A DNA stretch of 64,000 nt, from assembly GCF_030915525.1 (NCBI RefSeq), contig NZ_CP133269.1:3383001-3447000 (forward strand), given 5' to 3'. This DNA comes from Neobacillus sp. PS2-9. GTDB lineage: Bacteria > Bacillota > Bacilli > Bacillales > Cytobacillaceae. The notes beneath the pieces were generated by a model. It made no database searches. It worked only from the letters and a program-made list of their open reading frames with translations, and was not told where the DNA came from. The first letter of the stretch is position 1. Every line of letters begins with the position of its first letter. This document shows positions 1-64,000 of this stretch, in pieces. A program made the translations under genes and the position numbers.

Positions 1-384
1 TCTCTCACTCGCAAACCAAAAGATAAAGGTCCCAACCAATAAAATGGTGAAGACGATAGTGGACGTAAGAAGTGGAACGCCTAAGTTATCCGTTAGATTA
101 TCAGTTACTAGCGTGCCGACCACGCTGATTAGTACCACTACTAGCCAGTAAATCGATGGAACATACCTGTTTGATCTAAACTGGAAAAACAATGTGATGA
201 TTAATAGAACTGCCATGACTATAGTCGTTGCTGTCAATCCCCAGTTCAAATTAAAGGTTAGATAATCTGCGGCTGTCTCTCCGACTGTCGTCGCCATTAT
301 CTTAATGATCCAAAAGAATATCGTGACTTGAGGAACTTTGTTTAACATCTGTCTGACTATTAATGGGTTTTCAATATTTTTCAT
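1..384 (-). CDS. COG4705/DUF347 membrane protein (3' end cut by window edge)
   Basis: Reading the minus strand from the ATG at 384 gives 128 open codons running off the window. The N-terminus has the stretch NKVPQVTIFFWIIK followed by TTVGETAADYL, a pattern I associate with the COG4705 (DUF347 repeat) uncharacterised membrane proteins. At least three hydrophobic segments follow, so it is an integral membrane protein. It lies 14 bases downstream of the deacetylase gene on the same strand and is probably the next gene of that operon. Function unknown; the family call is moderately sure, the C-terminal part is not visible. Confidence 0.7.
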   Translation of the reverse strand, partial: MKNIENPLIVRQMLNKVPQVTIFFWIIKIMATTVGETAADYLTFNLNWGLTATTIVMAVLLIITLFFQFRSNRYVPSIYWLVVVLISVVGTLVTDNLTDNLGVPLLTSTIVFTILLVGTFIFWFASER

Positions 385-398
385 TTACCTAATCTCCT

Positions 399-1097
399 TT
401 ACATTTCATCAAGCCTAACACAAGTAAACCCTTGGTTGGTTATTAGTTTAAAGACTTCTTTTAATGCATCAATTGTATTCCTTGGGGCATCCTCATTTGC
501 TCCAAGTGTTTCTCCACAATCATGCAGGAGAATAACATCTCCATCTCGTATGTCTCGTAGCAGCCTTTTCGTAATCTTTTCACTACCACCTTTGCATCGC
601 CAGTCCTCAGCCATTACAGACCAAAGGACAATCTTATACCTGGCCATTAGAAGAAAATCAAATATATTCAATAAACCCCATGGAGGTCGGTAGTAGATAG
701 GATTCTTACCAGTAATCTCAGCAATAATTGTTGAACTTTTTTTCAAGTGATGCCTAATCGTCCAAGGAGCCATAACCCAATTAGACCTGTGTACGTAATT
801 ATGAATTCCAATTAAATGTCCTTCATTGTGCATTCTTTCTATCAGCTCAGGGTATTTTTCTGCTTTAGAACCAACGACAAAAAAGGTTGCTTTTATATTA
901 TTCATTCTTAATAAGTCCAATAGCTGAGGAGTATAGATGGGATTGGGACCATCATCAAATGTAAAAGCAATTTTTTCTGAATGATCCATTCGTTTTGAAA
1001 CCCCTATGCCTAAACCAGCAGTCATAAGATATGGAATGAACCAGTAGAGTACGAGTATAGATAATACCAGTAGAGTAATCTTAATCATATCTTTCAT
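399..1097 (-). CDS. Polysaccharide deacetylase family protein (NodB homology domain)
   Basis: A 232-residue protein with one N-terminal membrane segment (residues 5-28) and a NodB-fold domain outside the membrane. Visible motifs are FTFDDGPN with the catalytic/metal aspartates D48-D49, the metal-binding HxxxH at H99 and H103, RPPWG, and a C-terminal LLHD motif. The family removes acetyl groups from N-acetylated sugars of peptidoglycan or other surface glycans using a divalent metal. It starts 19 bases after the glycosyltransferase gene, so the two are probably co-transcribed. The exact glycan is not predictable; a start at codon 4 is also possible. Confidence 0.88.
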   Translation of the reverse strand: MKDMIKITLLVLSILVLYWFIPYLMTAGLGIGVSKRMDHSEKIAFTFDDGPNPIYTPQLLDLLRMNNIKATFFVVGSKAEKYPELIERMHNEGHLIGIHNYVHRSNWVMAPWTIRHHLKKSSTIIAEITGKNPIYYRPPWGLLNIFDFLLMARYKIVLWSVMAEDWRCKGGSEKITKRLLRDIRDGDVILLHDCGETLGANEDAPRNTIDALKEVFKLITNQGFTCVRLDEM

Positions 1098-1116
1098 CTG
1101 CCTACTTCAATTTGTC

Positions 1117-2280
1117 TTAGACACTAACACTCTTTTGTGTAACTCTACTATTCGCTTCTCTTAAAATAACATCAAGAGCATCAAAAGAAGATGTTTTAGT
1201 TTGATTGATCCTTGCCTTGAATTTCATTAAGAGTAACGGTATTGAGTTAGATAACATATTTTGGATGTTACTAATTATGTCCTCTTCATTTTTTGCTAAA
1301 ATGGCCATTCCTGATTTTACTAAGAATTTTGCATTGTCTTCTTCCTGACCGGGAAGCGGTCTATAAATTAATAAAGGCAGTTCCATCGCCATTGCTTCCG
1401 TAGTTGTAACTCCGCCAGACTTTGATACCATAAGATCCGAAACCGCCATTAACTCATTAATATCTTCACTAAAACCCAAAATGAGCACCTTATGTTTGGA
1501 ATTCCTTACTACTGCCTCCAATTGCTTTTGTAATTTCCGATTTCGTCCACAAATAATGATCAATTGGATGGGGGAAGCAAGCTTCTCAAAAGCACGAAAG
1601 GTTGAAATTCCTTTTCCGATAAATCCTTCCCCACCACCCATCACAAGTACAGTGAATTGGTTAGGAATTAGTCCATATTTTTCTGCAAGGACATCACGTG
1701 GCTCTGTTTGAATAAACTTTTGACGAATAGGAATACCCGTACATTTAATTTTATGCGGATCAATACCTAAGGAAATTAACTTTTCCTTTACCTGATTGGA
1801 ACCGACGACATATTGGTCCGTGTAAGGATGCAGCCAATAGGAATGGTCTGTATAGTCTGTAATAATGGTTACAACTGGAACATCAATAAAGCCTTGTTCT
1901 TTTAATTTCGACATAATTCCCGCAGCAAGCGGATAAGTGCTAACCACAACTTTAGGATTCATTGTTTGTAAGATTTCAAGCAACGAGCTCATCCCTCTTG
2001 AAAATAGAGCATTTAGTTTGGCAGAGAAAGTACTTCTTGCATGCGTCTTCCGATAAAGAAAGCTATACAGTTGAGGAAACTTATTAATCACTTTTTTATA
2101 ACAATAATTGCTTACAGGATAAAGATATGGATGCAGCCACTGCATAATATCTAAAATAATCGGTTCAACATTTGGAAGACTAAAATCTACCGCCTCACTA
2201 ATCGCATTAGCTACCTGCTTATGCCCATCACCATATGTGGCTGACAGTATCAGAATTTTATCCTTGTCTGTGTAGTTCAT
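1117..2280 (-). CDS. MGDG-synthase/UgtP-type glycosyltransferase
   Basis: 387 residues of GT-B fold. The N-terminus ILILSATYGDGHKQVANAI is the typical MGDG synthase/UgtP start, and the C-terminal half holds the nucleotide-sugar site (VMGGGEGFIGKG and SKSGGVTTTEAMAMELPLLIYRPLPGQEEDNA). This family moves glucose or galactose from UDP-sugar onto diacylglycerol at the cytoplasmic membrane, making glycolipids and the anchor of lipoteichoic acid. It sits between a PAP2 phosphatase and a deacetylase on the same strand, all envelope-linked. It is shorter in the C-terminus than I would expect of a housekeeping UgtP and is more likely a paralogue of the YkoN type; acceptor unknown. Confidence 0.85.
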   Translation of the reverse strand: MNYTDKDKILILSATYGDGHKQVANAISEAVDFSLPNVEPIILDIMQWLHPYLYPVSNYCYKKVINKFPQLYSFLYRKTHARSTFSAKLNALFSRGMSSLLEILQTMNPKVVVSTYPLAAGIMSKLKEQGFIDVPVVTIITDYTDHSYWLHPYTDQYVVGSNQVKEKLISLGIDPHKIKCTGIPIRQKFIQTEPRDVLAEKYGLIPNQFTVLVMGGGEGFIGKGISTFRAFEKLASPIQLIIICGRNRKLQKQLEAVVRNSKHKVLILGFSEDINELMAVSDLMVSKSGGVTTTEAMAMELPLLIYRPLPGQEEDNAKFLVKSGMAILAKNEEDIISNIQNMLSNSIPLLLMKFKARINQTKTSSFDALDVILREANSRVTQKSVSV

Positions 2281-2352
2281 ACCTGATCATACTCCCTATA
2301 ATTAGTTAATAACTAACCTAATTTATATAGTTTCAAATGAATAGATAGATTC

Positions 2353-2958
2353 TTAACTCTTTTTTACGAGATTCAACCTATTTACAATTAAACTTTCAAA
2401 GTTATGATAGATTCTAATTAGAAACATCATAAGCTTGTTAAACTTTACCCATCTTTTTGCAAGGTAATTTATTGTTAAGGCACAACTTGTCCCAATAATC
2501 ATGCCGGCAATAACATCTAATGGATAATGGACCCCGGTCCAGACACGTGAAAGAGCAATACCAGCAGCTAAAATCAACCAAACCCATCCGTCGCGTTTCC
2601 TCCAAATCCAAATCCCTGTCGCTATAACAAATGCGGCAGTCGCATGATCACTTGGAAAAGATGCATTCTTGACATGAGGGATGAGCCAATTGACATGATG
2701 TGCAACAAACGGGCGGTCGCGATAAAAAAACATTCCAATTAGCATGTTAAGTCCTAAGGCGATACAAGCTGCGAAACTGGCCTCAACTATCATTCTTCGA
2801 TTTTTGGACTTTTGAAAAAACCAGTAAAATAAAATACCTGCAAAAAACAAATACTCTGCCCTTTCAGCCAAGAATTCCATTAACGGATTCAAAAACTTAT
2901 CGTTAACAGCCAGATGATTAATCGATTGAAAAATAGAATAATCTAATTGTGATAACAT
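2353..2958 (-). CDS. PAP2 phosphatase, undecaprenyl-diphosphatase (BcrC-like)
   Basis: 201 residues with five to six hydrophobic segments and the three PAP2 motifs: the Lys-Arg-Pro equivalent in FYRDRPF, SFPSDHATAAF, and SRVWTGVHYPLDVIAG. N-terminal INHLAVNDKFLNPLMEFLAE is typical of the BcrC/YwoA group, which dephosphorylates undecaprenyl diphosphate at the outer face of the membrane and gives bacitracin tolerance. The start has a clear AGGAGG site. It begins 17 bases after the response-regulator gene, so it is likely part of the same transcript and a plausible target of that two-component system. Confidence 0.88.
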   Translation of the reverse strand: MLSQLDYSIFQSINHLAVNDKFLNPLMEFLAERAEYLFFAGILFYWFFQKSKNRRMIVEASFAACIALGLNMLIGMFFYRDRPFVAHHVNWLIPHVKNASFPSDHATAAFVIATGIWIWRKRDGWVWLILAAGIALSRVWTGVHYPLDVIAGMIIGTSCALTINYLAKRWVKFNKLMMFLIRIYHNFESLIVNRLNLVKKS

Positions 2959-2975
2959 GATGAACCTCCTAAAAA

Positions 2976-3659
2976 TTATCTTTTAAATCTATACCCCGCT
3001 CCCCAAACTGTTTCAATGAATTGAGGATTAGACGGGTCTGTTTCAATTTTTTCACGAATTTTACGAATGTGGACAGTCACGGTGGAAATATCCCCTAGTG
3101 AATCAAATCCCCATAAGCGTTCAAATAGTTGCTCTTTATTAAATACTTGGTTCGGATGAAGCGCCAAAAAAGTTAGTACATCAAACTCTTTAGTCGTAAA
3201 AATTACTTCATGGTTGTTAACAAATACTCTCCTTGAAGCCTGATCGATTCTTAAACCAAGAATTATAATTTCATTTTGAACATCCTTACCTTTGAGCCGT
3301 TCATAACGAGAAAGATGAGCCTTTACTCTTGCAACCAGTTCAGATGGACTAAATGGTTTAACAATATAATCATCCGCACCTAATCCCAATCCACGAATTT
3401 TATCAACATTCTGTTTTTTCGCAGAAACCATAAGAACTGGAATGTCCTTCTCAGTCCGGATTGTCTTACAAATTTGAAAGCCATCCACACCAGGAAGCAT
3501 AAGGTCAAGTAATACTAAATCAAACTCTTCTTTTAATGCTTTGTTTAATCCATCCTGACCTGTCAGTGCAATTTCAACAAAAAAACCGTCTATTTCTAAA
3601 TAATCCCTCTCCAGTTCTGCAATGCTCTTATCATCTTCTACTATTAAGATCCTTTTCAC
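2976..3659 (-). CDS. OmpR-family response regulator
   Basis: Receiver domain (RILIVEDDKS, phospho-acceptor D52 in LVLLDLMLPG, conserved Lys in VKPF) followed by a winged-helix DNA-binding domain ending GAGYRF. I choose the GTG at 3659 because it gives the normal MKRILIVEDD start and lies six bases after AGGTG; upstream codons are open to 3668. The gene overlaps the 3' end of the histidine kinase gene by 29 bases, indicating translational coupling. It is expected to bind DNA when phosphorylated by that kinase and to control its own operon, which contains envelope lipid genes. Confidence 0.93.
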   Translation of the reverse strand: MKRILIVEDDKSIAELERDYLEIDGFFVEIALTGQDGLNKALKEEFDLVLLDLMLPGVDGFQICKTIRTEKDIPVLMVSAKKQNVDKIRGLGLGADDYIVKPFSPSELVARVKAHLSRYERLKGKDVQNEIIILGLRIDQASRRVFVNNHEVIFTTKEFDVLTFLALHPNQVFNKEQLFERLWGFDSLGDISTVTVHIRKIREKIETDPSNPQFIETVWGAGYRFKR

Positions 3660-5115
3660 TTTCAACACCTGCTTTATCTAATGTAAATAGAATCGTTGTT
3701 CCCTGTCCTTTCTTACTTTCAGCCCAAATGCGTCCATGGTGTTCTTCAATAATACGTTTTGCAATGGATAAACCAAGACCACTCCCACCTTTTTCTGTCC
3801 CCCTTGCTTTATCCTCTCGGTAGAATCGATTAAAGATAACCGGTAGATTTCCTTCCGCTATTCCTGGTCCGTTGTCTTCGATTTCAAATTGGATCTTTGT
3901 GTCTTTCGTTGAAAGGTGAAAGGATAGCTTTCTGGCTTCCTTATCGTTATATTTCAAAGAATTGTCAACAATATTGGTAATGACACGCTTTAAGTGTTCA
4001 CGATCTCCCAGTATTAAATAATCACTATTTCCCTCTATTTTTAAGTCCACATATACACTCAGTTCCTCCACTTCAAATCGGAGCTCTTCTACAAAATCCT
4101 GTAGAAAATGATCAAAATTGATTTTTTCGAAATGAAAAGGAAGGCGTTGTAAGTCTAACTTTGAATATAAAAAAAGTTCGTCAATCATATGATCCAAATC
4201 GATTGATTTCGAATAAATCGTCTGAAGGTAACGATCTATCTTTTCAGGGCTATTAGCGACGCCATCGCGAATCCCTTCCACATATCCTTTTATCGTTGTA
4301 ATTGGTGTTTTAAGATCATGTGAAATATTTGCTATTAATTCTCTCCTGTTTTCTTCGTAAGCTACTTGCTTTTCAATCGATTCCTTTAACTTGGTTCTCA
4401 TCTCATCAAAACCTTGGGCCAACTGACCTAACTCATCTTTAGACAATGGCGTTATGGGATCATTAAGGTTTCCTTCCTTCATTTCTTTTGCGGCTTTTTG
4501 CAATTGTCTAATCGGCACTAGAATGCTTCTTGAAACATAATAAGTAAGCAGTCCATTTGTAATAATTAAGATTATGATTAACCCAATAAATAAAGCAGGG
4601 AAAAATGAGCGTACAAATTTAGAAAAGCTACTTGCATCAGTCACTAAAAATAATGACCCCTCAGTATTATCAGGATAAATAAAATCAATTTTTTTAATTG
4701 AAACTACTTGATGGTCAATTTCTTCAACAGGGTCCACATCACCAAACACCCCAAAAATAGGAAGATCATCTTTATTTAAATGTTTAAGTGAATCCGATTG
4801 ATAAATAACATCTATTCCCTTTCTAAGGATGATACCCGTTCCACCTTCTTTAATGAATTGGCTGTCAAACTGCTTTAAAAATTTCTTATCAGAAAATCGT
4901 CCAGGGTTCTTCAAAACGTTCCGATGTAAATCAATATATAATTGATCGTTTTTTGAGATATCATGTTGATGTTCAGGAGGTAAATAGATGTTTTTTAGCT
5001 CCTTAATATCCCCTCTAAAAAGGAGAGCTACTAATAGGGCGGAAACAACAACAAAGAATATTGGAACAAGTATCATAGCAAGATAGGATAAAACAAGTCT
5101 AAAACGAATCGACAT
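3631..5115 (-). CDS. Membrane sensor histidine kinase
   Basis: About 494 residues. Two membrane segments (about residues 8-34 and 172-196) enclose an extracytoplasmic sensor domain of about 135 residues. HAMP follows, then HisKA with the phospho-accepting His at about 266 (ANISHDLKTP), and HATPase_c with the N box (NIVDNSLKYN), DNGPGI and the GGSGLGLSIAK glycine box. ATG at 5115 is preceded by GAGGTG. It is the first gene of the leftward envelope operon and overlaps its response regulator. The signal is unknown; the operon's undecaprenyl-PP phosphatase and glycolipid genes suggest cell-envelope stress, which is inference. Confidence 0.93.
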   Translation of the reverse strand: MSIRFRLVLSYLAMILVPIFFVVVSALLVALLFRGDIKELKNIYLPPEHQHDISKNDQLYIDLHRNVLKNPGRFSDKKFLKQFDSQFIKEGGTGIILRKGIDVIYQSDSLKHLNKDDLPIFGVFGDVDPVEEIDHQVVSIKKIDFIYPDNTEGSLFLVTDASSFSKFVRSFFPALFIGLIIILIITNGLLTYYVSRSILVPIRQLQKAAKEMKEGNLNDPITPLSKDELGQLAQGFDEMRTKLKESIEKQVAYEENRRELIANISHDLKTPITTIKGYVEGIRDGVANSPEKIDRYLQTIYSKSIDLDHMIDELFLYSKLDLQRLPFHFEKINFDHFLQDFVEELRFEVEELSVYVDLKIEGNSDYLILGDREHLKRVITNIVDNSLKYNDKEARKLSFHLSTKDTKIQFEIEDNGPGIAEGNLPVIFNRFYREDKARGTEKGGSGLGLSIAKRIIEEHHGRIWAESKKGQGTTILFTLDKAGVESEKDLNSRR

Positions 5116-5411
5116 TTTCACCTCACTGCTTTCTATTTAAATTGCTTGTGTAAGCTTAGAGTAACCAAGCGGTTAGAATAAATAACAAAAAGCACTATTC
5201 TTCCTCTCAAGAATAAACATCCACCCTAAACATACTATTAAGGAATTATTAAATATTTATTAAATAGTTTCATTTACTTTAGTGCTCTCTTGATATTTAG
5301 ATTGGCTTTATATTGTTAAGGGAGTGTTCATAGCTTGTTCACGATTTATTCATATTCATTAAGTATGATGGGTTTGACCTTCAGATGGATTAATAAATTA
5401 GGAGTGTAAAT

Positions 5412-6278
5412 ATGAAAAAATTGATTCTTACAGGATTGATCATAAGCGCATTGGGGTTATCAGCATGCACTAGTAGTAATAGTACTGTAGTGAAGTCTGA
5501 TGCGGGGAACATTTCACAGGATGAATTATATCAAGCAATGAAAAGCAAGTATGGGACACAAACTCTTCAACAATTACTTGTGGAAAAAGTCCTTTCAAAG
5601 GAGTATAGCGTTTCTAAATCAGATATCGATGCAGAAGTAAAAAAATCTAAAGAACAGCTTGGTGATCAATTTCTCCCAACCCTACAGCAATATGGCTATA
5701 AAACTGAGGATGATTTCCGAAAAAGTGTAAAACTAAATCTGCTAGAGAAAAAAGCGGTGCATAAAACGGTTAAGGTGACGGATAAAGAGTTGCAAGATGC
5801 CTACGCTGCCTATAAGCCAGATATTCAAGCACGTCATATTTTAGTAGAAGATGAAAAAACAGCAAATGATATTGAAGCTAAACTTAAAAAAGGCGAGAAG
5901 TTTGAAGATTTGGCAAAACAATCTTCCAAGGATACTGCGAGTGCTACAAAAGGCGGAGATCTCGGATGGTTCGGCTCTGGCGTGATGGACCCTGATTTTG
6001 AAAAAGCAGCATTTGCCTTAAAACAAAACGAAATTAGTGCTCCGGTCAAAACACAATTTGGCTATCACATCATTCAAGTGACAGGAATAAAAGAAAAACA
6101 ATCTTTTGATAAGATGAAAGATACCATGACAGATCAAGTAAAAGACTCAAAGGTTACTCAAGATATGATAATGAAAGTACTAAAAGCTGAATTTAAAAAG
6201 GCAAACATAAAAATTTCAGATAAAGATCTAAAGAGTGCTGCGGAGTTTACCTCACCAGCAGCTACAACAAATTCATAA
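5412..6278 (+). CDS. prsA: PrsA-type foldase lipoprotein (parvulin PPIase)
   Basis: 288 residues starting with a lipoprotein signal ending in the lipobox LSAC (Cys19). The middle (about residues 135-235) is a parvulin domain with ARHILVEDEKTA, GGDLGWFGSGVMDPDFEKAAFALK and FGYHIIQVT. The N- and C-terminal parts are the charged helical chaperone lobes of PrsA. It is anchored at the outer face of the membrane and helps exported proteins fold after Sec secretion. RBS TTAGGAGTG lies just before the ATG. It is monocistronic, with its own strong terminator, and diverges from the kinase operon. Many Bacillaceae have several prsA paralogues; which one this is cannot be told. Confidence 0.93.
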   Translation: MKKLILTGLIISALGLSACTSSNSTVVKSDAGNISQDELYQAMKSKYGTQTLQQLLVEKVLSKEYSVSKSDIDAEVKKSKEQLGDQFLPTLQQYGYKTEDDFRKSVKLNLLEKKAVHKTVKVTDKELQDAYAAYKPDIQARHILVEDEKTANDIEAKLKKGEKFEDLAKQSSKDTASATKGGDLGWFGSGVMDPDFEKAAFALKQNEISAPVKTQFGYHIIQVTGIKEKQSFDKMKDTMTDQVKDSKVTQDMIMKVLKAEFKKANIKISDKDLKSAAEFTSPAATTNS

Positions 6279-6293
6279 AGAATTACTGATCAA

Positions 6294-6335
6294 AAAAAGC
6301 CATTTGTGGAAATTAATTTTCACAAATGGCTTTTT
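6294..6335 (+). terminator. Rho-independent terminator of prsA
   Basis: A 15-bp stem (AAAAAGCCATTTGTG and its complement) around a 12-base loop, ending in a run of T, 16 bases after the prsA stop codon. Confidence 0.9.
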
Positions 6336-6445
6336 CTATTTACATCCATTTTTGATTTTTCAACAAATAATAAATTCCTTTTTTAAAAAATTGAATAGAA
6401 TTAAACAAAAGCGATTTTACATCATCGTGGAGGAGTAAAAAGGGG

Positions 6446-7483
6446 ATGGAAATTGGAATCTACACATTAGCAGATTTAAACCCAAATCCACAAACAGGCA
6501 GAACGATTAGTTTTAAGCAACGAATAGATGAAATTATTAAAGCTGCAAAAATGGCGGATGATGCTGGACTTGATCTATTTGGTGTGGGAGAACATCACCG
6601 TTTGGATTATGCAGTGTCCACACCCGCTGTCGTCTTATCAGCGATTTCCCAAGTCACTAAACAAATTAAGTTAACAAGTGCTACTACCGTGTTAAACACC
6701 ATCGACCCTGTACGATTATTTGAAGATTTTGCAACTCTTGATTTACTTTCAGATGGACGTGCTGAAATTATTGCTAGCCGCGGGGCTTTTTTAGATTCCT
6801 TCCCACTATTCGGATATGATCCAAAGAATTATGACGAATTATTTGAAGAACACTTGAAGCTTTTATTACACTTAAACGCGAACGAAAAAGTTACCTGGAA
6901 TGGTCGCTACCGCTCATCATTAAAGGATGCAGAAATTTCACCACGTCCTGTTCAACAAAAAATCCCAATATGGGCAGGTGTCGGAAGCTCCCTTGAAAGT
7001 GCAGAACGAGCAGGTAGATTTGGTATTGGATTAGCAATAGTCATGCTAGGTGGGAATCCAAGCGAATATAAGCCGCTTGTTGACTTATACCGAATAAGTT
7101 CTGATCAAGCTGGTCACCCAATTGAAAACATGAAAGTGGGTGTTACGGGACACGCTTATATTTCAAAAACGAGCCAGCAGGCAATTAAAGAATTTTATCC
7201 GTATCATTCTACTTATTGGGCTCACCTTAATCGGCAACAGGGTGTCAAAAAGACTTTTTCAAAAGAAGACTTTAACCAGATGGCTGGCAAAGAAACAGCC
7301 CTTTTTGTTGGAAGTTCTCAACAGATCATTGAAAAAGTATTGACCCAGTACGAGCTATTTGGTCACCAACGTTTCATTGCGCAAATGGATATCGGCGGGA
7401 TGCCCTTTAAAAAAGTCGCCGAAAACATTGAACGATTGGCAACAGAAGTCGCACCTGTTATACGTAAGGAAACTAGACAATAA
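6446..7483 (+). CDS. Luciferase-like (LLM) flavin-dependent monooxygenase
   Basis: 345 residues of the bacterial luciferase-like TIM-barrel family. Typical features are the start MEIGIYTLADLNP, the segment AGLDLFGVGEHH, ALSAISQVTKQIKLTSATTVLNTIDPVRLFEDFATLDLLSDGRAEI in broken form across residues 60-115, and IPIWAGVGSSLESAERAG. The family uses reduced FMN or F420 to oxygenate or dehydrogenate varied substrates; substrate here is unknown. GGAGGAG lies upstream of the ATG. It stands alone between two terminators, so context gives no clue to its pathway. Confidence 0.82.
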   Translation: MEIGIYTLADLNPNPQTGRTISFKQRIDEIIKAAKMADDAGLDLFGVGEHHRLDYAVSTPAVVLSAISQVTKQIKLTSATTVLNTIDPVRLFEDFATLDLLSDGRAEIIASRGAFLDSFPLFGYDPKNYDELFEEHLKLLLHLNANEKVTWNGRYRSSLKDAEISPRPVQQKIPIWAGVGSSLESAERAGRFGIGLAIVMLGGNPSEYKPLVDLYRISSDQAGHPIENMKVGVTGHAYISKTSQQAIKEFYPYHSTYWAHLNRQQGVKKTFSKEDFNQMAGKETALFVGSSQQIIEKVLTQYELFGHQRFIAQMDIGGMPFKKVAENIERLATEVAPVIRKETRQ

Positions 7484-7502
7484 GGGATTGCTACTAAAAA
7501 AC

Positions 7503-7527
7503 AAAGGCACCCATTATGGATGCCTTT
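7503..7527. terminator. Bidirectional terminator hairpin
   Basis: AAAGGCA and TGCCTTT pair around an 11-base loop. It lies in the 51 bases between the convergent monooxygenase and rRNA methyltransferase genes and can serve both. Confidence 0.65.
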
Positions 7528-7534
7528 ATTACTA

Positions 7535-8926
7535 TTAATCTTTTCTAATTAGTAGTGAACAGCACTCAACGTGCACAGTATGCGGGAATAAATCAACCGG
7601 CTGAACAATCTTTAATTCGTATCCGAAAGGCTCCAGTTCCTTGATATCAGTAGCAAACGTGTCAGGATTACAAGAGATATACACAATTCGTTCTGGTTTC
7701 GCTCGTCCAATCTTCCTCATCACTTTACCACCAGCACCTGAGCGCGGAGGATCTACCACTAATAATTCTGGATGACCAAAGCTCTCCAGTACTTCATCAA
7801 TACCATTTCTCGCGTCCTTGGCTAAAAAGTAGGTATTCGTTAATCCGTTATCCAATGCGTTGCGTTTTGCGGATTCGATGGAGCTCTCCACAATTTCAAT
7901 CCCTGCCAGTTTTTCTACTCTACTGGCAAAAGGAAGAGAAAACGTACCCACACCACAGAAAAGATCAATCATTTTTTCCGTTTTCTTTGGTTCGCCCATT
8001 TCGATGGCTAAGTCCACCAATTTTTGCGCTTGGGTTGGATTTGTTTGGAAGAACGTATCAAACCATAGACGGAAACGATAGCCATCCATTTCATCGTAAA
8101 TAAAATCTCGTCCAGCTAAAACATGAGTTTTTTCTGATTGTGTACGGTCAGCCCAGTCTGTATTTTCAAGCAATAACAAGCTTTTAACTTGTGGAAACTT
8201 CTGTCCGATCCTTTTCACTAAATCAGCAGCCGCCTGCTCTAAATGAACTTCCGGTCCCTCTGTTGCAAAAAGAGCGAGCATGATTTCACCAGTAGCAAAA
8301 GATTGTCTCACCATTAAATGACGCAGCAATCCTTCATGTAAATCTTTGTTATATCCTGTTAATTGGTGGTCCCTAACCCATGCGGCTACTTCCATCGCAG
8401 CTTCAACCATTTCCTTACCCGCAATCAAACATGATTCGAGTGAAATGATTTTTCGGAAGTTTCCTTGCTCATGCAGCCCAAGTGACCCATCAGGAGCAAA
8501 CGTAAATTCCATTTTATTTCGATATTGCCAAGGTTCGTCCATACCCATCGTGTCTTGAACGAGGTCCGGATTAAAGCCTTGAGCTTCAATTGCCTGTTTT
8601 ACATGTAGCGTCTTTTGCATTAGTTGGCCGCTATAATCCCAATGCTGCCATACGCATCCCCCACATCTTTCAAAATGCGGACATGGCGCAGTTGTTCTTT
8701 CTGGATTCGCCTCAAGGATTTCTTCCGGCATTGCTTTTCTTCGTCTTCGATCCGGCTGGTCAACTATGACACGCACCTTTTCTCCTGGAAGTGTTTGCGG
8801 AATAGTAAGCTTTAACTTTCGTTTATTTCCCATCTCATTTTCAAGCCATTGAACCGCTTGACCAGAGCCTTTTTCATCTAATTTATCTATTTCAACTAGC
8901 ATTTCTTTTGCTGTAGTACCAGTCAA
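7535..8926 (-). CDS. 23S rRNA (uracil-5-)-methyltransferase, RlmD/RlmCD type
   Basis: About 463 residues. N-terminal TRAM domain, then the 4Fe-4S cysteine cluster (CPHFERCGGC plus a later Cys), and a C-terminal SAM-dependent methyltransferase domain with DLFCGVGTFSLP, VVDPPRSG and the catalytic-cysteine motif ISCNPDTFATD. It methylates C5 of a uracil in 23S rRNA. I place the start at the TTG at 8926 because GGGAGG precedes it by seven bases; the open frame runs further up to 8992 but with no ribosome binding site and atypical sequence. Bacillus species carry two paralogues of this family, so the exact target uridine is not settled. Confidence 0.9.
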   Translation of the reverse strand: MTGTTAKEMLVEIDKLDEKGSGQAVQWLENEMGNKRKLKLTIPQTLPGEKVRVIVDQPDRRRRKAMPEEILEANPERTTAPCPHFERCGGCVWQHWDYSGQLMQKTLHVKQAIEAQGFNPDLVQDTMGMDEPWQYRNKMEFTFAPDGSLGLHEQGNFRKIISLESCLIAGKEMVEAAMEVAAWVRDHQLTGYNKDLHEGLLRHLMVRQSFATGEIMLALFATEGPEVHLEQAAADLVKRIGQKFPQVKSLLLLENTDWADRTQSEKTHVLAGRDFIYDEMDGYRFRLWFDTFFQTNPTQAQKLVDLAIEMGEPKKTEKMIDLFCGVGTFSLPFASRVEKLAGIEIVESSIESAKRNALDNGLTNTYFLAKDARNGIDEVLESFGHPELLVVDPPRSGAGGKVMRKIGRAKPERIVYISCNPDTFATDIKELEPFGYELKIVQPVDLFPHTVHVECCSLLIRKD

Positions 8927-9018
8927 TTTTTCTTCCTCCCAAATTACCTTTCTTACTCTAATTAAATATCTATTATGACATAAGTTTATCATTTTATTAA
9001 TCCTCTTTTACAAATAAT

Positions 9019-9050
9019 AAAACCACCAAATTCTATTTTTTGGTGGTTTT
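9019..9050 (-). terminator. Terminator of the sugar ABC transporter operon
   Basis: A 12-bp perfect stem (AAAACCACCAAA and complement) with an 8-base loop, 44 bases after the last permease stop codon on the minus strand. Confidence 0.85.
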
Positions 9051-9093
9051 AGCGTTTATTACATTGTTTTTAAAGAAGTGCATTTACCAAGAT

Positions 9094-9957
9094 TTACTCC
9101 TTCATCCCGGCAGATAAATTAGCCCCTTTGATAAAGTAGCTCTGGAACAGAAAGAAAATAAGAATAATAGGAATCAGAACCATGACTGACATGGCCATCA
9201 AATAATTCCATTGAGTCTGAATACTGCCTTTAAAAGTTTGAAGACCCAGTTGCAGGGTATAAAGCTTTTCATCGCTAAGATACAATAACGGTGTTAAAAG
9301 GTCATTCCATGCTCCTGTAAAAGAAAAAATCCCAACTGTTAGTAACGCTGGCTTAACAAGCGGCATTACAATGGACCACCAAATGCGGAAATGGCTTGCA
9401 CCATCCATGAATGCCGCTTCGATGATTTCATTCGGTACTGTCATCATAAATTGTCGTATCAAAAAAATATTAAAAGCACTTCCTAAAAAAGCAGGTACAA
9501 TTAACGGTAGATACGTATTGACCCATCCTAATTTTGAAAATAGTATGTATTGTGGGATCAAGGTCACAAATCCAGGTATAATCATGGTCGAAAGAACAAG
9601 AACAAAAAGCGCGTTCCTTCCTTTAAAACTAACCTTTGCAAACCCGTAAGCAACAAAAGAGTTGATTAAAACGTTCCCTACCGTGCTGGCAACGGCAATT
9701 AGTAAGGTGTTCATACTCCATCTTGTAAAATCTCCCGTCTTCCACGCCTCTATATAATTGGAAAAATGGAATTGCTTCGGGAAAAAAGACGGTGGAAACT
9801 GCAAAATCTCCTGTGTTGATTTTAAGGAAGTGGAAATCATCCACCAAAGTGGTGTCAATAGTACGAAGCTCCCTAATAGTAGAATAAGGAATACAACCAA
9901 ATTCTTACTGTTCCATTCCTTCTTACGATAAATTTTTAATTCTCTTGAATCTCTCAT
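9094..9957 (-). CDS. Sugar ABC transporter permease (MalG/YesQ type)
   Basis: 287 residues with six membrane segments and the inner-membrane permease EAA-like loop (EAAFMDGASHFRIWWSIVMPLVKPALLTV in part, around residues 185-210) that contacts the ATPase. The C-terminus is the short ...FIKGANLSAGMKE seen in carbohydrate CUT1 permeases. Its ATG overlaps the stop of the upstream permease gene by four bases. Together they form the channel of a sugar importer. No ATPase gene is nearby; CUT1 importers of bacilli commonly share a general ATPase such as MsmX encoded elsewhere, which is the likely arrangement here. Confidence 0.9.
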   Translation of the reverse strand: MRDSRELKIYRKKEWNSKNLVVFLILLLGSFVLLTPLWWMISTSLKSTQEILQFPPSFFPKQFHFSNYIEAWKTGDFTRWSMNTLLIAVASTVGNVLINSFVAYGFAKVSFKGRNALFVLVLSTMIIPGFVTLIPQYILFSKLGWVNTYLPLIVPAFLGSAFNIFLIRQFMMTVPNEIIEAAFMDGASHFRIWWSIVMPLVKPALLTVGIFSFTGAWNDLLTPLLYLSDEKLYTLQLGLQTFKGSIQTQWNYLMAMSVMVLIPIILIFFLFQSYFIKGANLSAGMKE

Positions 9958-10931
9958 TTCCCATCTCCCCCCTCATAGTAAACCCACTTCTTTCCTGCTT
10001 TTAAATTCAGTACGGTTAATACCATGATGATGATAAATAGGAACCAAGCCATGGCGGATGCATATCCCATATCAAAGGACTTAAACGCATTGTTCCACAT
10101 GTGAAGATTATAGAAGAGCATAGAATTGGCCGGACCGCCCGTGCCATTTTGGGTCATCACATAAGCTTCCTGGAAAATTTGAAAGGATCCAATCGTACTG
10201 GTAATCACATCAAAGAATATAATGGGCGTTATTAACGGAAGGGTGATATGAAAAAACTTTTGGAAACTGTTGGCCCCTTCTAATTCAGCAGATTCATACA
10301 AGGAGGGTGAGATCCCCTGCATTCTGCCAAGATATAATAACATCCCGCCGCCCACACTCCACATTTTCATTAAAATTAGTGCGGGTTTTGTCCATTTTGG
10401 ATCAAAAAGCCAGTTAGGTCCATCGATTCCAAACATATGTAAGAATTGGTTAACTAATCCCGTTGAAGGGCTTAACAGCTGCATCCATAAAAAGTAGACC
10501 GCTACACCCGATAGTATAGCCGGAAGATAAAAAATGGTCCGAAAAACTTTTATTCCTTTAATTTTTTGATTCATTAAAACTGCTGCAAAAATCGCCCCTG
10601 CTGTAGTTAAAGGAACAGAAAAAATAACATAATAGACCGTATTCCACAGAGAAGTCCAAAACATATCATCTAAGGTGAACATCCTCTTGTAATTATCCAG
10701 ACCGATAAAATTCATTTTGGAGGTAATATTATAATCTGTAAAGCTGGCATATAGAGCAAATAACAAGGGCCCTGCTGTTAAACCGACAAAGCCAACCAGC
10801 CATGGAAAAATAAATACATATCCCGTAATGTTCCTTTTCCACTTTGATTGGGAAGCAGTTGGGAGAATTGCCGCTTTGGAAGCCTTTTCGGTAAATTGGA
10901 TTTTTGGTAATGTGGTATCGATTTGCTTCAT
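9954..10931 (-). CDS. Sugar ABC transporter permease (MalF/YesP type)
   Basis: 325 residues, six membrane segments after a cytoplasmic N-terminus (GYVFIFPWLVGFVGLTAGPL is the usual first segment). The coupling loop ESAELEGANSFQKFFHITLPL is the EAA motif for ATPase contact. GGAAGG precedes the ATG. It lies between the binding-protein gene and the second permease, a classical CUT1 order (binding protein, MalF-like, MalG-like). Substrate not predictable from sequence. Confidence 0.9.
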   Translation of the reverse strand: MKQIDTTLPKIQFTEKASKAAILPTASQSKWKRNITGYVFIFPWLVGFVGLTAGPLLFALYASFTDYNITSKMNFIGLDNYKRMFTLDDMFWTSLWNTVYYVIFSVPLTTAGAIFAAVLMNQKIKGIKVFRTIFYLPAILSGVAVYFLWMQLLSPSTGLVNQFLHMFGIDGPNWLFDPKWTKPALILMKMWSVGGGMLLYLGRMQGISPSLYESAELEGANSFQKFFHITLPLITPIIFFDVITSTIGSFQIFQEAYVMTQNGTGGPANSMLFYNLHMWNNAFKSFDMGYASAMAWFLFIIIMVLTVLNLKAGKKWVYYEGGDGK

Positions 10932-10994
10932 TATTGCTTTATCCTTCCTCTCTTATAAGCGGAAGAGAAGCACGATGGCTTCTCTTCTCACCTA

Positions 10995-12287
10995 TTATTT
11001 CTTCATTTTCCCCACATCTTTTGCCGCCTTTTCTAAAGCTTCCAAAGGAGAACGTTTGCCTTGAGTTGCAGACTCCACTAAAGGATTGATTCGGTTTTGA
11101 TAGTCTGGATAATGTGTGGGAACCGGTGACATCGTTGTGTATGGTAAAGCGTTCACTGCCTCTTGATAGACGATTTTGGAATCACCCGTTAACCCCTTCA
11201 ATGCACCTTCTGCTCCCTTGATATTAGCAACGTTATCATAATTCTTTTCAGCCCAATATTTTTGTGCTTTTTCACCTGTCAAGTACTTAATAAATTCCAT
11301 CGCTTCTTTCGGATGCTTGGCACCTTTAGGAACTTCCGCCACAAATCCACCTCCATCACTCCAATGCTTACTCTCCTTATCAAAAGATGGGATTGGAGCT
11401 ACACCAAAATTCATCTTCGTACCTGAGTCACGGATCTGGGTAAAGAATGTTGCTACATCCGTAAACATTGCAACCTTTCCTGCGATAAACGGATTGGCTT
11501 GTCCATTACTAAATTCGGCCTGGTAATTTTGGATTGTTTTATCGCCGTACTTCTTTTGCCAATCTGCCAGCCATTGTAGTGCCTTTACCTTATTAGGGGT
11601 ATTAATTTTTAACTTACCATTTTCAATGTAGCCATTTCCGTTATCCGCATTTTTCAGCCAACTTGGTGCCCCAAAGCCGCCAAACAAAGGATAAAATCCA
11701 ATTCTAGTGAATTGACCATCTTGCTTTTTATCCAGCTGCTGGGCATATTCCTCTAGCTCTTTCCACGTTTGGGGAGGTTTATTTGGATCTAATCCAGCCT
11801 CTTTGAAAGCATCCTTATTATAGAAAAGCAATCTAGTATCCGTGGTGAACGGAACAGCGTATGGCTTCCCTTTATATAAAACGGTGTTCCATAAATTCGG
11901 GTAAAATTGTTTTTTGAAGGTATCATCTTTTATGTACTGAGATAAATCTTCTGCTTGATTGTTTTCTGCGCGCTGTGCCACACTGTTTATATCATTGATG
12001 ACCACATCTGCAGGGTTTCCTGCTGCTACTGCGGCAAGATTTTTGGTCCAAATATCTCCCCATGGGATAAATGTATGTTTTACAATAATTCGATCTTGGG
12101 ATTGATTAAAATCATTGACGATTTTTTCAATAACCGGTCTTCTTGTTTCTGAGCCCCAGAAGGTCCAAAAGTTTACTACCACCTTCTCTTTTGCCTCGGC
12201 TGTATCTGTTTTACTAGCACAACCTGATAGAATCGATGATAAAATGAAGATTCCTGCTAATAACAAACTACTAAACCTATTTTTCAT
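10995..12287 (-). CDS. Extracellular sugar-binding lipoprotein of ABC importer
   Basis: 430 residues with a lipoprotein signal peptide whose lipobox is LSGC (Cys23). The mature part begins VVNFWTFWGSE and contains the family 1 solute-binding pattern around GKPYAVPFTTDTRLLFYNKDAFKEAG (read in two pieces, residues 118-145). It captures the sugar outside the membrane for the two permeases downstream. First gene of the operon, with 175 bases of upstream DNA that should hold the promoter; I did not find a convincing catabolite-responsive element there. Confidence 0.9.
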   Translation of the reverse strand: MKNRFSSLLLAGIFILSSILSGCASKTDTAEAKEKVVVNFWTFWGSETRRPVIEKIVNDFNQSQDRIIVKHTFIPWGDIWTKNLAAVAAGNPADVVINDINSVAQRAENNQAEDLSQYIKDDTFKKQFYPNLWNTVLYKGKPYAVPFTTDTRLLFYNKDAFKEAGLDPNKPPQTWKELEEYAQQLDKKQDGQFTRIGFYPLFGGFGAPSWLKNADNGNGYIENGKLKINTPNKVKALQWLADWQKKYGDKTIQNYQAEFSNGQANPFIAGKVAMFTDVATFFTQIRDSGTKMNFGVAPIPSFDKESKHWSDGGGFVAEVPKGAKHPKEAMEFIKYLTGEKAQKYWAEKNYDNVANIKGAEGALKGLTGDSKIVYQEAVNALPYTTMSPVPTHYPDYQNRINPLVESATQGKRSPLEALEKAAKDVGKMKK

Positions 12288-12462
12288 TCGTTCAAGCCTC
12301 CTAGATGTGTTTTATTTTTTATAAAAACAAACTTATTACATTAGGAGGAATACCCAGGTATTGGTCAAATAAACCTGCTTGTTGTCAAAATAGGAATAAG
12401 GTACGAGGGTGCTTAAGGTGAGGAAGTGAATCGTGGTAGTTTCCTAAGGAGAATTACCTATC

Positions 12463-13104
12463 TCAAGAAGAGGTGTTTCGGAAAAATTCATATTCAGACT
12501 TTTGATGTCTTGAAACATATTTATTATTAGTAACCCAAAAACGCCATGGATAGTCCCGGGCTTCACCAGAGTTGTCAATTCCAATCCTTTTTCCAGCCGA
12601 AATGCTTTCTGGACTGTAGCCTTTGGCAATATATAACGGGGTAATCGTTAGACGGTGCCCATAGTCCTCCATTGAAATACCCATTGATTTTGTCAGTTTT
12701 CCAGGGCCGTTTGTCAGACTGTTCAGATCGTCAAGTCCTCTTCGGATTTTCATAATCTCAATTCCGTACAGAGGCTCCAGTGCCCGAACCAAAACGGCTT
12801 CAGGTTTTTCTTCACCTCCGCTGACAACATTAATGAGGCAATGTGTATGCATTAAATAAGTATAGGCAAGTCCGGAACGTTGAAACATGACCTCTGTTCT
12901 TGCAGTCCGTTTGTTGTTATAACTGTGTGCCGCCCTGTCATCAGGACCGATGTAAGCTTCTGTTTCCACAATGTATCCAGCCGTAATACCCTCATTCGTT
13001 TCTTTTACAAGAATGCACCCTAGCAATGCCTTTGCCAATTCAAGAGTAGGCTGTTCAAAAAATGAATCAGGTAACGGAATAAAGTTATTTGAAAAATCCT
13101 CCAA
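12463..13104 (-). CDS. 3-methyladenine DNA glycosylase (AAG/MPG family)
   Basis: About 213 residues of the mammalian-type alkyladenine glycosylase fold: LAKALLGCILVKE, the catalytic region IVETEAYIGPDDRAAHSYNNKRTART, LMHTHCLINVV, and LTNGPGKLTKSMGI. It excises alkylated and deaminated purines in base excision repair. I choose TTG at 13104 because GGAGGT lies seven bases before it; an ATG at 13119 is in frame but overlaps that ribosome site. It diverges from the UDG-like gene. Confidence 0.9.
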   Translation of the reverse strand: MEDFSNNFIPLPDSFFEQPTLELAKALLGCILVKETNEGITAGYIVETEAYIGPDDRAAHSYNNKRTARTEVMFQRSGLAYTYLMHTHCLINVVSGGEEKPEAVLVRALEPLYGIEIMKIRRGLDDLNSLTNGPGKLTKSMGISMEDYGHRLTITPLYIAKGYSPESISAGKRIGIDNSGEARDYPWRFWVTNNKYVSRHQKSEYEFFRNTSS

Positions 13105-13263
13105 TTGATTTACCTCCATTCTCTATTACTTTTCTTCTGTTTCTATAGGATTCATTTCTTCTATTTTATATATTTACCCGTGTTTCTTTTATTTAATAGG
13201 CAGGTTGGGAATATTACAATAAGGTCATTGGCATTACTTTTTAAGACATGGGAGGAAAAATCT

Positions 13264-14004
13264 ATGGGAATTGTGACGGGAGCAAAATTTCATTTATATA
13301 AAGAGAAAATATTTTCTCTTCAATTGCCGTTATCCGATCATGACCTATTAAATTCAACTTTCTTATTAGAAAGGGATGTACAGAAAAAATTAGAGGTCTA
13401 TTACACCCCTTTTGATTACATAAATGAGCACGCAAAGGTGGTTCTAGCAGGCATTACACCTGGTCTCCATCAAATGAAAAAAGCGTATATAACTGTTATT
13501 GAAAATAGACATTTAGGTGACGAGGAACTACTTCATCAGGTCAAAAAAAGTGCCAGCTTTGAGGGATCAATGAGAAACAACCTTATTTCCATGCTTGATG
13601 AACTTGAATTGCCAAGGTATCTAGGAATTTCGTCTTCAAGCCATCTTTTTGGGGAATCAAGTCATCTTGTTTACACTACCTCCATTCTTCCGCATGCGGT
13701 ATTTTACAATCATCAAAATTTTAACGGTTCAAGGCCCAATATTTTAAAAACTGACATGCTATTGGCATATGTAAACAATTATTTTATCAAAGAAATCTCA
13801 AAAATTGAAAATCCATTGATTATCCCTCTAGGTGTGAATGTTAGTAAAGTTCTTACTTATTTTTATAAAGAAAAACCTATTTTGAGAGGATTCCCTCATC
13901 CTTCAGGAAGTAACGGCCATCGGCACAGACAATTCCGCGAGAATAAAGAGGATATGAGAAGACAAATCGAGAATTATTTTACAGACCATTCGTTAGGAGT
14001 TTAG
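13264..14004 (+). CDS. Uracil-DNA-glycosylase-superfamily-like protein
   Basis: About 246 residues. Residues about 58-70 (VVLAGITPGLHQM) resemble motif 1 of the uracil-DNA glycosylase fold, and FPHPSGSNGHRHRQF near the C-terminus resembles the HPSP DNA-binding loop of that fold. I recognise no exact family. The ATG at 13264 follows GGGAGG; the open frame extends upstream to 13105 but those residues are hydrophobic and overlap the promoter region of the divergent glycosylase. It is followed after five bases by a phosphoesterase gene and is probably co-transcribed with it. A nucleic-acid repair or base-removal role is inference. Confidence 0.55.
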   Translation: MGIVTGAKFHLYKEKIFSLQLPLSDHDLLNSTFLLERDVQKKLEVYYTPFDYINEHAKVVLAGITPGLHQMKKAYITVIENRHLGDEELLHQVKKSASFEGSMRNNLISMLDELELPRYLGISSSSHLFGESSHLVYTTSILPHAVFYNHQNFNGSRPNILKTDMLLAYVNNYFIKEISKIENPLIIPLGVNVSKVLTYFYKEKPILRGFPHPSGSNGHRHRQFRENKEDMRRQIENYFTDHSLGV

Positions 14005-14009
14005 TAAAT

Positions 14010-14750
14010 ATGGAAAAAATCGCTGTCATTTCAGACATTCATGGAAATATCCCTGCACTAGAATCTGTGCTAATTGATATAGGTTCTAGAAACATTAAGA
14101 GAATTATTTGCCTAGGTGATTTAGTAGGCAAAGGCCCACAATCTAATATGGCAATACAACTAATTCAAAAGCATTGTGATCGTGTGATTAGAGGAAATTG
14201 GGATGATTTTTTTCCTAAACCCCAAGAATCGGACACAATTAAGTGGCATCAAAACCAATTACCAAAAAACCAAATGGATTATTTAAAAGACCTCCCCTTT
14301 TCTGTCGAGTTTATGATGAGTGGAAAACTAGTCAGAATGTTTCATGCTTCACCCAGAAGTGTGTATGAAAGAATACAGCCATGGGACTTACTCGAACGAC
14401 GCTTAAGTATGTTCGAAAACACTGCATACACAGAAAATATAGCAGGAGAAAGGGAGCCGGATGTCGTTTGTTATGGAGATATTCATAATGCTTATCAGCA
14501 AAATATAAAAGGTAAAACTTTATGTAATGTCGGCAGCGTTGGTAATCCGCTTGATCTCACTCAAGCTTCCTATTCCATACTTGAGGGAGAATATAACCAA
14601 ACTGAAAATGGAGTGTTTTCGATACATCTTGTTCGTGTTCCATATGATATAGAATTATCAATCCAATTAGCTAAAGAAGCGGCAATGCCCGAGCTTGAAG
14701 AATATATTCAGGAATTAACCACGGCAAAATATAGAGGGTTAAATAAGTAG
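14010..14750 (+). CDS. Calcineurin-like metallophosphoesterase
   Basis: 246 residues with the di-metal phosphoesterase motifs in order: ISDIHGNIPAL, GDLVGKGP, RGNWDD, a histidine in MFHASPR, and CYGDIHNAY. The fold matches the YfcE/DR1281-like group acting on phosphodiesters or phosphomonoesters. Five bases separate it from the upstream UDG-like gene, suggesting one transcript. Substrate unknown. Confidence 0.85.
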   Translation: MEKIAVISDIHGNIPALESVLIDIGSRNIKRIICLGDLVGKGPQSNMAIQLIQKHCDRVIRGNWDDFFPKPQESDTIKWHQNQLPKNQMDYLKDLPFSVEFMMSGKLVRMFHASPRSVYERIQPWDLLERRLSMFENTAYTENIAGEREPDVVCYGDIHNAYQQNIKGKTLCNVGSVGNPLDLTQASYSILEGEYNQTENGVFSIHLVRVPYDIELSIQLAKEAAMPELEEYIQELTTAKYRGLNK

Positions 14751-14771
14751 AGGAGAAATCAATTTTTATAA

Positions 14772-14804
14772 GGCATGAATTCGAGTAAGTCTCGAACGCA
14801 TGCC
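14772..14804. other. Imperfect hairpin between convergent genes
   Basis: GGCATG pairs with CATGCC and TTCGAG with CTCGAA, separated by a two-base internal loop, with a five-base apical loop. There is no clear T run. It may end the phosphoesterase transcript or stabilise the 3' end. Confidence 0.5.
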
Positions 14805-14846
14805 AAAGAGGGCTTCTAATCAGACGGGACTCAATTTTCGTGTTTA

Positions 14847-15491
14847 TCACAAATCTAGCTGCCCCACTATTTTTGTCCCATGTACTTCACTTATTTTAAG
14901 CTTACTAGTAATAAAATGTAGGTTCTTGTCTGTAATTCCACCACCGGGCATAATAATTATTTTGTCTTTCGCATAGTCCACTAATTCTTTCAACCGGTTC
15001 AGGTTGTCTTCGATTGAACTAGATTCTGGCCCTCCGTGAGTTAAAATCCGTTTCACTCCATGTTTCGCAAGCCAATCAATAGCTTCAAATTGATATTCGG
15101 GTTTTATATGATCGAATGCCATATGAAAGGTAATATCAAGCCCTTTCGCAGAATCTAGCAAATGTAAAATGGACTCTTCATCAATCCAGCCTGACTCATT
15201 TAAACAACCAAAGACCACTCCGTCTGTTCCTAACTGTTTGAAATGGACAATATCATTTTGCATAATCCTAATTTCTTCTTTAGTATGTATAAAGTTTCCA
15301 CCTCTTGGCCTTACCAAGGTCATGACCTTCGTATGGTGGAGGTGACAATATGTAATGGTTTTTGCAGCTACCCCATGACTAACCGTTGTGCCCCCTACAG
15401 CTAGGTTGTCACAAAGTTCAATGCGATTCCCCCCTCGCGCAATTGCCATAGGAACCCATGTGAAATTCTCAACACAAACTTCTTTAAGCAT
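14847..15491 (-). CDS. cutC: CutC family protein
   Basis: About 214 residues with the CutC signature: MLKEVCVENF, GGNRIELCDNLAVGGTT, VMTLVRPRGGNF, IMPGGGITDKN, and EVHGTKI near the end. CutC proteins are TIM barrels once linked to copper tolerance; their reaction is uncertain. The ATG at 15491 follows AAAGGTG; residues upstream in the open frame are not family-like. It is the last gene downstream of the sugar-acid operon, after a 124-base gap, so it may be read from its own promoter. Its presence beside 2-keto-3-deoxy sugar genes hints at a metabolic rather than copper role, which is speculation. Confidence 0.88.
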   Translation of the reverse strand: MLKEVCVENFTWVPMAIARGGNRIELCDNLAVGGTTVSHGVAAKTITYCHLHHTKVMTLVRPRGGNFIHTKEEIRIMQNDIVHFKQLGTDGVVFGCLNESGWIDEESILHLLDSAKGLDITFHMAFDHIKPEYQFEAIDWLAKHGVKRILTHGGPESSSIEDNLNRLKELVDYAKDKIIIMPGGGITDKNLHFITSKLKISEVHGTKIVGQLDL

Positions 15492-15615
15492 ATAAACACA
15501 CCTTTTTTGTTTGAGGATATTAATTAATATAATATCACAGCGTTGTTTCCCACACCGCAAACTCCACCGTAAAAAAACACACCCTCATAAAAATGAAAAG
15601 TGCGTTTATACTACA

Positions 15616-16608
15616 TTATGAAAATCCTCGCATTTCTGACAAACAAATAGAACCATAGCCTGCTAAGTCTTCTAAATCTTTGCTATCAACGGAGGTTACT
15701 TGGGAAAAATACTTATCTTCATTAAAAATGACTTCATATGCTTGTTTTAATATATCTTTGCCAGCAATAACCACATTAGAATTTTTATTAAACGCAAGAG
15801 CCTTACTATTCTTAACTGCTTTTAATTCGTCTGATAACACTACTCCTAATAAGAAGTTTGCCTTTTGATTTACAGTTAAATCAGTAAATTGATCCATAAT
15901 TCTGACGGTAAAAGTAAGCCTGCTTAGACCATATTGTTGACTATTTTTATACCCCTGAATAATCATATCTTTCTCAAGCTCGTCTGCAAAAGATTTCTCC
16001 AGGGCATTGGCAATAATAGTGTGATTTGTAATTACAGAGAGAATCTCGCCTGCAAGAGATGTTAAACACCCAGTTATTTTATTGTTCTCATCAATGGCAA
16101 CATATTTTGAATGGGATCCAGGTAATACAATGACAGAAGGTCCTGAAAGATTTAAACGTCTGATTAATGCTATTGTCTCGACTTCTTCCCCCCGCATCAT
16201 ATCCATAGCTTCACAATTTTCCATGGTTATTTCCGAAACATTATTCTTTACTCCTGGGACAAACCAAATTTCTTTTTCCACAATGTCGGGAAGATATTGA
16301 CTTATCATACCGTCTGCAACCTCTTGCATACCAACAGGTGCGGTTAGGTGTGGGACTTCAAAAACACCTACATTTGATGTAATCATGCCTGATGCTAGTA
16401 TTTTAGTCACATCTCCTAACCTAAGCATGTTTGCTGATAAAACTTCATCAATACCTTCTTTTATGCTTGCTTTAAGGCGGGAATTGTTTCCATCCACAGC
16501 TGTATCACGAACGCCTACTTCTTTTGAAGTTTTATAGTGGGCTATATCATTTTTCCATAAAGTTATTCTCGTATTTGTGGTTCCTGTATCAATCGTTATA
16601 GTATACAT
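15616..16608 (-). CDS. dgoK: 2-dehydro-3-deoxygalactonokinase
   Basis: 330 residues. The start ITIDTGTTNTRITLW is the ATP-binding phosphate loop of DgoK/KDGal kinases, and VIVLPGSHSKYV plus GCLTSLAGEILSVI are the further nucleotide and substrate segments. It phosphorylates 2-keto-3-deoxygalactonate at the 6 position, giving the substrate of the aldolase encoded two genes upstream. It begins 15 bases after the RraA-like gene. The family call is firm; the true sugar acid could be an epimer. Confidence 0.87.
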   Translation of the reverse strand: MYTITIDTGTTNTRITLWKNDIAHYKTSKEVGVRDTAVDGNNSRLKASIKEGIDEVLSANMLRLGDVTKILASGMITSNVGVFEVPHLTAPVGMQEVADGMISQYLPDIVEKEIWFVPGVKNNVSEITMENCEAMDMMRGEEVETIALIRRLNLSGPSVIVLPGSHSKYVAIDENNKITGCLTSLAGEILSVITNHTIIANALEKSFADELEKDMIIQGYKNSQQYGLSRLTFTVRIMDQFTDLTVNQKANFLLGVVLSDELKAVKNSKALAFNKNSNVVIAGKDILKQAYEVIFNEDKYFSQVTSVDSKDLEDLAGYGSICLSEMRGFS

Positions 16609-16623
16609 TTAAATACACCTCTA

Positions 16624-17301
16624 TTAGATACGGCCGAACTTATTTAATAACTCCTCAACAGTCGCACCTCGTAATATTTCCTCACGTGTAGCAATTTCTT
16701 TATCAGCTTGTTCACGAGCAATTGCATAAACTTTTTCTAAATCTTCGTACGGAACCACAGCAACACCAATTTCGTCCGCTACAATTAAATCTCCAGGGTT
16801 TACAATTACCCCTCCACAAGTAATTGGTACGTTAATTTCGATAGGTTCTTTTCTTCCGGAATAAGCGGTATGCGCTGCACGAGGACCACAGACTTTAGCA
16901 GTGACTGGAAAATCAAGCAATCTTGCTTCATCATTATCTCGGCAACTGCCATCTATAACGGCTCCAACTATTCCTGCATTTCTAGCAATTCCCGACATTA
17001 ATCCCCCCCAGATGGAAGTTTCAGTTTCACCGAACGCATCAATAACTATCACATCACCTGGTTTTGCAATTTCAAATACACCTAAGCAATCAACAATATC
17101 TCCTGCAGTCAATTTCACCGTAATAGCTGGACCGATTATTTTTTTGTCTGCACCTTTTGGTTTCATATCATGACGCATTACGTTACTACGCTCCATTGCA
17201 TCCCCAACCACACATGATAATGATAATACGTTATACATTTCACGGAATGGCGCAATTAATTTCTCATCAACATCTGGTCTAGGTTTAACTATATTTTTCA
17301 T
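16624..17301 (-). CDS. RraA-like protein / 4-hydroxy-4-methyl-2-oxoglutarate aldolase family
   Basis: 225 residues with the RraA/HMG-aldolase core: GDIVDCLGVFEIAKPGDVIVIDA, WGGLMSGIARNAGIVGAVIDG and the Arg-Asp of SCRDNDE, which in the enzymes binds the oxo-acid and metal. True RraA inhibitors of RNase E would be pointless here, so a class II pyruvate aldolase or oxaloacetate decarboxylase is more likely. It is embedded in the sugar-acid operon, three bases after the KDPG-type aldolase gene, giving two possible aldol-cleaving enzymes in one operon. Confidence 0.82.
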   Translation of the reverse strand: MKNIVKPRPDVDEKLIAPFREMYNVLSLSCVVGDAMERSNVMRHDMKPKGADKKIIGPAITVKLTAGDIVDCLGVFEIAKPGDVIVIDAFGETETSIWGGLMSGIARNAGIVGAVIDGSCRDNDEARLLDFPVTAKVCGPRAAHTAYSGRKEPIEINVPITCGGVIVNPGDLIVADEIGVAVVPYEDLEKVYAIAREQADKEIATREEILRGATVEELLNKFGRI

Positions 17302-17304
17302 CTT

Positions 17305-17970
17305 TTATCCCTCCGAATTAAGTTTAATATTTAAGGTAAATTGTTCAGCTACACTTTTTATATGTTCATAGTTTCTATCTTTGATAGCTTCCTTATTTAC
17401 TAAGCTCCCACTTACCCCTACCCCACGGACACCTAAATCCAAATACTCTTTAACATTTTCAGGAGTTATTCCCCCTACGGCTAGGAATGGGATATGTTCA
17501 AGTGGCTTCATTAGAGCAGTAATATAACTTTTACTAAGTTCACCAGCAGGGAATAATTTTACAAAGTCAGCACCTAAGCTATAAGCCAAAACAGCTTCGG
17601 TTGGAGTTAAGGCTCCTGGTATTGAAACTGCATTTAATGCAATTGTTTTTTTGATAACAATATCATCTACATTTGGTGAAATGATAAATTGTGCACCAGC
17701 CTCTACAGCTGCCTCCACTTCTCTTTCTGTTAAAACTGTACCAGCACCGACATATACTTGGTCACCGAAATATTCCACAATTTTCTTAATCTTGTTTGAT
17801 GTATCTTCAATACAATTATCTTGTATATGATCAAAAGTAATCTCCAACAGTCTTATCCCACCATCAATCATGGCTTGAACCGTTCCTATTAAATCCTTTT
17901 CTTCAATTCCACGCATGATAGCGATAAGCTTATGATTATGTATTAATCTAGTAATCTCTAATTTGCCCAT
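17305..17970 (-). CDS. KDPG/KDPGal aldolase (Eda/DgoA family)
   Basis: 221 residues of the class I KDPG aldolase family. LLEITFDH carries the catalytic Glu, GAGTVLTEREVEAAVEAGAQFIISP the usual core, and FVKLFPAGE the Schiff-base lysine; LAVGGITPEN is the phosphate-binding loop. It splits 2-keto-3-deoxy-6-phospho-gluconate or -galactonate into pyruvate and glyceraldehyde 3-phosphate. With DgoK in the same operon, the galactonate isomer is the more likely substrate. Confidence 0.9.
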   Translation of the reverse strand: MGKLEITRLIHNHKLIAIMRGIEEKDLIGTVQAMIDGGIRLLEITFDHIQDNCIEDTSNKIKKIVEYFGDQVYVGAGTVLTEREVEAAVEAGAQFIISPNVDDIVIKKTIALNAVSIPGALTPTEAVLAYSLGADFVKLFPAGELSKSYITALMKPLEHIPFLAVGGITPENVKEYLDLGVRGVGVSGSLVNKEAIKDRNYEHIKSVAEQFTLNIKLNSEG

Positions 17971-18001
17971 CTCTGACCACTTCTTTCTATTTCATTCGTA
18001 T

Positions 18002-18976
18002 CTAAAGTGAAATAAGTATTTTCATGCAGTCTCCATTTGCAGCAAGCATCTCAAATGCTTGCTCTACTTTATCCAACTCAAATTCTTGTGTGATGATCTT
18101 ATCAAAATTAAAATCCTGCTCGAGAAGTGAAATGGCTATGTCATAATCTTTCTTTGTATACACTCGAGTGCCTTTAATCGACAACTCCTTAAAAGTTAGA
18201 TTTTGCAAATCCAGTGCGGCTGGATATTTATATGTTCCAACCAATACAATTTGTCCCTTAATTTTAGTAGCCTTTACAAGCTGTTCAGCTACTTTAGGAT
18301 GAGCAGCACAGTCAAAAACTATATCCTTAGAAGATAAAAAGTTTGAATTTTCAGTTACTTTAAAACCTAATTCTTCTGCCAATTTTTTTCGGAAGGGGTT
18401 GACTTCCACAATAGAAATATCATTTGAACCAAAAAGCTTTAACACTATTGCAACACATAGACCAATTGGCCCCGCACCAAACACAGTAACAGTATCTCCT
18501 GATTTAAAGCATGACTCTCTGACAGAATGAACAGCAACAGCAAGTGGTTCAACCAAAGCTCCTCTTCTTAAGGACATCCCCTTTGGCAGGGGATAAACAT
18601 CATCAGCTGGAACCATTACATACTCAGCCATTCCACCTGCTTCATCTATCCCTAGGAGACCTAATGATTCACAAACATGTGAATATCCTTGTTTACAGGG
18701 ATCGCAGCCCCCACAGTTTAATAAAGGCATTGCTGTAACGAATGTGCCCGGAAGAAGTGTCGGATGCACGACCACTTCTCCCGAAAATTCATGACCAACA
18801 ATTAACCACCTTTTTGCCCTTGGATGACTGCCAGCATAGATATTCATATCAGTACCACAAATACCACAAAAATGTACTTTTATTAGAGACCAACCCGGAT
18901 TAATACTCGGCATCGGTACATGGTGCATAGAAATTTTTTTTTGCGATTCATAAACAGCAGCCTTCATCAGAACCAT
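18002..18976 (-). CDS. Zinc-binding alcohol/polyol dehydrogenase (MDR family)
   Basis: About 325 residues. The N-terminal GroES-like domain has the catalytic zinc residues in HFCGICGTDMNIY and GHEFSGEVV, a structural-zinc cysteine run (NCGGCDPCKQGYSHVC), and the Rossmann motif VFGAGPIGLCVA. Members oxidise sugars, polyols or sugar acids with NAD(P). ATG at 18976 follows GGAAGG; two further in-frame ATGs exist (18994 and 18967). It lies 19 bases after the GntR regulator gene and should supply one oxidation step of the pathway. Confidence 0.88.
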   Translation of the reverse strand: MVLMKAAVYESQKKISMHHVPMPSINPGWSLIKVHFCGICGTDMNIYAGSHPRAKRWLIVGHEFSGEVVVHPTLLPGTFVTAMPLLNCGGCDPCKQGYSHVCESLGLLGIDEAGGMAEYVMVPADDVYPLPKGMSLRRGALVEPLAVAVHSVRESCFKSGDTVTVFGAGPIGLCVAIVLKLFGSNDISIVEVNPFRKKLAEELGFKVTENSNFLSSKDIVFDCAAHPKVAEQLVKATKIKGQIVLVGTYKYPAALDLQNLTFKELSIKGTRVYTKKDYDIAISLLEQDFNFDKIITQEFELDKVEQAFEMLAANGDCMKILISL

Positions 18977-18995
18977 TAATACACCTTCCTTCACC

Positions 18996-19652
18996 TCAGA
19001 GAAAGTCGGATAAAATATCTTCTCTCACTTCATCGATATGCTGTTCCATTAAACTCTTGGCATCATTGACTCGGCGATCATACATTGCTTTGATAATTTC
19101 ACGATGCATAGAAATTGCTCGATAAGGCCGCTCATGATTTATAGTCATTATTATACCGAACCATCGCACCTGAACTTCTAAAGACTTCATAATTGCAATT
19201 AAACGACTGTTATCAGAACGGCAAATTACCTTCTGATGAAAAACTCGATCTGATAGAAAAAAGGGTTCTAAATTTCCTTTTTTTAGTTCTAATTCCGCGA
19301 TATCAGCTTCATCCAAAAATGCTTGGCATTCCTCTTTAGTGATTGTTTTAGTAGCATTTGCAATAGCAAGACTCTCCAAAGACTTTCGCACATCATAAAC
19401 CTCTTGGATGTCTTTAGGTGTTGGTATACCGACATACGTACCTGAGCGGGGTTTAATTTCAATCAACTTATCGTGCTGCAGTCGATTCAAAGCGTCCCGT
19501 AATGGTGTTCTGCTTATGCCGAGTTCGACCATAAGCTGTTCATATTCTATCTTTGATCCAGGTTTTAAAATATTATTAATAATTTTTTCTCGTAAATGCA
19601 CGTAAACTCTTTCATTTAAATTTAGATTGTCGAATAGTAATTTTTCTACCAT
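18996..19652 (-). CDS. GntR-family regulator, FadR/FCD subfamily
   Basis: 218 residues: winged-helix domain (VYVHLREKIINNILKPG, ISRTPLRDALNRL) then an all-helical FCD ligand domain with the metal/ligand histidines in FHQKVI and HREIIKAM. Such regulators bind a short palindrome and are released by a sugar acid or its keto-deoxy product. The gene sits inside the operon, between the transporter and the dehydrogenase, so it is probably autoregulated through the 24-bp palindrome upstream of the first gene. Confidence 0.92.
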   Translation of the reverse strand: MVEKLLFDNLNLNERVYVHLREKIINNILKPGSKIEYEQLMVELGISRTPLRDALNRLQHDKLIEIKPRSGTYVGIPTPKDIQEVYDVRKSLESLAIANATKTITKEECQAFLDEADIAELELKKGNLEPFFLSDRVFHQKVICRSDNSRLIAIMKSLEVQVRWFGIIMTINHERPYRAISMHREIIKAMYDRRVNDAKSLMEQHIDEVREDILSDFL

Positions 19653-19708
19653 TTATATACCTCTGTATCTTTAATTAATCCTTACCTCATACTTTACACA
19701 AGCTTGTA

Positions 19709-21217
19709 TTATAACTTAACATCAGCATTTTTAATCTCTTTTTTAGTCTCCCAAAGTTTCTTAAGAATTGGCGTAAACAAGGTGAAGATTGATAGTAACA
19801 ACAAAACAAGTGTGATAGGACGAGTGTAGAAAATGTCATAACTCCCGTTTGAAAGTGTCAATGCACGTCTAAATTGACTTTCTGCCATTGGCCCCAAGAT
19901 AATAGCCAATACAATAGGTGAAGCTGGGAAATCAAATTTCTGCATATAATATCCAAGAACACCTGCAACTAACATTATAATAACATCAAACAAACTATTA
20001 TTAATTGCATAAGAACCAACGACACATAACATTAGAATAACTGGTGTTAATATTGCCTTGGGAATCTCAGTCACCCTTGCAAAATATCGGGCTGCGAACA
20101 ATCCAATAATAAGCATAATGATATAGCAAAGAATCATACCGCTAAATAACGTATAGACAAGATCAGCACTATCTTTAAATAGGAGAGGACCTGGTTGAAG
20201 TCCTTGAACCATAAGGGCCCCAAGCATAACAGCTGTTACCGAATCACCAGGTATACCAAGCGTCAATAAAGGTACAAGGGCTCCCCCTGTACAAGCATTG
20301 GCACCTGATTCACATGCAGCAACTCCCTCTAAACTCCCTTTACCAAACTCATCTTTCGTTTTGCTGAAACGTTTTGCCTCATTATAAGAAACAAACGAAG
20401 CAATATCTGCACCAGCACCAGGAATAATCCCAATAAATGTTCCCATTCCGGTTGAACGTAATATAGTAGGTAAGATTTTTTTAATATCTTGTCTTGAAAT
20501 CCCAAAGTTTTCAATTTTGGCTTTAACATTTTCTTTAATATTCATCTCTTCTAACGATTTGAATGCCTCTGCTGCAGCGAATAATCCAATCATAATAGGT
20601 ATAAAAGGAATTCCACTCATAATATCAGGTATTCCTCCAGTAAATCGTGGAAAACCTTGTATTGGATCAAGTCCAACAGTTGCAATAAGCAAACCGGCTG
20701 TGCCCGAAATTAGTCCCTTAACTAAAGATACACCAGATATGCTGGCAATAATACTAATTCCAAACAAAGCTAGCGCAAAAGATTCAGGCGCACTAAATTT
20801 CAAAGCAAAATTAGCAAGTATTGGTGCAAGAAACATTAGAATAAACACACTGATTGTTCCACCGGTAAATGACGAAACGGTTGCAACAGTTAGTGCTTTA
20901 CCGGCTTTTCCTTTTTGTGTTAATGCATATCCATCAATCGCCGTTGCTGCAGCAGCTGGTGTACCTGGGGTTCGTAGTAGAATCGCCGTTATTGATCCCC
21001 CATAGATACCTCCAAAATAAACACCGGATAACAATAGCAGAGCAGGAGCTGGATCCATCCCAAAAGTCATTGGTAATAACAATGCCACTCCCATTGTGGC
21101 AGTAAGTCCTGGTAAAGCCCCTACAATAATTCCAACTACAACCCCAAGTATAGAAATTAATAGAATAGATGGTTGAGAAAATATACTCAAAAACCCTTGT
21201 CCAATTAAATCTAGCAA
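19709..21217 (-). CDS. Tripartite tricarboxylate transporter, large permease TctA
   Basis: About 502 residues with 10-12 membrane segments. Family hallmarks are GALPGLTATMGVALLLPMTF, YFGGIYGGSITAILLRTPGTP and the second repeat GIIPGAGADIASFVSYNEAK with GIPGDSVTAVMLGA. I choose TTG at 21217, which lies five bases after GGAGGTGG; an upstream in-frame TTG at 21232 overlaps that site. It forms the main channel with TctB and takes substrate from the TctC lipoprotein, driven by an ion gradient. Confidence 0.92.
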   Translation of the reverse strand: MLDLIGQGFLSIFSQPSILLISILGVVVGIIVGALPGLTATMGVALLLPMTFGMDPAPALLLLSGVYFGGIYGGSITAILLRTPGTPAAAATAIDGYALTQKGKAGKALTVATVSSFTGGTISVFILMFLAPILANFALKFSAPESFALALFGISIIASISGVSLVKGLISGTAGLLIATVGLDPIQGFPRFTGGIPDIMSGIPFIPIMIGLFAAAEAFKSLEEMNIKENVKAKIENFGISRQDIKKILPTILRSTGMGTFIGIIPGAGADIASFVSYNEAKRFSKTKDEFGKGSLEGVAACESGANACTGGALVPLLTLGIPGDSVTAVMLGALMVQGLQPGPLLFKDSADLVYTLFSGMILCYIIMLIIGLFAARYFARVTEIPKAILTPVILMLCVVGSYAINNSLFDVIIMLVAGVLGYYMQKFDFPASPIVLAIILGPMAESQFRRALTLSNGSYDIFYTRPITLVLLLLSIFTLFTPILKKLWETKKEIKNADVKL

Positions 21218-21241
21218 ATAATCCACCTCCAACCTGTAATC

Positions 21242-21685
21242 TTATTCGAAGAATAGCCCCATTGGTAATGGAACCCTCAATAAACTGTCAAAACAAAAAT
21301 ACATGATTCCTGTAATAAACAAAGACCAAAAAACAAGATTTATTTTTTTTCGATATTGGTAATACCACATCATACCTGCAAGAAATAGTGGAGTAGCTAT
21401 TACATATCCGATGTAAGTTACAAATAAGAAGTATAAGAATGTAAACACCATCGCAAGAACCGCTTTTTTCCATTCAGTTTTCTCAGGAGCATGCCCGACT
21501 TTGCTTAACGCTGAAAAAATTAAAATAAGGGATAATAAAATTAAAATACCGGAGAGAATTGCAGGAAAAAATCCAGCTCCTACATCTGGTCCCTGCGAAT
21601 GTGGAAAACTTCTGCTTGTATAAATGATTAATCCAGCAAGTAATATAAGAGCTCCAGCAATCGATATGTCTACACGCTTCGCCAT
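21242..21685 (-). CDS. Tripartite tricarboxylate transporter, small permease TctB
   Basis: About 147 residues and four membrane segments in the typical TctB pattern: SIAGALILLAGLIIYTSRSFP, then DVGAGFFPAILSGILILLSL. The ATG at 21685 follows AGAGGTG. It partners TctA, encoded 24 bases downstream, and is poorly conserved in sequence, so position in the operon supports the call. Confidence 0.87.
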   Translation of the reverse strand: MAKRVDISIAGALILLAGLIIYTSRSFPHSQGPDVGAGFFPAILSGILILLSLILIFSALSKVGHAPEKTEWKKAVLAMVFTFLYFLFVTYIGYVIATPLFLAGMMWYYQYRKKINLVFWSLFITGIMYFCFDSLLRVPLPMGLFFE

Positions 21686-21709
21686 AACTTTCACCTCTTT
21701 AATAACTCA

Positions 21710-21740
21710 GTTCCAAGGAAGCTTACCACCTCCTTGGAAC
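21710..21740 (-). other. Intercistronic hairpin between tctC and tctB
   Basis: A 10-bp perfect stem (GTTCCAAGGA and complement) with an 11-base loop, nine bases after the tctC stop codon and without a following T run. In binding-protein operons such hairpins often raise the yield of the first gene by protecting its mRNA or by partial termination; that role here is inference. Confidence 0.6.
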
Positions 21741-21749
21741 CAATCATTT

Positions 21750-22742
21750 TTATTGCTTTAGGTTTAGCTTTTCAATTAACTCTTTAAAACGACTAGAATC
21801 TTGTTTAATGACTTCGGAAAAGGCTGCATCATCTTGATATTTCAGGCCTAAATTCATTTTTTCTAGAACATCTTTAAACGACTTCTCCTCAACCGCTTTT
21901 TTTGTAGCTTCCTTCAGAATATCAACTACATCTTGAGGTGTGTCTTTTGGTACTGCGATCCCTCTCCAAGTGCCAATCGAAAGATCGATATTTTTCTCTT
22001 TTAAGGTTGGCACATCTTTGTATGCTTCAAGACGTTCGTCTGCCATTACCCCCAACATGCGTAATTTACCTGCCTTAACCTGAGCACTAACCTCTGCAGG
22101 ACTAACTGTAACCGCTTCCACATGACCACCTAATAAAGCAGTTACAGCTGGAGCACCGCCCTCATATGGAATATGACTAAATTTAACACCTGTCTTGTCA
22201 CCTAATGCTGCAGCAGCCAAATGCCAAATCGAACCACTTCCTGCATTCCCTACACGGACTTTTTCTGGATTCGCTTTTGCGTAATCAAGAAATTCTTCAA
22301 GTGTTTTCCATTTTGAATCTGCTCTGACCGTAATAGCAGACGGATCAGCATTTAATTGTGCTACTGGTTTTAAATCATCCGATTTAAATGAAGCTAATCC
22401 CAAATTAGGAAGAATTGCTAGTTCAACGGTAACCAAAGTTGCCTTATAACCATCTGGTTTTGCGTTTGCTCCATCAGCCATTCCGATAGCGCCACCGCCT
22501 CCCGTCTTATTAACAACGCCCATCGCTTCTGGCAAATGTTTCTTAGCTACATCGGCAAATGCACGAGCTACTGCATCTGTACCTCCTCCTGCAGCAAATG
22601 GAACAATTAGCTCAATTTGCTTCTTGGGATAATCACTTTTTTTACTTGCGGTGCTTGCGGAACCATTATTACTACAACCTATTAAACTAACAGACATAAC
22701 TGAAGCAAGTATTAAACCTATCAATTTATTCTTCCTCTTCAT
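21750..22742 (-). CDS. Tripartite tricarboxylate transporter substrate-binding lipoprotein TctC
   Basis: 330 residues with lipobox LIGC (Cys23). The mature part shows the TctC/Bug fold: QIELIVPFAAGGGTDAVARAF, VVNKTGGGGAIGMADGANAKPDGYK in pieces, VGNAGSGSIWHLAAAAL, and IPYEGGAPAVTALLGGHVE. It captures a carboxylated substrate outside the cell for TctAB. GGAGGG precedes the ATG. Bug proteins bind varied carboxylates including sugar acids, in keeping with the catabolic genes of this operon. Confidence 0.92.
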   Translation of the reverse strand: MKRKNKLIGLILASVMSVSLIGCSNNGSASTASKKSDYPKKQIELIVPFAAGGGTDAVARAFADVAKKHLPEAMGVVNKTGGGGAIGMADGANAKPDGYKATLVTVELAILPNLGLASFKSDDLKPVAQLNADPSAITVRADSKWKTLEEFLDYAKANPEKVRVGNAGSGSIWHLAAAALGDKTGVKFSHIPYEGGAPAVTALLGGHVEAVTVSPAEVSAQVKAGKLRMLGVMADERLEAYKDVPTLKEKNIDLSIGTWRGIAVPKDTPQDVVDILKEATKKAVEEKSFKDVLEKMNLGLKYQDDAAFSEVIKQDSSRFKELIEKLNLKQ

Positions 22743-22786
22743 GAGAGCCCTCCAGTAAGTTATTTGCTTAAAATTATTGATAAACT

Positions 22787-23272
22787 TTAATATTTTAGGT
22801 TTTCAATTGGAATATTATTTTCTTCACAATATTTATAGTAGAGGTTCATTTTACTAAACAAATCATCCTGATAAACTACTTTATCATTGTCATCTAAATA
22901 TTGGATGATTCCCTCTAGAATAAAAAGTGTAATCATTTCCTCTTCCCCATCAACAACAAGTGTATGTATATCTCCAGGCGGCTCATATACAAAAGTTCCT
23001 GGTTTTGCTACCCATTCCCTTTCTAAATATCTCCATTGCCCTTGAAGTGTAAATGCCATTACCTTTCCTCCAGAATGACGATGTCTATTAACCGCACCAC
23101 CTGGCTTTACTTTCAGTAAATTTATCCAGCTTCCAGTTGTCAAATCAAAGCGAACAGGTTTAAACCATACTCTTTCAGATTGTGGAATCCATGGAATGTT
23201 ATTTAAGTCGATCGCCTGGTCATCTAGTTGAAATTGCTCCGTAAACTTGTTCAAATCCATATTTGTAATCAT
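22787..23272 (-). CDS. Cupin-fold protein (2,4'-dihydroxyacetophenone dioxygenase-like)
   Basis: 161 residues. A single cupin domain with metal-ligand candidates in GGAVNRHRHSGGKVMAF and a later EPPGDIHTLVV histidine. The flanking regions (WIPQSERVWFKPVRFDL, FILEGIIQYLDDND) recall the 2,4'-dihydroxyacetophenone dioxygenase-like cupins. AAGGAGG lies before the ATG. In this operon an isomerase, epimerase or ring-opening role on a sugar lactone would fit as well as a dioxygenase; no dehydratase gene is present, so it might do an unexpected step. Confidence 0.72.
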   Translation of the reverse strand: MITNMDLNKFTEQFQLDDQAIDLNNIPWIPQSERVWFKPVRFDLTTGSWINLLKVKPGGAVNRHRHSGGKVMAFTLQGQWRYLEREWVAKPGTFVYEPPGDIHTLVVDGEEEMITLFILEGIIQYLDDNDKVVYQDDLFSKMNLYYKYCEENNIPIENLKY

Positions 23273-23297
23273 TGTGTTTCCTCCTTAGAATTTTTTA

Positions 23298-24086
23298 TTA
23301 TACAAGTTCTAATTGTGTTACTGGTGGATATAAGCATGGATCCCCTGCAAGGAGCCCGCCATCAACAGGTATAACAGCACCTGTTACGAAACTTGATTCT
23401 GGTGAAACAAGGAAGTTTACAACTGCTGCAACCTCCTCTGGGGTGCCAAACCTTCTTTGTGGAGTACGTGATAGTATTCTTTCTCTAAATGCGGGATTCT
23501 GCGTTGCACCTACCGCAAGAGGTGTTTCAATATATCCGGGGCTAACTGCATTGACACGAATATTGTATTGTGCCCATTCAACTGCAAGGCATTTTGTTAC
23601 TTGAACAATACCTCCTTTGGATGCTGCATACGATAATAGATTCGTGCTGCCATAATGCGCAAGCATCGATGCAAAGTTCACAATGGCACCGTTTTCATTT
23701 TGAGCCATATACGGCTGTACTGCTTGGCACATATAAACGCTTCCTTGTAAATTAATACGTAAAATAGTATCCAACTCATCTGCAGCAACAGCTGCCGCAG
23801 GTGAACGGCGAATGATACCTGCACAATTCACAAGGACATTTACTGTTCCAAATGTATCGGCAATGTTCTTTACTACTTCTTTTGCCACACCTTGATTTGT
23901 TACATCCGCTTTATAAAATTTAACATTCTTACCTTGACTGACAAGATTCAGCTCTTGTTCCTCACCCTTTTCAGTCGATATGTCAACAATTGCTACAGCC
24001 ATCCCATTATTAGCAAGCTGTTTAACTACTGCTAGTCCAAGTCCTGAGGCCCCTCCTGTAACAATTGCCACTTTACTATTATTCAT
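23298..24086 (-). CDS. Short-chain dehydrogenase/reductase (gluconate/glucose dehydrogenase-like)
   Basis: About 262 residues of classical SDR: cofactor motif TGGASGLGLAVVKQL, NCAGI, the catalytic Ser-Tyr-Lys in NFASM and SYAASKGGI, and NAVSPGYIETPL. The ATG at 24086 follows GGAGGTG; an upstream ATG at 24125 sits in the operator palindrome and is unlikely. It is the first gene of the sugar-acid operon and probably oxidises a sugar or sugar acid hydroxyl with NAD(P). Confidence 0.88.
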   Translation of the reverse strand: MNNSKVAIVTGGASGLGLAVVKQLANNGMAVAIVDISTEKGEEQELNLVSQGKNVKFYKADVTNQGVAKEVVKNIADTFGTVNVLVNCAGIIRRSPAAAVAADELDTILRINLQGSVYMCQAVQPYMAQNENGAIVNFASMLAHYGSTNLLSYAASKGGIVQVTKCLAVEWAQYNIRVNAVSPGYIETPLAVGATQNPAFRERILSRTPQRRFGTPEEVAAVVNFLVSPESSFVTGAVIPVDGGLLAGDPCLYPPVTQLELV

Positions 24087-24110
24087 TTTTACACCTCCGT
24101 TTGTAGTATT

Positions 24111-24134
24111 TAATATCTGATGCATCAGATATTA
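24111..24134. promoter_or_regulatory. 24-bp perfect palindrome, probable GntR operator
   Basis: Two 12-base arms (TAATATCTGATG and its exact complement) meet without spacer, 24 bases before the ATG of the first operon gene. The core ATCTGATGCATCAGAT has the size and symmetry of FCD-type GntR operators. The regulator gene is in the same operon. Confidence 0.7.
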
Positions 24135-24419
24135 GATATATTTACATTGTAGAAATAGTGTTAACTATTGTCAATATACTTTTTAAAATTTTCTAAGTTT
24201 TCTTAATTTATTATCTAATAGATTATAGATGCTAGAAACTATGAATATATTTAATAAAGCTAAGTTCAATGCAAAATTTCTTCACACCAATACCATGCCC
24301 CTGAAAAGTAATATCCAAGTTGCTGAAGATCATTAAATCGAGCAATTTCAAAGCCCTAGCACATAGAAGAGCTCAAACACCTTACCCTGCTGACCGATAT
24401 TTTTTTATTCTTTTCAAAA
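24135..24419. other. Intergenic region upstream of the sugar-acid operon
   Basis: AT-rich DNA that should hold the leftward promoter of the SDR operon just right of the palindrome. I see no gene and no further strong repeat until the structured repeat at 24420. Confidence 0.5.
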
Positions 24420-24601
24420 GGCTGTGTTAAAGAACAGTGTTGATTTATACACCCTGTTGATTGGAGCGGAAGGCACGAAGACTCCTGTGGGAGTACGGGT
24501 CAGGGGAGACCCCGCAGGCGCTTGCGCCGAGGAGGCTCGCCGAAACGCCCACGAACCGCTCGTGCCTCGAGCGGAAATCAACAGGCAAATTTAACAGAGC
24601 C
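24420..24601. repeat. Dispersed structured repeat, copy 1
   Basis: 182 bases bounded by imperfect inverted ends (GGCTGTGTTAAA and TTTAACAGAGCC). Inside are a second pairing CTGTTGATT/AATCAACAG, a GGCACGA/TCGTGCC stem and a GGCGC-TT-GCGCC hairpin, all GC-rich unlike the flanks. A near-identical copy lies at 61390-61572. No coding capacity is evident. A MITE-like or REP-like element, possibly transcribed as a structured RNA. Confidence 0.8.
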
Positions 24602-24613
24602 TTTCAAAAAAAA

Positions 24614-24638
24614 GAGAAGTGCTTATAAAACACTTCTC
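24614..24638 (-). terminator. Terminator of the RND efflux gene
   Basis: GAGAAGTG and CACTTCTC pair around a 9-base loop; on the minus strand a run of T follows. It lies 17 bases after the RND stop codon. Confidence 0.85.
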
Positions 24639-24654
24639 CCACTACCTTTACTAA

Positions 24655-27600
24655 TCACTTCAAGAGTCCCGTCATCTTGGAAACACTTCTTGCTGAGCTA
24701 GGTACTGTAACTTCATTTTTTCTGTTAAATCTCAACTTAATCGAACTTAAAATATGATACGTTGTTGGCACAATCACCAAGGTTAACAATGTTGACGTCA
24801 GCAACCCGGAAATAACGACAATCGCCAAAGATCTTGAGATCAATCCACCTTCACTTGACAGTGCTAAAGGCAGTAGCGCACCTATTGTCGCCAGCGCTGT
24901 CATCAATATTGGGCGTAGACGTGTCTTACCTGCCTCAAGCAAAGCTGCTTTGATTTCCATGCCCTTCTTTTCATTCTGCTTCACACGTTCCATTAGCACA
25001 ATCGCATTTGTCACCACAATTCCGATTAACATGAGGAAGCCAACCAATGCTGGCATGCCGAGTGCTTGATTCGTCAGATATAAGCCCAACAATCCGCCAG
25101 AAAACAAGAATGGCAAGGAAGACAAGATTGACAGTGGCATTAACATATTTCCAAACGCGACAAGCATGACAATGAACACCAACACAACAGCTACAGCCAT
25201 TGCAATCGTCATATTCGTAAACCCTTCATTCATCGCTTGCGCTTGACCTTCTGAATGATAGGTAATACCATCTGGTAAGTCTAACGATTTAAGACGCTTA
25301 TCGACCTCTGCTTGCACACCAGAAGAATTATCCGTTGTGATCCGGCCGGAAACCTGCACATACTGTTGCTGATTTAATCGGTACAATGCGGATGGACTTG
25401 GCTGCTTCGTAAGTGTCGCCACATCTGATAGAGTGACTGGAACCCCTAGCGGTTTCATGATCGTTTGGCTCATGATATCCTGAATCGAATGGGCTGGGTC
25501 TCCCGCCAATAACAAATTAACACTGGTTGTTTTCCCATCTACTTGCATGTCACCCACATGATCGCCTGAAATTAACTGTCTAACGAAACCTGCAACCATA
25601 ATAGGACTTAACCCTTTTTCTGCAGATTTTTGATCATCGATTTTCAATTGAAGCTGTTCCTTCACGCCAGAGAGGTTCGATTCGACATTTTCCAAACCAT
25701 CAATATCTTTAATTTTATCTACAATCATTTTGCCAGCAGTTTCTAAATCTTTGGCATTTGAACCTTCGACCATTAATGCTAAACCGCTTGTTCCTACTAT
25801 CCCCACAGGAGCGAGGGCCACTTTCATTTGATCATCCAGTTTCTCTACTTCTGTTTTCACCCTCTTTTCAAAATCACTGGTCTGTTCCTTCGTTATGTTA
25901 TCGTTTAAATCAATGGAAAAACGAATATGTTCCCCATTTGCAATTGTTTGTACATTTTTAATTTGTTTTTCCTTAACAAGGACTTCTTCAACTTTGATAG
26001 CAAGTTCATTCGCTTTTTCCAATGAGGTACCAGCTGGTAAATCTCCAGTTAACCGGTAGGAAACGGCTTTTTCTTGTGGTAAAAAGTTCTTCGGGATCAT
26101 GGGAACCAGTGCGAGCGATCCGGCAAACATCACTACTGCTATAACAATCGTGACCGCCCGTTTATTTAAGACCCATGTCAAGGTATGCTTATAGGCTTTT
26201 TCAAACCAACTTTCTTTCACTTCTTTATGTTTAATCTTCAGTAAGAATAATTTGGCCAACAACGGTACAACCGTTAGCGAAACAATCAAAGAAAACGCCA
26301 GCGCCACGATGACCGTGATGCCAAACGGTGCAAAGAAGCGGCCAATAATTCCTGGTACAAAGGAAAGTGGCCCGAATACGGCAATGGTTGTAAGTGTGGA
26401 GGAAGTAATCGCTCCTCCCACTTCTTTGGCTGCCGTTAACACCATTCGCTCATCACGTCTAGTGCTTGTTAAGGTTCGACGGTATACATTTTCAATGACC
26501 ACAATCGAATCGTCAATGACCCGTCCGACAGCTACAGCGATTCCTGCCAGCGTCATCATGTTTAAGCTATAGTCCAAATATTTCATGGTGATCATAGAAG
26601 CCAATATAGATAATGGGATCGATAAGACGGCTACAATCGTTGCTCTCACATTTCTTAAAAATAAGAACGTCACAATTACAGCAAACAAGGTACCTAACAA
26701 TACCTCACGCAGCATCCCATTGACAGACGTTTTGACTTCTTTGGAGGTATCGTATAATTTGGTTAATTTATAGCCGGAAGGAAGATCTAACGCATCCAGC
26801 TTTTCTTTTGCCTGTCCCACTACTTCTACCGTATTGGACCCTGCTTGTGCCTTCATTTCGACTAAAACAGCCGGCTTTTCGTTTAAGCGGGTATAAACGG
26901 TTTCCTTTTTATTGCTGTAGGAAACGTCGGCGATCTCTGACAAACTGACCTTTTGGAACCCCGTTGGCCCTTGAACCAAAATTTGAATATCCTTTACATC
27001 CTTTACCGAACCAAGCTTGAAATCAGCCTGAACATTTAACGTTTTATCTTCTACATTCATTTGACCAGCAGGAAAAGAAAAATGATGGGCTAAAATCGTT
27101 TGTTTGATGGTCTCATAAGTAATCCCGTAACTCTTCATCTTTTCCGGATCAAGTTTGATTGCTACTTGCTTTTCTGTTTCACCAGAAACCTCAATTGCAC
27201 CTGCACCATCGATTCCTGACAAAGCTGGTTTAATGTGTTCATTAATATATTGTGTCAGATCAGATTGATTGGCTGTATCTGAAGAAAGAGCAAACTCAAA
27301 TACTGGTGCAGCAGAAGGACCGTCCTTTAGAATTTGTGGTTTCTCAGCACCTTCCGGCAGCTTGATTGAAGCAACAGCTGTGGTTACATCTTTCTCGGCT
27401 TCATCCATGTCCTTGCTCATCTCAAACTCGAGAATTCCCACAACTACGTTACTGTGTGCTTCAATATAGAGATTATCCAGTTTCTTGATTCCCGACAAGG
27501 TCGTTTCCAATGGCTTCCCTATATCCTCTAACCCTTGTTCCGGGGTAGCTCCCACATATGGAACCTGTACGATGATATACGGAATGTCGACATTCGGCAT

Positions 27601-27711
27601 CGACTCCATCTTCATCGTTTTGACGGAATAAATACCTCCCGCGATCACCATTAACATAGCAATAAAAATAACCCCTGCGTTCTTTAAAGAAAATTTAATC
27701 CACGACTGCAT
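24655..27711 (-). CDS. RND-family efflux transporter (SwrC/AcrB-like, HAE1)
   Basis: 1018 residues in the duplicated RND plan: one membrane segment, a large external loop, six segments, then the same again. Markers are MESMPNVDIPYIIVQVPYVGATPEQ near the start (residues 35-60), the VGRVIDDSIVVIENV transmembrane-4 motif with proton-relay aspartates, and LIGIVVTNAIVLMERVKQ in the second half. It exports lipophilic compounds using the proton gradient; B. subtilis SwrC (YerP) for surfactin is the nearest relative I know. No membrane-fusion or TetR gene adjoins it, as for swrC. Confidence 0.92.
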   Translation of the reverse strand: MQSWIKFSLKNAGVIFIAMLMVIAGGIYSVKTMKMESMPNVDIPYIIVQVPYVGATPEQGLEDIGKPLETTLSGIKKLDNLYIEAHSNVVVGILEFEMSKDMDEAEKDVTTAVASIKLPEGAEKPQILKDGPSAAPVFEFALSSDTANQSDLTQYINEHIKPALSGIDGAGAIEVSGETEKQVAIKLDPEKMKSYGITYETIKQTILAHHFSFPAGQMNVEDKTLNVQADFKLGSVKDVKDIQILVQGPTGFQKVSLSEIADVSYSNKKETVYTRLNEKPAVLVEMKAQAGSNTVEVVGQAKEKLDALDLPSGYKLTKLYDTSKEVKTSVNGMLREVLLGTLFAVIVTFLFLRNVRATIVAVLSIPLSILASMITMKYLDYSLNMMTLAGIAVAVGRVIDDSIVVIENVYRRTLTSTRRDERMVLTAAKEVGGAITSSTLTTIAVFGPLSFVPGIIGRFFAPFGITVIVALAFSLIVSLTVVPLLAKLFLLKIKHKEVKESWFEKAYKHTLTWVLNKRAVTIVIAVVMFAGSLALVPMIPKNFLPQEKAVSYRLTGDLPAGTSLEKANELAIKVEEVLVKEKQIKNVQTIANGEHIRFSIDLNDNITKEQTSDFEKRVKTEVEKLDDQMKVALAPVGIVGTSGLALMVEGSNAKDLETAGKMIVDKIKDIDGLENVESNLSGVKEQLQLKIDDQKSAEKGLSPIMVAGFVRQLISGDHVGDMQVDGKTTSVNLLLAGDPAHSIQDIMSQTIMKPLGVPVTLSDVATLTKQPSPSALYRLNQQQYVQVSGRITTDNSSGVQAEVDKRLKSLDLPDGITYHSEGQAQAMNEGFTNMTIAMAVAVVLVFIVMLVAFGNMLMPLSILSSLPFLFSGGLLGLYLTNQALGMPALVGFLMLIGIVVTNAIVLMERVKQNEKKGMEIKAALLEAGKTRLRPILMTALATIGALLPLALSSEGGLISRSLAIVVISGLLTSTLLTLVIVPTTYHILSSIKLRFNRKNEVTVPSSARSVSKMTGLLK

Positions 27712-28029
27712 AACTTCTTTCCCCTCCGGTATTCGTTTTTTCCATTTGCTTATCTCTTGATTTCCTTTTTCATTATAGGCTTTCCACCCAACTTCCAGCC
27801 TCGGGCGGTTGTTGTAAAATGGTCTACGACCTGAGACCTAGAAATGTTTTCCAATCTCGAAAAACCATCAGATGAGTAGACGGGAAAGTGTGAAGAAGGG
27901 TTTCATAAACAATATGTATTTTTCCGAACATACAAAAAAAGCTGCTCAGCAGTGTGAGTAGCTCTTAATTAATGGCTCATTTCTTAGACATTGATGCTTT
28001 TGTCTACCTTTTTTAAGGTTCGGTCTAAT
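27712..28029. other. Intergenic region with one terminator-like hairpin
   Basis: No gene seen. A hairpin at 27940-27963 (AGCTGCTCA with TGAGTAGCT, one mismatch, A run on the left side) looks like a minus-strand terminator. The rest should contain the RND gene promoter. Confidence 0.45.
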
Positions 28030-28159
28030 AAATAGGCGGAGAAATTCCGCCTATTTGGAAAACTGGACGTAAATTAGCTCAAATAGACGGAGATATTCCG
28101 CTTATTTGATTGTAAAATGCAAATATAGGGCACTTTTCTTTGAATAAGCGGAAATACTC
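28030..28159. repeat. Array of hairpin repeats (left part, interrupted by IS256-type element)
   Basis: Three units of the form AAATARGCGGA-n5-TCCGCYTATTT start at 28030, 28081 and 28143, about 50-60 bases apart. The third is cut in its loop by the IS element at 28160 and resumes at 29560; a fourth, weaker unit follows near 29599-29624. Function unknown; intergenic repeat of the REP/BOX kind. Confidence 0.75.
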
Positions 28160-28222
28160 AGTCAAGCCCATTATTATGTGTAAATTCATTCCTCATGAAA
28201 AGCAATGTTAAGCAGATGATTT

Positions 28223-28270
28223 ATTTTTGGTGTACTGGAAGGGGGTACCCCCTTCCAGTACACCAAAAAT
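28223..28270. repeat. 48-bp perfect palindrome inside the IS element
   Basis: Each 24-base arm begins ATTTTTGGTGTACTGGAAGG and the centre is GGTACC. It lies between the left inverted end and the transposase stop codon (16 bases away), so it may terminate the transposase mRNA or block read-in from outside. A perfect palindrome of this length is unusually strong for a simple terminator. Confidence 0.85.
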
Positions 28271-28285
28271 TCGCGCTTCGGGTCG

Positions 28286-29461
28286 CTATTTTTTCTCTTC
28301 TTTGTCCTGAATTATTCTTCTTCCTACTTCCTCGGCATAGTCCATTAAGACCGCTCCAATTAATCTGAAAGCTGACTGTGTATTAGGAAATATTCTAATT
28401 ACCCTCTCTCTTCTCCGGACTTCCTCATTGATTCTTTCTAACGAGTTTGTACTTCGAATATGCTTATGATATTTTGGTTTCTCATTCAAGTATTGAATGG
28501 CATCTTCGAAGCCTTCCTCTAATATTTCTATGGCCTTGTCTAATTTTGAATTGCCACTAAATTGCTCAATGAACTCTTTCTTATATTTTCTGGCTTCCTC
28601 TACGGTCGCTACTTCAAATATTCTCTTTAACCCGATTTTGACTTCATCCATACCCTTTTTAGGCATATGGGTTATGATATTCTTTTTGAAGTGTACCGTA
28701 CATCTTTGCCAGGCAGATCCTACAAACTCCGTTCCGATGGCAGCTTTTAACCCTTTGTGTGCATCAGAAATGATTAGCTTAGGTGATTGTAGACCTCTAG
28801 ACTGTAAGTATTGGAAGAAACGCTGCCAAGCTTCAGTACTCTCTTTATGATCTACTCTCAAACCAAGAATTTCACGCCTATTGTTCTCGTCAACAGCCGT
28901 TGCGATATAAACAGCTTTAGATACGACACGGTTATGTTCTCTTACTTTGATATACATGGCATCTGCAAAGATATATGGGTAGTACATTGTGTTCAGGGGC
29001 CGACTTGCCCATTGATTCACTACAGGATCTAGCTTTTCTGTAAGAGTGGATACAAATGATTTAGAGACCTTATTCCCACAGAGTTGTTCCACAATATTGG
29101 AAACCTTTCTTGTGGAAACCCCATTCACCACCATTTCAAGCATAGCTAATACAAATGATTGGTCACAACGGGCATATTGTTCAAACACTGTAGTTGAAAA
29201 CTCTCCACTACGAGTACGAGGTACTCTAAGCGTAATTTTTCCAATGCTAAATAATAAATCACGATCATAATATCCATTGCGGTAGTCACGACGTAAGCTT
29301 GAACGTTCGTAAGAACCGGCTTGTAAGAACTCATCGCGTTCTTTTTCCATAACAGAGTTTAATACAAGGACAATAGAAGCTTTGATGACAGCGTCTATAT
29401 CAGAGTTCATAACAGAATCTTTTAAATCATCAATATTTAGGTTAAACTGTATTTGAGTCAT
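28286..29461 (-). CDS. IS256-family transposase
   Basis: About 391 residues. The mutator-type DDE residues lie in ADAMYIKVRE (first Asp), IISDAHKGLKAA (second Asp) and the C-terminal SLERINEEVRRRERVIRIFPN (Glu). The ATG at 29461 follows GGAGG by eight bases; the frame is open to 29476. It looks full length and intact, so the element may be active. It catalyses cut or copy-out transposition of the surrounding IS. Confidence 0.93.
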   Translation of the reverse strand: MTQIQFNLNIDDLKDSVMNSDIDAVIKASIVLVLNSVMEKERDEFLQAGSYERSSLRRDYRNGYYDRDLLFSIGKITLRVPRTRSGEFSTTVFEQYARCDQSFVLAMLEMVVNGVSTRKVSNIVEQLCGNKVSKSFVSTLTEKLDPVVNQWASRPLNTMYYPYIFADAMYIKVREHNRVVSKAVYIATAVDENNRREILGLRVDHKESTEAWQRFFQYLQSRGLQSPKLIISDAHKGLKAAIGTEFVGSAWQRCTVHFKKNIITHMPKKGMDEVKIGLKRIFEVATVEEARKYKKEFIEQFSGNSKLDKAIEILEEGFEDAIQYLNEKPKYHKHIRSTNSLERINEEVRRRERVIRIFPNTQSAFRLIGAVLMDYAEEVGRRIIQDKEEKK

Positions 29462-29768
29462 AATTAATTCCTCCACATTGTTTTCGTCGCTGATAACATT
29501 GTAGCCATGAGGAATTAATTTGACTCATTTTCTTTTTACACAATTATATGGACTTAATCAAATACTCCGCTTATCTACTCCAAAATGAGCTCGATTTTGC
29601 AAATAACCGGAAAAACTCCGCTTACTGATTACTCTTCTAAGGGGCAATCCAATTAGCCAGCTTTTTCGCAGTGTAGCTCAGATTCTAAATGATTAAACCT
29701 CCGCTTTTATACCATAACAACAATGTTTTAGTAAACAGCCTAGAATATTCCAGCATCGAACTCTTAAT

Positions 29769-30791
29769 TTATTTCATTACCTTATCTTTAGAAAGAGCAT
29801 GTTTAAATTGTTCGATCAATATAGGAACGATCTCAAAAGCATCGCCCACAATTCCATAATGACAGTTTTGAAAAATAGGGGCTTCTTTGTCCTTATTAAT
29901 GGCAATAATCAAACCGGAATTTTTCATTCCCACAATATGTTGAATGGCACCAGAAATTCCTATTGCAAAATATATTTTTGGCGTTACCGTCACACCGGTT
30001 TGCCCTACCTGATGAGCGTGGTCAATCCAGCCCGCTTCTACTACATCCCTACTGGCACCAACCGCTCCACCAAGCGTTTCCGCCAATTGGTGTATTAGCT
30101 GAAATCCCTCGTAGCTCCCTAAGCCTTTTCCACCTGCCACAATGATGTCCGCTTCGTCGATTCTTACTTTCTTAACCGTCTCCTTTACAATTTCCAAGAC
30201 TTTTGTCCGGATGTCTTCCTCTTGTAGCGAAATTGTTTCTTCGACGATCTTGCCTGTTCTCCCCGACTCCGGCGTCAGCGCCTTCATGACTTTGGCGCGT
30301 ACTGTCGCCATTTGTGGCCGATATTTTTTACAAAGGATGGTCGCCATAATATTTCCGCCAAACGCTGGCCGGCTCGCCAAAAGTAACCCCGTTTCCTCTT
30401 CGACATCCAACTCCGTCGTATCCGCCGTCAAACCTGTTGGCAGATCTGTTGCTACCGCGCTTGCCAAGTCTTTTCCAGTTGAAGTAGCACCGTAGAGGAT
30501 AATTTCTGGTTTATGTTTATCACTGCATTCCAATAGCGCCTTCATGTAGGTCTCAGTCCGATAATGTTTAAAGATGGGTTGATCATACACATAAACTGTA
30601 TCAGCACCATATTCAAATACGGTTTTTGTTAAATGCTTAACATTCTCCCCGATTAAAATACCCGCTAATTCCACTCCCCGTTTGTCTGCCAACTTTCTTC
30701 CTGCACCCAAAAGTTCAAGCGAAACAGAAGCAACCATGTCATCCTTTTGTTCAATGAATACCCAAACACCTTTGTAATCCTTGAAGTCCAA
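29769..30791 (-). CDS. etfA: Electron transfer flavoprotein alpha subunit
   Basis: 340 residues. C-terminal FAD domain with VAGGKGLGSYEGFQLIHQLAETLGGAVGASRD (split here: residues 215-246), GWIDHAHQVGQTGVTVTPKIYFAIGISGA and the closing INKDKEAPIFQNCHYGIVGDAFEIVPIL pattern. It joins EtfB to carry electrons from flavin dehydrogenases to the quinone pool. Its gene follows etfB directly. No acyl-CoA dehydrogenase or ETF:quinone oxidoreductase gene is in the neighbourhood. Confidence 0.93.
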   Translation of the reverse strand: MDFKDYKGVWVFIEQKDDMVASVSLELLGAGRKLADKRGVELAGILIGENVKHLTKTVFEYGADTVYVYDQPIFKHYRTETYMKALLECSDKHKPEIILYGATSTGKDLASAVATDLPTGLTADTTELDVEEETGLLLASRPAFGGNIMATILCKKYRPQMATVRAKVMKALTPESGRTGKIVEETISLQEEDIRTKVLEIVKETVKKVRIDEADIIVAGGKGLGSYEGFQLIHQLAETLGGAVGASRDVVEAGWIDHAHQVGQTGVTVTPKIYFAIGISGAIQHIVGMKNSGLIIAINKDKEAPIFQNCHYGIVGDAFEIVPILIEQFKHALSKDKVMK

Positions 30792-31619
30792 TTACATGCC
30801 CTCCTTTGTTTCGAACAGTTCTTTCTTTTCAAGCAGGACAGAAAGTAATTGCTCTACTTGGGCCGTTGGGTTGCCTTCAAGAAATGTTCCTCCTGCCGGT
30901 TTTTGCGGTGCCCAAACTTTGGAGACAATCGTTGGAGACCCCTTCAATCCAAGCTGCTTTATATCTACACCTTCCAGGTCATCAACAGACCAAATATGAG
31001 GTTTATATCTGGCAGCTTTTATCATGTTAGGAAACGGAGAGTACGGCACGTCATTGATAGTTTTTTCAACAGAAAACAAACACGGTAAGGCTGACCTGAC
31101 GACTTCATATCCATCCTCCAGCTTGCGATGAACAATGGCATATCCCTCTTCTTGATTGATTTCCACGACTTTATTCACAGAAGTCAGTGGTGGAATATCG
31201 AGCCTTCTTGCGATTCCGGGTCCGACTTGCCCGGTATCTCCATCGATGGACATTTTTCCACAAATGATTAAATCTACGGGTTTTTGTTTTGCTATTTTTT
31301 CAATAGCCTTTGTAACGGCATAGCTCGTTGCCAATGTATCGGCACCCGCAAACCGGCGGTCGGTAATTAAATAGCCTTCATCGGCGCCGATTTCAATACA
31401 CTTCTTTATCGCGGTAACCGCTGGAGGCGGACCCATGGTAACAACAGATACGGTCCCCCCATATCTTTGCTTTAAACGAACCGCCTCTTCAACAGCATGG
31501 GCATCATACGGATTCAATATCGCAGGTGCTGTTCTACGGTCCATCGTATTTGTTTTTGGATTCATCTTAATGATTTTGGTGTCAGGCACTTGCTTGATAC
31601 AGGCTACAATATGCAGCAT
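30792..31619 (-). CDS. etfB: Electron transfer flavoprotein beta subunit
   Basis: 275 residues with the start HIVACIKQVPDT, NPYDAHAVEEAVRLK, and VVTMGPPPAVTAIKKCIEIGADEGYLI. The nucleotide loop reads SIDGDTGQVGPGIARRL. Canonical beta-oxidation EtfB proteins usually have an acidic AIDDD...G loop there, whereas DGDT(A/G)QVGP is the form I associate with FixA-like and electron-bifurcating ETFs. It is co-transcribed with etfA. Family certain; subgroup is an inference from this one loop. Confidence 0.92.
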   Translation of the reverse strand: MLHIVACIKQVPDTKIIKMNPKTNTMDRRTAPAILNPYDAHAVEEAVRLKQRYGGTVSVVTMGPPPAVTAIKKCIEIGADEGYLITDRRFAGADTLATSYAVTKAIEKIAKQKPVDLIICGKMSIDGDTGQVGPGIARRLDIPPLTSVNKVVEINQEEGYAIVHRKLEDGYEVVRSALPCLFSVEKTINDVPYSPFPNMIKAARYKPHIWSVDDLEGVDIKQLGLKGSPTIVSKVWAPQKPAGGTFLEGNPTAQVEQLLSVLLEKKELFETKEGM

Positions 31620-31809
31620 TTAACCCCTCCCTTTTAATAAAGCAAATAATCCTTTACTTACCACGATATGAATCTTGCCGGATGTTTTTCGCTAAAAAGC
31701 CTTTTTACGCCCGTTTACTTTAACTTTATTAAAAGAGATGTCCTTACATTCTAATTTTCTGACAAATATCTATGTAAATGTTGCAGATGAAATGCCAGAC
31801 ACATGAAAA

Positions 31810-31841
31810 AAGAAGCTGCCGTATTGTTTTGGCAACTTCTT
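31810..31841 (-). terminator. Terminator of the metallopeptidase gene
   Basis: AAGAAGCTGCC faces GGCAACTTCTT with one mismatch and a 10-base loop; on the minus strand it is followed by T residues. It lies 20 bases past the stop codon. Confidence 0.75.
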
Positions 31842-31860
31842 TAGTACTGTTTATTAACCA

Positions 31861-32697
31861 TTATAGTTTTGCCTGTTTAAAGGTATCTCCACCCTCAATG
31901 GTGCCATTTTCAAATCCTTTATTAAACCATCGCTTTCTTTGTTCAGACGTTCCATGTGTAAAGCTTTCAGGAACTACATAGCCCTGTGCTTTTTTCTGAA
32001 TATTATCATCACCAACTGCGTTTGCTGCATTCAGTGCCTCTTCAAGGTCCCCTTTTTCAAGGTAACCCTTCCCTTTGGCATCGTGTGCCCAAACACCCGC
32101 CAAGTAGTCAGCCTGCAATTCAAAACGGACAGAGTATTCATTGGAACGTTTTTGGCTTGCTGAAGCACTGTCTCCCATATTCAAAAGGGTCTGGACGTGG
32201 TGGCCTACTTCATGAGCAATGACGTACGCCATTGCAAAGTCACCAGGTGCTTGGAATCTTTGTTTCAGCTCCTCATAAAAACTTAGGTCAATGTAAAGCT
32301 TATGGTCACCAGGACAATAAAACGGTCCAACAGCCGAACTGGCAGTTCCACAGGCTGACTGAACACTGTTCCTATACAAAACTAGCGTAGGGTTTTCGTA
32401 TGTTAGCCCTTTTTCCTGAAATTTCTCTGACCAAACATCCTCCGTATCGGCAAGGACAACAGAAACAAAGTCCGCCAATTCTTTCTCCTGAGTTGATTCT
32501 TGATAAGGAGCGCTAGTATCTGAGCCTAGATTCGATGGACTATTATTTATTAAATCTCCGGGGTTACCACCGAGCAGTGTAAAGAGGAGAACGATAATGA
32601 TACTGCCAATACCTCCTCCTATCACGGTTTTCCCTCCCATACCCATACCTCTGCGATCTTCAACGTTTGCGCTTTGCCGTCTTCCTTTCCATTGCAT
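31861..32697 (-). CDS. YpfJ-type neutral zinc metallopeptidase
   Basis: 278 residues. Start MQWKGRRQSANVEDRRG is typical of the YpfJ family; one membrane segment at about 32-43; zinc-binding HExxH at H162-H166 (IAHEVGHHVQ); CGTASSAVGPFYCPGDHKLYIDL and LQADYLAGVWAHDA complete the signature, with E/D third ligand candidates in the latter. It is probably anchored in the membrane with the catalytic domain outside. Substrates unknown. Single gene with its own terminator. Confidence 0.88.
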   Translation of the reverse strand: MQWKGRRQSANVEDRRGMGMGGKTVIGGGIGSIIIVLLFTLLGGNPGDLINNSPSNLGSDTSAPYQESTQEKELADFVSVVLADTEDVWSEKFQEKGLTYENPTLVLYRNSVQSACGTASSAVGPFYCPGDHKLYIDLSFYEELKQRFQAPGDFAMAYVIAHEVGHHVQTLLNMGDSASASQKRSNEYSVRFELQADYLAGVWAHDAKGKGYLEKGDLEEALNAANAVGDDNIQKKAQGYVVPESFTHGTSEQRKRWFNKGFENGTIEGGDTFKQAKL

Positions 32698-32866
32698 CTT
32701 TTTACCTCCCTAAAAATTACTGATAGAGTATAATCAATCAGTTATCTATTTCCATAATGTTATACCCATCTAAAAGGGGAATAAAAATAGCTATTTATTG
32801 GAAGTGGTTTCTTGAACTTCTTGTTTCACACATTTTATTAGTTCTCAATTTAAAAGGCATAAAAAA

Positions 32867-32895
32867 ATCCACCTCTCCAAAAAGAAAAAGTGGAT
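32867..32895. terminator. Possible terminator hairpin
   Basis: ATCCAC and GTGGAT pair over a 17-base A-rich loop, next to an A run on the left side. It has no clear gene to serve; low certainty. Confidence 0.3.
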
Positions 32896-33240
32896 GTATT
32901 CTTATAGAAATAATGACTTTGATAATAAATTGTATACCTAAAACAATGAAAGCCCTACCTCTCTTTCATCCTTACGGCTCCTTGTCCGTGCCAGTGTGAA
33001 TCAGGATTGCAAAAATCAAGTGACTATTTTATCGAGTTATTTGTTGAAACTTCAAACGTTCGTAAAAGAAATTTAAATAATAAATTGGATTAGGTTGTAG
33101 ATTTAACAAAAGAGGTTGATGCTCTAAAAGTGAGTTGAAGAAGCTGAATGTCTTTGAAGTGATTTACTTTTACTAATAATCATATTCCCAAAAAGTTAAG
33201 GATATTTTTAGAAAATACAATACATTAACTTTAATTAACC
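32896..33240. other. Intergenic region without a recognisable gene
   Basis: AT-rich DNA downstream of carD. Short open frames are interrupted and not family-like (for example one plus-strand stretch with two stops near 33085-33140). Possibly a decayed gene; nothing supported. Confidence 0.3.
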
Positions 33241-33702
33241 TTAACAGAAACTTTTTATTTGATTTTCAGTGATTCCTTTAATTAATCCCAGTTCACTCAT
33301 CAAAAATCCATGTGCGTTATCCAACATTGTTTTTTCGCTTGAATTAAGTGCTTTTTCTTTCTTCATACGCATTAAATCACGTACAACTTCAGCACCTTCT
33401 TGTATTTTACCCGTTTTTACTTTGTCGGTGTTCAATTTATACCTTTGTTTCCACGGCAGTAATCGATCTGATTCTCCATGCTGAAAAATGTGTATGATGT
33501 GTTTTAATGCAATTATGTCAGTAACTGGACGTATACTTGAACTCAAAATTTTCCCCGCAGGAATCATGACTTGCATATTACTTATTAACATTTTTATAAC
33601 ATAATACTGTTGTTTTACCCCTGAGATTTCCTTTTCTTCTATGGCTTTAATTACACCTGCTCCGTGCATTGGATAAACAATGTTATCGCCAATTTGAAAC
33701 AA
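33241..33702 (-). CDS. CarD-family RNA-polymerase-binding transcription regulator
   Basis: 153 residues. The N-terminal RNAP-interaction domain reads FQIGDNIVYPMHGAGVIKAIEEKEI, and the C-terminal half is helical with LLPWKQRYKLNTDKVKTG and EKTMLDNAHGFL. CarD stabilises the RNA polymerase open complex, notably at rRNA promoters. I choose TTG at 33702: GGAGGTGG sits five bases before it and the resulting start matches the usual first residues. The open frame up to 33744 would run through that ribosome site. Confidence 0.9.
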   Translation of the reverse strand: MFQIGDNIVYPMHGAGVIKAIEEKEISGVKQQYYVIKMLISNMQVMIPAGKILSSSIRPVTDIIALKHIIHIFQHGESDRLLPWKQRYKLNTDKVKTGKIQEGAEVVRDLMRMKKEKALNSSEKTMLDNAHGFLMSELGLIKGITENQIKSFC

Positions 33703-33987
33703 ATAATCCACCTCCATATTTGGTAACCTTCTTAAGCCTAACACATATAATAATTTTTATCAAATTTTCTATAATATCATAAATTTATTTTAAGCGTCAA
33801 CTACTTTTTCTTCAAAAATCAAAAAAAAGTAAAAACAATAGGAATCCCTGTCGTATTACCAATAAAGGGAAGGTTTATTTTCCCGCATAGATTCTGAAAC
33901 CTTAGCAGCTATTAGAATATAAACTTTCACTTTTGGAAATATAATGATGACTATTTACATCCTTCAATCGAGAATGGAGTGAGAAAA

Positions 33988-34314
33988 ATGAAAGATTTAC
34001 ATTCAATCGAAGAGGTAGACCATTTTGTAAATGATCATCAACTTAGTTTTATATATGTATTAAACCAGAGTTGAAGCGTTTGTCACGCTATACTTCCTCA
34101 GGTTGAGGAAGTTATAAAGGAGTTTAGGCAGATTCATTTTGGGATTATTGATGCAGATGAGGCAACAGAAATAGCCGGACACTTTGGGATTTTCACTGTC
34201 CCGGTTCTCCTATTGTTTGTCCACGGAAAAGAATACTTGAGAGAAGCACGAATAGTCCATCTAAATCTCTTTCAGAAGAAAATAAAAAGAATTTATGAGT
34301 CAGTGCTAAATTAA
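33988..34314 (+). CDS. Thioredoxin-like protein with in-frame TGA: candidate selenoprotein (UxxC)
   Basis: From the ATG at 33988 the frame encodes 108 codons with one TGA at codon 29 (34072-34074). Around it the product reads SFIYVLNQS-TGA-SVCHAILPQVEE, then FGIIDADEATEIAGHFGIFTVPVLLLFVHGKE. This is a thioredoxin fold: the TGA stands at the first Cys of a CxxC redox motif (x29-S-V-C32) and FTVPV carries the cis-proline. Similarity to the fold continues on both sides, with no other stop, so translation through TGA as selenocysteine is plausible. Supporting signs are a SECIS-like hairpin right after the TGA and a tRNA-Sec gene in this window which, without the inserted island, would be the next gene. 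Rival reading: a nonsense mutation of TGT/TGC or a sequencing error. A TATAAT at 33940 may be its -10 box. Confidence 0.7.
34089..34116 (+). promoter_or_regulatory. SECIS-like hairpin downstream of the TGA codon
   Basis: ACTTCCTCA (34092-34100) pairs perfectly with TGAGGAAGT (34104-34112) around a GGT loop; three more pairs (TAT/ATA) form past a one-base T bulge. The loop begins 27 bases after the TGA and starts with GG. Bacterial SECIS elements are stem-loops just inside the reading frame after UGA, with a short apical loop having G in its first positions. The fit is good, though the stem also encodes the ordinary residues Pro-Gln-Val-Glu-Glu. Confidence 0.6.
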
Positions 34315-34672
34315 AATACTGAAACTTTCACTTAAGTTGATTAACCGTAAAAATACAATTCCCCCCCAAAAAACACTTGCATATTTACGGTTAATCTCAA
34401 TTTGTTAAATTGTTTACAAAAACGATAGTTTATTATCTGTTTAAACCACATAAACCGCACAAACATCTCACACATTGAGAAGCTTTGTTTTCGCGACCGT
34501 CTCGTTGTTACAATTCTTCCATGATCCTTTACGCATACAAAAAAACTCCAAATATACTTATTTGAAGGCTCTGAACAAACACAGTTTTGGGTTCTCGGTC
34601 AACCACAGTTCAGTTCAAAATGAGCAAAAGACTGTGGAGATAGGAAGTTATGTAATTGATTGAAAATCTATT
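34315..34672. other. Intergenic region with two inverted repeats, left of the island
   Basis: No gene supported. GATTAACCGTAAA (34339-34351) is repeated inverted at 34384-34396 with 32 bases between. CCACAGT/ACTGTGG pair at 34603-34637. Before the island arrived this DNA lay directly downstream of the tRNA-Sec gene, so one of these may have ended that transcript or the convergent thioredoxin-like one. Confidence 0.5.
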
Positions 34673-34737
34673 TTGGCGGGACTGCGTGGGAATCGAACCC
34701 ACCAGACCTGGCACGCAGGTCTCAAGCAGTTTTGAAG
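34673..34737. repeat. Island attachment site, displaced tRNA-Sec 3' fragment
   Basis: 65 bases identical to 52908-52972: reading the minus strand they are the tRNA-Sec sequence from the anticodon loop (CTTCAAA) to the CCA end. The 5' half of the tRNA is absent here, marking this as the end of the island distal to the integrase. Not a functional tRNA. Confidence 0.92.
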
Positions 34738-35091
34738 TTTGCTAGCATCTGTTTTTCTAGTATCTCGAGGTACCTTAAAGTATTGATAAATCAAGGTTTC
34801 TTGTTTGGTAGTGTTTTTTGGTGATTGATGATTTTAAAAATTTGGGCACCAAGCATGGCACCTAAACAGCCCAAATTGATAAAAGATAACTCAACCCTGT
34901 CAAGGTTGTTAACTATATCTGATTATAACAGATTGTATTTGAAATCATGGATTTAATAGGGTTTTATTTTCTCAAGATACAATTTAATAAGGTGTAATTG
35001 GTGGCAGAATGTATAATTTTTCCACCAACTTGCCACCAACCACCATAGAAAGCTAATTTAAAAACACCCCCATAAAAGAGAGTGTTTTGCC
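34738..35091. other. Left terminal region of the island with repeats
   Basis: No gene. Holds AATTTGGGC/GCCCAAATT (34839-34877), CAACC/GGTTG, GGTGGCA/TGCCACC (35000-35037) and a directly repeated CCACCAAC. GGGCAC (34844) and TGGCAC (34856) recur near the other island end, so integrase arm sites or terminators are possible. Confidence 0.4.
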
Positions 35092-35445
35092 TTAAAATAC
35101 TAATTCTTTACTTTTTTTTTCCTCAGAATCAGTTATGTCCAATATTTTTTCTATCTCTTGCTGTAAAGTAGAGGCGGTTTTATAGTTATTGTTTCGCTGG
35201 TTCAATTCCATTAAGGTAGAAAATACAAAAATTTTGTTTTCAGGTTTTATACTCATCCATTTGTAATTTGAATCGATTATTATTGAGGTTGCTTCGCTAG
35301 AAGATACTCCTTCACCTTGAAGTTCTGACCATTCTTCAAGAATCCACTCGCATGCTTCTTCTTCAGATAAGTTATTTAATTCTTTCTCTAGGTCAAAGCC
35401 ATCTACAAAAGCAATTAATAATTCTTGTGCCCTATCCATGACCAA
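35092..35445 (-). CDS. Small acidic protein, probable immunity partner of the deaminase toxin
   Basis: 117 residues, strongly acidic in the first half (DLEKELNNLSEEEACEWILEEWSELQGEG in pieces) and mostly helical. I recognise no family. It follows the deaminase-like gene by 14 bases on the same strand with its own AGGAGG-like site, the order and size of toxin-immunity pairs. The immunity role is inferred only from position, size and charge. Confidence 0.55.
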   Translation of the reverse strand: MVMDRAQELLIAFVDGFDLEKELNNLSEEEACEWILEEWSELQGEGVSSSEATSIIIDSNYKWMSIKPENKIFVFSTLMELNQRNNNYKTASTLQQEIEKILDITDSEEKKSKELVF

Positions 35446-35459
35446 ACCTCCTTTTATGG

Positions 35460-36017
35460 TTAATTATAATCCAATTCATAACATATAATCAATTCAATAC
35501 CCGGAAAATTTTCTAAAAATTGAAATATTTCATAATCACAACTCAAACATGGTTCGAATTCCGTATACAAAGTCACTTCCCCTACCGAAAAAGGTTCTAA
35601 GATTTCAGCTAATCTTTCTAAAAGCTTAGCTTCTGAATCTCCTAACCTAGGATGGGAATAACTGCAACTTTCAATTTCCTTTGTTTTAGACACATTAATA
35701 TGTTTAAAGGCTCTTCCTCCCGGCTTCAATTCAACAAACCCATATTCATTGAGCGGATGCAAAAATTTATGTCTTGTTGAAACTTTACTATGAGCAATAA
35801 AATGCCCCGACTCCCATTTATTAGAGCCTTTTATTTTGTAAATTTTATATTCAAGGTATGCTAAGTTATGTTGCATTGTAATTTTTTTGATTTGCTTCTG
35901 ATCAGTTATTGCTTTATCGAAAATTGCCCTTTTTAAAATTATATCCCTTAAATCAAGAGCATTTTTCTTTATATCAGGTGTTTCACCATTCTTAATCTGA
36001 ATTCTCCTACTACCCAC
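35460..36017 (-). CDS. Deaminase-fold protein, BURPS668_1122-like toxin deaminase
   Basis: 185 residues. The C-terminal 70 residues show the zinc deaminase pattern: D127-S128-E129 (GDSEAKLLERLAEI) as the catalytic Glu helix and E155-P156-C157-x2-C160 (TEFEPCLSCDYEIFQF), followed by FPGIELIICY. This resembles the polymorphic-toxin deaminases that edit nucleic-acid bases or nucleotides. The N-terminus has no secretion or LXG domain, so it would act inside the producing cell, for instance during phage infection, or be a cassette remnant. A gene for a small acidic protein follows. Family assignment is from motifs by eye. Confidence 0.62.
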   Translation of the reverse strand: MGSRRIQIKNGETPDIKKNALDLRDIILKRAIFDKAITDQKQIKKITMQHNLAYLEYKIYKIKGSNKWESGHFIAHSKVSTRHKFLHPLNEYGFVELKPGGRAFKHINVSKTKEIESCSYSHPRLGDSEAKLLERLAEILEPFSVGEVTLYTEFEPCLSCDYEIFQFLENFPGIELIICYELDYN

Positions 36018-36267
36018 TATTTACTATCCCCCTAAAAAGCTGCTAATAAACATTTTGATTATAATTTTATCACTTGTTTTGGCTAATATCACCACTATTG
36101 TCAGAGTTTATTGTAAAAAATTATATTAAAACAATATATTTTGTCAAAAAATGTAGTTGTATCAGAACTAAAAAAATCACTATTCGCCCCTTTTGTTCTC
36201 AGTTTTCCAGAAACCTCATAGTTACAGTTTCAGATTTAAAAGTTATCATGTTACTGAGGTGAAAACA

Positions 36268-37107
36268 ATGTTTTTCAGCCCAATGCTACTCCATAAGACT
36301 GCTACCCCTTTCGATAACGATCATTACTACTCGGAACCAAAAATGGATGGATTCCGTCTAATTTATTCTCATATTGCAGGAAAAAAGAAATTATATACAC
36401 GTCATAATACTGATGTCTCAAACCGTTTCCCGGAATTACTGGACTTGGATATTCCTAATGGAACCATACTGGATGGTGAAGTAGTTCTAACGGATGCAGC
36501 AGGTAAGCCAGATTTTGAAGCTGTAATGAGTAGATTTTCTTCGTTTAAAACGGAAAAGGTGCAACAATTATCTCAATTGGAACCAGTCTCCTTTGTTGTT
36601 TTTGATGTTTTGGTTCACAGCAGCGAAAAAGTAACCCACCTGCCCCTTTATCAGCGCAAGGAACTCCTCGACATGCTAATTCCCAAAAATACCCCCGTCC
36701 TATCAAAGATTATGAGCATCCATAGTAACGGTAACGCTTTATTTAACCTCATTAAAGAACAAGACCTAGATGGCATTGTACTAAAGAGGAAGGACAGCGT
36801 CTATGAGGTCGGCAAACGGTCCCATTCCTGGCTCAAGGTGATTAATTACCAGGTTGCCAATGTGTTAGTTAAAGGGTATCGAAAAGACGTATTTGGGTGG
36901 CTCCTGGCCTTTGAGGACGGCCGCTACGCAGGAGTAATGGAACTCGGGGTACCAATTGAGGAAAAAAAGAAAGTTTACCAGATGCCTATAATCGATGAAA
37001 ACGAAAAATTTGCTTTTATCGATCCATTGTCGTGTACCATAAAATACCGAAATATCACAAAGGCTGGTCTACTACGGCTGCCGTCCTTTGTATCAATGAA
37101 TAGCTAA
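36268..37107 (+). CDS. ATP-dependent DNA ligase (phage type, minimal)
   Basis: 279 residues. Adenylation motif K25-M-D-G (SEPKMDGFRL), then LDGEVV (motif III), FVVFDVL (motif IIIa), DGIVLKRKD (motif IV) and SWLKV (motif V). The C-terminal OB part is short. It seals nicks in DNA with ATP. The size is close to the SPbeta phage ligase YoqV. I choose the ATG at 36268 after GAGGTG; upstream codons to 36193 are open but unlike ligases. It is the only plus-strand gene in the left half of the island and may help island replication or survive nuclease attack by the restriction module. Confidence 0.85.
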   Translation: MFFSPMLLHKTATPFDNDHYYSEPKMDGFRLIYSHIAGKKKLYTRHNTDVSNRFPELLDLDIPNGTILDGEVVLTDAAGKPDFEAVMSRFSSFKTEKVQQLSQLEPVSFVVFDVLVHSSEKVTHLPLYQRKELLDMLIPKNTPVLSKIMSIHSNGNALFNLIKEQDLDGIVLKRKDSVYEVGKRSHSWLKVINYQVANVLVKGYRKDVFGWLLAFEDGRYAGVMELGVPIEEKKKVYQMPIIDENEKFAFIDPLSCTIKYRNITKAGLLRLPSFVSMNS

Positions 37108-37133
37108 AGCCCTTCACAATACGAAGGGCCTTT
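37106..37133. terminator. Bidirectional terminator
   Basis: AAAGCCCTTC faces GAAGGGCCTTT with one bulge and a 7-base loop, between the convergent ligase and small hypothetical gene. Confidence 0.7.
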
Positions 37134-37137
37134 CCTT

Positions 37138-37386
37138 TTACCAGAAAACACCTAAACCTTCTATGGGGCGGTTATCAATAGCTCTAACCTGCTCCGTTAT
37201 GTCGTGTTCCTGGTCCACTACTACCTTTTCAATTTTAGTATCTCTGTAGCCAGTTTCCCTCTTGATTTTCTTAATCTGCTCATAGGCCACACTTGGGATG
37301 TTGGTTCTACTATTTGCTGTAAATTCTCCTCTTACGTATGTTGAATTCCCTTCAATATCCAGTGATAATTCTAAGCTAAACCTCAT
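37138..37386 (-). CDS. Small hypothetical phage-like protein
   Basis: 82 residues, no family recognised. The first half is beta-like (FSLELSLDIEGNSTYVRGEFTA in pieces). It lies five bases after the sigma-like gene and before a terminator, so it ends that short transcript. Role unknown. Confidence 0.55.
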   Translation of the reverse strand: MRFSLELSLDIEGNSTYVRGEFTANSRTNIPSVAYEQIKKIKRETGYRDTKIEKVVVDQEHDITEQVRAIDNRPIEGLGVFW

Positions 37387-37391
37387 GTGAC

Positions 37392-37754
37392 CTACCTCTT
37401 TATTTCAAAGTACCATATCAATTCTCGGACCAATTTCACTTCAGCATCATTTCGTATATGCGCAATACGACTGCGGGACAGGTTAAGCATTTTCCCAATT
37501 TCCTCAAAAGTGGCCTTCTCTTTGTTTATACCGTAAATTGAATCCAAAACGAATACTTCTCTTTCTGATAAGATGTATTTCATCATAGCATAAAGTCCAA
37601 TGAATCGTTGGTAATCTTCACCTTTGTTCTGAAGCAATTTTATATAAGGTCTGGGTTTAAAAAGTACAGGCACAAAATTAGGACTTTTTACTGAGTCGAC
37701 CATATCCATAAAGAAAATTGCGTTATCCTTTGTCATCAATGTTTCAAAATCCAT
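37392..37754 (-). CDS. Sigma-70 region 4-like DNA-binding protein
   Basis: 120 residues. The second half, ILSEREVFVLDSIYG through FEEIGKMLNLSRSRIAHIRNDAEVKL, is a helix-turn-helix of sigma region 4 type; no region 2 is present. Phage-like late regulators of this kind exist. It precedes the 82-residue gene and may control island genes; direct evidence is only the HTH. Confidence 0.7.
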   Translation of the reverse strand: MDFETLMTKDNAIFFMDMVDSVKSPNFVPVLFKPRPYIKLLQNKGEDYQRFIGLYAMMKYILSEREVFVLDSIYGINKEKATFEEIGKMLNLSRSRIAHIRNDAEVKLVRELIWYFEIKR

Positions 37755-37869
37755 CTAATTACTTCCCCTCAGGTATGTATCTTATAATATTTAGATGGTT
37801 GTTCATTTTTTCCTTGTGTCGTATTTGTGAATTTAAAAACTAGGACGGAGTACCAAACCTGTGGGCCAA

Positions 37870-38124
37870 TCAAATGGGAATATTGACTGTATTCTCATCA
37901 GTTGTAATTCTTACCATCAAACTTTCTTTCAAGTAATTGCCACTCAATTCTATATTGTATTCATAGCTATGGAACCGACCAAAAACCCGCTTGGCACCTT
38001 GGGGGTCCAGAAAAATATTTACATTGGAACGTGCCTCTATCATAAGCAATATTGGTGAAATGTCGGAAAACTCTTTTTGGAAGAAATAACACTCTTCTTT
38101 TAAATCCATGAATTTGACTAGCAT
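37870..38124 (-). CDS. Hypothetical island protein
   Basis: 84 residues from the ATG at 38124, which follows AGGAGG by six bases; the frame is open to 38190 but that part lacks a ribosome site. No family recognised. Ends with a mixed beta pattern (YNIELSGNYLKESLMVRITTD in part). Unknown role. Confidence 0.5.
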   Translation of the reverse strand: MLVKFMDLKEECYFFQKEFSDISPILLMIEARSNVNIFLDPQGAKRVFGRFHSYEYNIELSGNYLKESLMVRITTDENTVNIPI

Positions 38125-38712
38125 TAGATGCCTCCTAAAATAATTGGTTAAACCCCTTTTAGCATGCATCTTATTGTTCCAGTCATGCAAGACTTACAAA
38201 AATAAATGGCAGCTGTCATGGCTGCCTCATGGACTATGTTTAAGCTTCCTCATCTAACGCCCCCGTTACTTTAAGTACATTTCTTAAACTCTTTTTCCTC
38301 CAAAATAGCTTATATCATTCCTATCAGCGATAACATAGTGATATTACAAAAACTTAAAAGTCTTATATGAAATTCCATTTGCTTCTAAGTCACTACAAAG
38401 GTACCAATCGCGAACTTCCTTAACTAACTTCAGAAGGAATTCCAGAGTAGAGTAACCACATTTAGAAACAAATAAAAAAAGCCTTCTTCTAAGCCACTTA
38501 GGAAAGCTTTTTTATAAGAAGAAGGTGCCGTTATTATCGTCCCGTAGAGGTCCGTTTTTTTATTAAAAAATTTTGCGAGTGGATTGGTAAACGTCATTGG
38601 CATTCCAGGCACGACCACCCTCCCCCCTCTTCAGCAGCCACCGATTGAAGAATAGTACAAAGAATAGCTACTCTTCCTTTTAGAGTAGCTTAAATATAAT
38701 TCCCTTCCACAA
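38125..38712. other. Gap in the island with hairpins but no supported gene
   Basis: GGCAGC/GCTGCC hairpin at 38208-38226 lies upstream of the 84-residue gene. An AAAAAAAGCC...GGAAAGCTTTTTT pairing near 38470-38512 looks like a terminator. A 62-codon minus frame at 38430-38618 overlaps it and lacks a ribosome site, so I do not call it. Confidence 0.4.
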
Positions 38713-39264
38713 TTACCTGGTTCCGTTCTTTGCCCTAATCAGTGTGCTCTTGCTAATCCCTGTAGTTTCCTCCACCTGCTTATAAGAGTGTGTTTCTAGT
38801 AGCTTAAGAGCCAGTTCTATTTGTGCTTTTTTGAATTTCCTTGGTCTTCCTTCTTTATAATCACCCTTCTGCTTGGCAATTGCTTTCCCTTCCTTGGTCC
38901 GTTCCACAATTAAATCCCGCTCAAACTCCGCAAAAGCTAAAAAGATGTTTAGGATCAGTCTGCCGGTGGGAGTATCCTCGATGATTCCCATGTTTAATAC
39001 GTGTACCCTTACACCCCGTTCAAAGAGTTGCTTGATGATAGTAATCCCATCAATTGCGGATCGTGCGAACCTGTCCAGTTTAGTTACGATTAACGTATCA
39101 CCTGCTTTTACCGTTTTTATCAGCTTTTGAAATTCTTCCCGTTCAGCCTTGGTTCCAGTAAACTTCTCGGAGTAGATCTCCTCACAGCCAGCATTCCTCA
39201 ATTTTTCCAGTTGCCCTTGTAAATCCTGGCCTTGTGTACTAACCCTTGCATACCCGTATATCAT
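38713..39264 (-). CDS. Serine recombinase (resolvase/invertase type)
   Basis: 183 residues. Catalytic Ser9 in [15 protein letters not shown], then [44 protein letters not shown] (in pieces, residues 100-127), and a C-terminal HTH ([17 protein letters not shown]). It resembles Tn3-type resolvases and DNA invertases that act at short inverted or direct sites. Target sites were not found. It may resolve island multimers or be a remnant of a transposon that brought the neighbouring defence genes. Confidence 0.9.
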
Positions 39265-39555
39265 ATCAATTTCACCCCTTTACTTTTGGTCCTAAGTTTT
39301 GACACCTGTTGTTACCTTGATATTACACCTTCCAGACTTTGGAGTCAAAACTTTTAAGTTATGATACTATTTATATCCATTTACTTTAGAAATGAAAAAA
39401 GTCCCCAACCAAATTGGAGGGGATTATACTGCTTTTAAACTTGAATCATTAATAATTACACTAGAATATAATTATTTGTTTTATGATAAAGTGGGTGTTA
39501 AAGATTGTTACTGGTATACGCACAATTCCAACAATGTTGCATTTCTTCCCTCTCT

Positions 39556-40737
39556 CTATTGAGCAAGGCCAACCAAACTAGCCGTCTTTGGATCATAGGT
39601 TACATTTGTAATTGATCCATCTCGAATACGACTCACTGCTTCGTCAATCACTTGTAGCGGCACAAGGAACCATTCCTTAGGCTGAACAGGGTGGCCAAAG
39701 CGGTCATGAATGGTAAGATCGAGCTGAGCAGGTGCAAAAATTCTGTGGAAAATACTCTCCAGTTTCGTACGGTTGATGCCGGCTAGTTTATAACTGGCGA
39801 CTATTTCGACATCCGCTAGCAAATAAGTAGCCTCATGTTCCGCATTGGCGATGCGAGTTTCAACTTTACCGCCTGTTACGCCAATCTTGTGAATCAGATT
39901 GCGGTGCTCCGCAACGAAGGGGTGATTGGACAGGCTGCGCAGAACATATATGGTACCACTTTCGATATCACCTTCATCCCAAATTTCACTAAACAAAGGT
40001 CCAACATCTGGATCGGTCAAGCGGCGCCCAGCCTCGTCTTTGTAGAGTGCTCTCTGCAATGACCTCAGTAGGAGATTACTTTCGGTACCGTTGGAGTAAA
40101 TGACTCTTAGTCGAGCATCAGGATGGCCATTTGGAGCTTTGAATTCATCCCCCTTCTCAGCCACATAGACAAGTTGGCCGCCCAAAATAAAGAAGTTACC
40201 TGTATTGACACTTGCATCCTTACCAAATGGACGCGTTTGTCGAACCCCAGTATTGAGTTCACGCTCAGTCTGCTCAAATAACGGCCTGAAGAAATCGAAA
40301 TCCTCACACTTCTCTCTTTTTGCGATTTCCTCGGCCGCCCGTATTTCGGAGCGTGGGCGGACATGGCGTAGTTCTGTTATGCCGGAAGAGTCTGCCACTT
40401 CGAGCTCAGCGAGCAAATTATCGTCATCCATCGATATCTCTGGGCCGACTCGTTCAATCTCTACCCCTTTCAGTAGCCCTTGATAATCGAATGATTCAAG
40501 AAGAACTCTACATTCCTCCTGCTTACGTAGACAATCGAGTCGTACAGCGTACAGCCTTTCAAAGATATTATTGTCTTCACCATGTTGGGGAGTACGGCCG
40601 TTCTGCTCGACAAATTGCTGAATTTCCTCAAACCCCGAGATTATGCGTTCCTCACGTGGTGAAAAAGAGCTTTTCTTTTGTATTTCCTGCTCCACACCAA
40701 GCTCATCGAGTAGTTCGTCATCAGAAAGATTAGCCAT
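39556..40737 (-). CDS. T5orf172/GIY-YIG nuclease-domain protein
   Basis: 393 residues. Residues about 255-375 form a GIY-YIG-type domain of the T5orf172/Mug113 kind: GTIYVLRSLSNHP, IHKIGVTGGKVETRIANAE with the conserved Arg, then a helix with KLESIFHRIF and the closing KEWFLVPL. The N-terminal 250 residues are unassigned. It overlaps the helicase gene by eight bases and ends the leftward module methyltransferase-PLD-helicase-this gene. A DNA-cutting role in restriction is inferred. Confidence 0.78.
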   Translation of the reverse strand: MANLSDDELLDELGVEQEIQKKSSFSPREERIISGFEEIQQFVEQNGRTPQHGEDNNIFERLYAVRLDCLRKQEECRVLLESFDYQGLLKGVEIERVGPEISMDDDNLLAELEVADSSGITELRHVRPRSEIRAAEEIAKREKCEDFDFFRPLFEQTERELNTGVRQTRPFGKDASVNTGNFFILGGQLVYVAEKGDEFKAPNGHPDARLRVIYSNGTESNLLLRSLQRALYKDEAGRRLTDPDVGPLFSEIWDEGDIESGTIYVLRSLSNHPFVAEHRNLIHKIGVTGGKVETRIANAEHEATYLLADVEIVASYKLAGINRTKLESIFHRIFAPAQLDLTIHDRFGHPVQPKEWFLVPLQVIDEAVSRIRDGSITNVTYDPKTASLVGLAQ

Positions 40738-42820
40738 TTATATCCCCTCCATTACCTCCTGCTGCCTTTTGTTTCGCAATATATTGTCTCAAGGCTGAAA
40801 CACCCTCGGCCATTCGCTTTTCCCAAGGATCTTTAGCATTTATGTCCGGAAGTCTCCCCCGTTCCTTCTTAAATTGGAGAGCCCGTTCAGCCAGCGCTCT
40901 AGCTTCCTCATAGGGAATGCTAACACGTTTTCCCGCAATGGCGGCCGCTACCTGTTTCAGACTGTCCTCGCTTATTGCTTTGGCGAGGATTGCATATGCC
41001 TCACTGAATGGATTAATGCGATCAATGAGATCGATGTCCAGTTCACGAACGTCCATCACGAACTTGCGCACCCCATCAATGAGCGAAGTGTTAGCGGCAG
41101 ATTCACTGCTTCCACCATTCGCAGTTTGCTGGGCTTGTTGCGCCACGTAAAGGGCAGCGATAGCGTGCTGGCGTACCGCTTCCTGATCCTCAAAGTCGAG
41201 GTCTGGGTACTTTTCCTTGATGATTTTGCCCATACGAATCTGAGTCAACTCTTCAGGCACAATTTCACGGTCAAACAAGCCACGCTCTATTGTGGTCTTG
41301 TCTTGAACGAATGTTGCAATGACTTCGTTTAGGTCCTCTCGACAAATTCGTGCGGCTTCCTCGCTCTTTGGGTCAGAAAGACCCTTGATCTCGATTTGTA
41401 ACTCCCCTGTTTGATGGTTGTAACCGACATTGGACATTCCAGGGTTATAACCGCTCTCACCATAGTCGAACCCTTGTACCGGACCACTGGCTGAATTCTT
41501 CGGCTTGAACTCAAAGCGAGGCGCAAGAACCTGCTCCATCAGCAAACTGGCAGCAATGGCCTTCAAGGTATCGTTTACGGCCTCGGTAACTGCCTGCTCG
41601 GATGCATCAAGTTCCGCGATGAGGTTAGTGAAACGGGCACGGCTTTTGCCCGGTGCGTCGCGGGTCGCACGGCCGATGATTTGTACAATCTCCGTGAGAC
41701 TTGCTCGATAGCCAATCGTCAATGCGTGCTCACACCAAATCCAGTCAAAGCCTTCCTTCGCCATACCAAGGGCGATGATGATGTCAACATGATCACGGTT
41801 ATTCTTATGCGCTGGGTCTTTCAGAGCTGCTGATACACGGTCGCGTTTGGTAGGATCATCATCCACCAGGTCGGCGATCCGGAGGATTCGGCCACCTGTC
41901 GTCTTAACAAGCTGGAAACCGGTCGCAGGATCAGTCCCTTGCCACTCTCCCAGTTCTTCGATGATGTATTCGACCTCTCGGATCTTGTCCTTCGTGCTCT
42001 CGCGCGAATTGACATTCGGGATATGGACGATGGTTTTTTCGGCCGGGTCGAGAACCTTGAGGATATCATCTGTGTAAGAACCCGAGTAAAAGAAATAGCC
42101 AATGTCGAGCTTCTTAAGATACTTGTAGCCATTGAGTTGCTCGTAATAAGTATAGGTGACTGTATCAAACTTTGACTCATCCTGCGGGGATAACACTGCT
42201 TCTGCATCCCCACGGAAGTATGAGCCAGTCATCGCCACAATATGAACACGATCGCGTGCGATGAACTGCCCGAGATGCAAGCCGAGTTTGTTGTCAGGAT
42301 TGGCCGAAACGTGGTGGAACTCGTCCACGGCGATCAACCTGTTGTCGAACGCCTCAACCCCAAATTTGTCGACTGCAAACCGGAAGGTAGCGTGGGTACA
42401 GACTAATACTTTATCCTCACTTTCGAGGTATGCACCCACCGAATTAACCTTCCCGCCATTATCCGAACCAGGTGCGTTACATAGGTTCCATTTCGGCTCC
42501 ACTCTCCAGTCGGCCCAAAAGCCAAACTGGCTTAAGGGTTCATCGTTGAAGCTAGAACCGATTGACTTTTCTGGGACTACAATAATGGCCTGCTTGAGCC
42601 CTTGATTATGGAGTTTGTCAAGGGCGATGAACATAAGCGCACGGCTTTTGCCTGATGCGGGAGGCGATTTGATAAGCAGATACTGTTCACCACGTCGCTC
42701 ATAGGCTCTCTCCTGCATTGGACGCATGCCGAATTCATTATACTTCGTTGCACTACCATTCCCTTCATAATTTACAGAAATGGATGGAACAAAACGGTGT
42801 TGTTCATTATTATTATTCAT
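40730..42820 (-). CDS. SF2 DEAD/DEAH-type helicase of the defence module
   Basis: 696 residues. Motif I SPPASGKS (about residues 52-59), motif II DEFHH, motif III MTGSY, and C-terminal motif VI TEIVQIIGRATRD preceded by GMAKEGFDWIWCEHAL. This is the type III/type I restriction-like SF2 layout. Base composition is clearly higher in GC than the host genes (36 of 60 on the line at 42301). It would move along or open DNA for the nucleases encoded beside it. Confidence 0.88.
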   Translation of the reverse strand: MNNNNEQHRFVPSISVNYEGNGSATKYNEFGMRPMQERAYERRGEQYLLIKSPPASGKSRALMFIALDKLHNQGLKQAIIVVPEKSIGSSFNDEPLSQFGFWADWRVEPKWNLCNAPGSDNGGKVNSVGAYLESEDKVLVCTHATFRFAVDKFGVEAFDNRLIAVDEFHHVSANPDNKLGLHLGQFIARDRVHIVAMTGSYFRGDAEAVLSPQDESKFDTVTYTYYEQLNGYKYLKKLDIGYFFYSGSYTDDILKVLDPAEKTIVHIPNVNSRESTKDKIREVEYIIEELGEWQGTDPATGFQLVKTTGGRILRIADLVDDDPTKRDRVSAALKDPAHKNNRDHVDIIIALGMAKEGFDWIWCEHALTIGYRASLTEIVQIIGRATRDAPGKSRARFTNLIAELDASEQAVTEAVNDTLKAIAASLLMEQVLAPRFEFKPKNSASGPVQGFDYGESGYNPGMSNVGYNHQTGELQIEIKGLSDPKSEEAARICREDLNEVIATFVQDKTTIERGLFDREIVPEELTQIRMGKIIKEKYPDLDFEDQEAVRQHAIAALYVAQQAQQTANGGSSESAANTSLIDGVRKFVMDVRELDIDLIDRINPFSEAYAILAKAISEDSLKQVAAAIAGKRVSIPYEEARALAERALQFKKERGRLPDINAKDPWEKRMAEGVSALRQYIAKQKAAGGNGGDING

Positions 42821-42873
42821 TCTAACAATACCTCTTCCTTACGGTTCTTCTTTAGGGCTATAGATTGCGTATA

Positions 42874-43923
42874 TCAGGAAATGTGTCCATAACGTCTACC
42901 GCTACCCATGACCCTTACTTCGGATAATCTGTCTCCGAAAGCAGTCTCAAAATCATCTGCTTCCAACGCTCGCAATATAAAGTGTTCGCCGGACCGCTGG
43001 AAAACCAGAATTTTCCCATCATAGATATCAAATCCATGCGTTTCCGGAATGGGTAAAGTAATCTTCTCCATCATATTGTTACCTAATCGCAAATTTTTCG
43101 AATCGCTTCCAGAAGGGGTTTGAAATATAACATTCCCAATCACGGAATTTGGTTGCAATTCAGCCGGTGGATTAAACCCAAAATATCGTGACATGCCTCT
43201 AGGGAAATCAATTTGATTACCAGGCCTGTTTGGTCCACGATTCTTTGTTACATAGCCAGCCTCAATCCAAAAAATCTCTTTCTCTCCATAATGGACGTCG
43301 TCTCTTAGCTGATTTCCAAACACTTTTCTGGAGAACGAGGCATTCCATTTCTCCTCATATTCATTCAAAATATCGGCCACCGGAGTAGCTGCCTGCCAAA
43401 GAGATTCAGCTCTTAAAATGGTTTTACCTAGGTGAAAATGTTTATATCCTTTGTCGATGCAGCCATGGGTGTAGAGAGAGGTCCCAGCTTCGATGCTCTT
43501 ACGAAGCCCGTTAGAAGAAAAGTTCCCCGAACCAACAACCATCCCAAACCAATTATCATCATGATTAAGCATTAGCGCCATTTTCGCATGGAAATCACGT
43601 CGCGGAACAAATCCCTTCTGATTAACAACCCAGTCACCATCATATATACGAATTTCAGATTTTTTTTGATTACACAAATATCGAAGTGCCTGGGGCTGAG
43701 TTCTTCCATAGTCGATTCCAAACAACCATCTTGATGGCGTGCTTTCCCAAAAGTAATCCCCTAACTCCAGTTCGAAAGAAGCAACCCCTGATTGAGTGGC
43801 ATAAGCATACACACCTAAAAAATCTGATGTCTTTATCCGTTCGTGAATACGTTTTATTTCTGAAATAGTCGATGGTGAGTCAGCATCGTGGTGCAAATAA
43901 GTTCTTGATAACAATTTTAACAC
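42874..43923 (-). CDS. Phospholipase D-fold nuclease-like protein
   Basis: 349 residues. HAKMALMLNHDDNWFGMVVGSGNFSSNG (about residues 111-138, given here in its key parts HAKM and GSGNFSSNG) is a PLD H-x-K...G-x-G-N motif; one copy is visible, so a dimer would be needed for an active site. PLD-fold restriction nucleases of the NgoFVII/BfiI kind and DISARM DrmC share this. The C-terminal 150 residues may recognise DNA. It lies between the methyltransferase (26 bases) and helicase genes. GC is low (21 of 60 at 43101), unlike the helicase next to it. Confidence 0.78.
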   Translation of the reverse strand: MLKLLSRTYLHHDADSPSTISEIKRIHERIKTSDFLGVYAYATQSGVASFELELGDYFWESTPSRWLFGIDYGRTQPQALRYLCNQKKSEIRIYDGDWVVNQKGFVPRRDFHAKMALMLNHDDNWFGMVVGSGNFSSNGLRKSIEAGTSLYTHGCIDKGYKHFHLGKTILRAESLWQAATPVADILNEYEEKWNASFSRKVFGNQLRDDVHYGEKEIFWIEAGYVTKNRGPNRPGNQIDFPRGMSRYFGFNPPAELQPNSVIGNVIFQTPSGSDSKNLRLGNNMMEKITLPIPETHGFDIYDGKILVFQRSGEHFILRALEADDFETAFGDRLSEVRVMGSGRRYGHIS

Positions 43924-43949
43924 CTCATTTTCAGACTTATTAATATTTT

Positions 43950-46706
43950 CTAAGCTCCCGTAACTTTGCGATTAATTATCCTTGAATAAAGTTCAAATAG
44001 CTTTTCCAATCGCTCTGTATCATTCTTAAATTGACGCCCAATATAAATCCTTTCCAAGGTCTCATCGTTTCGTTCATGCGCACTACGCAGGTCTTCCGGC
44101 ATAGAATCCGGATCATATAAATCAGCAATCGTTTTTGGATAATGCCGTTCCCTTGCCAAAAGGATTTCCTCTGCACACCTCGTCAGATCGATTTTGTTCT
44201 TTTCTGTTAATTTCGGAACAGGAAATGTATTCCATCCAAGTGTATTTGAATATCTAAAATCCGTCTTCAACTTCCCGCATACAGTAGCGACCCAAACCAG
44301 GTGCAAACGTGAGGCAATTAAAGCCATATTCCAGAGAGGTGCATCATATAAAGCAAAAAGCAGGTCGCTAACAATCACATTCCCGTCCAACAAATCAACT
44401 GGCAAATATGGCCTTCTTTCGGATGAAACCTTTGCTACAACGAGCGAATGCCTTTTTGCTGTCCCAGCAATCTGTACAAAACGATGTGGACGTGTGGCAA
44501 AATCACGAGTAGATTTTGCTGAACTTTCCAATCGAAAATCTCTTACTTTCGCTAGAACTGTCTTTAAATATGGGTGCTCACTCGCGAAATCAGCATCGTC
44601 ATCATCAATCCAAATGCACCATCTAGGTTTACCCTGAATCATTTGTTCTGACCCAAGGTAAAGATGAATAAACCTCTCAACCTCTGGGAACTGCTGCAAC
44701 ACTTTCTTCCTCTCGTCACCATCCAATACAAAAGCCCCTCCATCTCTCGGCATATTCCCGAAAAGCATTGGCGAAGTTCCGGAAATAGGACTACGGGCTT
44801 GATTAACCGAGTTAACACGACCAGGAACAAGGTATGCGTTTATAAAATCGACCTGTCTCTCTATGACAGATCCATTTTCCCCTAAGGTGAATAATCGCCG
44901 AATTGGCCGTGGGTTTGCTCCGATACCAACTATGACCACAGTTACCCCAGCATTATTGCTTGCTAAATTTGCCCATTTGAATGATGTGTGCGCAAAAAGA
45001 ATTTGATGACCAGTTTCAAAGATGGCAGGCCAAAGGATTGGCACCTGTAACCCTTGACAAATCGAGTTTGTAGATACAAAGGCAGAAATGGCATTAGTTC
45101 TGGCTCCATATTCCGCAGCCTTCATGAACCAGCCTGCGACATAGTCAAGGGATTTCCAGCTGATTCCCTTGCTATCGAAGATAGCTTTTAGGTCAGCTTT
45201 TTGCTCATCCGATTGCCACTTACTCCCTAAATATGGTGGGTTACCACATATATAGGTCTCTCCGCCTTCATTTTCGAAGTCGATTTCTGCTTGCTCCAAT
45301 GGCGTGTTGAAAAGATCATCGGTGTGAAATTTCACATCTGTTCCAGTCGACGGCCAGATACTCAACCAGTCCATTTGAAGGGCATTACCGCAGGTTATCC
45401 AGTTTTCAGATGAGAGCGGTAGAAATTCAGACAGAGCTAGTTGCATTCCTCGATAAAGAACATCACACTGAAACTCAGCTATAATGAGGGCTAAGCGTGC
45501 AACTTCGGCCGAAAAGTGGCGTAGTTCTATGCCACGAAAGTTGGTCAATGGTATATCACTTTTACGTCCATGTTCTCCTCGTCTTTCGTTAATGGAATTT
45601 TCAATCTCTCGCATCTGCTTGTAGGCGATAACTAGGAAGTTGCCTGATCCGCATGCGGGATCAAAAACTCGGATCCTCGACAAGCGCTTGCGCAGATTGA
45701 GTAACTTACGATGGTTGTCCCCCGCAGCTTCAAGCTGCGTTCTCAGATCATCCAGGAAAAGCGGATTGAGTACCTTCAGAATATTTGGCACGCTGGTGTA
45801 GTGCATACCGAGTGCACCACGTTCCTCGTCGTCCGCAACTGCCTGAATCATAGAGCCAAAAATGTCTGGATTTATCTTAGTCCAGTCTAGACTACCAATG
45901 TGCAGCAAATAGGAACGAGCAATCTTGCTGAACTTCGGAACATCAGCACTGCCCGAGAATAGTCCACCGTTCACGTAAGGGAATGCGTCAGCCCAGCGTG
46001 GTAATTTTGCTTTCGGGCGATTCACAATCTTCGTGTTCATGGCTCGGAAGATTTCGCTAATCACTTCATGCATGTTCGAGGCATCGCGTACGCTCATCTG
46101 TTCAATTGTCTCGGTAAACAGATCGGTCCTGCTAAAGATGCCGGTGTCATCTGCAAAAAAGCAGAAGATTAGCCTCGCCATAAAGTGGTTCATCTCGTGA
46201 CGCTTTTCTGTGCTTCCCCATTGCGGGTTATCCTTCAACAACTCAACATAGAGCCTGTTCAACCTGCTCGTTGCCTTTATGTCGAAAAAACTCTCGGGTA
46301 CATGCTTAAAGGTCGTGATTCCGGCAAGTGGCAAGAAAAAGCCAAAGTGATCTGGGAAATCCTGATAAACACATGCAACTGTCTCGCCTGACTCCAGCTC
46401 CTCTGCCTCAAAGTCTACACCGTCAGTAGCTAGGATGTAGCGTGCCTTGGACTTGGTAGTTGCCCGGCTTAATCTCAGTGATACAAGGGTCTTTGTTATT
46501 TCGCCTGGTTGGGCGACTGCGATATGGATGTTGTTGGTCTGCAATACGCCGCCGATATCGGACTTATTCGATTCACCTGAACGCAGGCGCTTGATAGTCG
46601 TCTCTTTGTTCCCGAATGCCCGCAAAAAGGCAAACGGAAACTCAGCCTTGTCAAAGGGCTGGATTGCCAAATCGGAGACAGCTGCTTCAATTTCAACTGG
46701 GTTCAT
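43950..46706 (-). CDS. MmeI-like class I DNA adenine methyltransferase with target-recognition region
   Basis: 918 residues from the ATG at 46706 (GGAGGGG upstream). N-terminal 200 residues unassigned (no clear PD-ExK), a helical spacer (HEMNHFMARLIFCFFADDTGIF), SAM motif I DPACGSGNFL near residue 350, and catalytic motif IV NPPY near 489, which means N6-adenine (or N4-cytosine) methylation. The C-terminal 400 residues should hold target recognition. First gene of the defence module; its methylation would mark self DNA. The first half is about 50% GC (31 of 60 at 45601), the last third about 37% (22 of 60 at 44521), suggesting a swapped recognition domain. Confidence 0.85.
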   Translation of the reverse strand: MNPVEIEAAVSDLAIQPFDKAEFPFAFLRAFGNKETTIKRLRSGESNKSDIGGVLQTNNIHIAVAQPGEITKTLVSLRLSRATTKSKARYILATDGVDFEAEELESGETVACVYQDFPDHFGFFLPLAGITTFKHVPESFFDIKATSRLNRLYVELLKDNPQWGSTEKRHEMNHFMARLIFCFFADDTGIFSRTDLFTETIEQMSVRDASNMHEVISEIFRAMNTKIVNRPKAKLPRWADAFPYVNGGLFSGSADVPKFSKIARSYLLHIGSLDWTKINPDIFGSMIQAVADDEERGALGMHYTSVPNILKVLNPLFLDDLRTQLEAAGDNHRKLLNLRKRLSRIRVFDPACGSGNFLVIAYKQMREIENSINERRGEHGRKSDIPLTNFRGIELRHFSAEVARLALIIAEFQCDVLYRGMQLALSEFLPLSSENWITCGNALQMDWLSIWPSTGTDVKFHTDDLFNTPLEQAEIDFENEGGETYICGNPPYLGSKWQSDEQKADLKAIFDSKGISWKSLDYVAGWFMKAAEYGARTNAISAFVSTNSICQGLQVPILWPAIFETGHQILFAHTSFKWANLASNNAGVTVVIVGIGANPRPIRRLFTLGENGSVIERQVDFINAYLVPGRVNSVNQARSPISGTSPMLFGNMPRDGGAFVLDGDERKKVLQQFPEVERFIHLYLGSEQMIQGKPRWCIWIDDDDADFASEHPYLKTVLAKVRDFRLESSAKSTRDFATRPHRFVQIAGTAKRHSLVVAKVSSERRPYLPVDLLDGNVIVSDLLFALYDAPLWNMALIASRLHLVWVATVCGKLKTDFRYSNTLGWNTFPVPKLTEKNKIDLTRCAEEILLARERHYPKTIADLYDPDSMPEDLRSAHERNDETLERIYIGRQFKNDTERLEKLFELYSRIINRKVTGA

Positions 46707-46950
46707 TAATGTCCCCTCCTGATTTAGATTCTTTAGCCACATGAGCCCTTGCTCTTTGTGACCACAATAAAAAAGTTCAAAATATGTCGATTATTTATAC
46801 CGTCTTTAGCCGGTTGATAGTTAACTAGTATGACAATGCTAGACATCTTGTCTACTACTCAAAGCAATCATATAAAGCTTAAGGATTCACAATGATAAAT
46901 ACAAAACCTATTATAACAAATAAGCCAATAGTTTTTAAAACCTTAAATAA

Positions 46951-46974
46951 AAAAGCCCAGCATCGTGGCTAGGC
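46951..46974 (-). terminator. Probable terminator of the small terminase gene
   Basis: An imperfect stem of CC-AGC with GGCT-GG around a short loop follows an A run; on the minus strand the A run is the T tail, 20 bases after the stop codon. Confidence 0.5.
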
Positions 46975-46992
46975 GGTTTAGTAAATATGCAT

Positions 46993-47391
46993 TTAGTACT
47001 TTTCGTTCACGGAGGGGTCAATAAATCCAAACTCTATTTTCCCATTAAATCCACCTTGCAGTTCCTTCTTCTCGACAAAAGCACCATTCGTTTTGGCAAT
47101 GAATTCCGATGCCTTCAGCCGGTCTTTCATGTCAGCTTCTTCATCTCTCATAATCTCTGTCCAAAACCGCTTTGTTTCCGTTATATCAGCAATTAAACCT
47201 ACATCCAATTGTTCATTCCGCTCTTTGATGTACTCTAGTACCTTAGCATTTCTGAGCAGACGGCTAGCGTTTACTTCCGCAGCATTCCCTTCTGCCTCAT
47301 AACCTGCACGTAAATAACTAGCTGTTGCATTTCCCGTCTCAATGTAATAATCCGCAAACCTTTTTTGCTTAATATTCAAATCAACCATCAT
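46993..47391 (-). CDS. Phage terminase small subunit
   Basis: 132 residues: LNIKQKRFADYYIETGNATASYLRAGY is the N-terminal HTH of TerS, followed by NASRLLRNAKVLEYIKERNEQ and DLKDRLKASEFIAK-like text. TerS chooses the DNA to be packaged. No large terminase or any capsid gene is in the island. A lone TerS is the hallmark of phage satellites that redirect helper-phage packaging to their own genome. Confidence 0.88.
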   Translation of the reverse strand: MMVDLNIKQKRFADYYIETGNATASYLRAGYEAEGNAAEVNASRLLRNAKVLEYIKERNEQLDVGLIADITETKRFWTEIMRDEEADMKDRLKASEFIAKTNGAFVEKKELQGGFNGKIEFGFIDPSVNEKY

Positions 47392-47463
47392 TTCACATCC
47401 CCCCTTAAAAACACAGTATTCCTATCTATATTATATCACGTATATTTATTTCAATTTTGGGAT

Positions 47464-48396
47464 TTATTCTGAAAGGCGTTTATTGATATAGTCTCTTAAA
47501 ATTTTTTTCTCAAGTCTCCCTTTACCAGATACACCTTCTTTTAAGAGCAAGTCTATAAAAAGGGATAATTGTTCGTAATCGTGTTCATTGCTATACTTCA
47601 CTAACAATTCCCTTTTTGCTGCTTGGTTCTTTGAACTCGCTGTATAAAATGCTACCTTGCAATGTTCAGAACAGAACCCGTTATCCTTGTGATCATCAAT
47701 ATAGAATTTGCCACATCTTTTTTTTCTACATCTTCTTACCATTTTCCCAGCAACTTTATTTAAAGCTATTTTCAGGTAAAGTGCAGAGAGCAAAGACTGG
47801 TATTCCCATCCGAGAGACCACTTTCCTCCATCCCAGATTGGGGCAAGATGAGCGCCCTTTAGCTGTTCCCTCCAAAAGTGGTTAACAGGAAACGAAACCT
47901 CGCCTTCCGTATCAAGATTCGTTCCGATTGTCTCTTCCACTGCAGTTGTCTTATCTAAAAGGGTTTGGTAATCATGGACTGCCTTTACAAATAACTGTAG
48001 CGGTTCCATCCAACCATATATACCCATTTTCCGGGGATGCCGGTACCAATTAGAATATTCTACTTGATTGATTAATCGACTGTATTCAAAACCCTCTAAA
48101 CCTTCTGCTTTGCAATATTTGGGATGTGCCCAAAGTCCCAGTAATCCAAATCGGTTAACAAAGTTAAGAATTTCAACCTTTTTATTTACATCTATCCTGG
48201 CTAAGGCTACTTCAGGTGAAACATTATTTTCAGTTGGCTTATTTGGCCTTTTTGATAAGCCTTCTATTTCTAAAGGATTGTAATATGTAACTTCTTTTCT
48301 TCCATCTGAAACGATACATTCAATTCCATTAACCATTTCAAACCTATATATTACTTTCCGCCATGTACTTTCCCATTGAAATGCATTTTCAACCAT
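47464..48396 (-). CDS. Zinc-finger protein (CGNR-like), probable island regulator
   Basis: 310 residues. Near the C-terminus is a four-cysteine finger: CRKKRCGKFYIDD then GFCSEHCKVAFY, resembling CGNR-type fingers. The first 200 residues are unassigned and contain many Trp and Tyr. ATG at 48396 is chosen because the upstream GTG (48405) lies within the AGGGGG site. It is divergent from the small HTH gene across a compact inverted-repeat region, the position held by master repressors in phage satellites; that role is inferred. Confidence 0.6.
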   Translation of the reverse strand: MVENAFQWESTWRKVIYRFEMVNGIECIVSDGRKEVTYYNPLEIEGLSKRPNKPTENNVSPEVALARIDVNKKVEILNFVNRFGLLGLWAHPKYCKAEGLEGFEYSRLINQVEYSNWYRHPRKMGIYGWMEPLQLFVKAVHDYQTLLDKTTAVEETIGTNLDTEGEVSFPVNHFWREQLKGAHLAPIWDGGKWSLGWEYQSLLSALYLKIALNKVAGKMVRRCRKKRCGKFYIDDHKDNGFCSEHCKVAFYTASSKNQAAKRELLVKYSNEHDYEQLSLFIDLLLKEGVSGKGRLEKKILRDYINKRLSE

Positions 48397-48416
48397 ATAT
48401 CGCACCCCCTAAAAAA

Positions 48417-48446
48417 GTAATCCCTTGGTAATCTTTTAGGATTACC
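48417..48446. promoter_or_regulatory. Overlapping inverted repeats in the divergent switch region
   Basis: GTAATCC (48417) pairs with GGATTAC (48439), and GGTAATC (48427) with GATTACC (48440) around six bases. Three copies of one heptamer thus lie between the divergent start codons, 21 and 49 bases from them. It looks like an operator for the switch between the two gene arms. Confidence 0.6.
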
Positions 48447-48494
48447 TTTTTAATTTTACACTAAAAACAACAACAATGTTAGGGGGTGAAGACA

Positions 48495-48689
48495 ATGGTT
48501 CTAAAAAATATGGACATTCGAAGTGCAATTGAAGATGCAGGTCTATATTATTGGCAAATAGCGTTGAAATATGGTATTAACGACGGAAACTTTAGCCGGT
48601 TACTTAGAAGAGACCTAACCAAAGCCCAAAAAGAAAAAATCATCACGATCATAAAGGAATTAAAGGATTCCAATAACAAGACAGGATAG
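48495..48689 (+). CDS. Small HTH-like protein
   Basis: 64 residues from ATG 48495 (AGGGGGTG upstream). The pattern IRSAIEDAGLYYWQIALKYG then NFSRLLRRDL is a helix-turn-helix of the kind found in short phage regulators. First gene of the rightward island arm. Could be a Cro-like or activator partner of the divergent zinc-finger protein. Confidence 0.65.
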   Translation: MVLKNMDIRSAIEDAGLYYWQIALKYGINDGNFSRLLRRDLTKAQKEKIITIIKELKDSNNKTG

Positions 48690-48734
48690 AGCAAGAAAAT
48701 TCAGACTAACTTTGATGTGTAGGAGTGATTGTTC

Positions 48735-49325
48735 ATGTCAGTAATTATTGACGAAATTAATAGAAGATTATCTGTCATCACCGCTTTAGAAAAATATACT
48801 GATGTCAAGCTACCAAAAATTAATACAAATAAAAAGCAGTTCCAAATCCGCTGCCCTTTCCACAATGACCATACGCCTTCCTTTACAGTATATGCAGTTA
48901 CTAACTCTTGGTATTGCTGGGCGGGCTGCGGTGGTGGAAACGTCATAAATTTGGTAAGTAAAGCTCTGAATATTACTTATGAGCAGGCAAAAAGGGTCCT
49001 CATAAAAGATTTGCGCCTTGACCCAGTTAACCTTGCTCATGCTATCGATTCAGGTGAACTTAAAATACAAGGAAGCCTTAAAGAATTTTACGATAACTGC
49101 GGAAAATACGCTGACGCCTTATCCGATTTAAAACGGATTTATGAACAGGAAGCGTTAACTATTGAGGACTTGACCAGCATGGAACAAAAAGCGGATGTCT
49201 ACCATAACCTGTCCAAAATTGATTATTTTGAGCCATTAATCAGAAATGGTAGTGTCGAGGACAGGATTTATGCCATGAGAAGAATAGGAGAAATGATTAA
49301 CGATGCCAACAAACAATTTAACTAA
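48735..49325 (+). CDS. CHC2 zinc-finger, DnaG primase-type domain protein
   Basis: 196 residues. CPFHNDHTPSF and WYCWAGCGGGNVINLV form the CHC2 zinc ribbon (C-x2-H...C-x2-C) of DnaG primases, which binds template DNA. No TOPRIM catalytic domain follows, so alone it is a primase DNA-binding module. ATG 48735 follows GGAG by nine bases. Its 3' end overlaps the DUF3987 gene by 23 bases; together they probably make the island replication initiator/primase-helicase unit. Confidence 0.85.
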   Translation: MSVIIDEINRRLSVITALEKYTDVKLPKINTNKKQFQIRCPFHNDHTPSFTVYAVTNSWYCWAGCGGGNVINLVSKALNITYEQAKRVLIKDLRLDPVNLAHAIDSGELKIQGSLKEFYDNCGKYADALSDLKRIYEQEALTIEDLTSMEQKADVYHNLSKIDYFEPLIRNGSVEDRIYAMRRIGEMINDANKQFN

Positions 49326-50883
49326 CCTTTCACCAAACGATCTTTCGTTGATAACAGGCTTCAATAGAGATGAAAGCTATATGGAAGAATGGGAAGAACC
49401 GGTCTGGTACGAACAAAATGAGCTACCAGAGTTTAATGCTAGTATCTTTCCAAAATGGTTAATGGACTTTGTTATTGCTGTAGCTGAGTCCACACAAACA
49501 GCAGTGGATATGGCTTGTATGGCCGCTATTACAGTTCTATCAATAGCATCAGCAAAGAATTTTGTAATCAATCCTTATGGTGACTGGTTTGAACCGTTGA
49601 ACACCTACTGCATTACTTTACTTGGACCAGCAAACAGGAAAAGTTCCGTTCATCGTGAAATGTGTCTGCCGATGGTCAGTTTTGAAAAAGAAGAGAACGA
49701 GCGATTAAAGCTTGAATCAATGAAGAATGAATCCACTAGGCGTACGCTGCATAAACGAATTGAGCATCTTGAAGGAAATTACGCTAGAGACGGTGACAGT
49801 AGCATCTTTGAGGAAATCACGCAGATACAACAAGAACTGGATGGCCTGCCTGAACTATCTCCTCCAACTTTTATTACCGATGATGCTACTCCCGAAATCT
49901 TAGTCACCTTAATGAAACAAAATCGAGAAAGAATTGGTTTAGTTTCTGCAGAAGCCGGTCTGTTTGACATGGTTAAAGGACTTTATAGCGGAAAAATTAA
50001 CCTTGAGGTTTACCTTAAAGGACATTCAGGAGATTATCTTAGGGTTGACCGTAGAACTAGAACAGAGATTGTAGAATCTCCGTGTATAACTATTGGAATT
50101 TTCGGTCAACCCGATACAGTAAAAAATTTACCTCCTATATTCCAGGGTAGAGGATTTATGGCCCGTTTCCTTTACTCACTTCCAAAAGATTTGAAAGGAT
50201 ACAGGAAGGTACGTCCTGAGTCCATTCCTGAGGATGTTAGGGCCACATACAATAAAAATATTAAATTACTAATGAAACAATCTATGAAAAAACCTTTGGT
50301 CCTAACTTTTGACGCTGAGGCAGATCCCTTATTTGCTGATTATCAGGAACGAATTGAAAACGAGTTACGTGACGGCGGATCGTTATCAAACATACCGGAG
50401 TGGGGAGGAAAAATTGTCGGAAATATTGCTCGGATTGCAGGTTTACTCCATATCGCCAATCAACTGGATATTGATGATAGTTTAGAGTGCATACCGGAAA
50501 AAATTAGCTCGGTAACAGTTTACAAAGCGATATTGCTTAGTAATTATTTCATTCAACATGCACAGGCAGCTTTTGGCACGATGAAAAACGATAACCAAAA
50601 TAACGATGCTAGCTATCTATTAAAGGTCTTAATAAGAAGATACAGGAAGCTCTATGAAGAAATTGGTCACTATGATTGCCTTATCCCATTTAGGGACGTC
50701 CAACAACTAGTAAAAAAAAGGTTTAACACAGAAGAACTTAACACAGTCATAAATGAATTGGTAGAAAGAGGATTTATTAAAAGAGCGTTGCTCGCTTCAA
50801 AGAACGGAGATAGGCAAAAAAAGTTCATTCAAATCAATCCATATTTTTTAAAACAGATCCCCATTACCCCAATTCCTGAATAA
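49303..50883 (+). CDS. DUF3987 replication-type protein
   Basis: 526 residues. FPKWLMDFVIAVAESTQTAVDMACMAAI and TYCITLLGPANRKSS (a P-loop-like segment) with FITDDATPEILVTLM and SAEAGLFDM belong to the DUF3987 family common in phages, satellites and plasmids. These look like RecA/DnaB-type ATPases linked to replication. It overlaps the CHC2 gene, which makes a two-subunit primase-helicase likely. The C-terminal 100 residues contain a winged-helix-like part. Confidence 0.85.
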   Translation: MPTNNLTNLSPNDLSLITGFNRDESYMEEWEEPVWYEQNELPEFNASIFPKWLMDFVIAVAESTQTAVDMACMAAITVLSIASAKNFVINPYGDWFEPLNTYCITLLGPANRKSSVHREMCLPMVSFEKEENERLKLESMKNESTRRTLHKRIEHLEGNYARDGDSSIFEEITQIQQELDGLPELSPPTFITDDATPEILVTLMKQNRERIGLVSAEAGLFDMVKGLYSGKINLEVYLKGHSGDYLRVDRRTRTEIVESPCITIGIFGQPDTVKNLPPIFQGRGFMARFLYSLPKDLKGYRKVRPESIPEDVRATYNKNIKLLMKQSMKKPLVLTFDAEADPLFADYQERIENELRDGGSLSNIPEWGGKIVGNIARIAGLLHIANQLDIDDSLECIPEKISSVTVYKAILLSNYFIQHAQAAFGTMKNDNQNNDASYLLKVLIRRYRKLYEEIGHYDCLIPFRDVQQLVKKRFNTEELNTVINELVERGFIKRALLASKNGDRQKKFIQINPYFLKQIPITPIPE

Positions 50884-51071
50884 AGATTGATATATCAAGG
50901 ATTTATGAAATAGTCATATATCCCCGTCTTTCCCCCGCCGGCCCCATACGCCCTTTTTTGGGGGACATGGGGGAAACGACAGATATACTAGCCAATACAA
51001 ATTTTGTTGATAAAATAGGCTTCTGAATCATGCGGGGGTAATGGGACCCATTAAAAGGAGAGATTAATAAA
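50884..51071. other. GC-rich intergenic segment, possible island origin or terminator
   Basis: 188 bases with an unusual GC-rich patch at 50925-50980 holding runs of C then G (CCCCC...GGGGG around a T6 run). It can fold into a hairpin. Being right after the replication genes, it may be the origin; no clear iterons are seen. Confidence 0.35.
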
Positions 51072-51275
51072 ATGCTTTCGACAAAAATATATGATAATGA
51101 CCGTCAAATGAAGCTGGCCTTAATAGATGGATTCCTATCTAACCAAATTGAGCAGAATAGATTAATAGAAGAAGGAAAAACACGATTAGCAATTGCAGAT
51201 ACAGATAATAGCAGGACTCTTGCTGCGGCATTAATACAGTACATCTGCTATGAATTGTCACAGTTGGAACATTAA
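51072..51275 (+). CDS. Small hypothetical island protein
   Basis: 67 residues, no family recognised; helical with IEEGKTRLAIADTDNSRTLAAALIQYI. AAGGAG stands before the ATG. It precedes the excisionase-like gene by 19 bases and likely shares its transcript. Confidence 0.6.
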   Translation: MLSTKIYDNDRQMKLALIDGFLSNQIEQNRLIEEGKTRLAIADTDNSRTLAAALIQYICYELSQLEH

Positions 51276-51294
51276 TGATAGGAGGAGCGCACAC

Positions 51295-51525
51295 ATGAAA
51301 AAAGCATCAGAATTACCTGAGGTTTTAGAAGTAAAGGATTTACAAGCTTTCCTTGGGATTGGTCGTGGGCAAGCCTACTCATTAGTCAAGTCTAATTCTT
51401 TCCATGCTGTAACGGTAGGCAAACGTATACTGATACCCCGAAAATCATTTCTAACATGGTTTGAAGGCTCTACTGAAGACCCTTTGGCAACACATCCTGT
51501 TAAAGAAGAAAAAGTGGAATTCTAA
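51295..51525 (+). CDS. Excisionase-like helix-turn-helix protein
   Basis: 76 residues from ATG 51295 (AGGAGG upstream). VLEVKDLQAFLGIGRGQAYSLV through KRILIPRKSFLTWFEG is the MerR-like winged HTH of the excisionase/AlpA family. Placed just before the integrase, it should steer excision or act as an activator of the island. Confidence 0.82.
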   Translation: MKKASELPEVLEVKDLQAFLGIGRGQAYSLVKSNSFHAVTVGKRILIPRKSFLTWFEGSTEDPLATHPVKEEKVEF

Positions 51526-51559
51526 CATTTGGTGCGTTTAAGAGATTAAGAGAAAACCA

Positions 51560-51635
51560 CTGGACCCAAGCATATGCCTCCCCTTTTTGTAAATAATTGT
51601 ATATTATCTAAGTAGGTGCATATTGCTTGGTGTCC
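51560..51635. repeat. Inverted repeat upstream of the integrase gene
   Basis: GGACCCAAGCATATGC (51560-51575) and GCATATTGCTTGGTGTCC (51618-51635) pair with two single-base differences across about 42 bases. It lies between the excisionase-like gene and the integrase, so it may end the upstream transcript or bind the excisionase. Confidence 0.45.
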
Positions 51636-51662
51636 AGCTGATATAAGAATGGAGGTAATTAA

Positions 51663-52790
51663 ATGGCTGGCACTGGTTATCCAAAGCAGGATAAAAAAAC
51701 AGGAAAGTGGATCTTTGTGATAGAAACCGGGAAAGATTCCAATGGGAAACGGACCAGAATAAAACGTTCCTTTAACACAAAAAAAGAAGCGAAGATAGCG
51801 ATGGCAGAAGCTTTACTTGAGGTAAAAAATAACAGAAATAAACCAAACAATGTCCAGATTTCGGTAGGAGAATACCTATCCTATTGGCTTGAAAACTACG
51901 CAAAAACCAACACGAAACCTAAGACCTATGCCGAATACGAGAAAATTGTCAGAGCCCATCTAAAGCCGTCTCTAGGGCACATAGAGCTCCAAGAATTGAA
52001 AAGCACCCAGTTACAAAACTACTACAAAGAGAAATTGAACGTATTATCAGCTCAATCGGTCACCCATCATCATCGCGTTCTCTCAAAAGCCCTGAATGAT
52101 GCCATTGACTGGGAGTTCATAGAAAAAAACGTGGCTAGAGGGGCTAAACCTCCTAAGCCATCCAAACGGGAAATGAACACCTATAGTGTTGAACAGCTCA
52201 ATTTCCTGCTTAAAACAGCAAAAGAAAGAACTCCCGTGTTCTATCCGATTATGTATGCTGCTGCTCATACAGGCATGCGCAAAAGTGAGTTAATTGGCCT
52301 GACTTGGAAGAACGTTGACTTTCACACGCAAAGGCTCTATATACGGCAAACCATCACAGAAGCAAACGGTCAATATTTTTTCAATTCTATTCCTAAGAAC
52401 GAAAAGCCAAGAGGGATAAAGTTAACGGCTGAACTGGCAAAGCTACTGGGGTCACTCAAAGAAGAACATGAGAAGCAAAAGAAAATACTAGGGGATGGCT
52501 TTAATCCTCATAATTTGGTCTTTTGCAACTCTAAAGGGAACATCATGGCCCCATCTGAAATATCTAGAGCATTGAAAAGAGCCATTAAGGCAGCCAATCT
52601 ACCAGATATTCGGTTTCATGATTTACGCCATTCCCATGCAACTATCTTACTTCAAGCCAATGTTCATCCAAAAATCGTCAGCGCGCGTCTAGGACATTCC
52701 AAGATTTCGGTGACCATGGATACCTATTCACATCTGACCGATTCTATTGAAGGGATTGCGGTAGACACTTTAGACACCCTCCTGGAATAG
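51663..52790 (+). CDS. Tyrosine recombinase (phage-type integrase)
   Basis: 375 residues. N-terminal AP2-like arm-binding domain (RIKRSFNTKKEAKIAMAEALLEV in part), SAM-like core-binding domain (residues 68-165), and catalytic domain with Arg in HTGMRKSELIGLTW, HDLRHSHATILLQ (H-x2-R), LGHSKISVTMDTYSHL (His and the nucleophile Tyr). It lies 118 bases from the attachment repeat in the tRNA-Sec gene, the usual place, and should integrate and excise the island there. Confidence 0.95.
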   Translation: MAGTGYPKQDKKTGKWIFVIETGKDSNGKRTRIKRSFNTKKEAKIAMAEALLEVKNNRNKPNNVQISVGEYLSYWLENYAKTNTKPKTYAEYEKIVRAHLKPSLGHIELQELKSTQLQNYYKEKLNVLSAQSVTHHHRVLSKALNDAIDWEFIEKNVARGAKPPKPSKREMNTYSVEQLNFLLKTAKERTPVFYPIMYAAAHTGMRKSELIGLTWKNVDFHTQRLYIRQTITEANGQYFFNSIPKNEKPRGIKLTAELAKLLGSLKEEHEKQKKILGDGFNPHNLVFCNSKGNIMAPSEISRALKRAIKAANLPDIRFHDLRHSHATILLQANVHPKIVSARLGHSKISVTMDTYSHLTDSIEGIAVDTLDTLLE

Positions 52791-52845
52791 CGGAAGATGG
52801 CACAAAAAGAAGAATGGCACTTTTTGGGCACTTGCCAATAAAAAA

Positions 52846-52866
52846 AGACCGAGTGCCCTCTGGTCT
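52846..52866 (-). terminator. Terminator for tRNA-Sec, supplied by the island
   Basis: AGACC-GAG pairs with CTC-GGTCT (one bulged T), and on the minus strand a run of seven T follows. It is 43 bases past the CCA end of the tRNA, inside the island. Confidence 0.65.
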
Positions 52867-52907
52867 ATGTATTTAAGGAATTCGCTAGAACCCTTGAAAG
52901 TATTGAG

Positions 52908-52972
52908 TTGGCGGGACTGCGTGGGAATCGAACCCACCAGACCTGGCACGCAGGTCTCAAGCAGTTTTGAAG
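52908..52972. repeat. Island attachment site within the intact tRNA-Sec gene
   Basis: 65 bases identical to 34673-34737. The identity runs from one base past the CCA end to the 5' edge of the anticodon loop, so crossover took place within the 3' half of the tRNA gene. Confidence 0.92.
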
Positions 52973-53005
52973 ACTGTGGAGGACACCAGTACCCCATTCA
53001 GCCCC
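52909..53005 (-). tRNA. selC: tRNA-Sec (anticodon UCA)
   Basis: 97 nt with encoded CCA. 5' GGGGCTGA pairs with 3' GCAGTCCC (seven pairs including one G-U; the eighth is A-G). Anticodon stem CAGT/ACTG holds loop CTTCAAA, giving anticodon TCA. The variable arm is long (AGACCTG/CAGGTCT, 7 bp). T arm GTGGG-TTCGATT-CCCAC. The D stem is extended. These are the features of selenocysteine tRNA, which reads UGA. Its 3' half comes from the integrated island. Its presence implies a Sec-decoding host; selA, selB and selD must be elsewhere. Confidence 0.93.
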
Positions 53006-53151
53006 ATAGAAATAGGAAGAGAATTTTTCACATTTGTGGTTAAGTTAATCTATTCTGATATTATCACCAAACATAAATTAATAAACTACCACGGTCTTTA
53101 TTATGTAGGAATTAATCACTATTTTCAAGTGAAAAATTTGTGTCACAAATA

Positions 53152-53180
53152 ATAACCAGTCTTTTTCCAAGACTGGTTAT
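53152..53180. terminator. Strong hairpin, probable terminator
   Basis: ATAACCAGTCTT and AAGACTGGTTAT form a perfect 12-bp stem around TTTCC. It lies 16 bases past the reconstructed end of the DUF4352 gene on the minus strand and most likely ends that transcript, separating it from selC. Confidence 0.75.
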
Positions 53181-53195
53181 AGCTATTTTAATATA

Positions 53196-53779
53196 TTACT
53201 GAAGATTAACTTTTATTGTTTTATCACTCCAGAAGCTTGGTGTGTATTGTAATTGTAATCGAGTATCCCCTACAGGCTCCTCAAACGCTATAGTACCAGA
53301 TACCGATCACCTGGCGCTAATTCTCCTGATTGTAAAGAAGTATCAGAATCAACTGTTGTAAATCCCATATCTTGAATTTGACCTTGACTATTTGCCATCT
53401 TAAAATCAAATGGGTTGTAGGAAATATTTTGATCACCAGCATTCTGAATTTGAACCGTTACAATTATATATTCTTTCCCTTGCTGTGGAGTATCCAATTC
53501 AGTACCATTCGATTTTTCAACTTTTGCAACTGTTAAGACATTCTTTCCTAACTGTACTGCTTCACCAACTGCAAAAACATCTTTCTTTGCTTCTTTTTTT
53601 ACTTCTTCTTTTTTCTTCTCAGGTGCTGCAGCTGTCTCTGTAGCTTTGGCTTTTGAATCTATCTTTTTAGGAGTAGCATCCTCTTCTCCCCTGCCACTTG
53701 CAATACTTCCAATAATGATCACTGCAAGTAACCAGACCCACCACTTCTTATAAAATGGTTTTTTCACCTTTTCCGCCAT
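53196..53779 (-). pseudogene. DUF4352-domain membrane-anchored protein, frameshifted
   Basis: The first frame gives 163 residues: an N-terminal membrane anchor (WWVWLLAVIIIGSIA), a Lys/Glu/Ala-rich linker, then a DUF4352 immunoglobulin-like domain ending abruptly at APGDRYLVL (stop at 53288). One reading frame over, the missing C-terminus follows without a gap: VSGTIAFEEPVGDTRLQLQY then PSFWSDKTIKVNLQ and a stop at 53196-53198. So a one-base deletion or similar error near 53305-53310 has split the gene. Either a recent mutation or a sequencing error; the protein is probably surface-exposed with unknown function. Confidence 0.82.
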
Positions 53780-53987
53780 GTCGATTTCCCTCTAATAAGG
53801 TAATATTTTGTAATTTTACGAAATAATTGTATACTCATTTACCTAGTTATCCCTACGACTTTAATCATTGTAGGAAATAATAGTTTTTCAAAAGTACTTT
53901 TACTTGGTCCTTTATGACGATTACTTGTCATTGTGTCAAAAAAAAGTCTATAATAAGATGAAAAAATAGTTTTTGTAGGTGAAAAAA

Positions 53988-54419
53988 ATGCAGCAGTTGA
54001 GCGGTTGGTTTTTGTGGTTTATCCTATTTTGGGTTGTTTTTCTAGTAGGTTCATTCGCCATCGGCGGATTTTTTATGTTCCGTAAATTTTTGAAAAAAAT
54101 GCCTAAAGACGATGGCAAGTCCGTAATGGATTGGGAAGAACATTATGTAAATGAAACCCGTCACTTATGGGGTGCTGAAGAAAAGGCACTACTTGAGGAT
54201 TTGGTCAGCCCTGTCCCTGAGCTTTTCCGCGATGTTGCCCGTCATAAGATTGCTGGGAAAATTGGTGAGCTAGCGCTTAATGAGAAAGTCGAGAAGATTA
54301 CCGAGGAACTCGTCATTCGCGGCTACATACAAGCAACACCAAAAAGAGATCATAAATTTTTACGCAAAAAGCTTTTTGAAAATCGAATTGATGTTAAGCC
54401 GTACGAGCATTTATTCTAA
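53988..54419 (+). CDS. DUF2621 (YneK-like) membrane protein
   Basis: 143 residues from ATG 53988 with one N-terminal membrane segment (WFLWFILFWVVFLVGSFAIGGF in part), then FRKFLKKMPKDDGKSVMDWEEHYV and DVARHKIAGKIGELAL, which I recall from the YneK/DUF2621 family of bacilli. In B. subtilis yneK lies beside ccdC, as here, though convergent in this window. Function unknown. Confidence 0.78.
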   Translation: MQQLSGWFLWFILFWVVFLVGSFAIGGFFMFRKFLKKMPKDDGKSVMDWEEHYVNETRHLWGAEEKALLEDLVSPVPELFRDVARHKIAGKIGELALNEKVEKITEELVIRGYIQATPKRDHKFLRKKLFENRIDVKPYEHLF

Positions 54420-54440
54420 ACCGTCCAACTTGGGACGGTT
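54419..54440 (+). terminator. Terminator of the DUF2621 gene
   Basis: AACCGTCC and GGACGGTT with a 6-base loop followed by a T run, overlapping the stop codon by one base. Confidence 0.85.
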
Positions 54441-54463
54441 TTTTATTTTTCTCGAAATAGCAA

Positions 54464-54495
54464 AAAACACTGACCCAAAAGCGGATCAGTGTTTT
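54464..54495. terminator. Terminator of ccdC
   Basis: AAAACACTGA pairs with TCAGTGTTTT; on the minus strand T residues follow. It lies seven bases past the ccdC stop codon. Confidence 0.8.
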
Positions 54496-54501
54496 ACTAG
54501 T

Positions 54502-54972
54502 TTAATTTTTCTGTAACCCTTTATATAGTTTCATATAAGATCGATACATCGCGATACGCCAAGGAACAATCATACTGAAGGCGAGCAGGAAGAACATTCC
54601 GCTTAGCTGACCAAAATCAATCGTGCTGCTTAAGATCGATTTAGCTACGAGGCGGACGACTAACAAGCCGACTAAGATAAAAACAAATGCCTTGGACCGT
54701 TTTAAATAAATATCGTTTTCACGCACCTCAAATTTCGAGGTCTTGATTAGTAAGATAGAAAAGAGCATCCCGAGGATTACGGCCTCTAAAATCTCCATTG
54801 GAGTTAAGCGAAACTCTGGCGCTACGTACATCAAGGCCCCACTGGACATGAAAACAGGCGGTAGAATAATCTTTTTTACATTTGCAGGTTTTTTTGCGGC
54901 TTTCATACGAACGAACAATACGAAAAAGCCCATAAAGACTGCACCGATTGAAGAAACAACAACGTAGTTCAT
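54502..54972 (-). CDS. ccdC: Cytochrome c biogenesis protein CcdC
   Basis: About 156 residues and four membrane segments. MKAAKKPANVKKIILPPVFMSSGALM (in part) and SMIVPWRIAMYRSYMKLYK are typical of CcdC (YneJ). ATG at 54972 is preferred to a TTG at 54981 because of its spacing from GGAAG. In B. subtilis it sits in the ccdA-ccdB-ccdC cluster; here ccdB is absent between ccdA and ccdC. Its exact function is not established. Confidence 0.85.
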   Translation of the reverse strand: MNYVVVSSIGAVFMGFFVLFVRMKAAKKPANVKKIILPPVFMSSGALMYVAPEFRLTPMEILEAVILGMLFSILLIKTSKFEVRENDIYLKRSKAFVFILVGLLVVRLVAKSILSSTIDFGQLSGMFFLLAFSMIVPWRIAMYRSYMKLYKGLQKN

Positions 54973-55097
54973 TGGGTTCAATCTTCCTTTATCTAATTAT
55001 TTACTTACCCATTATAGCTTAAATGATCACGAATGAAAAAATATTTTCACTGTATCGGCATCCATTTTTGAACTACATCAGTTAAATTTTACTAATC

Positions 55098-55805
55098 TTA
55101 GAATCCACTAAAGCCGCCAAACATGCTTTGGAAGACGATAATGATTTTTGTCATCCAGTCAAAGAAAAGGATTACACCCATGGCAATCATAATGTAACCA
55201 CCGATTTTCACAATCTTGCCGCTGTTTTTGCGAATCCATTGCATCCTTCCAACAAAGAAAGATAAAATCAAAAATGGGATGGCAAACCCTAGGGAATAAG
55301 CTGTCATATACAAAACACCTGATCCAGGATTCGATCCCGCAAGAAGAATCACAGACGATAGAATTGGACCAGTACATGGCGTCCATCCAGCAGCAAAAGC
55401 CATACCAATTAAAATGGAACCAATAAATCCAGAAGGTCGATTTTTAAACTCTAACTTCCGGTCTTTCATCAAAAATTCCGGTTTAAACACACCAACAATC
55501 ATTAGTCCAAATAAGACAATAAAAATTCCGCCAAGCTGACGAATTAAATCTTTGTATTCATAGAAAAATCGGCCGATAAAAGAAGTCCCGAAACCAATCG
55601 CTATGAAAATAGCTGAAAACCCTAAAAGGAAAAATATAGTATGTAGAAGACTTCGCTTTTGAAGCATAGCATTTTCAGTTTTTAATTCTCCAACAGACAT
55701 GCCCGTGATATAAGACAAAAATGCAGGATAAAGTGGTAAACAGCATGGTGAGATAAAACTCAAAAATCCGGCCCCTAGGGCTATAAACACATTTACATCA
55801 GACAT
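55098..55805 (-). CDS. ccdA: Thiol-disulfide membrane carrier CcdA
   Basis: 235 residues, six membrane segments. The redox cysteines stand in [18 protein letters not shown] (first helix) and [10 protein letters not shown] (fourth helix). CcdA moves reducing power from cytoplasmic thioredoxin across the membrane to reduce apocytochrome c and spore-coat thioredoxins (ResA, StoA). It lies upstream of ccdC on the same strand after a 125-base gap. Confidence 0.93.
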
Positions 55806-56078
55806 ATTAACACTCCCACTATAGTCGATACTTCTTCATTCTAACAAATCTCTTCACCAAAAGATAATGATTAAACATGAATATTTTGTGTCTCTAATTC
55901 CCCACTTCAAAATCTATTTACTTTTTCCAACTAGCGCCTAAAATGTTGGATATTTATTTACAAATCTCTTTGAAGTAATTTACATTATAGGTTATACTAG
56001 TAAAACAATGTCATTTTTAGTAGACTTGTATTCAACTACCACCAAAAACTAGGAGTTACTCCGGAAAGGAAATCGGCC

Positions 56079-56255
56079 GTGATTAAACAAGAATTAATTA
56101 CCTTAATTGAAAAAAAACGTGCTGAATTAATTCAAGTCGCGATAACGAACGGTTTGTCTTCCTCCGTAGCAATTCGCTATAGTCAGGAACTTGATCATCT
56201 TTTAAATGAATATAATAGAGTATATATAAAAAAAGTTCCATCATCGGCTTGCTAG
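56079..56255 (+). CDS. Spo0E-family aspartyl-phosphate phosphatase
   Basis: 58 residues from a GTG start at 56079: two short helices with the family signature SQELD (residues about 36-40) in RYSQELDHLLNEYNRV, preceded by IEKKRAELIQVAITNGLSS. These small proteins remove phosphate from Spo0A~P and delay sporulation. AAAGGA lies nine bases upstream of the start. Short length and GTG start make it easy to miss. A split terminator follows, now carrying an IS element. Confidence 0.88.
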   Translation: MIKQELITLIEKKRAELIQVAITNGLSSSVAIRYSQELDHLLNEYNRVYIKKVPSSAC

Positions 56256-56394
56256 AGACAAGCTCCAACAAAAGAATAGCTCCACTTACAAGAAAAAGCC
56301 TGGCAGTCACTAAAATGTACCCGATAGAGTAGACACTTAAAAAAGTCCTCTATCGGGTACTTTTTTGTATACTTAAGAAAAATGGGATTGGGGA

Positions 56395-56820
56395 ATGCAG
56401 ATGAGTAAGAGATTATTTACAGAGAAAGAGGTTAAGATTCTTTCTAATAACCCTTATGTTAAATCAGTTAGATCAAAGGGAATAACCTATACAGATGAGT
56501 TTAAGCATCTTTTCATTGAAGAAAATGCAGGTGGAAAGCTACCTAGAGAGATATTTGAACAATGTGGATTCGATATTGATGTTTTAGGAATGGATCGTGT
56601 TAGAGCTGCTGGTAAGAGATGGCGCGCCTCCTATAGAGAAAACGGAGTAGCCGGTCTACGCGATACCAGAGGTGAAAATTCAGGGAGACTTGGTGAAAGG
56701 GAGCTAACACTAGAAGAGAAATTTGCGAGATTAGAAGCTCAAAATAATTTATTAAAGGCAGAAAATGAACTATTAAAAAAGATACGATTTGCAGAAAGGG
56801 GGCTGAAAAGGAACCTATAA
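56395..56820 (+). CDS. IS3-family transposase OrfA
   Basis: 141 residues: an IS150-type helix-turn-helix region (RVRAAGKRWRASYRENGVAGLRD) and a leucine-zipper C-terminus (EEKFARLEAQNNLLKAENELLKK). It binds the IS ends and regulates transposition. The -1 slip near its end produces the OrfAB fusion transposase. Confidence 0.9.
   Translation: MQMSKRLFTEKEVKILSNNPYVKSVRSKGITYTDEFKHLFIEENAGGKLPREIFEQCGFDIDVLGMDRVRAAGKRWRASYRENGVAGLRDTRGENSGRLGERELTLEEKFARLEAQNNLLKAENELLKKIRFAERGLKRNL
56775..56781 (+). promoter_or_regulatory. -1 ribosomal frameshift site (A AAA AAG)
   Basis: The heptamer A-AAA-AAG lies in the orfA frame 39 bases before the orfA stop. The -1 frame is open from here into orfB, as in IS3-family elements that make the transposase by programmed frameshifting. 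Confidence 0.75.
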
Positions 56821-56876
56821 CCTTACCCACTGATCAAAAGTTTATCCTTATCCGTTCAGTTATACAGAAATATAAG

Positions 56877-57737
56877 TTGAAGAATATGGTGAGCTATTTA
56901 TGTAACGTGGCTGGTGTTTCACGGTCTGGTTATTATAATTATTTCTCTGAACGGTCACAAAAAATAAGAAAAGAAAAAGAAGCGGAAGATGAGAAAGTGA
57001 AGGAGATCATCCTAAAAGCCTTTCATTTTAAACGCCGTAAGAAAGGGGCACGTCAAATTAAAATGACTTTGGCGGGTCAATTTAATGTTAAATACAATTT
57101 AAAACGGATTAGAAGAATCATGAAGAAATACGGTATTATTTGCCCTATTAGAAAGGCAAATCCCTATAGACGGATGATGAAAGCCACACAAGAACATAGA
57201 GTCGTACCAAACCTTTTAAATCGGGAATTTAAACAGGAAATCCCTTATAAAGTTCTTCTAACAGATATCACTTACTTATTTTACGGTGAAGGTCGGAAAG
57301 CTTATTTATCAGCCATAAAAGATGGTTCCACAGGTGAACTATTAGCCTATAATATTTCAGAACGTATGACCATTGATTTAGCCACAGACACTCTTAAAAA
57401 ACTAAAGAAGAATAAACACTTTAAAAAAGCGAAAGATGCATTGATCCATTCAGACCAAGGAGTACATTATACGCATCCGGATTTTCAAAAAGCTGTAAAA
57501 AAACTTAAACTACGCCAATCTATGTCAAGAAGAGGTAATTGTTGGGATAACGCACCTCAAGAATCTTTCTTTGGCCACTTAAAAGACGAAGCTTATATAA
57601 AAGAATGTACAACCCTAGAGGAGCTAAAAAGAGAAATTAAGCAATATATGACGTATTACAACCACTATAGATATCAATGGAATTTAAAAAAGATGACCCC
57701 TGTTCAATACAGAGACCATCTTCTTAAATCTGCCTAG
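56877..57737 (+). CDS. IS3-family transposase OrfB (DDE integrase core)
   Basis: 286 residues from the first start-like codon, though the natural product is an OrfAB fusion. HTH_21-like linker (KGARQIKMTLAGQ, LKRIRRIMKKYGI), then the rve core with Asp in LLTDITYL, Asp in LIHSDQGVHYT and Glu in NAPQESFFGHLKDE. All catalytic residues are present and the frame is intact, so the element may be active. Confidence 0.92.
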   Translation: MKNMVSYLCNVAGVSRSGYYNYFSERSQKIRKEKEAEDEKVKEIILKAFHFKRRKKGARQIKMTLAGQFNVKYNLKRIRRIMKKYGIICPIRKANPYRRMMKATQEHRVVPNLLNREFKQEIPYKVLLTDITYLFYGEGRKAYLSAIKDGSTGELLAYNISERMTIDLATDTLKKLKKNKHFKKAKDALIHSDQGVHYTHPDFQKAVKKLKLRQSMSRRGNCWDNAPQESFFGHLKDEAYIKECTTLEELKREIKQYMTYYNHYRYQWNLKKMTPVQYRDHLLKSA

Positions 57738-57795
57738 GCTTTTTTTAAAAATGTCCTTTACAACGGGTACACATTACACTCGCCAGGCTTTTCTA

Positions 57796-59589
57796 TTAAT
57801 TTACGACATCCTCTAGACGCTCTACTCCCCCATTTTGCAGTAGGAACATCTTGTGATATAAACCACCCAAAGCTAATAGCTCTTGATGGGTACCACGTTC
57901 CACGATTTCCCCCTGATGAAGAACTAGGATTAAATCGGCATCCTGAATGGTTGAAAGACGGTGGGCAATGGCGATAGTGGTACGACCTTTTCGCATCTTC
58001 GCCAAAGCTGTTTGTATGGCTTCTTCTGTTTCCGTATCAATATTAGCTGTTGCTTCATCTAGAACCAATATCTTCGGATTGGCGGCAATGGTCCTGGCAA
58101 ATGCAATTAACTGCCGTTGCCCGCTTGAAAAAGTAGACCCTCTTTCTACCACTTTATGGCTATATCCATCATCCAGCTTTTCGATAAAGGTATGAGCCTG
58201 AACAAACCTTGCCGCTTCTTCGACTTGTTCCTCCGTCATCCCTTCATTATGAAGTCGAATATTATCCTTTACCGTCCCATAAAACAAAAACGGATCCTGT
58301 AATACAAGTCCCATCTTCTCCCTTAACTCAGGTTTGGTAAACTCACGAATCGAGGCTCCATCAATCAAAATTTCACCACGTTCAAATTCATAGAATCGCA
58401 TCATTAGATTAATAATAGAACTCTTTCCGCTTCCTGTATGCCCAACAAGAGCAACCGTTTCACCTGGATTTGCTGTAAAAGTAATATCCTTTAAGACATC
58501 CCTTTTTCCATCATAGGAAAAGCTTAGATTCTTAAACTCTATCTTTCCTTCTTCAATCGATAGGGTCTTCTCTTCCTTCTGGGCAGGAGCTAAATCTTCT
58601 TCATCTAATAATTTAAACACTCGTGAACCAGCCACAATCGCTTGTTGATACAAGGAGAGCCTCATCATCATTTGATTTACCGGTTCAAAGAAACGGTCCA
58701 AATAATTAATAAACGCGTAGATGACCCCAATTTCCACACTATGTTGAAAGGAAGTAAATCCGAAATAGCTTAACACAAGGATTAAGGCAAATGTATAAAT
58801 CAAATCAATTGCTGGTCGTAATAGCAATCCATCAATCTTAATATTTTTCATCCCTGCATTGTAATGCTTCTCGTTAATTTCACCGAACTCGTTACGAAGA
58901 CGTTTTTCCTGACGAAATACCTGGATAATCGACATCCCCTGCAAAGATTCGCTTAACTTGGCATTCAATTGGCTGAGTCGTTCACGCATATCAAGATAGA
59001 AACGAGAGCTTAATTTCCTGTATAAGTTCATGACAAATAGTAATATTGGAATAATAATGACACACATTAAGGCAAGTTTTACATTTAAGATAAACATGGC
59101 AATAAATATTCCTGTAAGCAAAAATCCACTCTGGATAAAGGTCGCTAGAACAGTAACAAACATATCCTTAATCGCTTCCGTATCATTCGTCACCCGCGAT
59201 ACAATGCTCCCTGCAGGCGTTCTATCAAAGTATCTTAACCCAAGTGATTGCACCTTCGAAAACACATCAATGCGAAGCTGCTGGATAATATATAAAGCGA
59301 TCTCTTGGAATTTTACAAATTGGAAAAATAATAAAATCGCTTTAACCACTTGAATGCCCATGTACACTGAACCAAGAACCAGTAATGGTTGATACACTAG
59401 CCTCCCTGGTGTCAAATAATCATCGATAAAAATCTTCACTAAAATAGGAAGAACAATATCTCCAATGGTGGTTAATAGTAATAAAACAAAAGCAAGACCG
59501 ATTATTTTTTTATGTGGCCTGGTGTAGGATAGAAGGCGAAATAAGATTTTCCTTTGTTCACGTTCTGACAATTGTATTTTCTCATCCAT
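57796..59589 (-). CDS. ABC exporter half-transporter, YfiC-like (consensus ATPase site)
   Basis: About 597 residues: six membrane segments (residues 30-310), then a nucleotide-binding domain with Walker A VGHTGSGKSS, signature FSSGQRQL and Walker B ILVLDEATANID with the catalytic Glu. The ATG at 59589 follows GGAGGG and lies one base after the partner's stop codon. It pairs with the upstream half to export drugs or lipids. Length matches B. subtilis YfiC; BmrD is longer. Confidence 0.9.
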   Translation of the reverse strand: MDEKIQLSEREQRKILFRLLSYTRPHKKIIGLAFVLLLLTTIGDIVLPILVKIFIDDYLTPGRLVYQPLLVLGSVYMGIQVVKAILLFFQFVKFQEIALYIIQQLRIDVFSKVQSLGLRYFDRTPAGSIVSRVTNDTEAIKDMFVTVLATFIQSGFLLTGIFIAMFILNVKLALMCVIIIPILLFVMNLYRKLSSRFYLDMRERLSQLNAKLSESLQGMSIIQVFRQEKRLRNEFGEINEKHYNAGMKNIKIDGLLLRPAIDLIYTFALILVLSYFGFTSFQHSVEIGVIYAFINYLDRFFEPVNQMMMRLSLYQQAIVAGSRVFKLLDEEDLAPAQKEEKTLSIEEGKIEFKNLSFSYDGKRDVLKDITFTANPGETVALVGHTGSGKSSIINLMMRFYEFERGEILIDGASIREFTKPELREKMGLVLQDPFLFYGTVKDNIRLHNEGMTEEQVEEAARFVQAHTFIEKLDDGYSHKVVERGSTFSSGQRQLIAFARTIAANPKILVLDEATANIDTETEEAIQTALAKMRKGRTTIAIAHRLSTIQDADLILVLHQGEIVERGTHQELLALGGLYHKMFLLQNGGVERLEDVVN

Positions 59590-59590
59590 T

Positions 59591-61342
59591 TTAGTGCCCT
59601 CCATGCTCAACCAGCTCTTCTAGTTGCTGGCGTAAATACATTTCCTTGTACCAACCGTCACTATGCATCAGTTCATCATGAGTACCTTTTTCAATGATGC
59701 TTCCCTCATCCATGACAATAATAAGATTGGCATGTTGAATAGCACTTAAGCGGTGTGAAGTAATAATGGTTGTCTTCCCCTCACGATTCTCTCTTAACGA
59801 TGTGAGAATCGCTTCCTCTGTTTTTGCATCGACAGCTGAAAGTGAATCGTCAAGCACTAAAACCTCTGGGTTCATTAATAGGGCACGCGCAATCGAAATC
59901 CTTTGTTTTTGTCCTCCTGATAAAGACACACCGCGTTCCCCTACAATCGTTTGATACCCTTCCGTAAATTGGAGAATATCTTCATGGATATTCGCTAATT
60001 TTGCCGCCCTCATGACTTCATTCTCTGTCGCCGATGGGTTCGTAAAAGCTATATTTTCTGCAACTGTTGCTGAGAATAAGAAATGATCCTGCGGGACATA
60101 TCCAATAGCTTCGCGTAAGCTCTCCAGTTTATACTTTGATAACTTTTCTCCACCAAACAGTATATCTCCCTTGTAGCCTTCAAACTCTCTAATCAGCAGC
60201 TTTAACAATGTCGTTTTACCTGATCCTGTTTTCCCAACGATTCCGAGCGTTTCTCCTGCAGCTAGGGAAATGAAAACATCTTTCAAAATAGGTCTCAATT
60301 CCCCTGGATACGTAAATTCATCAATTTTATATTGAATATCTCCGTATGACACTACATCCACTGCTGCTTCCGAATCTGTTATCTCTATCTTTTCATTCAG
60401 TAATGCTGCCACACGGTCATAGGAAGCACGGCCTCGTTCCACGATGTTAAACAACCAGCCAAACGCAAGCATGGGCCATACCAATAGTCCCAGGTATGTA
60501 GTAAAAGAAATTAATTCTCCAATCGTTAACTCTCCATTTAGAACATACTTCGCCCCAAAGGCAATCGAGAGGAAGAAGGAAATACCGACAATAATGCTAA
60601 TAGTAGGGTCATAGAGTGAATCAATCTTGGCCACAACAATATTCTTTTGCACTACATCTTCTGATTGCTTGCGAAAATCCTCAATATCTTCCTTTTCCTG
60701 GCCAAACGTCTTAATAACTTTGATCCCAGTGATGCTTTCCTGTGTTTTATCGTTTAAGGAAGAGAAAGCTTCTTGAGCTTTATAAAAACTTTTATGTAAC
60801 ATCGAACCAAACCAGCTAGTTAACATCACCATGAAGGGCATGGGAAGTAAACAGATTAAGGTTAATTTCCAGCTGATTGTAAAGGCCATGGCAATAATAA
60901 CAAAGCCTCCAGTTGAAAGGGAATCGACCAAAGTCAGCACCCCCGCTCCTGCCGTTTGCTGGATAGCTGAAAGATCATTCGTTGCATGCGCCATAAGATC
61001 ACCAATGCGGTTTTTTTGATAAAAAGACGGAGACATTCTGGTAAAATGCTGATACAAACGATTTCTTAAGATTTTACTTAGTTTGACCGCTGAACCGAAA
61101 ATTCTAATTCTCCAGTAATAACGTAAGACATACATCGAGACCCCTACCGCGACAAGGACCAGCACCCACTGAACAAGGATCCCTTTTGTCATTGTCCCCT
61201 CATTGATATGATCAGCTACAATTCCAATAATTTTTGGCGGCACTAATTGCAGTACTGCGACAAGCATTAATAAGATAATTCCTGAGATGTACGATTTCTT
61301 CTCTTGTCTAAAAAACCAGCCTAAATTTAAAAATACTTTCAT
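59591..61342 (-). CDS. ABC exporter half-transporter, YfiB-like (degenerate ATPase site)
   Basis: 583 residues: six membrane segments, Walker A VGKTGSGKTT, signature LSGGQKQR, and Walker B VLVLDDSLSAVD, in which Asp replaces the catalytic Glu. Such a substitution marks the non-catalytic site of heterodimeric exporters (BmrCD, TM287/288). Its partner next door has the normal Glu and an altered signature (FSSGQ), so the pair has one good and one degenerate ATP site, as expected. Confidence 0.9.
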   Translation of the reverse strand: MKVFLNLGWFFRQEKKSYISGIILLMLVAVLQLVPPKIIGIVADHINEGTMTKGILVQWVLVLVAVGVSMYVLRYYWRIRIFGSAVKLSKILRNRLYQHFTRMSPSFYQKNRIGDLMAHATNDLSAIQQTAGAGVLTLVDSLSTGGFVIIAMAFTISWKLTLICLLPMPFMVMLTSWFGSMLHKSFYKAQEAFSSLNDKTQESITGIKVIKTFGQEKEDIEDFRKQSEDVVQKNIVVAKIDSLYDPTISIIVGISFFLSIAFGAKYVLNGELTIGELISFTTYLGLLVWPMLAFGWLFNIVERGRASYDRVAALLNEKIEITDSEAAVDVVSYGDIQYKIDEFTYPGELRPILKDVFISLAAGETLGIVGKTGSGKTTLLKLLIREFEGYKGDILFGGEKLSKYKLESLREAIGYVPQDHFLFSATVAENIAFTNPSATENEVMRAAKLANIHEDILQFTEGYQTIVGERGVSLSGGQKQRISIARALLMNPEVLVLDDSLSAVDAKTEEAILTSLRENREGKTTIITSHRLSAIQHANLIIVMDEGSIIEKGTHDELMHSDGWYKEMYLRQQLEELVEHGGH

Positions 61343-61389
61343 TCAACCGCCCCCAAAACCCTTAAAAGTAAATCACCTTCTATAAATAA

Positions 61390-61572
61390 GGCTTTGTTAA
61401 AGAACATTGTTGATTTTTATACACTGTTGATTGGAGCGGAAGGCGCGAAGACTCCTGTGGGAGTACGGTTCAGGGGAGACCCCGCAGGCGCAAGCGCCGA
61501 GGAGGCTCGCCGAAACGCCCACGGAAAGCGAAGCGCCTGGAGCAGTAATCAACAGACAAGTTTAACAGAGCC
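61390..61572. repeat. Dispersed structured repeat, copy 2
   Basis: 183 bases, near-identical to 24420-24601, bounded by GGCTTTGTTAAA and TTTAACAGAGCC. Keeps CTGTTGATT/AATCAACAG. Where copy 1 has GGCACGA facing TCGTGCC, this copy has GGCGC facing GCGCC, and the GGCGC/GCGCC hairpin has loop AA instead of TT. A short plus-strand open frame inside it is not a gene. Confidence 0.82.
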
Positions 61573-61682
61573 ATAAATAGAAAGTGATATTACGGGAAAC
61601 GAAGTTTATTCCCGAGGTTTCTATTTTATCAAATATTTATAAAATAATAAACATTTTGTAAATTTGTATTTACCGTAAAAAA

Positions 61683-61704
61683 AGCAATCCCAAAAGGAAT
61701 TGCT
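61683..61704 (-). terminator. Terminator of the small zinc-ribbon gene
   Basis: AGCAATCC faces GGAATTGCT with one bulge and a 5-base loop; T run on the minus strand. It lies 11 bases past the stop codon. Confidence 0.75.
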
Positions 61705-61714
61705 AAAATAAGAA

Positions 61715-62026
61715 TTATTCTTTTACCCATTTTCTTAACTTTAGATAACTGGTAAATCTGTTGTTGGCATTACATTTTGGACATCGAACGATTACTTCGA
61801 GATCAACGATTTGTTGTGTTTCCTTATTAAGGACATTATTTACCACCTTCTTGTTTAAAGGTAATACTTGATCAGTTAATTCACAAAAAGGATACTGTTT
61901 TTTTAATTCCTCTAAATCGTTATCTCCTCTTACAATCGCTACATATTGAATATCATTTTCACAAAATAAGCATTCATTTTTCCCAACAACCACGTTATCT
62001 AAACCTTCAATGACTTTCTGACTCAA
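61715..62026 (-). CDS. Small protein with two CxxC motifs
   Basis: 103 residues from a TTG start with GGAGGTGG seven bases upstream. CLFCEND near the N-terminus and RCPKCNANNRF near the C-terminus could bind one zinc as a ribbon. No family recognised. Downstream of the germination operon but separated by about 85 bases. Confidence 0.65.
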   Translation of the reverse strand: MSQKVIEGLDNVVVGKNECLFCENDIQYVAIVRGDNDLEELKKQYPFCELTDQVLPLNKKVVNNVLNKETQQIVDLEVIVRCPKCNANNRFTSYLKLRKWVKE

Positions 62027-62112
62027 AGCTGCTCCACCTCCACTACCTAACTAAATAGTTAGACATGATTGTAGGTGGTTCCTGCTAATTTTTTAAACAT
62101 TTAGTGAACCTT

Positions 62113-62271
62113 TTATTTCATTAAAACAAAGTATGGGGCGATTAAGATAAATAAGGCAAATGCCATGATGACAATTGCACCGCTTTTATTTTTATCTTTC
62201 CATAAAGAAATGGAGAAAGCTACGCTATAACTTACCATTAGGATAATTATGAACCATAATGCGATCTTCAT
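62113..62271 (-). CDS. Small membrane protein after the GerC gene
   Basis: 52 residues: two hydrophobic segments (IALWFIIILMVSYSVAFSI and IVIMAFALFILIAPYFVLM) joined by a charged loop KDKNKS. Its ATG lies one base after the gerC-type stop codon, so it is translationally linked to the germination operon. No family recognised; small membrane proteins (GerD-like or GerW-like not matching) do occur in such operons. Confidence 0.65.
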   Translation of the reverse strand: MKIALWFIIILMVSYSVAFSISLWKDKNKSGAIVIMAFALFILIAPYFVLMK

Positions 62272-62272
62272 A

Positions 62273-63526
62273 TTAATCCCTCAACTCTTCTAAATTTGGC
62301 ACCTTTTCCTGCTTACCAAATTCACCTAATGTAATATCTGCCTTAATATCTACTCTAGCATCAGGGTATACCTTCATCCAATTATACTTCTTATATTCTG
62401 GGATTGTTTTAAACTGTTTCCTTACCTCAGCAGACCACGTAAATGGTTCTCCTTTAAACTCGGTTTGAGTTTTATTAACAAAAGCTTCTATTTTTTTTGA
62501 AATCACATTTTCTAAGTGTTTTTTTAAGATATTTTTCTTATCCTCATGTGCTCCATAGTTAACCATACTAGGGTCAGATAAAATCTCAATGGTTAGTGGT
62601 AAAGTAACATTGATTTTTGGAGGACCATGTTTAATATCAATGTTAATTTCGTTATTTTGTTTCTTGATGACTCGGGCCGCTACTCTTAGTTGTTTATTAA
62701 ATGGGTCAGGATACGTTGTCAATACGTCGTTTAACTCAGCTGTATCATCTAAAAGAACGGATATTCTTGTTTCTTGCCCCGTAATTTTACCAATCATCTT
62801 TCCTTCTTTAAATACAGCCGCTCCAATGAATTGTGTTTGATTGGAAGTTCCTTCGGTATCTATTTGTCCTGCAAGATACTCGTCTTCATTCCCTCGCTTT
62901 CCTCCTTTTTCTAATTTTGTGGTTGCATACATGGCTAGAAATAAATCATCATCACTTTCTGTTACCCTAAAAAATCGATGGAGATCTGAATCCGGAATCA
63001 GTCCAGTTTCGATTCCTCTGGTTATCATAAATTGAAAATATTTATGTGGTCTTGTTTCTAACTTAGGCTTATTATTGGTAAAAAAGACTCTAGGATCTTC
63101 TTTCGAAACGATTAAATACGCATCCCTCTTGATTTCTCTATCTTTTGTCGCATCGTAAATATACCGAATAAAGTCCTTATCACCCGCTAATTGTTCAGAA
63201 ACAACAAAGACTCGTAATAAGTCATAGGTAAGTTCCCTTGCAACAATCGCATTAGCTGTATTACGTGCTGTGATAAAATCATTCGCTGTAATCGTAATTA
63301 TTTCTCGTGCAGGTTCTTTTGAACCGGAACCACTTTGCTGACTTCCCACCTCTGGGTTAGCAATTAAAAATGTGATATCAATCTTATTCGATTCGTGGTT
63401 CTTAGCCAATCCTAATCCTATAACATAAGCCCTCTCTTCTAACTCCTTTTTATCCCAGCAGCCGCAAAGTAAGAGAATCATACAGATATATATGGTCATC
63501 CTAAGCATTATTTTTTTTAGGTTCAT
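62273..63526 (-). CDS. Ger(x)C-family spore germination lipoprotein
   Basis: About 417 residues with lipobox LCGC followed by WDKKELEERAYVIGLGLA, the standard GerAC/GerKC start. Later ITANDFITARNTANAIVARELTYDLLRVFVVSEQLA is the family's core. The C subunit sits on the outer face of the spore inner membrane and works with the A and B subunits as a nutrient-gated germinant receptor. ATG at 63526 follows AAGGGTG; the gene overlaps the gerB-type gene by 26 bases. Confidence 0.92.
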   Translation of the reverse strand: MNLKKIMLRMTIYICMILLLCGCWDKKELEERAYVIGLGLAKNHESNKIDITFLIANPEVGSQQSGSGSKEPAREIITITANDFITARNTANAIVARELTYDLLRVFVVSEQLAGDKDFIRYIYDATKDREIKRDAYLIVSKEDPRVFFTNNKPKLETRPHKYFQFMITRGIETGLIPDSDLHRFFRVTESDDDLFLAMYATTKLEKGGKRGNEDEYLAGQIDTEGTSNQTQFIGAAVFKEGKMIGKITGQETRISVLLDDTAELNDVLTTYPDPFNKQLRVAARVIKKQNNEINIDIKHGPPKINVTLPLTIEILSDPSMVNYGAHEDKKNILKKHLENVISKKIEAFVNKTQTEFKGEPFTWSAEVRKQFKTIPEYKKYNWMKVYPDARVDIKADITLGEFGKQEKVPNLEELRD

Positions 63527-64000
63527 TTTTAAAATCACCCTTCAGCTTTGCCATCCCCCAGAGAAGGAGAGGAAATACAATAAATACCGGTGAAAAAAGT
63601 TCATATAAGGGGTCTCTTAATTTAAAAATCGTAAACGATGGTGTTTCTGGGATCATCCCCAAGATTAAAAAAACACTCGCTAAAATTGGAATTAAATATT
63701 CAAACTGTTTTATTTTGAATAGATTCCCTAACAGAAGTGCGTTTAAGTATAAATAAATAGAAAATCTCATTAAGCTGGCGACCAGCCAAAACGGGAAAAA
63801 GAAGGTATCAAGACTGGTAAGAAAATCGCCAATGGAGATATAACGGATTACTTCATGGAATGGATAAGTTAACAAACTTGCAGGGCCGTAATCGAACATA
63901 AAAAGATAAAGGACAAATGCAATAGTCATTTCAACCGTTAAAAAAGTTAAGGCAAGCCACGAGCCTTTAGAGAATACTTTTTTGGATGTGAAGAAAGGAA
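63501..64000 (-). CDS. GerB-family spore germination permease (5' end cut by window edge)
   Basis: At least 166 residues, reading in from the window edge without a start. Five or more membrane segments; FHEVIRYISIGDFLTSLDTFFFPFWLVASLMRFSIYLYLNALLLG is the amino-acid/polyamine-permease-like C-terminal half of GerAB proteins. It forms the germinant-sensing membrane subunit with GerA (expected beyond the window) and the GerC lipoprotein downstream. Confidence 0.88.
   Translation of the reverse strand, partial: PFFTSKKVFSKGSWLALTFLTVEMTIAFVLYLFMFDYGPASLLTYPFHEVIRYISIGDFLTSLDTFFFPFWLVASLMRFSIYLYLNALLLGNLFKIKQFEYLIPILASVFLILGMIPETPSFTIFKLRDPLYELFSPVFIVFPLLLWGMAKLKGDFKNEPKKNNA

Follow-up and report, generated by a model that had tools for sequence, protein, structure and literature searches.

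A putative selenocysteine-containing thioredoxin-like protein with an in-frame TGA in Neobacillus sp. PS2-9 and other Bacillales

Sec-containing thioredoxin (Trx, PF00085, UxxC) is listed as an experimentally verified selenoprotein family in Table 1 of PMC13188914 and Table 1 of PMC9312934. Two other UxxC selenoproteins, SaoT (NF040730) and the HUIPC type (NF047660), are termed thioredoxin-like in PMC13188914. For the Firmicutes/Bacillales, Table 2 of PMC1794560 gave three families and three selenoproteins in 2006. We searched the open-access literature by title and start of abstract and, among the papers listed, found none describing a Sec thioredoxin of Bacillaceae.

We analysed a 64,000-nucleotide stretch of the genome of Neobacillus sp. 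PS2-9, hereafter called the window, in which a gene with an in-frame TGA had been proposed from the letters alone to encode a selenoprotein. Like the Sec-containing thioredoxins, the encoded protein has a thioredoxin domain and would carry Sec in place of the first Cys of CxxC. The features that mark membership of this family were found here: PF00085, a UGA at the first Cys with Cys homologues, a bacterial SECIS element (bSECIS), and selA, selB, selD and tRNA-Sec. Its motif is USVC. The protein shares UxxC with SaoT and the HUIPC type; however, neither the NF040730 nor the NF047660 model is among its matches at E 0.01. It also resembles the Cys-containing, YdfQ-type proteins of Bacillales, which are full-length homologues with 44-61% identity and the motif C-S-V-C or a close variant (the name YdfQ is used by two sources, P0022 and P0049), but these have Cys for Sec, no conserved hairpin and often belong to genomes without selB. 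According to PMC9918477, a ydfQ of B. licheniformis, possibly the same orthologue, sits in a sulfane-sulfur gene cluster as a gene of unknown function. Sec-containing thioredoxin being already established, the gene of the window is an unannotated YdfQ-like branch of it (USVC).

Read directly, the frame starts with ATG at 33988, ends with TAA at 34312-34314 and contains one in-frame TGA only, followed by S-V-C32, which gives the active site USVC. Its features are the following:

33976-33979, + strand: GGAG, a likely ribosome-binding site judged from the sequence, 8 nt before the ATG
33988-34314, + strand: putative Sec-containing thioredoxin-like coding sequence, 108 residues, UxxC at 29-32
34072-34074, + strand: in-frame TGA, codon 29, read as selenocysteine from 26 TGA loci and Cys in 88/88 others
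34081-34083, + strand: codon of the resolving Cys32 of the UxxC motif, from direct reading and alignment

As the original prediction had stated, the gene is hidden from ORF calling, since the standard list (table 11) contains no ORF of at least 90 aa at 33988-34314, and the sequence is thioredoxin-like on both sides of a single TGA at codon 29: the 108-residue frame matches PF00085 (Pfam Thioredoxin) with 38.5 bits for a cut-off of 23.5. The score against the model of classical thioredoxin TrxA, TIGR01068, was 37.9 bits, under the cut-off of 96.8. Cys32 is invariant across an 18-row alignment (A2). An AlphaFold model computed from an 18-row alignment, with C substituted for Sec, had a mean pLDDT of 91.1, and in this model residue 29 directly precedes a helix formed by residues 30-44. 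When the PDB was searched with this model, the best match was a thioredoxin and so were most of the best 50; among solved structures, the closest in sequence is chain 4euy (E 9.2e-16), from a protein that is uncharacterised. The protein is therefore predicted to take the thioredoxin fold. A search of the + strand from 33750 to 34450 for a sigma-70-type promoter-like site found none.

We compared codon 29 across homologues. A protein search gave 92 matches to the thioredoxin-like protein, with Cys at position 29 in 80 and W in two (P0045 and P0082), alongside ten truncated entries that start after this position. Among the latter, P0002 is evidently the truncated database entry of the window's own gene, being 99% identical over its part. 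In DNA, 118 rows were readable at this codon and gave 30 TGA, 47 TGC and 41 TGT, which left 19 loci with TGA and 88 with Cys once duplicates were removed; 12 further loci had TGA in 11 cases and TGC in one (G275). In total, 26 distinct TGA loci stand against 88 distinct Cys loci, with Cys in 88/88 of the non-TGA loci. Hence, Cys or TGA is aligned at codon 29 in every locus read, which was the check proposed along with the prediction, and its argument that the TGA is no chance nonsense hit is borne out by the recurrence of TGA at this codon across 26 distinct loci. The database copies P0002, P0079, P0087, P0045 and P0082, which are truncated after the TGA or carry W at the Sec position, are correctable.

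Two hairpins were found downstream of the TGA:

34075-34089, + strand: small hairpin (5 bp) after the TGA and before the main stem, from the predicted fold only
34092-34112, + strand: bacterial SECIS-type hairpin, 9-bp stem and GGU apical loop, from the RNA fold, comparison and the bSECIS limits

Folding of the RNA from 34072 to 34120 gave a stem pairing 34092-34100 with 34104-34112 and a GGU loop at 34101-34103, with an energy of -16.6 kcal/mol (z -3.72; 2 of 200 shuffles were as good). The stem begins 17 nt after the TGA and the loop at base 27, the same geometry as had been described from the letters. Limits given for bacterial SECIS elements in PMC13188914 are a loop of 3-9 nt with a G within its first two positions, a stem of 4-16 bp, a spacing of 16-37 nt and an MFE of -7.5 kcal/mol or lower. 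The hairpin of the window lies within all of them (3-nt GGU loop, 9 bp, 26 nt spacing, energy as above), so that the layout, as claimed, is close to that of known bacterial SECIS elements as defined there. The energy limit is not specific, since -7.5 kcal/mol is also reached by 53 of the 88 Cys loci; the argument therefore rests on position and sequence, not on energy.

The GGT loop is present in all 26 TGA loci. The core CTTCCTCAGGT is identical in 24 of the 26 TGA loci versus none of the 88 Cys loci, and at least eight of the nine stem pairs are found in 24 of 26 versus, again, 0/88. Nine pairs are formed in 12 of the TGA loci, eight in 12, seven in one and six in one; among the 19 distinct loci of the 118-row set, ten are without at least one pair, the missing one being that adjoining the loop in six. 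When the window's own protein was recoded synonymously, 9/9 pairs were obtained in 22 of 20,000 trials. At least eight pairs were reached in 398 of 10,400 recodings and the core CTTCCTCAGGT was present in 427 of 10,400, rates that are descriptive because the TGA loci are related to one another. The hairpin is therefore not forced by the protein sequence. Across the 19 TGA loci, the modal frequency of the third position is 0.95-1.0 at codons 36, 37, 38 and 40 and 0.68 at codon 39; for the other 59 codons the mean is 0.55 and one reaches 0.95. Leu36 is CTT and Gln38 is CAG in 19/19 of these loci, whereas in those Cys loci that have the residue in question the commonest codon reaches 0.27 and 0.59, respectively.

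The genome of the window is a single contig of 5,192,194 bases, and the genes required for selenocysteine insertion were sought in it. The tRNA-Sec gene, which had been noticed in the window, was recovered both by ARAGORN and by Rfam:

52909-53005, - strand: tRNA-Sec (selC), anticodon TCA, from ARAGORN and Rfam RF01852

Its RF01852 score is 63.3 bits for a cut-off of 47, and it is the sole match above the cut-off in the genome. The original prediction had staked itself on the presence of selA, selB and selD. All three are there above their cut-offs: selB with 355.6 bits (cut-off 242.25), selA with 558 bits and selD with 397 bits. The selD gene itself has one in-frame TGA, in the context AGUGCK (L126 at 7297). 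Two further genes with one in-frame TGA each are a formate dehydrogenase alpha gene (context UHAP, L145 at 1128), which scores above the cut-off with 793 bits, and a formate dehydrogenase-like gene (context UHSS, L146 at 1046), which with 202 bits stays below it; in these two genes the TGA precedes His and the hairpins have a GGTCT loop. In view of these in-frame TGA codons, three other genes of the genome appear to use Sec.

The TGA form was found, besides the window's own, in eight of 150 relatives (G006, G022, G063, G075, G077, G078, G087 and G121). Within the genus of the window the gene is present in 3 of 61 genomes, the window's own and a split copy counted. We also sampled 397 genomes evenly across the order: 167 have a match at E 1e-14, and 16 of these contain an internal TGA, the window's own included. 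The two sets together hold 20 genomes with the TGA form, which belong to four families (f1, f2, f33 and f36) of the order and include records of Neobacillus citreus, Mesobacillus subterraneus, M. maritimus, M. persicus, M. campisalis and Cytobacillus oceanisediminis. The records that contain two of the TGA loci, L094 and L112, bear the titles Chryseobacterium sp. ISL-80 and Pseudomonas sp. ISL-84, although the loci group with the Mesobacillus and Cytobacillus rows; these records are probably mislabelled.

All 20 TGA-form genomes have selB, versus 54 of 135 genomes that have a good match without internal TGA, a class defined by that absence, the Cys codon itself being read in the 118-row codon set (Fisher p 8e-8, a descriptive value uncorrected for the relatedness of the genomes). 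The 135 comprise 133 genomes of the order sample plus G083 and G088 from the relatives; 18 weaker ones of the 151 non-TGA matching genomes lie outside this class, and 8 of these 18 have selB, which gives 62/153 if they are counted. So far, the Sec form occurs only in genomes with selB. In Mesobacillus (genus g4), about 1-2.6 kb separate the gene from selB in 9/9 matching genomes. Among the 12 TGA-form genomes tested for tRNA-Sec, of the 20, 11 have it; in the twelfth, G121, a draft of about 200 contigs, no tRNA-Sec was found at E 1e-8 and selB is present.

The gene is under purifying selection. Of the 171 pairs of 19 TGA-form loci, we considered the 15 in which synonymous change was smallest. 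Downstream of the TGA, dN was 0.00-0.29 and dS 0.29-1.35, with dN < dS in 15/15 pairs (for example, dN 0.00 and dS 0.51 for L013/L015, 0.02 and 0.44 for L097/L112, 0.08 and 0.38 for L001/L004). Before the TGA, dN < dS held in 12 of these 15 pairs, those not involving the split copy L004 of N. citreus; the L004 row has non-gene upstream residues, which inflate the upstream dN to 1.21-2.46 in its three pairs. As dN is below dS on both sides of the TGA, both sides are kept as protein.

In N. citreus (G022), the gene is in two parts near the ends of two contigs (L125 4890-5039 and L120 1-321). Next to the 5' part lies group II intron sequence (RF00029, 45.6 bits, L125 4965-5035) on the minus strand, opposite to the gene, and in the weak match of the 5' part a TAG is found where the intron sequence begins. 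A degraded gene in close relatives was one of the findings that the original prediction had set against itself, and one such relative does exist; however, its 3' part retains the TGA and all nine stem pairs, and for this reason we read the split as a later local disruption. Another deviant copy, in G403 (L138), retains the TGA and the hairpin with the resolving Cys changed to Gly (USVG), which suggests either a single-selenol active site or decay.

The single in-frame stop, the disrupted copy in N. citreus and the absence of the gene from most genomes of the genus would all fit a pseudogene, that is, an ordinary Cys thioredoxin altered by a nonsense mutation or a sequencing error. Yet the same TGA and hairpin recur in 26 distinct loci, dN is low relative to dS after the TGA and, among the matches listed with E about 4e-20 or better, the internal stops are TGA with the exception of one TAA (G275), which sits at the C-terminal end. 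A sequencing error at the TGA is very unlikely because other genomes have the same TGA and hairpin. Taken as a whole, the pseudogene reading appears largely refuted by this conservation, and we consider it highly improbable.

Two further explanations keep the gene functional and do without selenium. If the UGA were read as tryptophan or another standard amino acid, through suppression or a change of code, the W of P0045 and P0082 would be accounted for; but W is presumably what a table 4 gene call would print at this codon, and the long table 11 ORFs of the window give no hint of a changed code. The Cys homologues, the hairpin in SECIS position, the association with selB and the complete Sec machinery also speak against such decoding, to which we give hardly any credence. 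It is just as difficult to believe that internal initiation at the short downstream ORF annotated in databases yields the functional product, of 66-75 residues. Ten such truncated entries are indeed found among the 92 database matches, but the start codon of P0002 corresponds to ATA in the window, the product would be without the first 34 residues including the active site, and the stretch before the TGA is conserved, as seen from dN < dS in the 12 pairs without L004.

The gene is best read as encoding a UxxC selenoprotein in which the TGA stands for selenocysteine at the redox active site, selenium incorporation being putative. Judged from comparative sequence data, the candidate selenoprotein originally proposed is strongly supported by the conserved TGA and hairpin and by the presence of the Sec machinery. 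Very probably, the product is a small thioredoxin-fold thiol/selenol oxidoreductase (U29-S-V-C32), with Sec inserted via SECIS/SelB. In this mechanism, known from formate dehydrogenase of E. coli, SelB carrying Sec-tRNA-Sec would be recruited by the SECIS hairpin that closely follows the UGA, and selenocysteine would be inserted at the UGA, the parts needed being present in the genome. The Sec selenolate may then attack a disulfide, a persulfide or an oxidised substrate, giving a mixed selenenyl-sulfide that would be resolved by Cys32 as it is in thioredoxins.

In a tree built from all columns of the alignment, in which the upstream residues outside the gene in L004 are also included, the 25 rows of the TGA form group together in a single clade (support 100/98). 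When the 19 columns that cover the active site or code for the SECIS are removed, the tree requires two changes, and a single clade is then neither demonstrated nor rejected (p-AU 0.487). The simplest reading is a single origin, with the Sec form as one Cys-to-Sec lineage within Bacillales. It is a tentative and rather doubtful idea that this form is Bacillales-specific, arose once by Cys-to-Sec change and acts in selenium/sulfane-sulfur handling, e.g. by reducing selenium compounds for SelD; if true, such a role would explain the link with selB in Mesobacillus and the place beside the tRNA-Sec attachment site.

With this gene, the Bacillaceae and their relatives, for which few selenoproteins had been listed, would gain a selenoprotein branch that is so far unannotated. 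The diagnostic hairpin that comes with the Sec/Cys pair could help to detect such genes and correct their annotation; 10/92 database matches are truncated. With close Cys and Sec homologues available, why Sec is used becomes testable in one protein family.

Finally, we examined the surroundings of the gene. A 65-bp exact direct repeat is present at 34673-34737 and 52908-52972 and includes the 3' end of tRNA-Sec. The following genes lie between its copies:

35460-36017, - strand: BURPS668_1122 deaminase family ORF (PF14424, 54 bits), just inside the element
43950-46742: type IIG restriction-methylation gene
48729-49325: primase-like gene
51663-52790: tyrosine recombinase

A serine recombinase-like ORF is also within this 18.2-kb stretch, the GC content of which is 41% versus 38% in the rest of the window. 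We read the stretch as an element that entered tRNA-Sec. It starts 0.36 kb from the thioredoxin gene, which would have lain about that far from tRNA-Sec before the insertion. The two genes were not seen this close in other genomes: 30 TGA-form loci (some entered twice; flanks up to about 10 kb) gave no tRNA-Sec with ARAGORN, and in 30 tRNA-Sec loci compared neither carD nor the thioredoxin gene lay at a distance of about 1.5 kb or less from the tRNA gene. In the one neighbour pair compared with G006, of the same genus, we saw no similarity. Relatives of the window's integrase were found beside tRNA-Sec in six other loci of the genus (L150, L153, L156, L161, L166 and L174), those of L153 and L156 being fragments; tRNA-Sec looks like a recurrent integration site. 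In G003 and in G019, the genome has two copies of tRNA-Sec. Upstream of the thioredoxin gene, a BsrC small RNA was detected at 32933-33019 on the + strand, with 108.8 bits.
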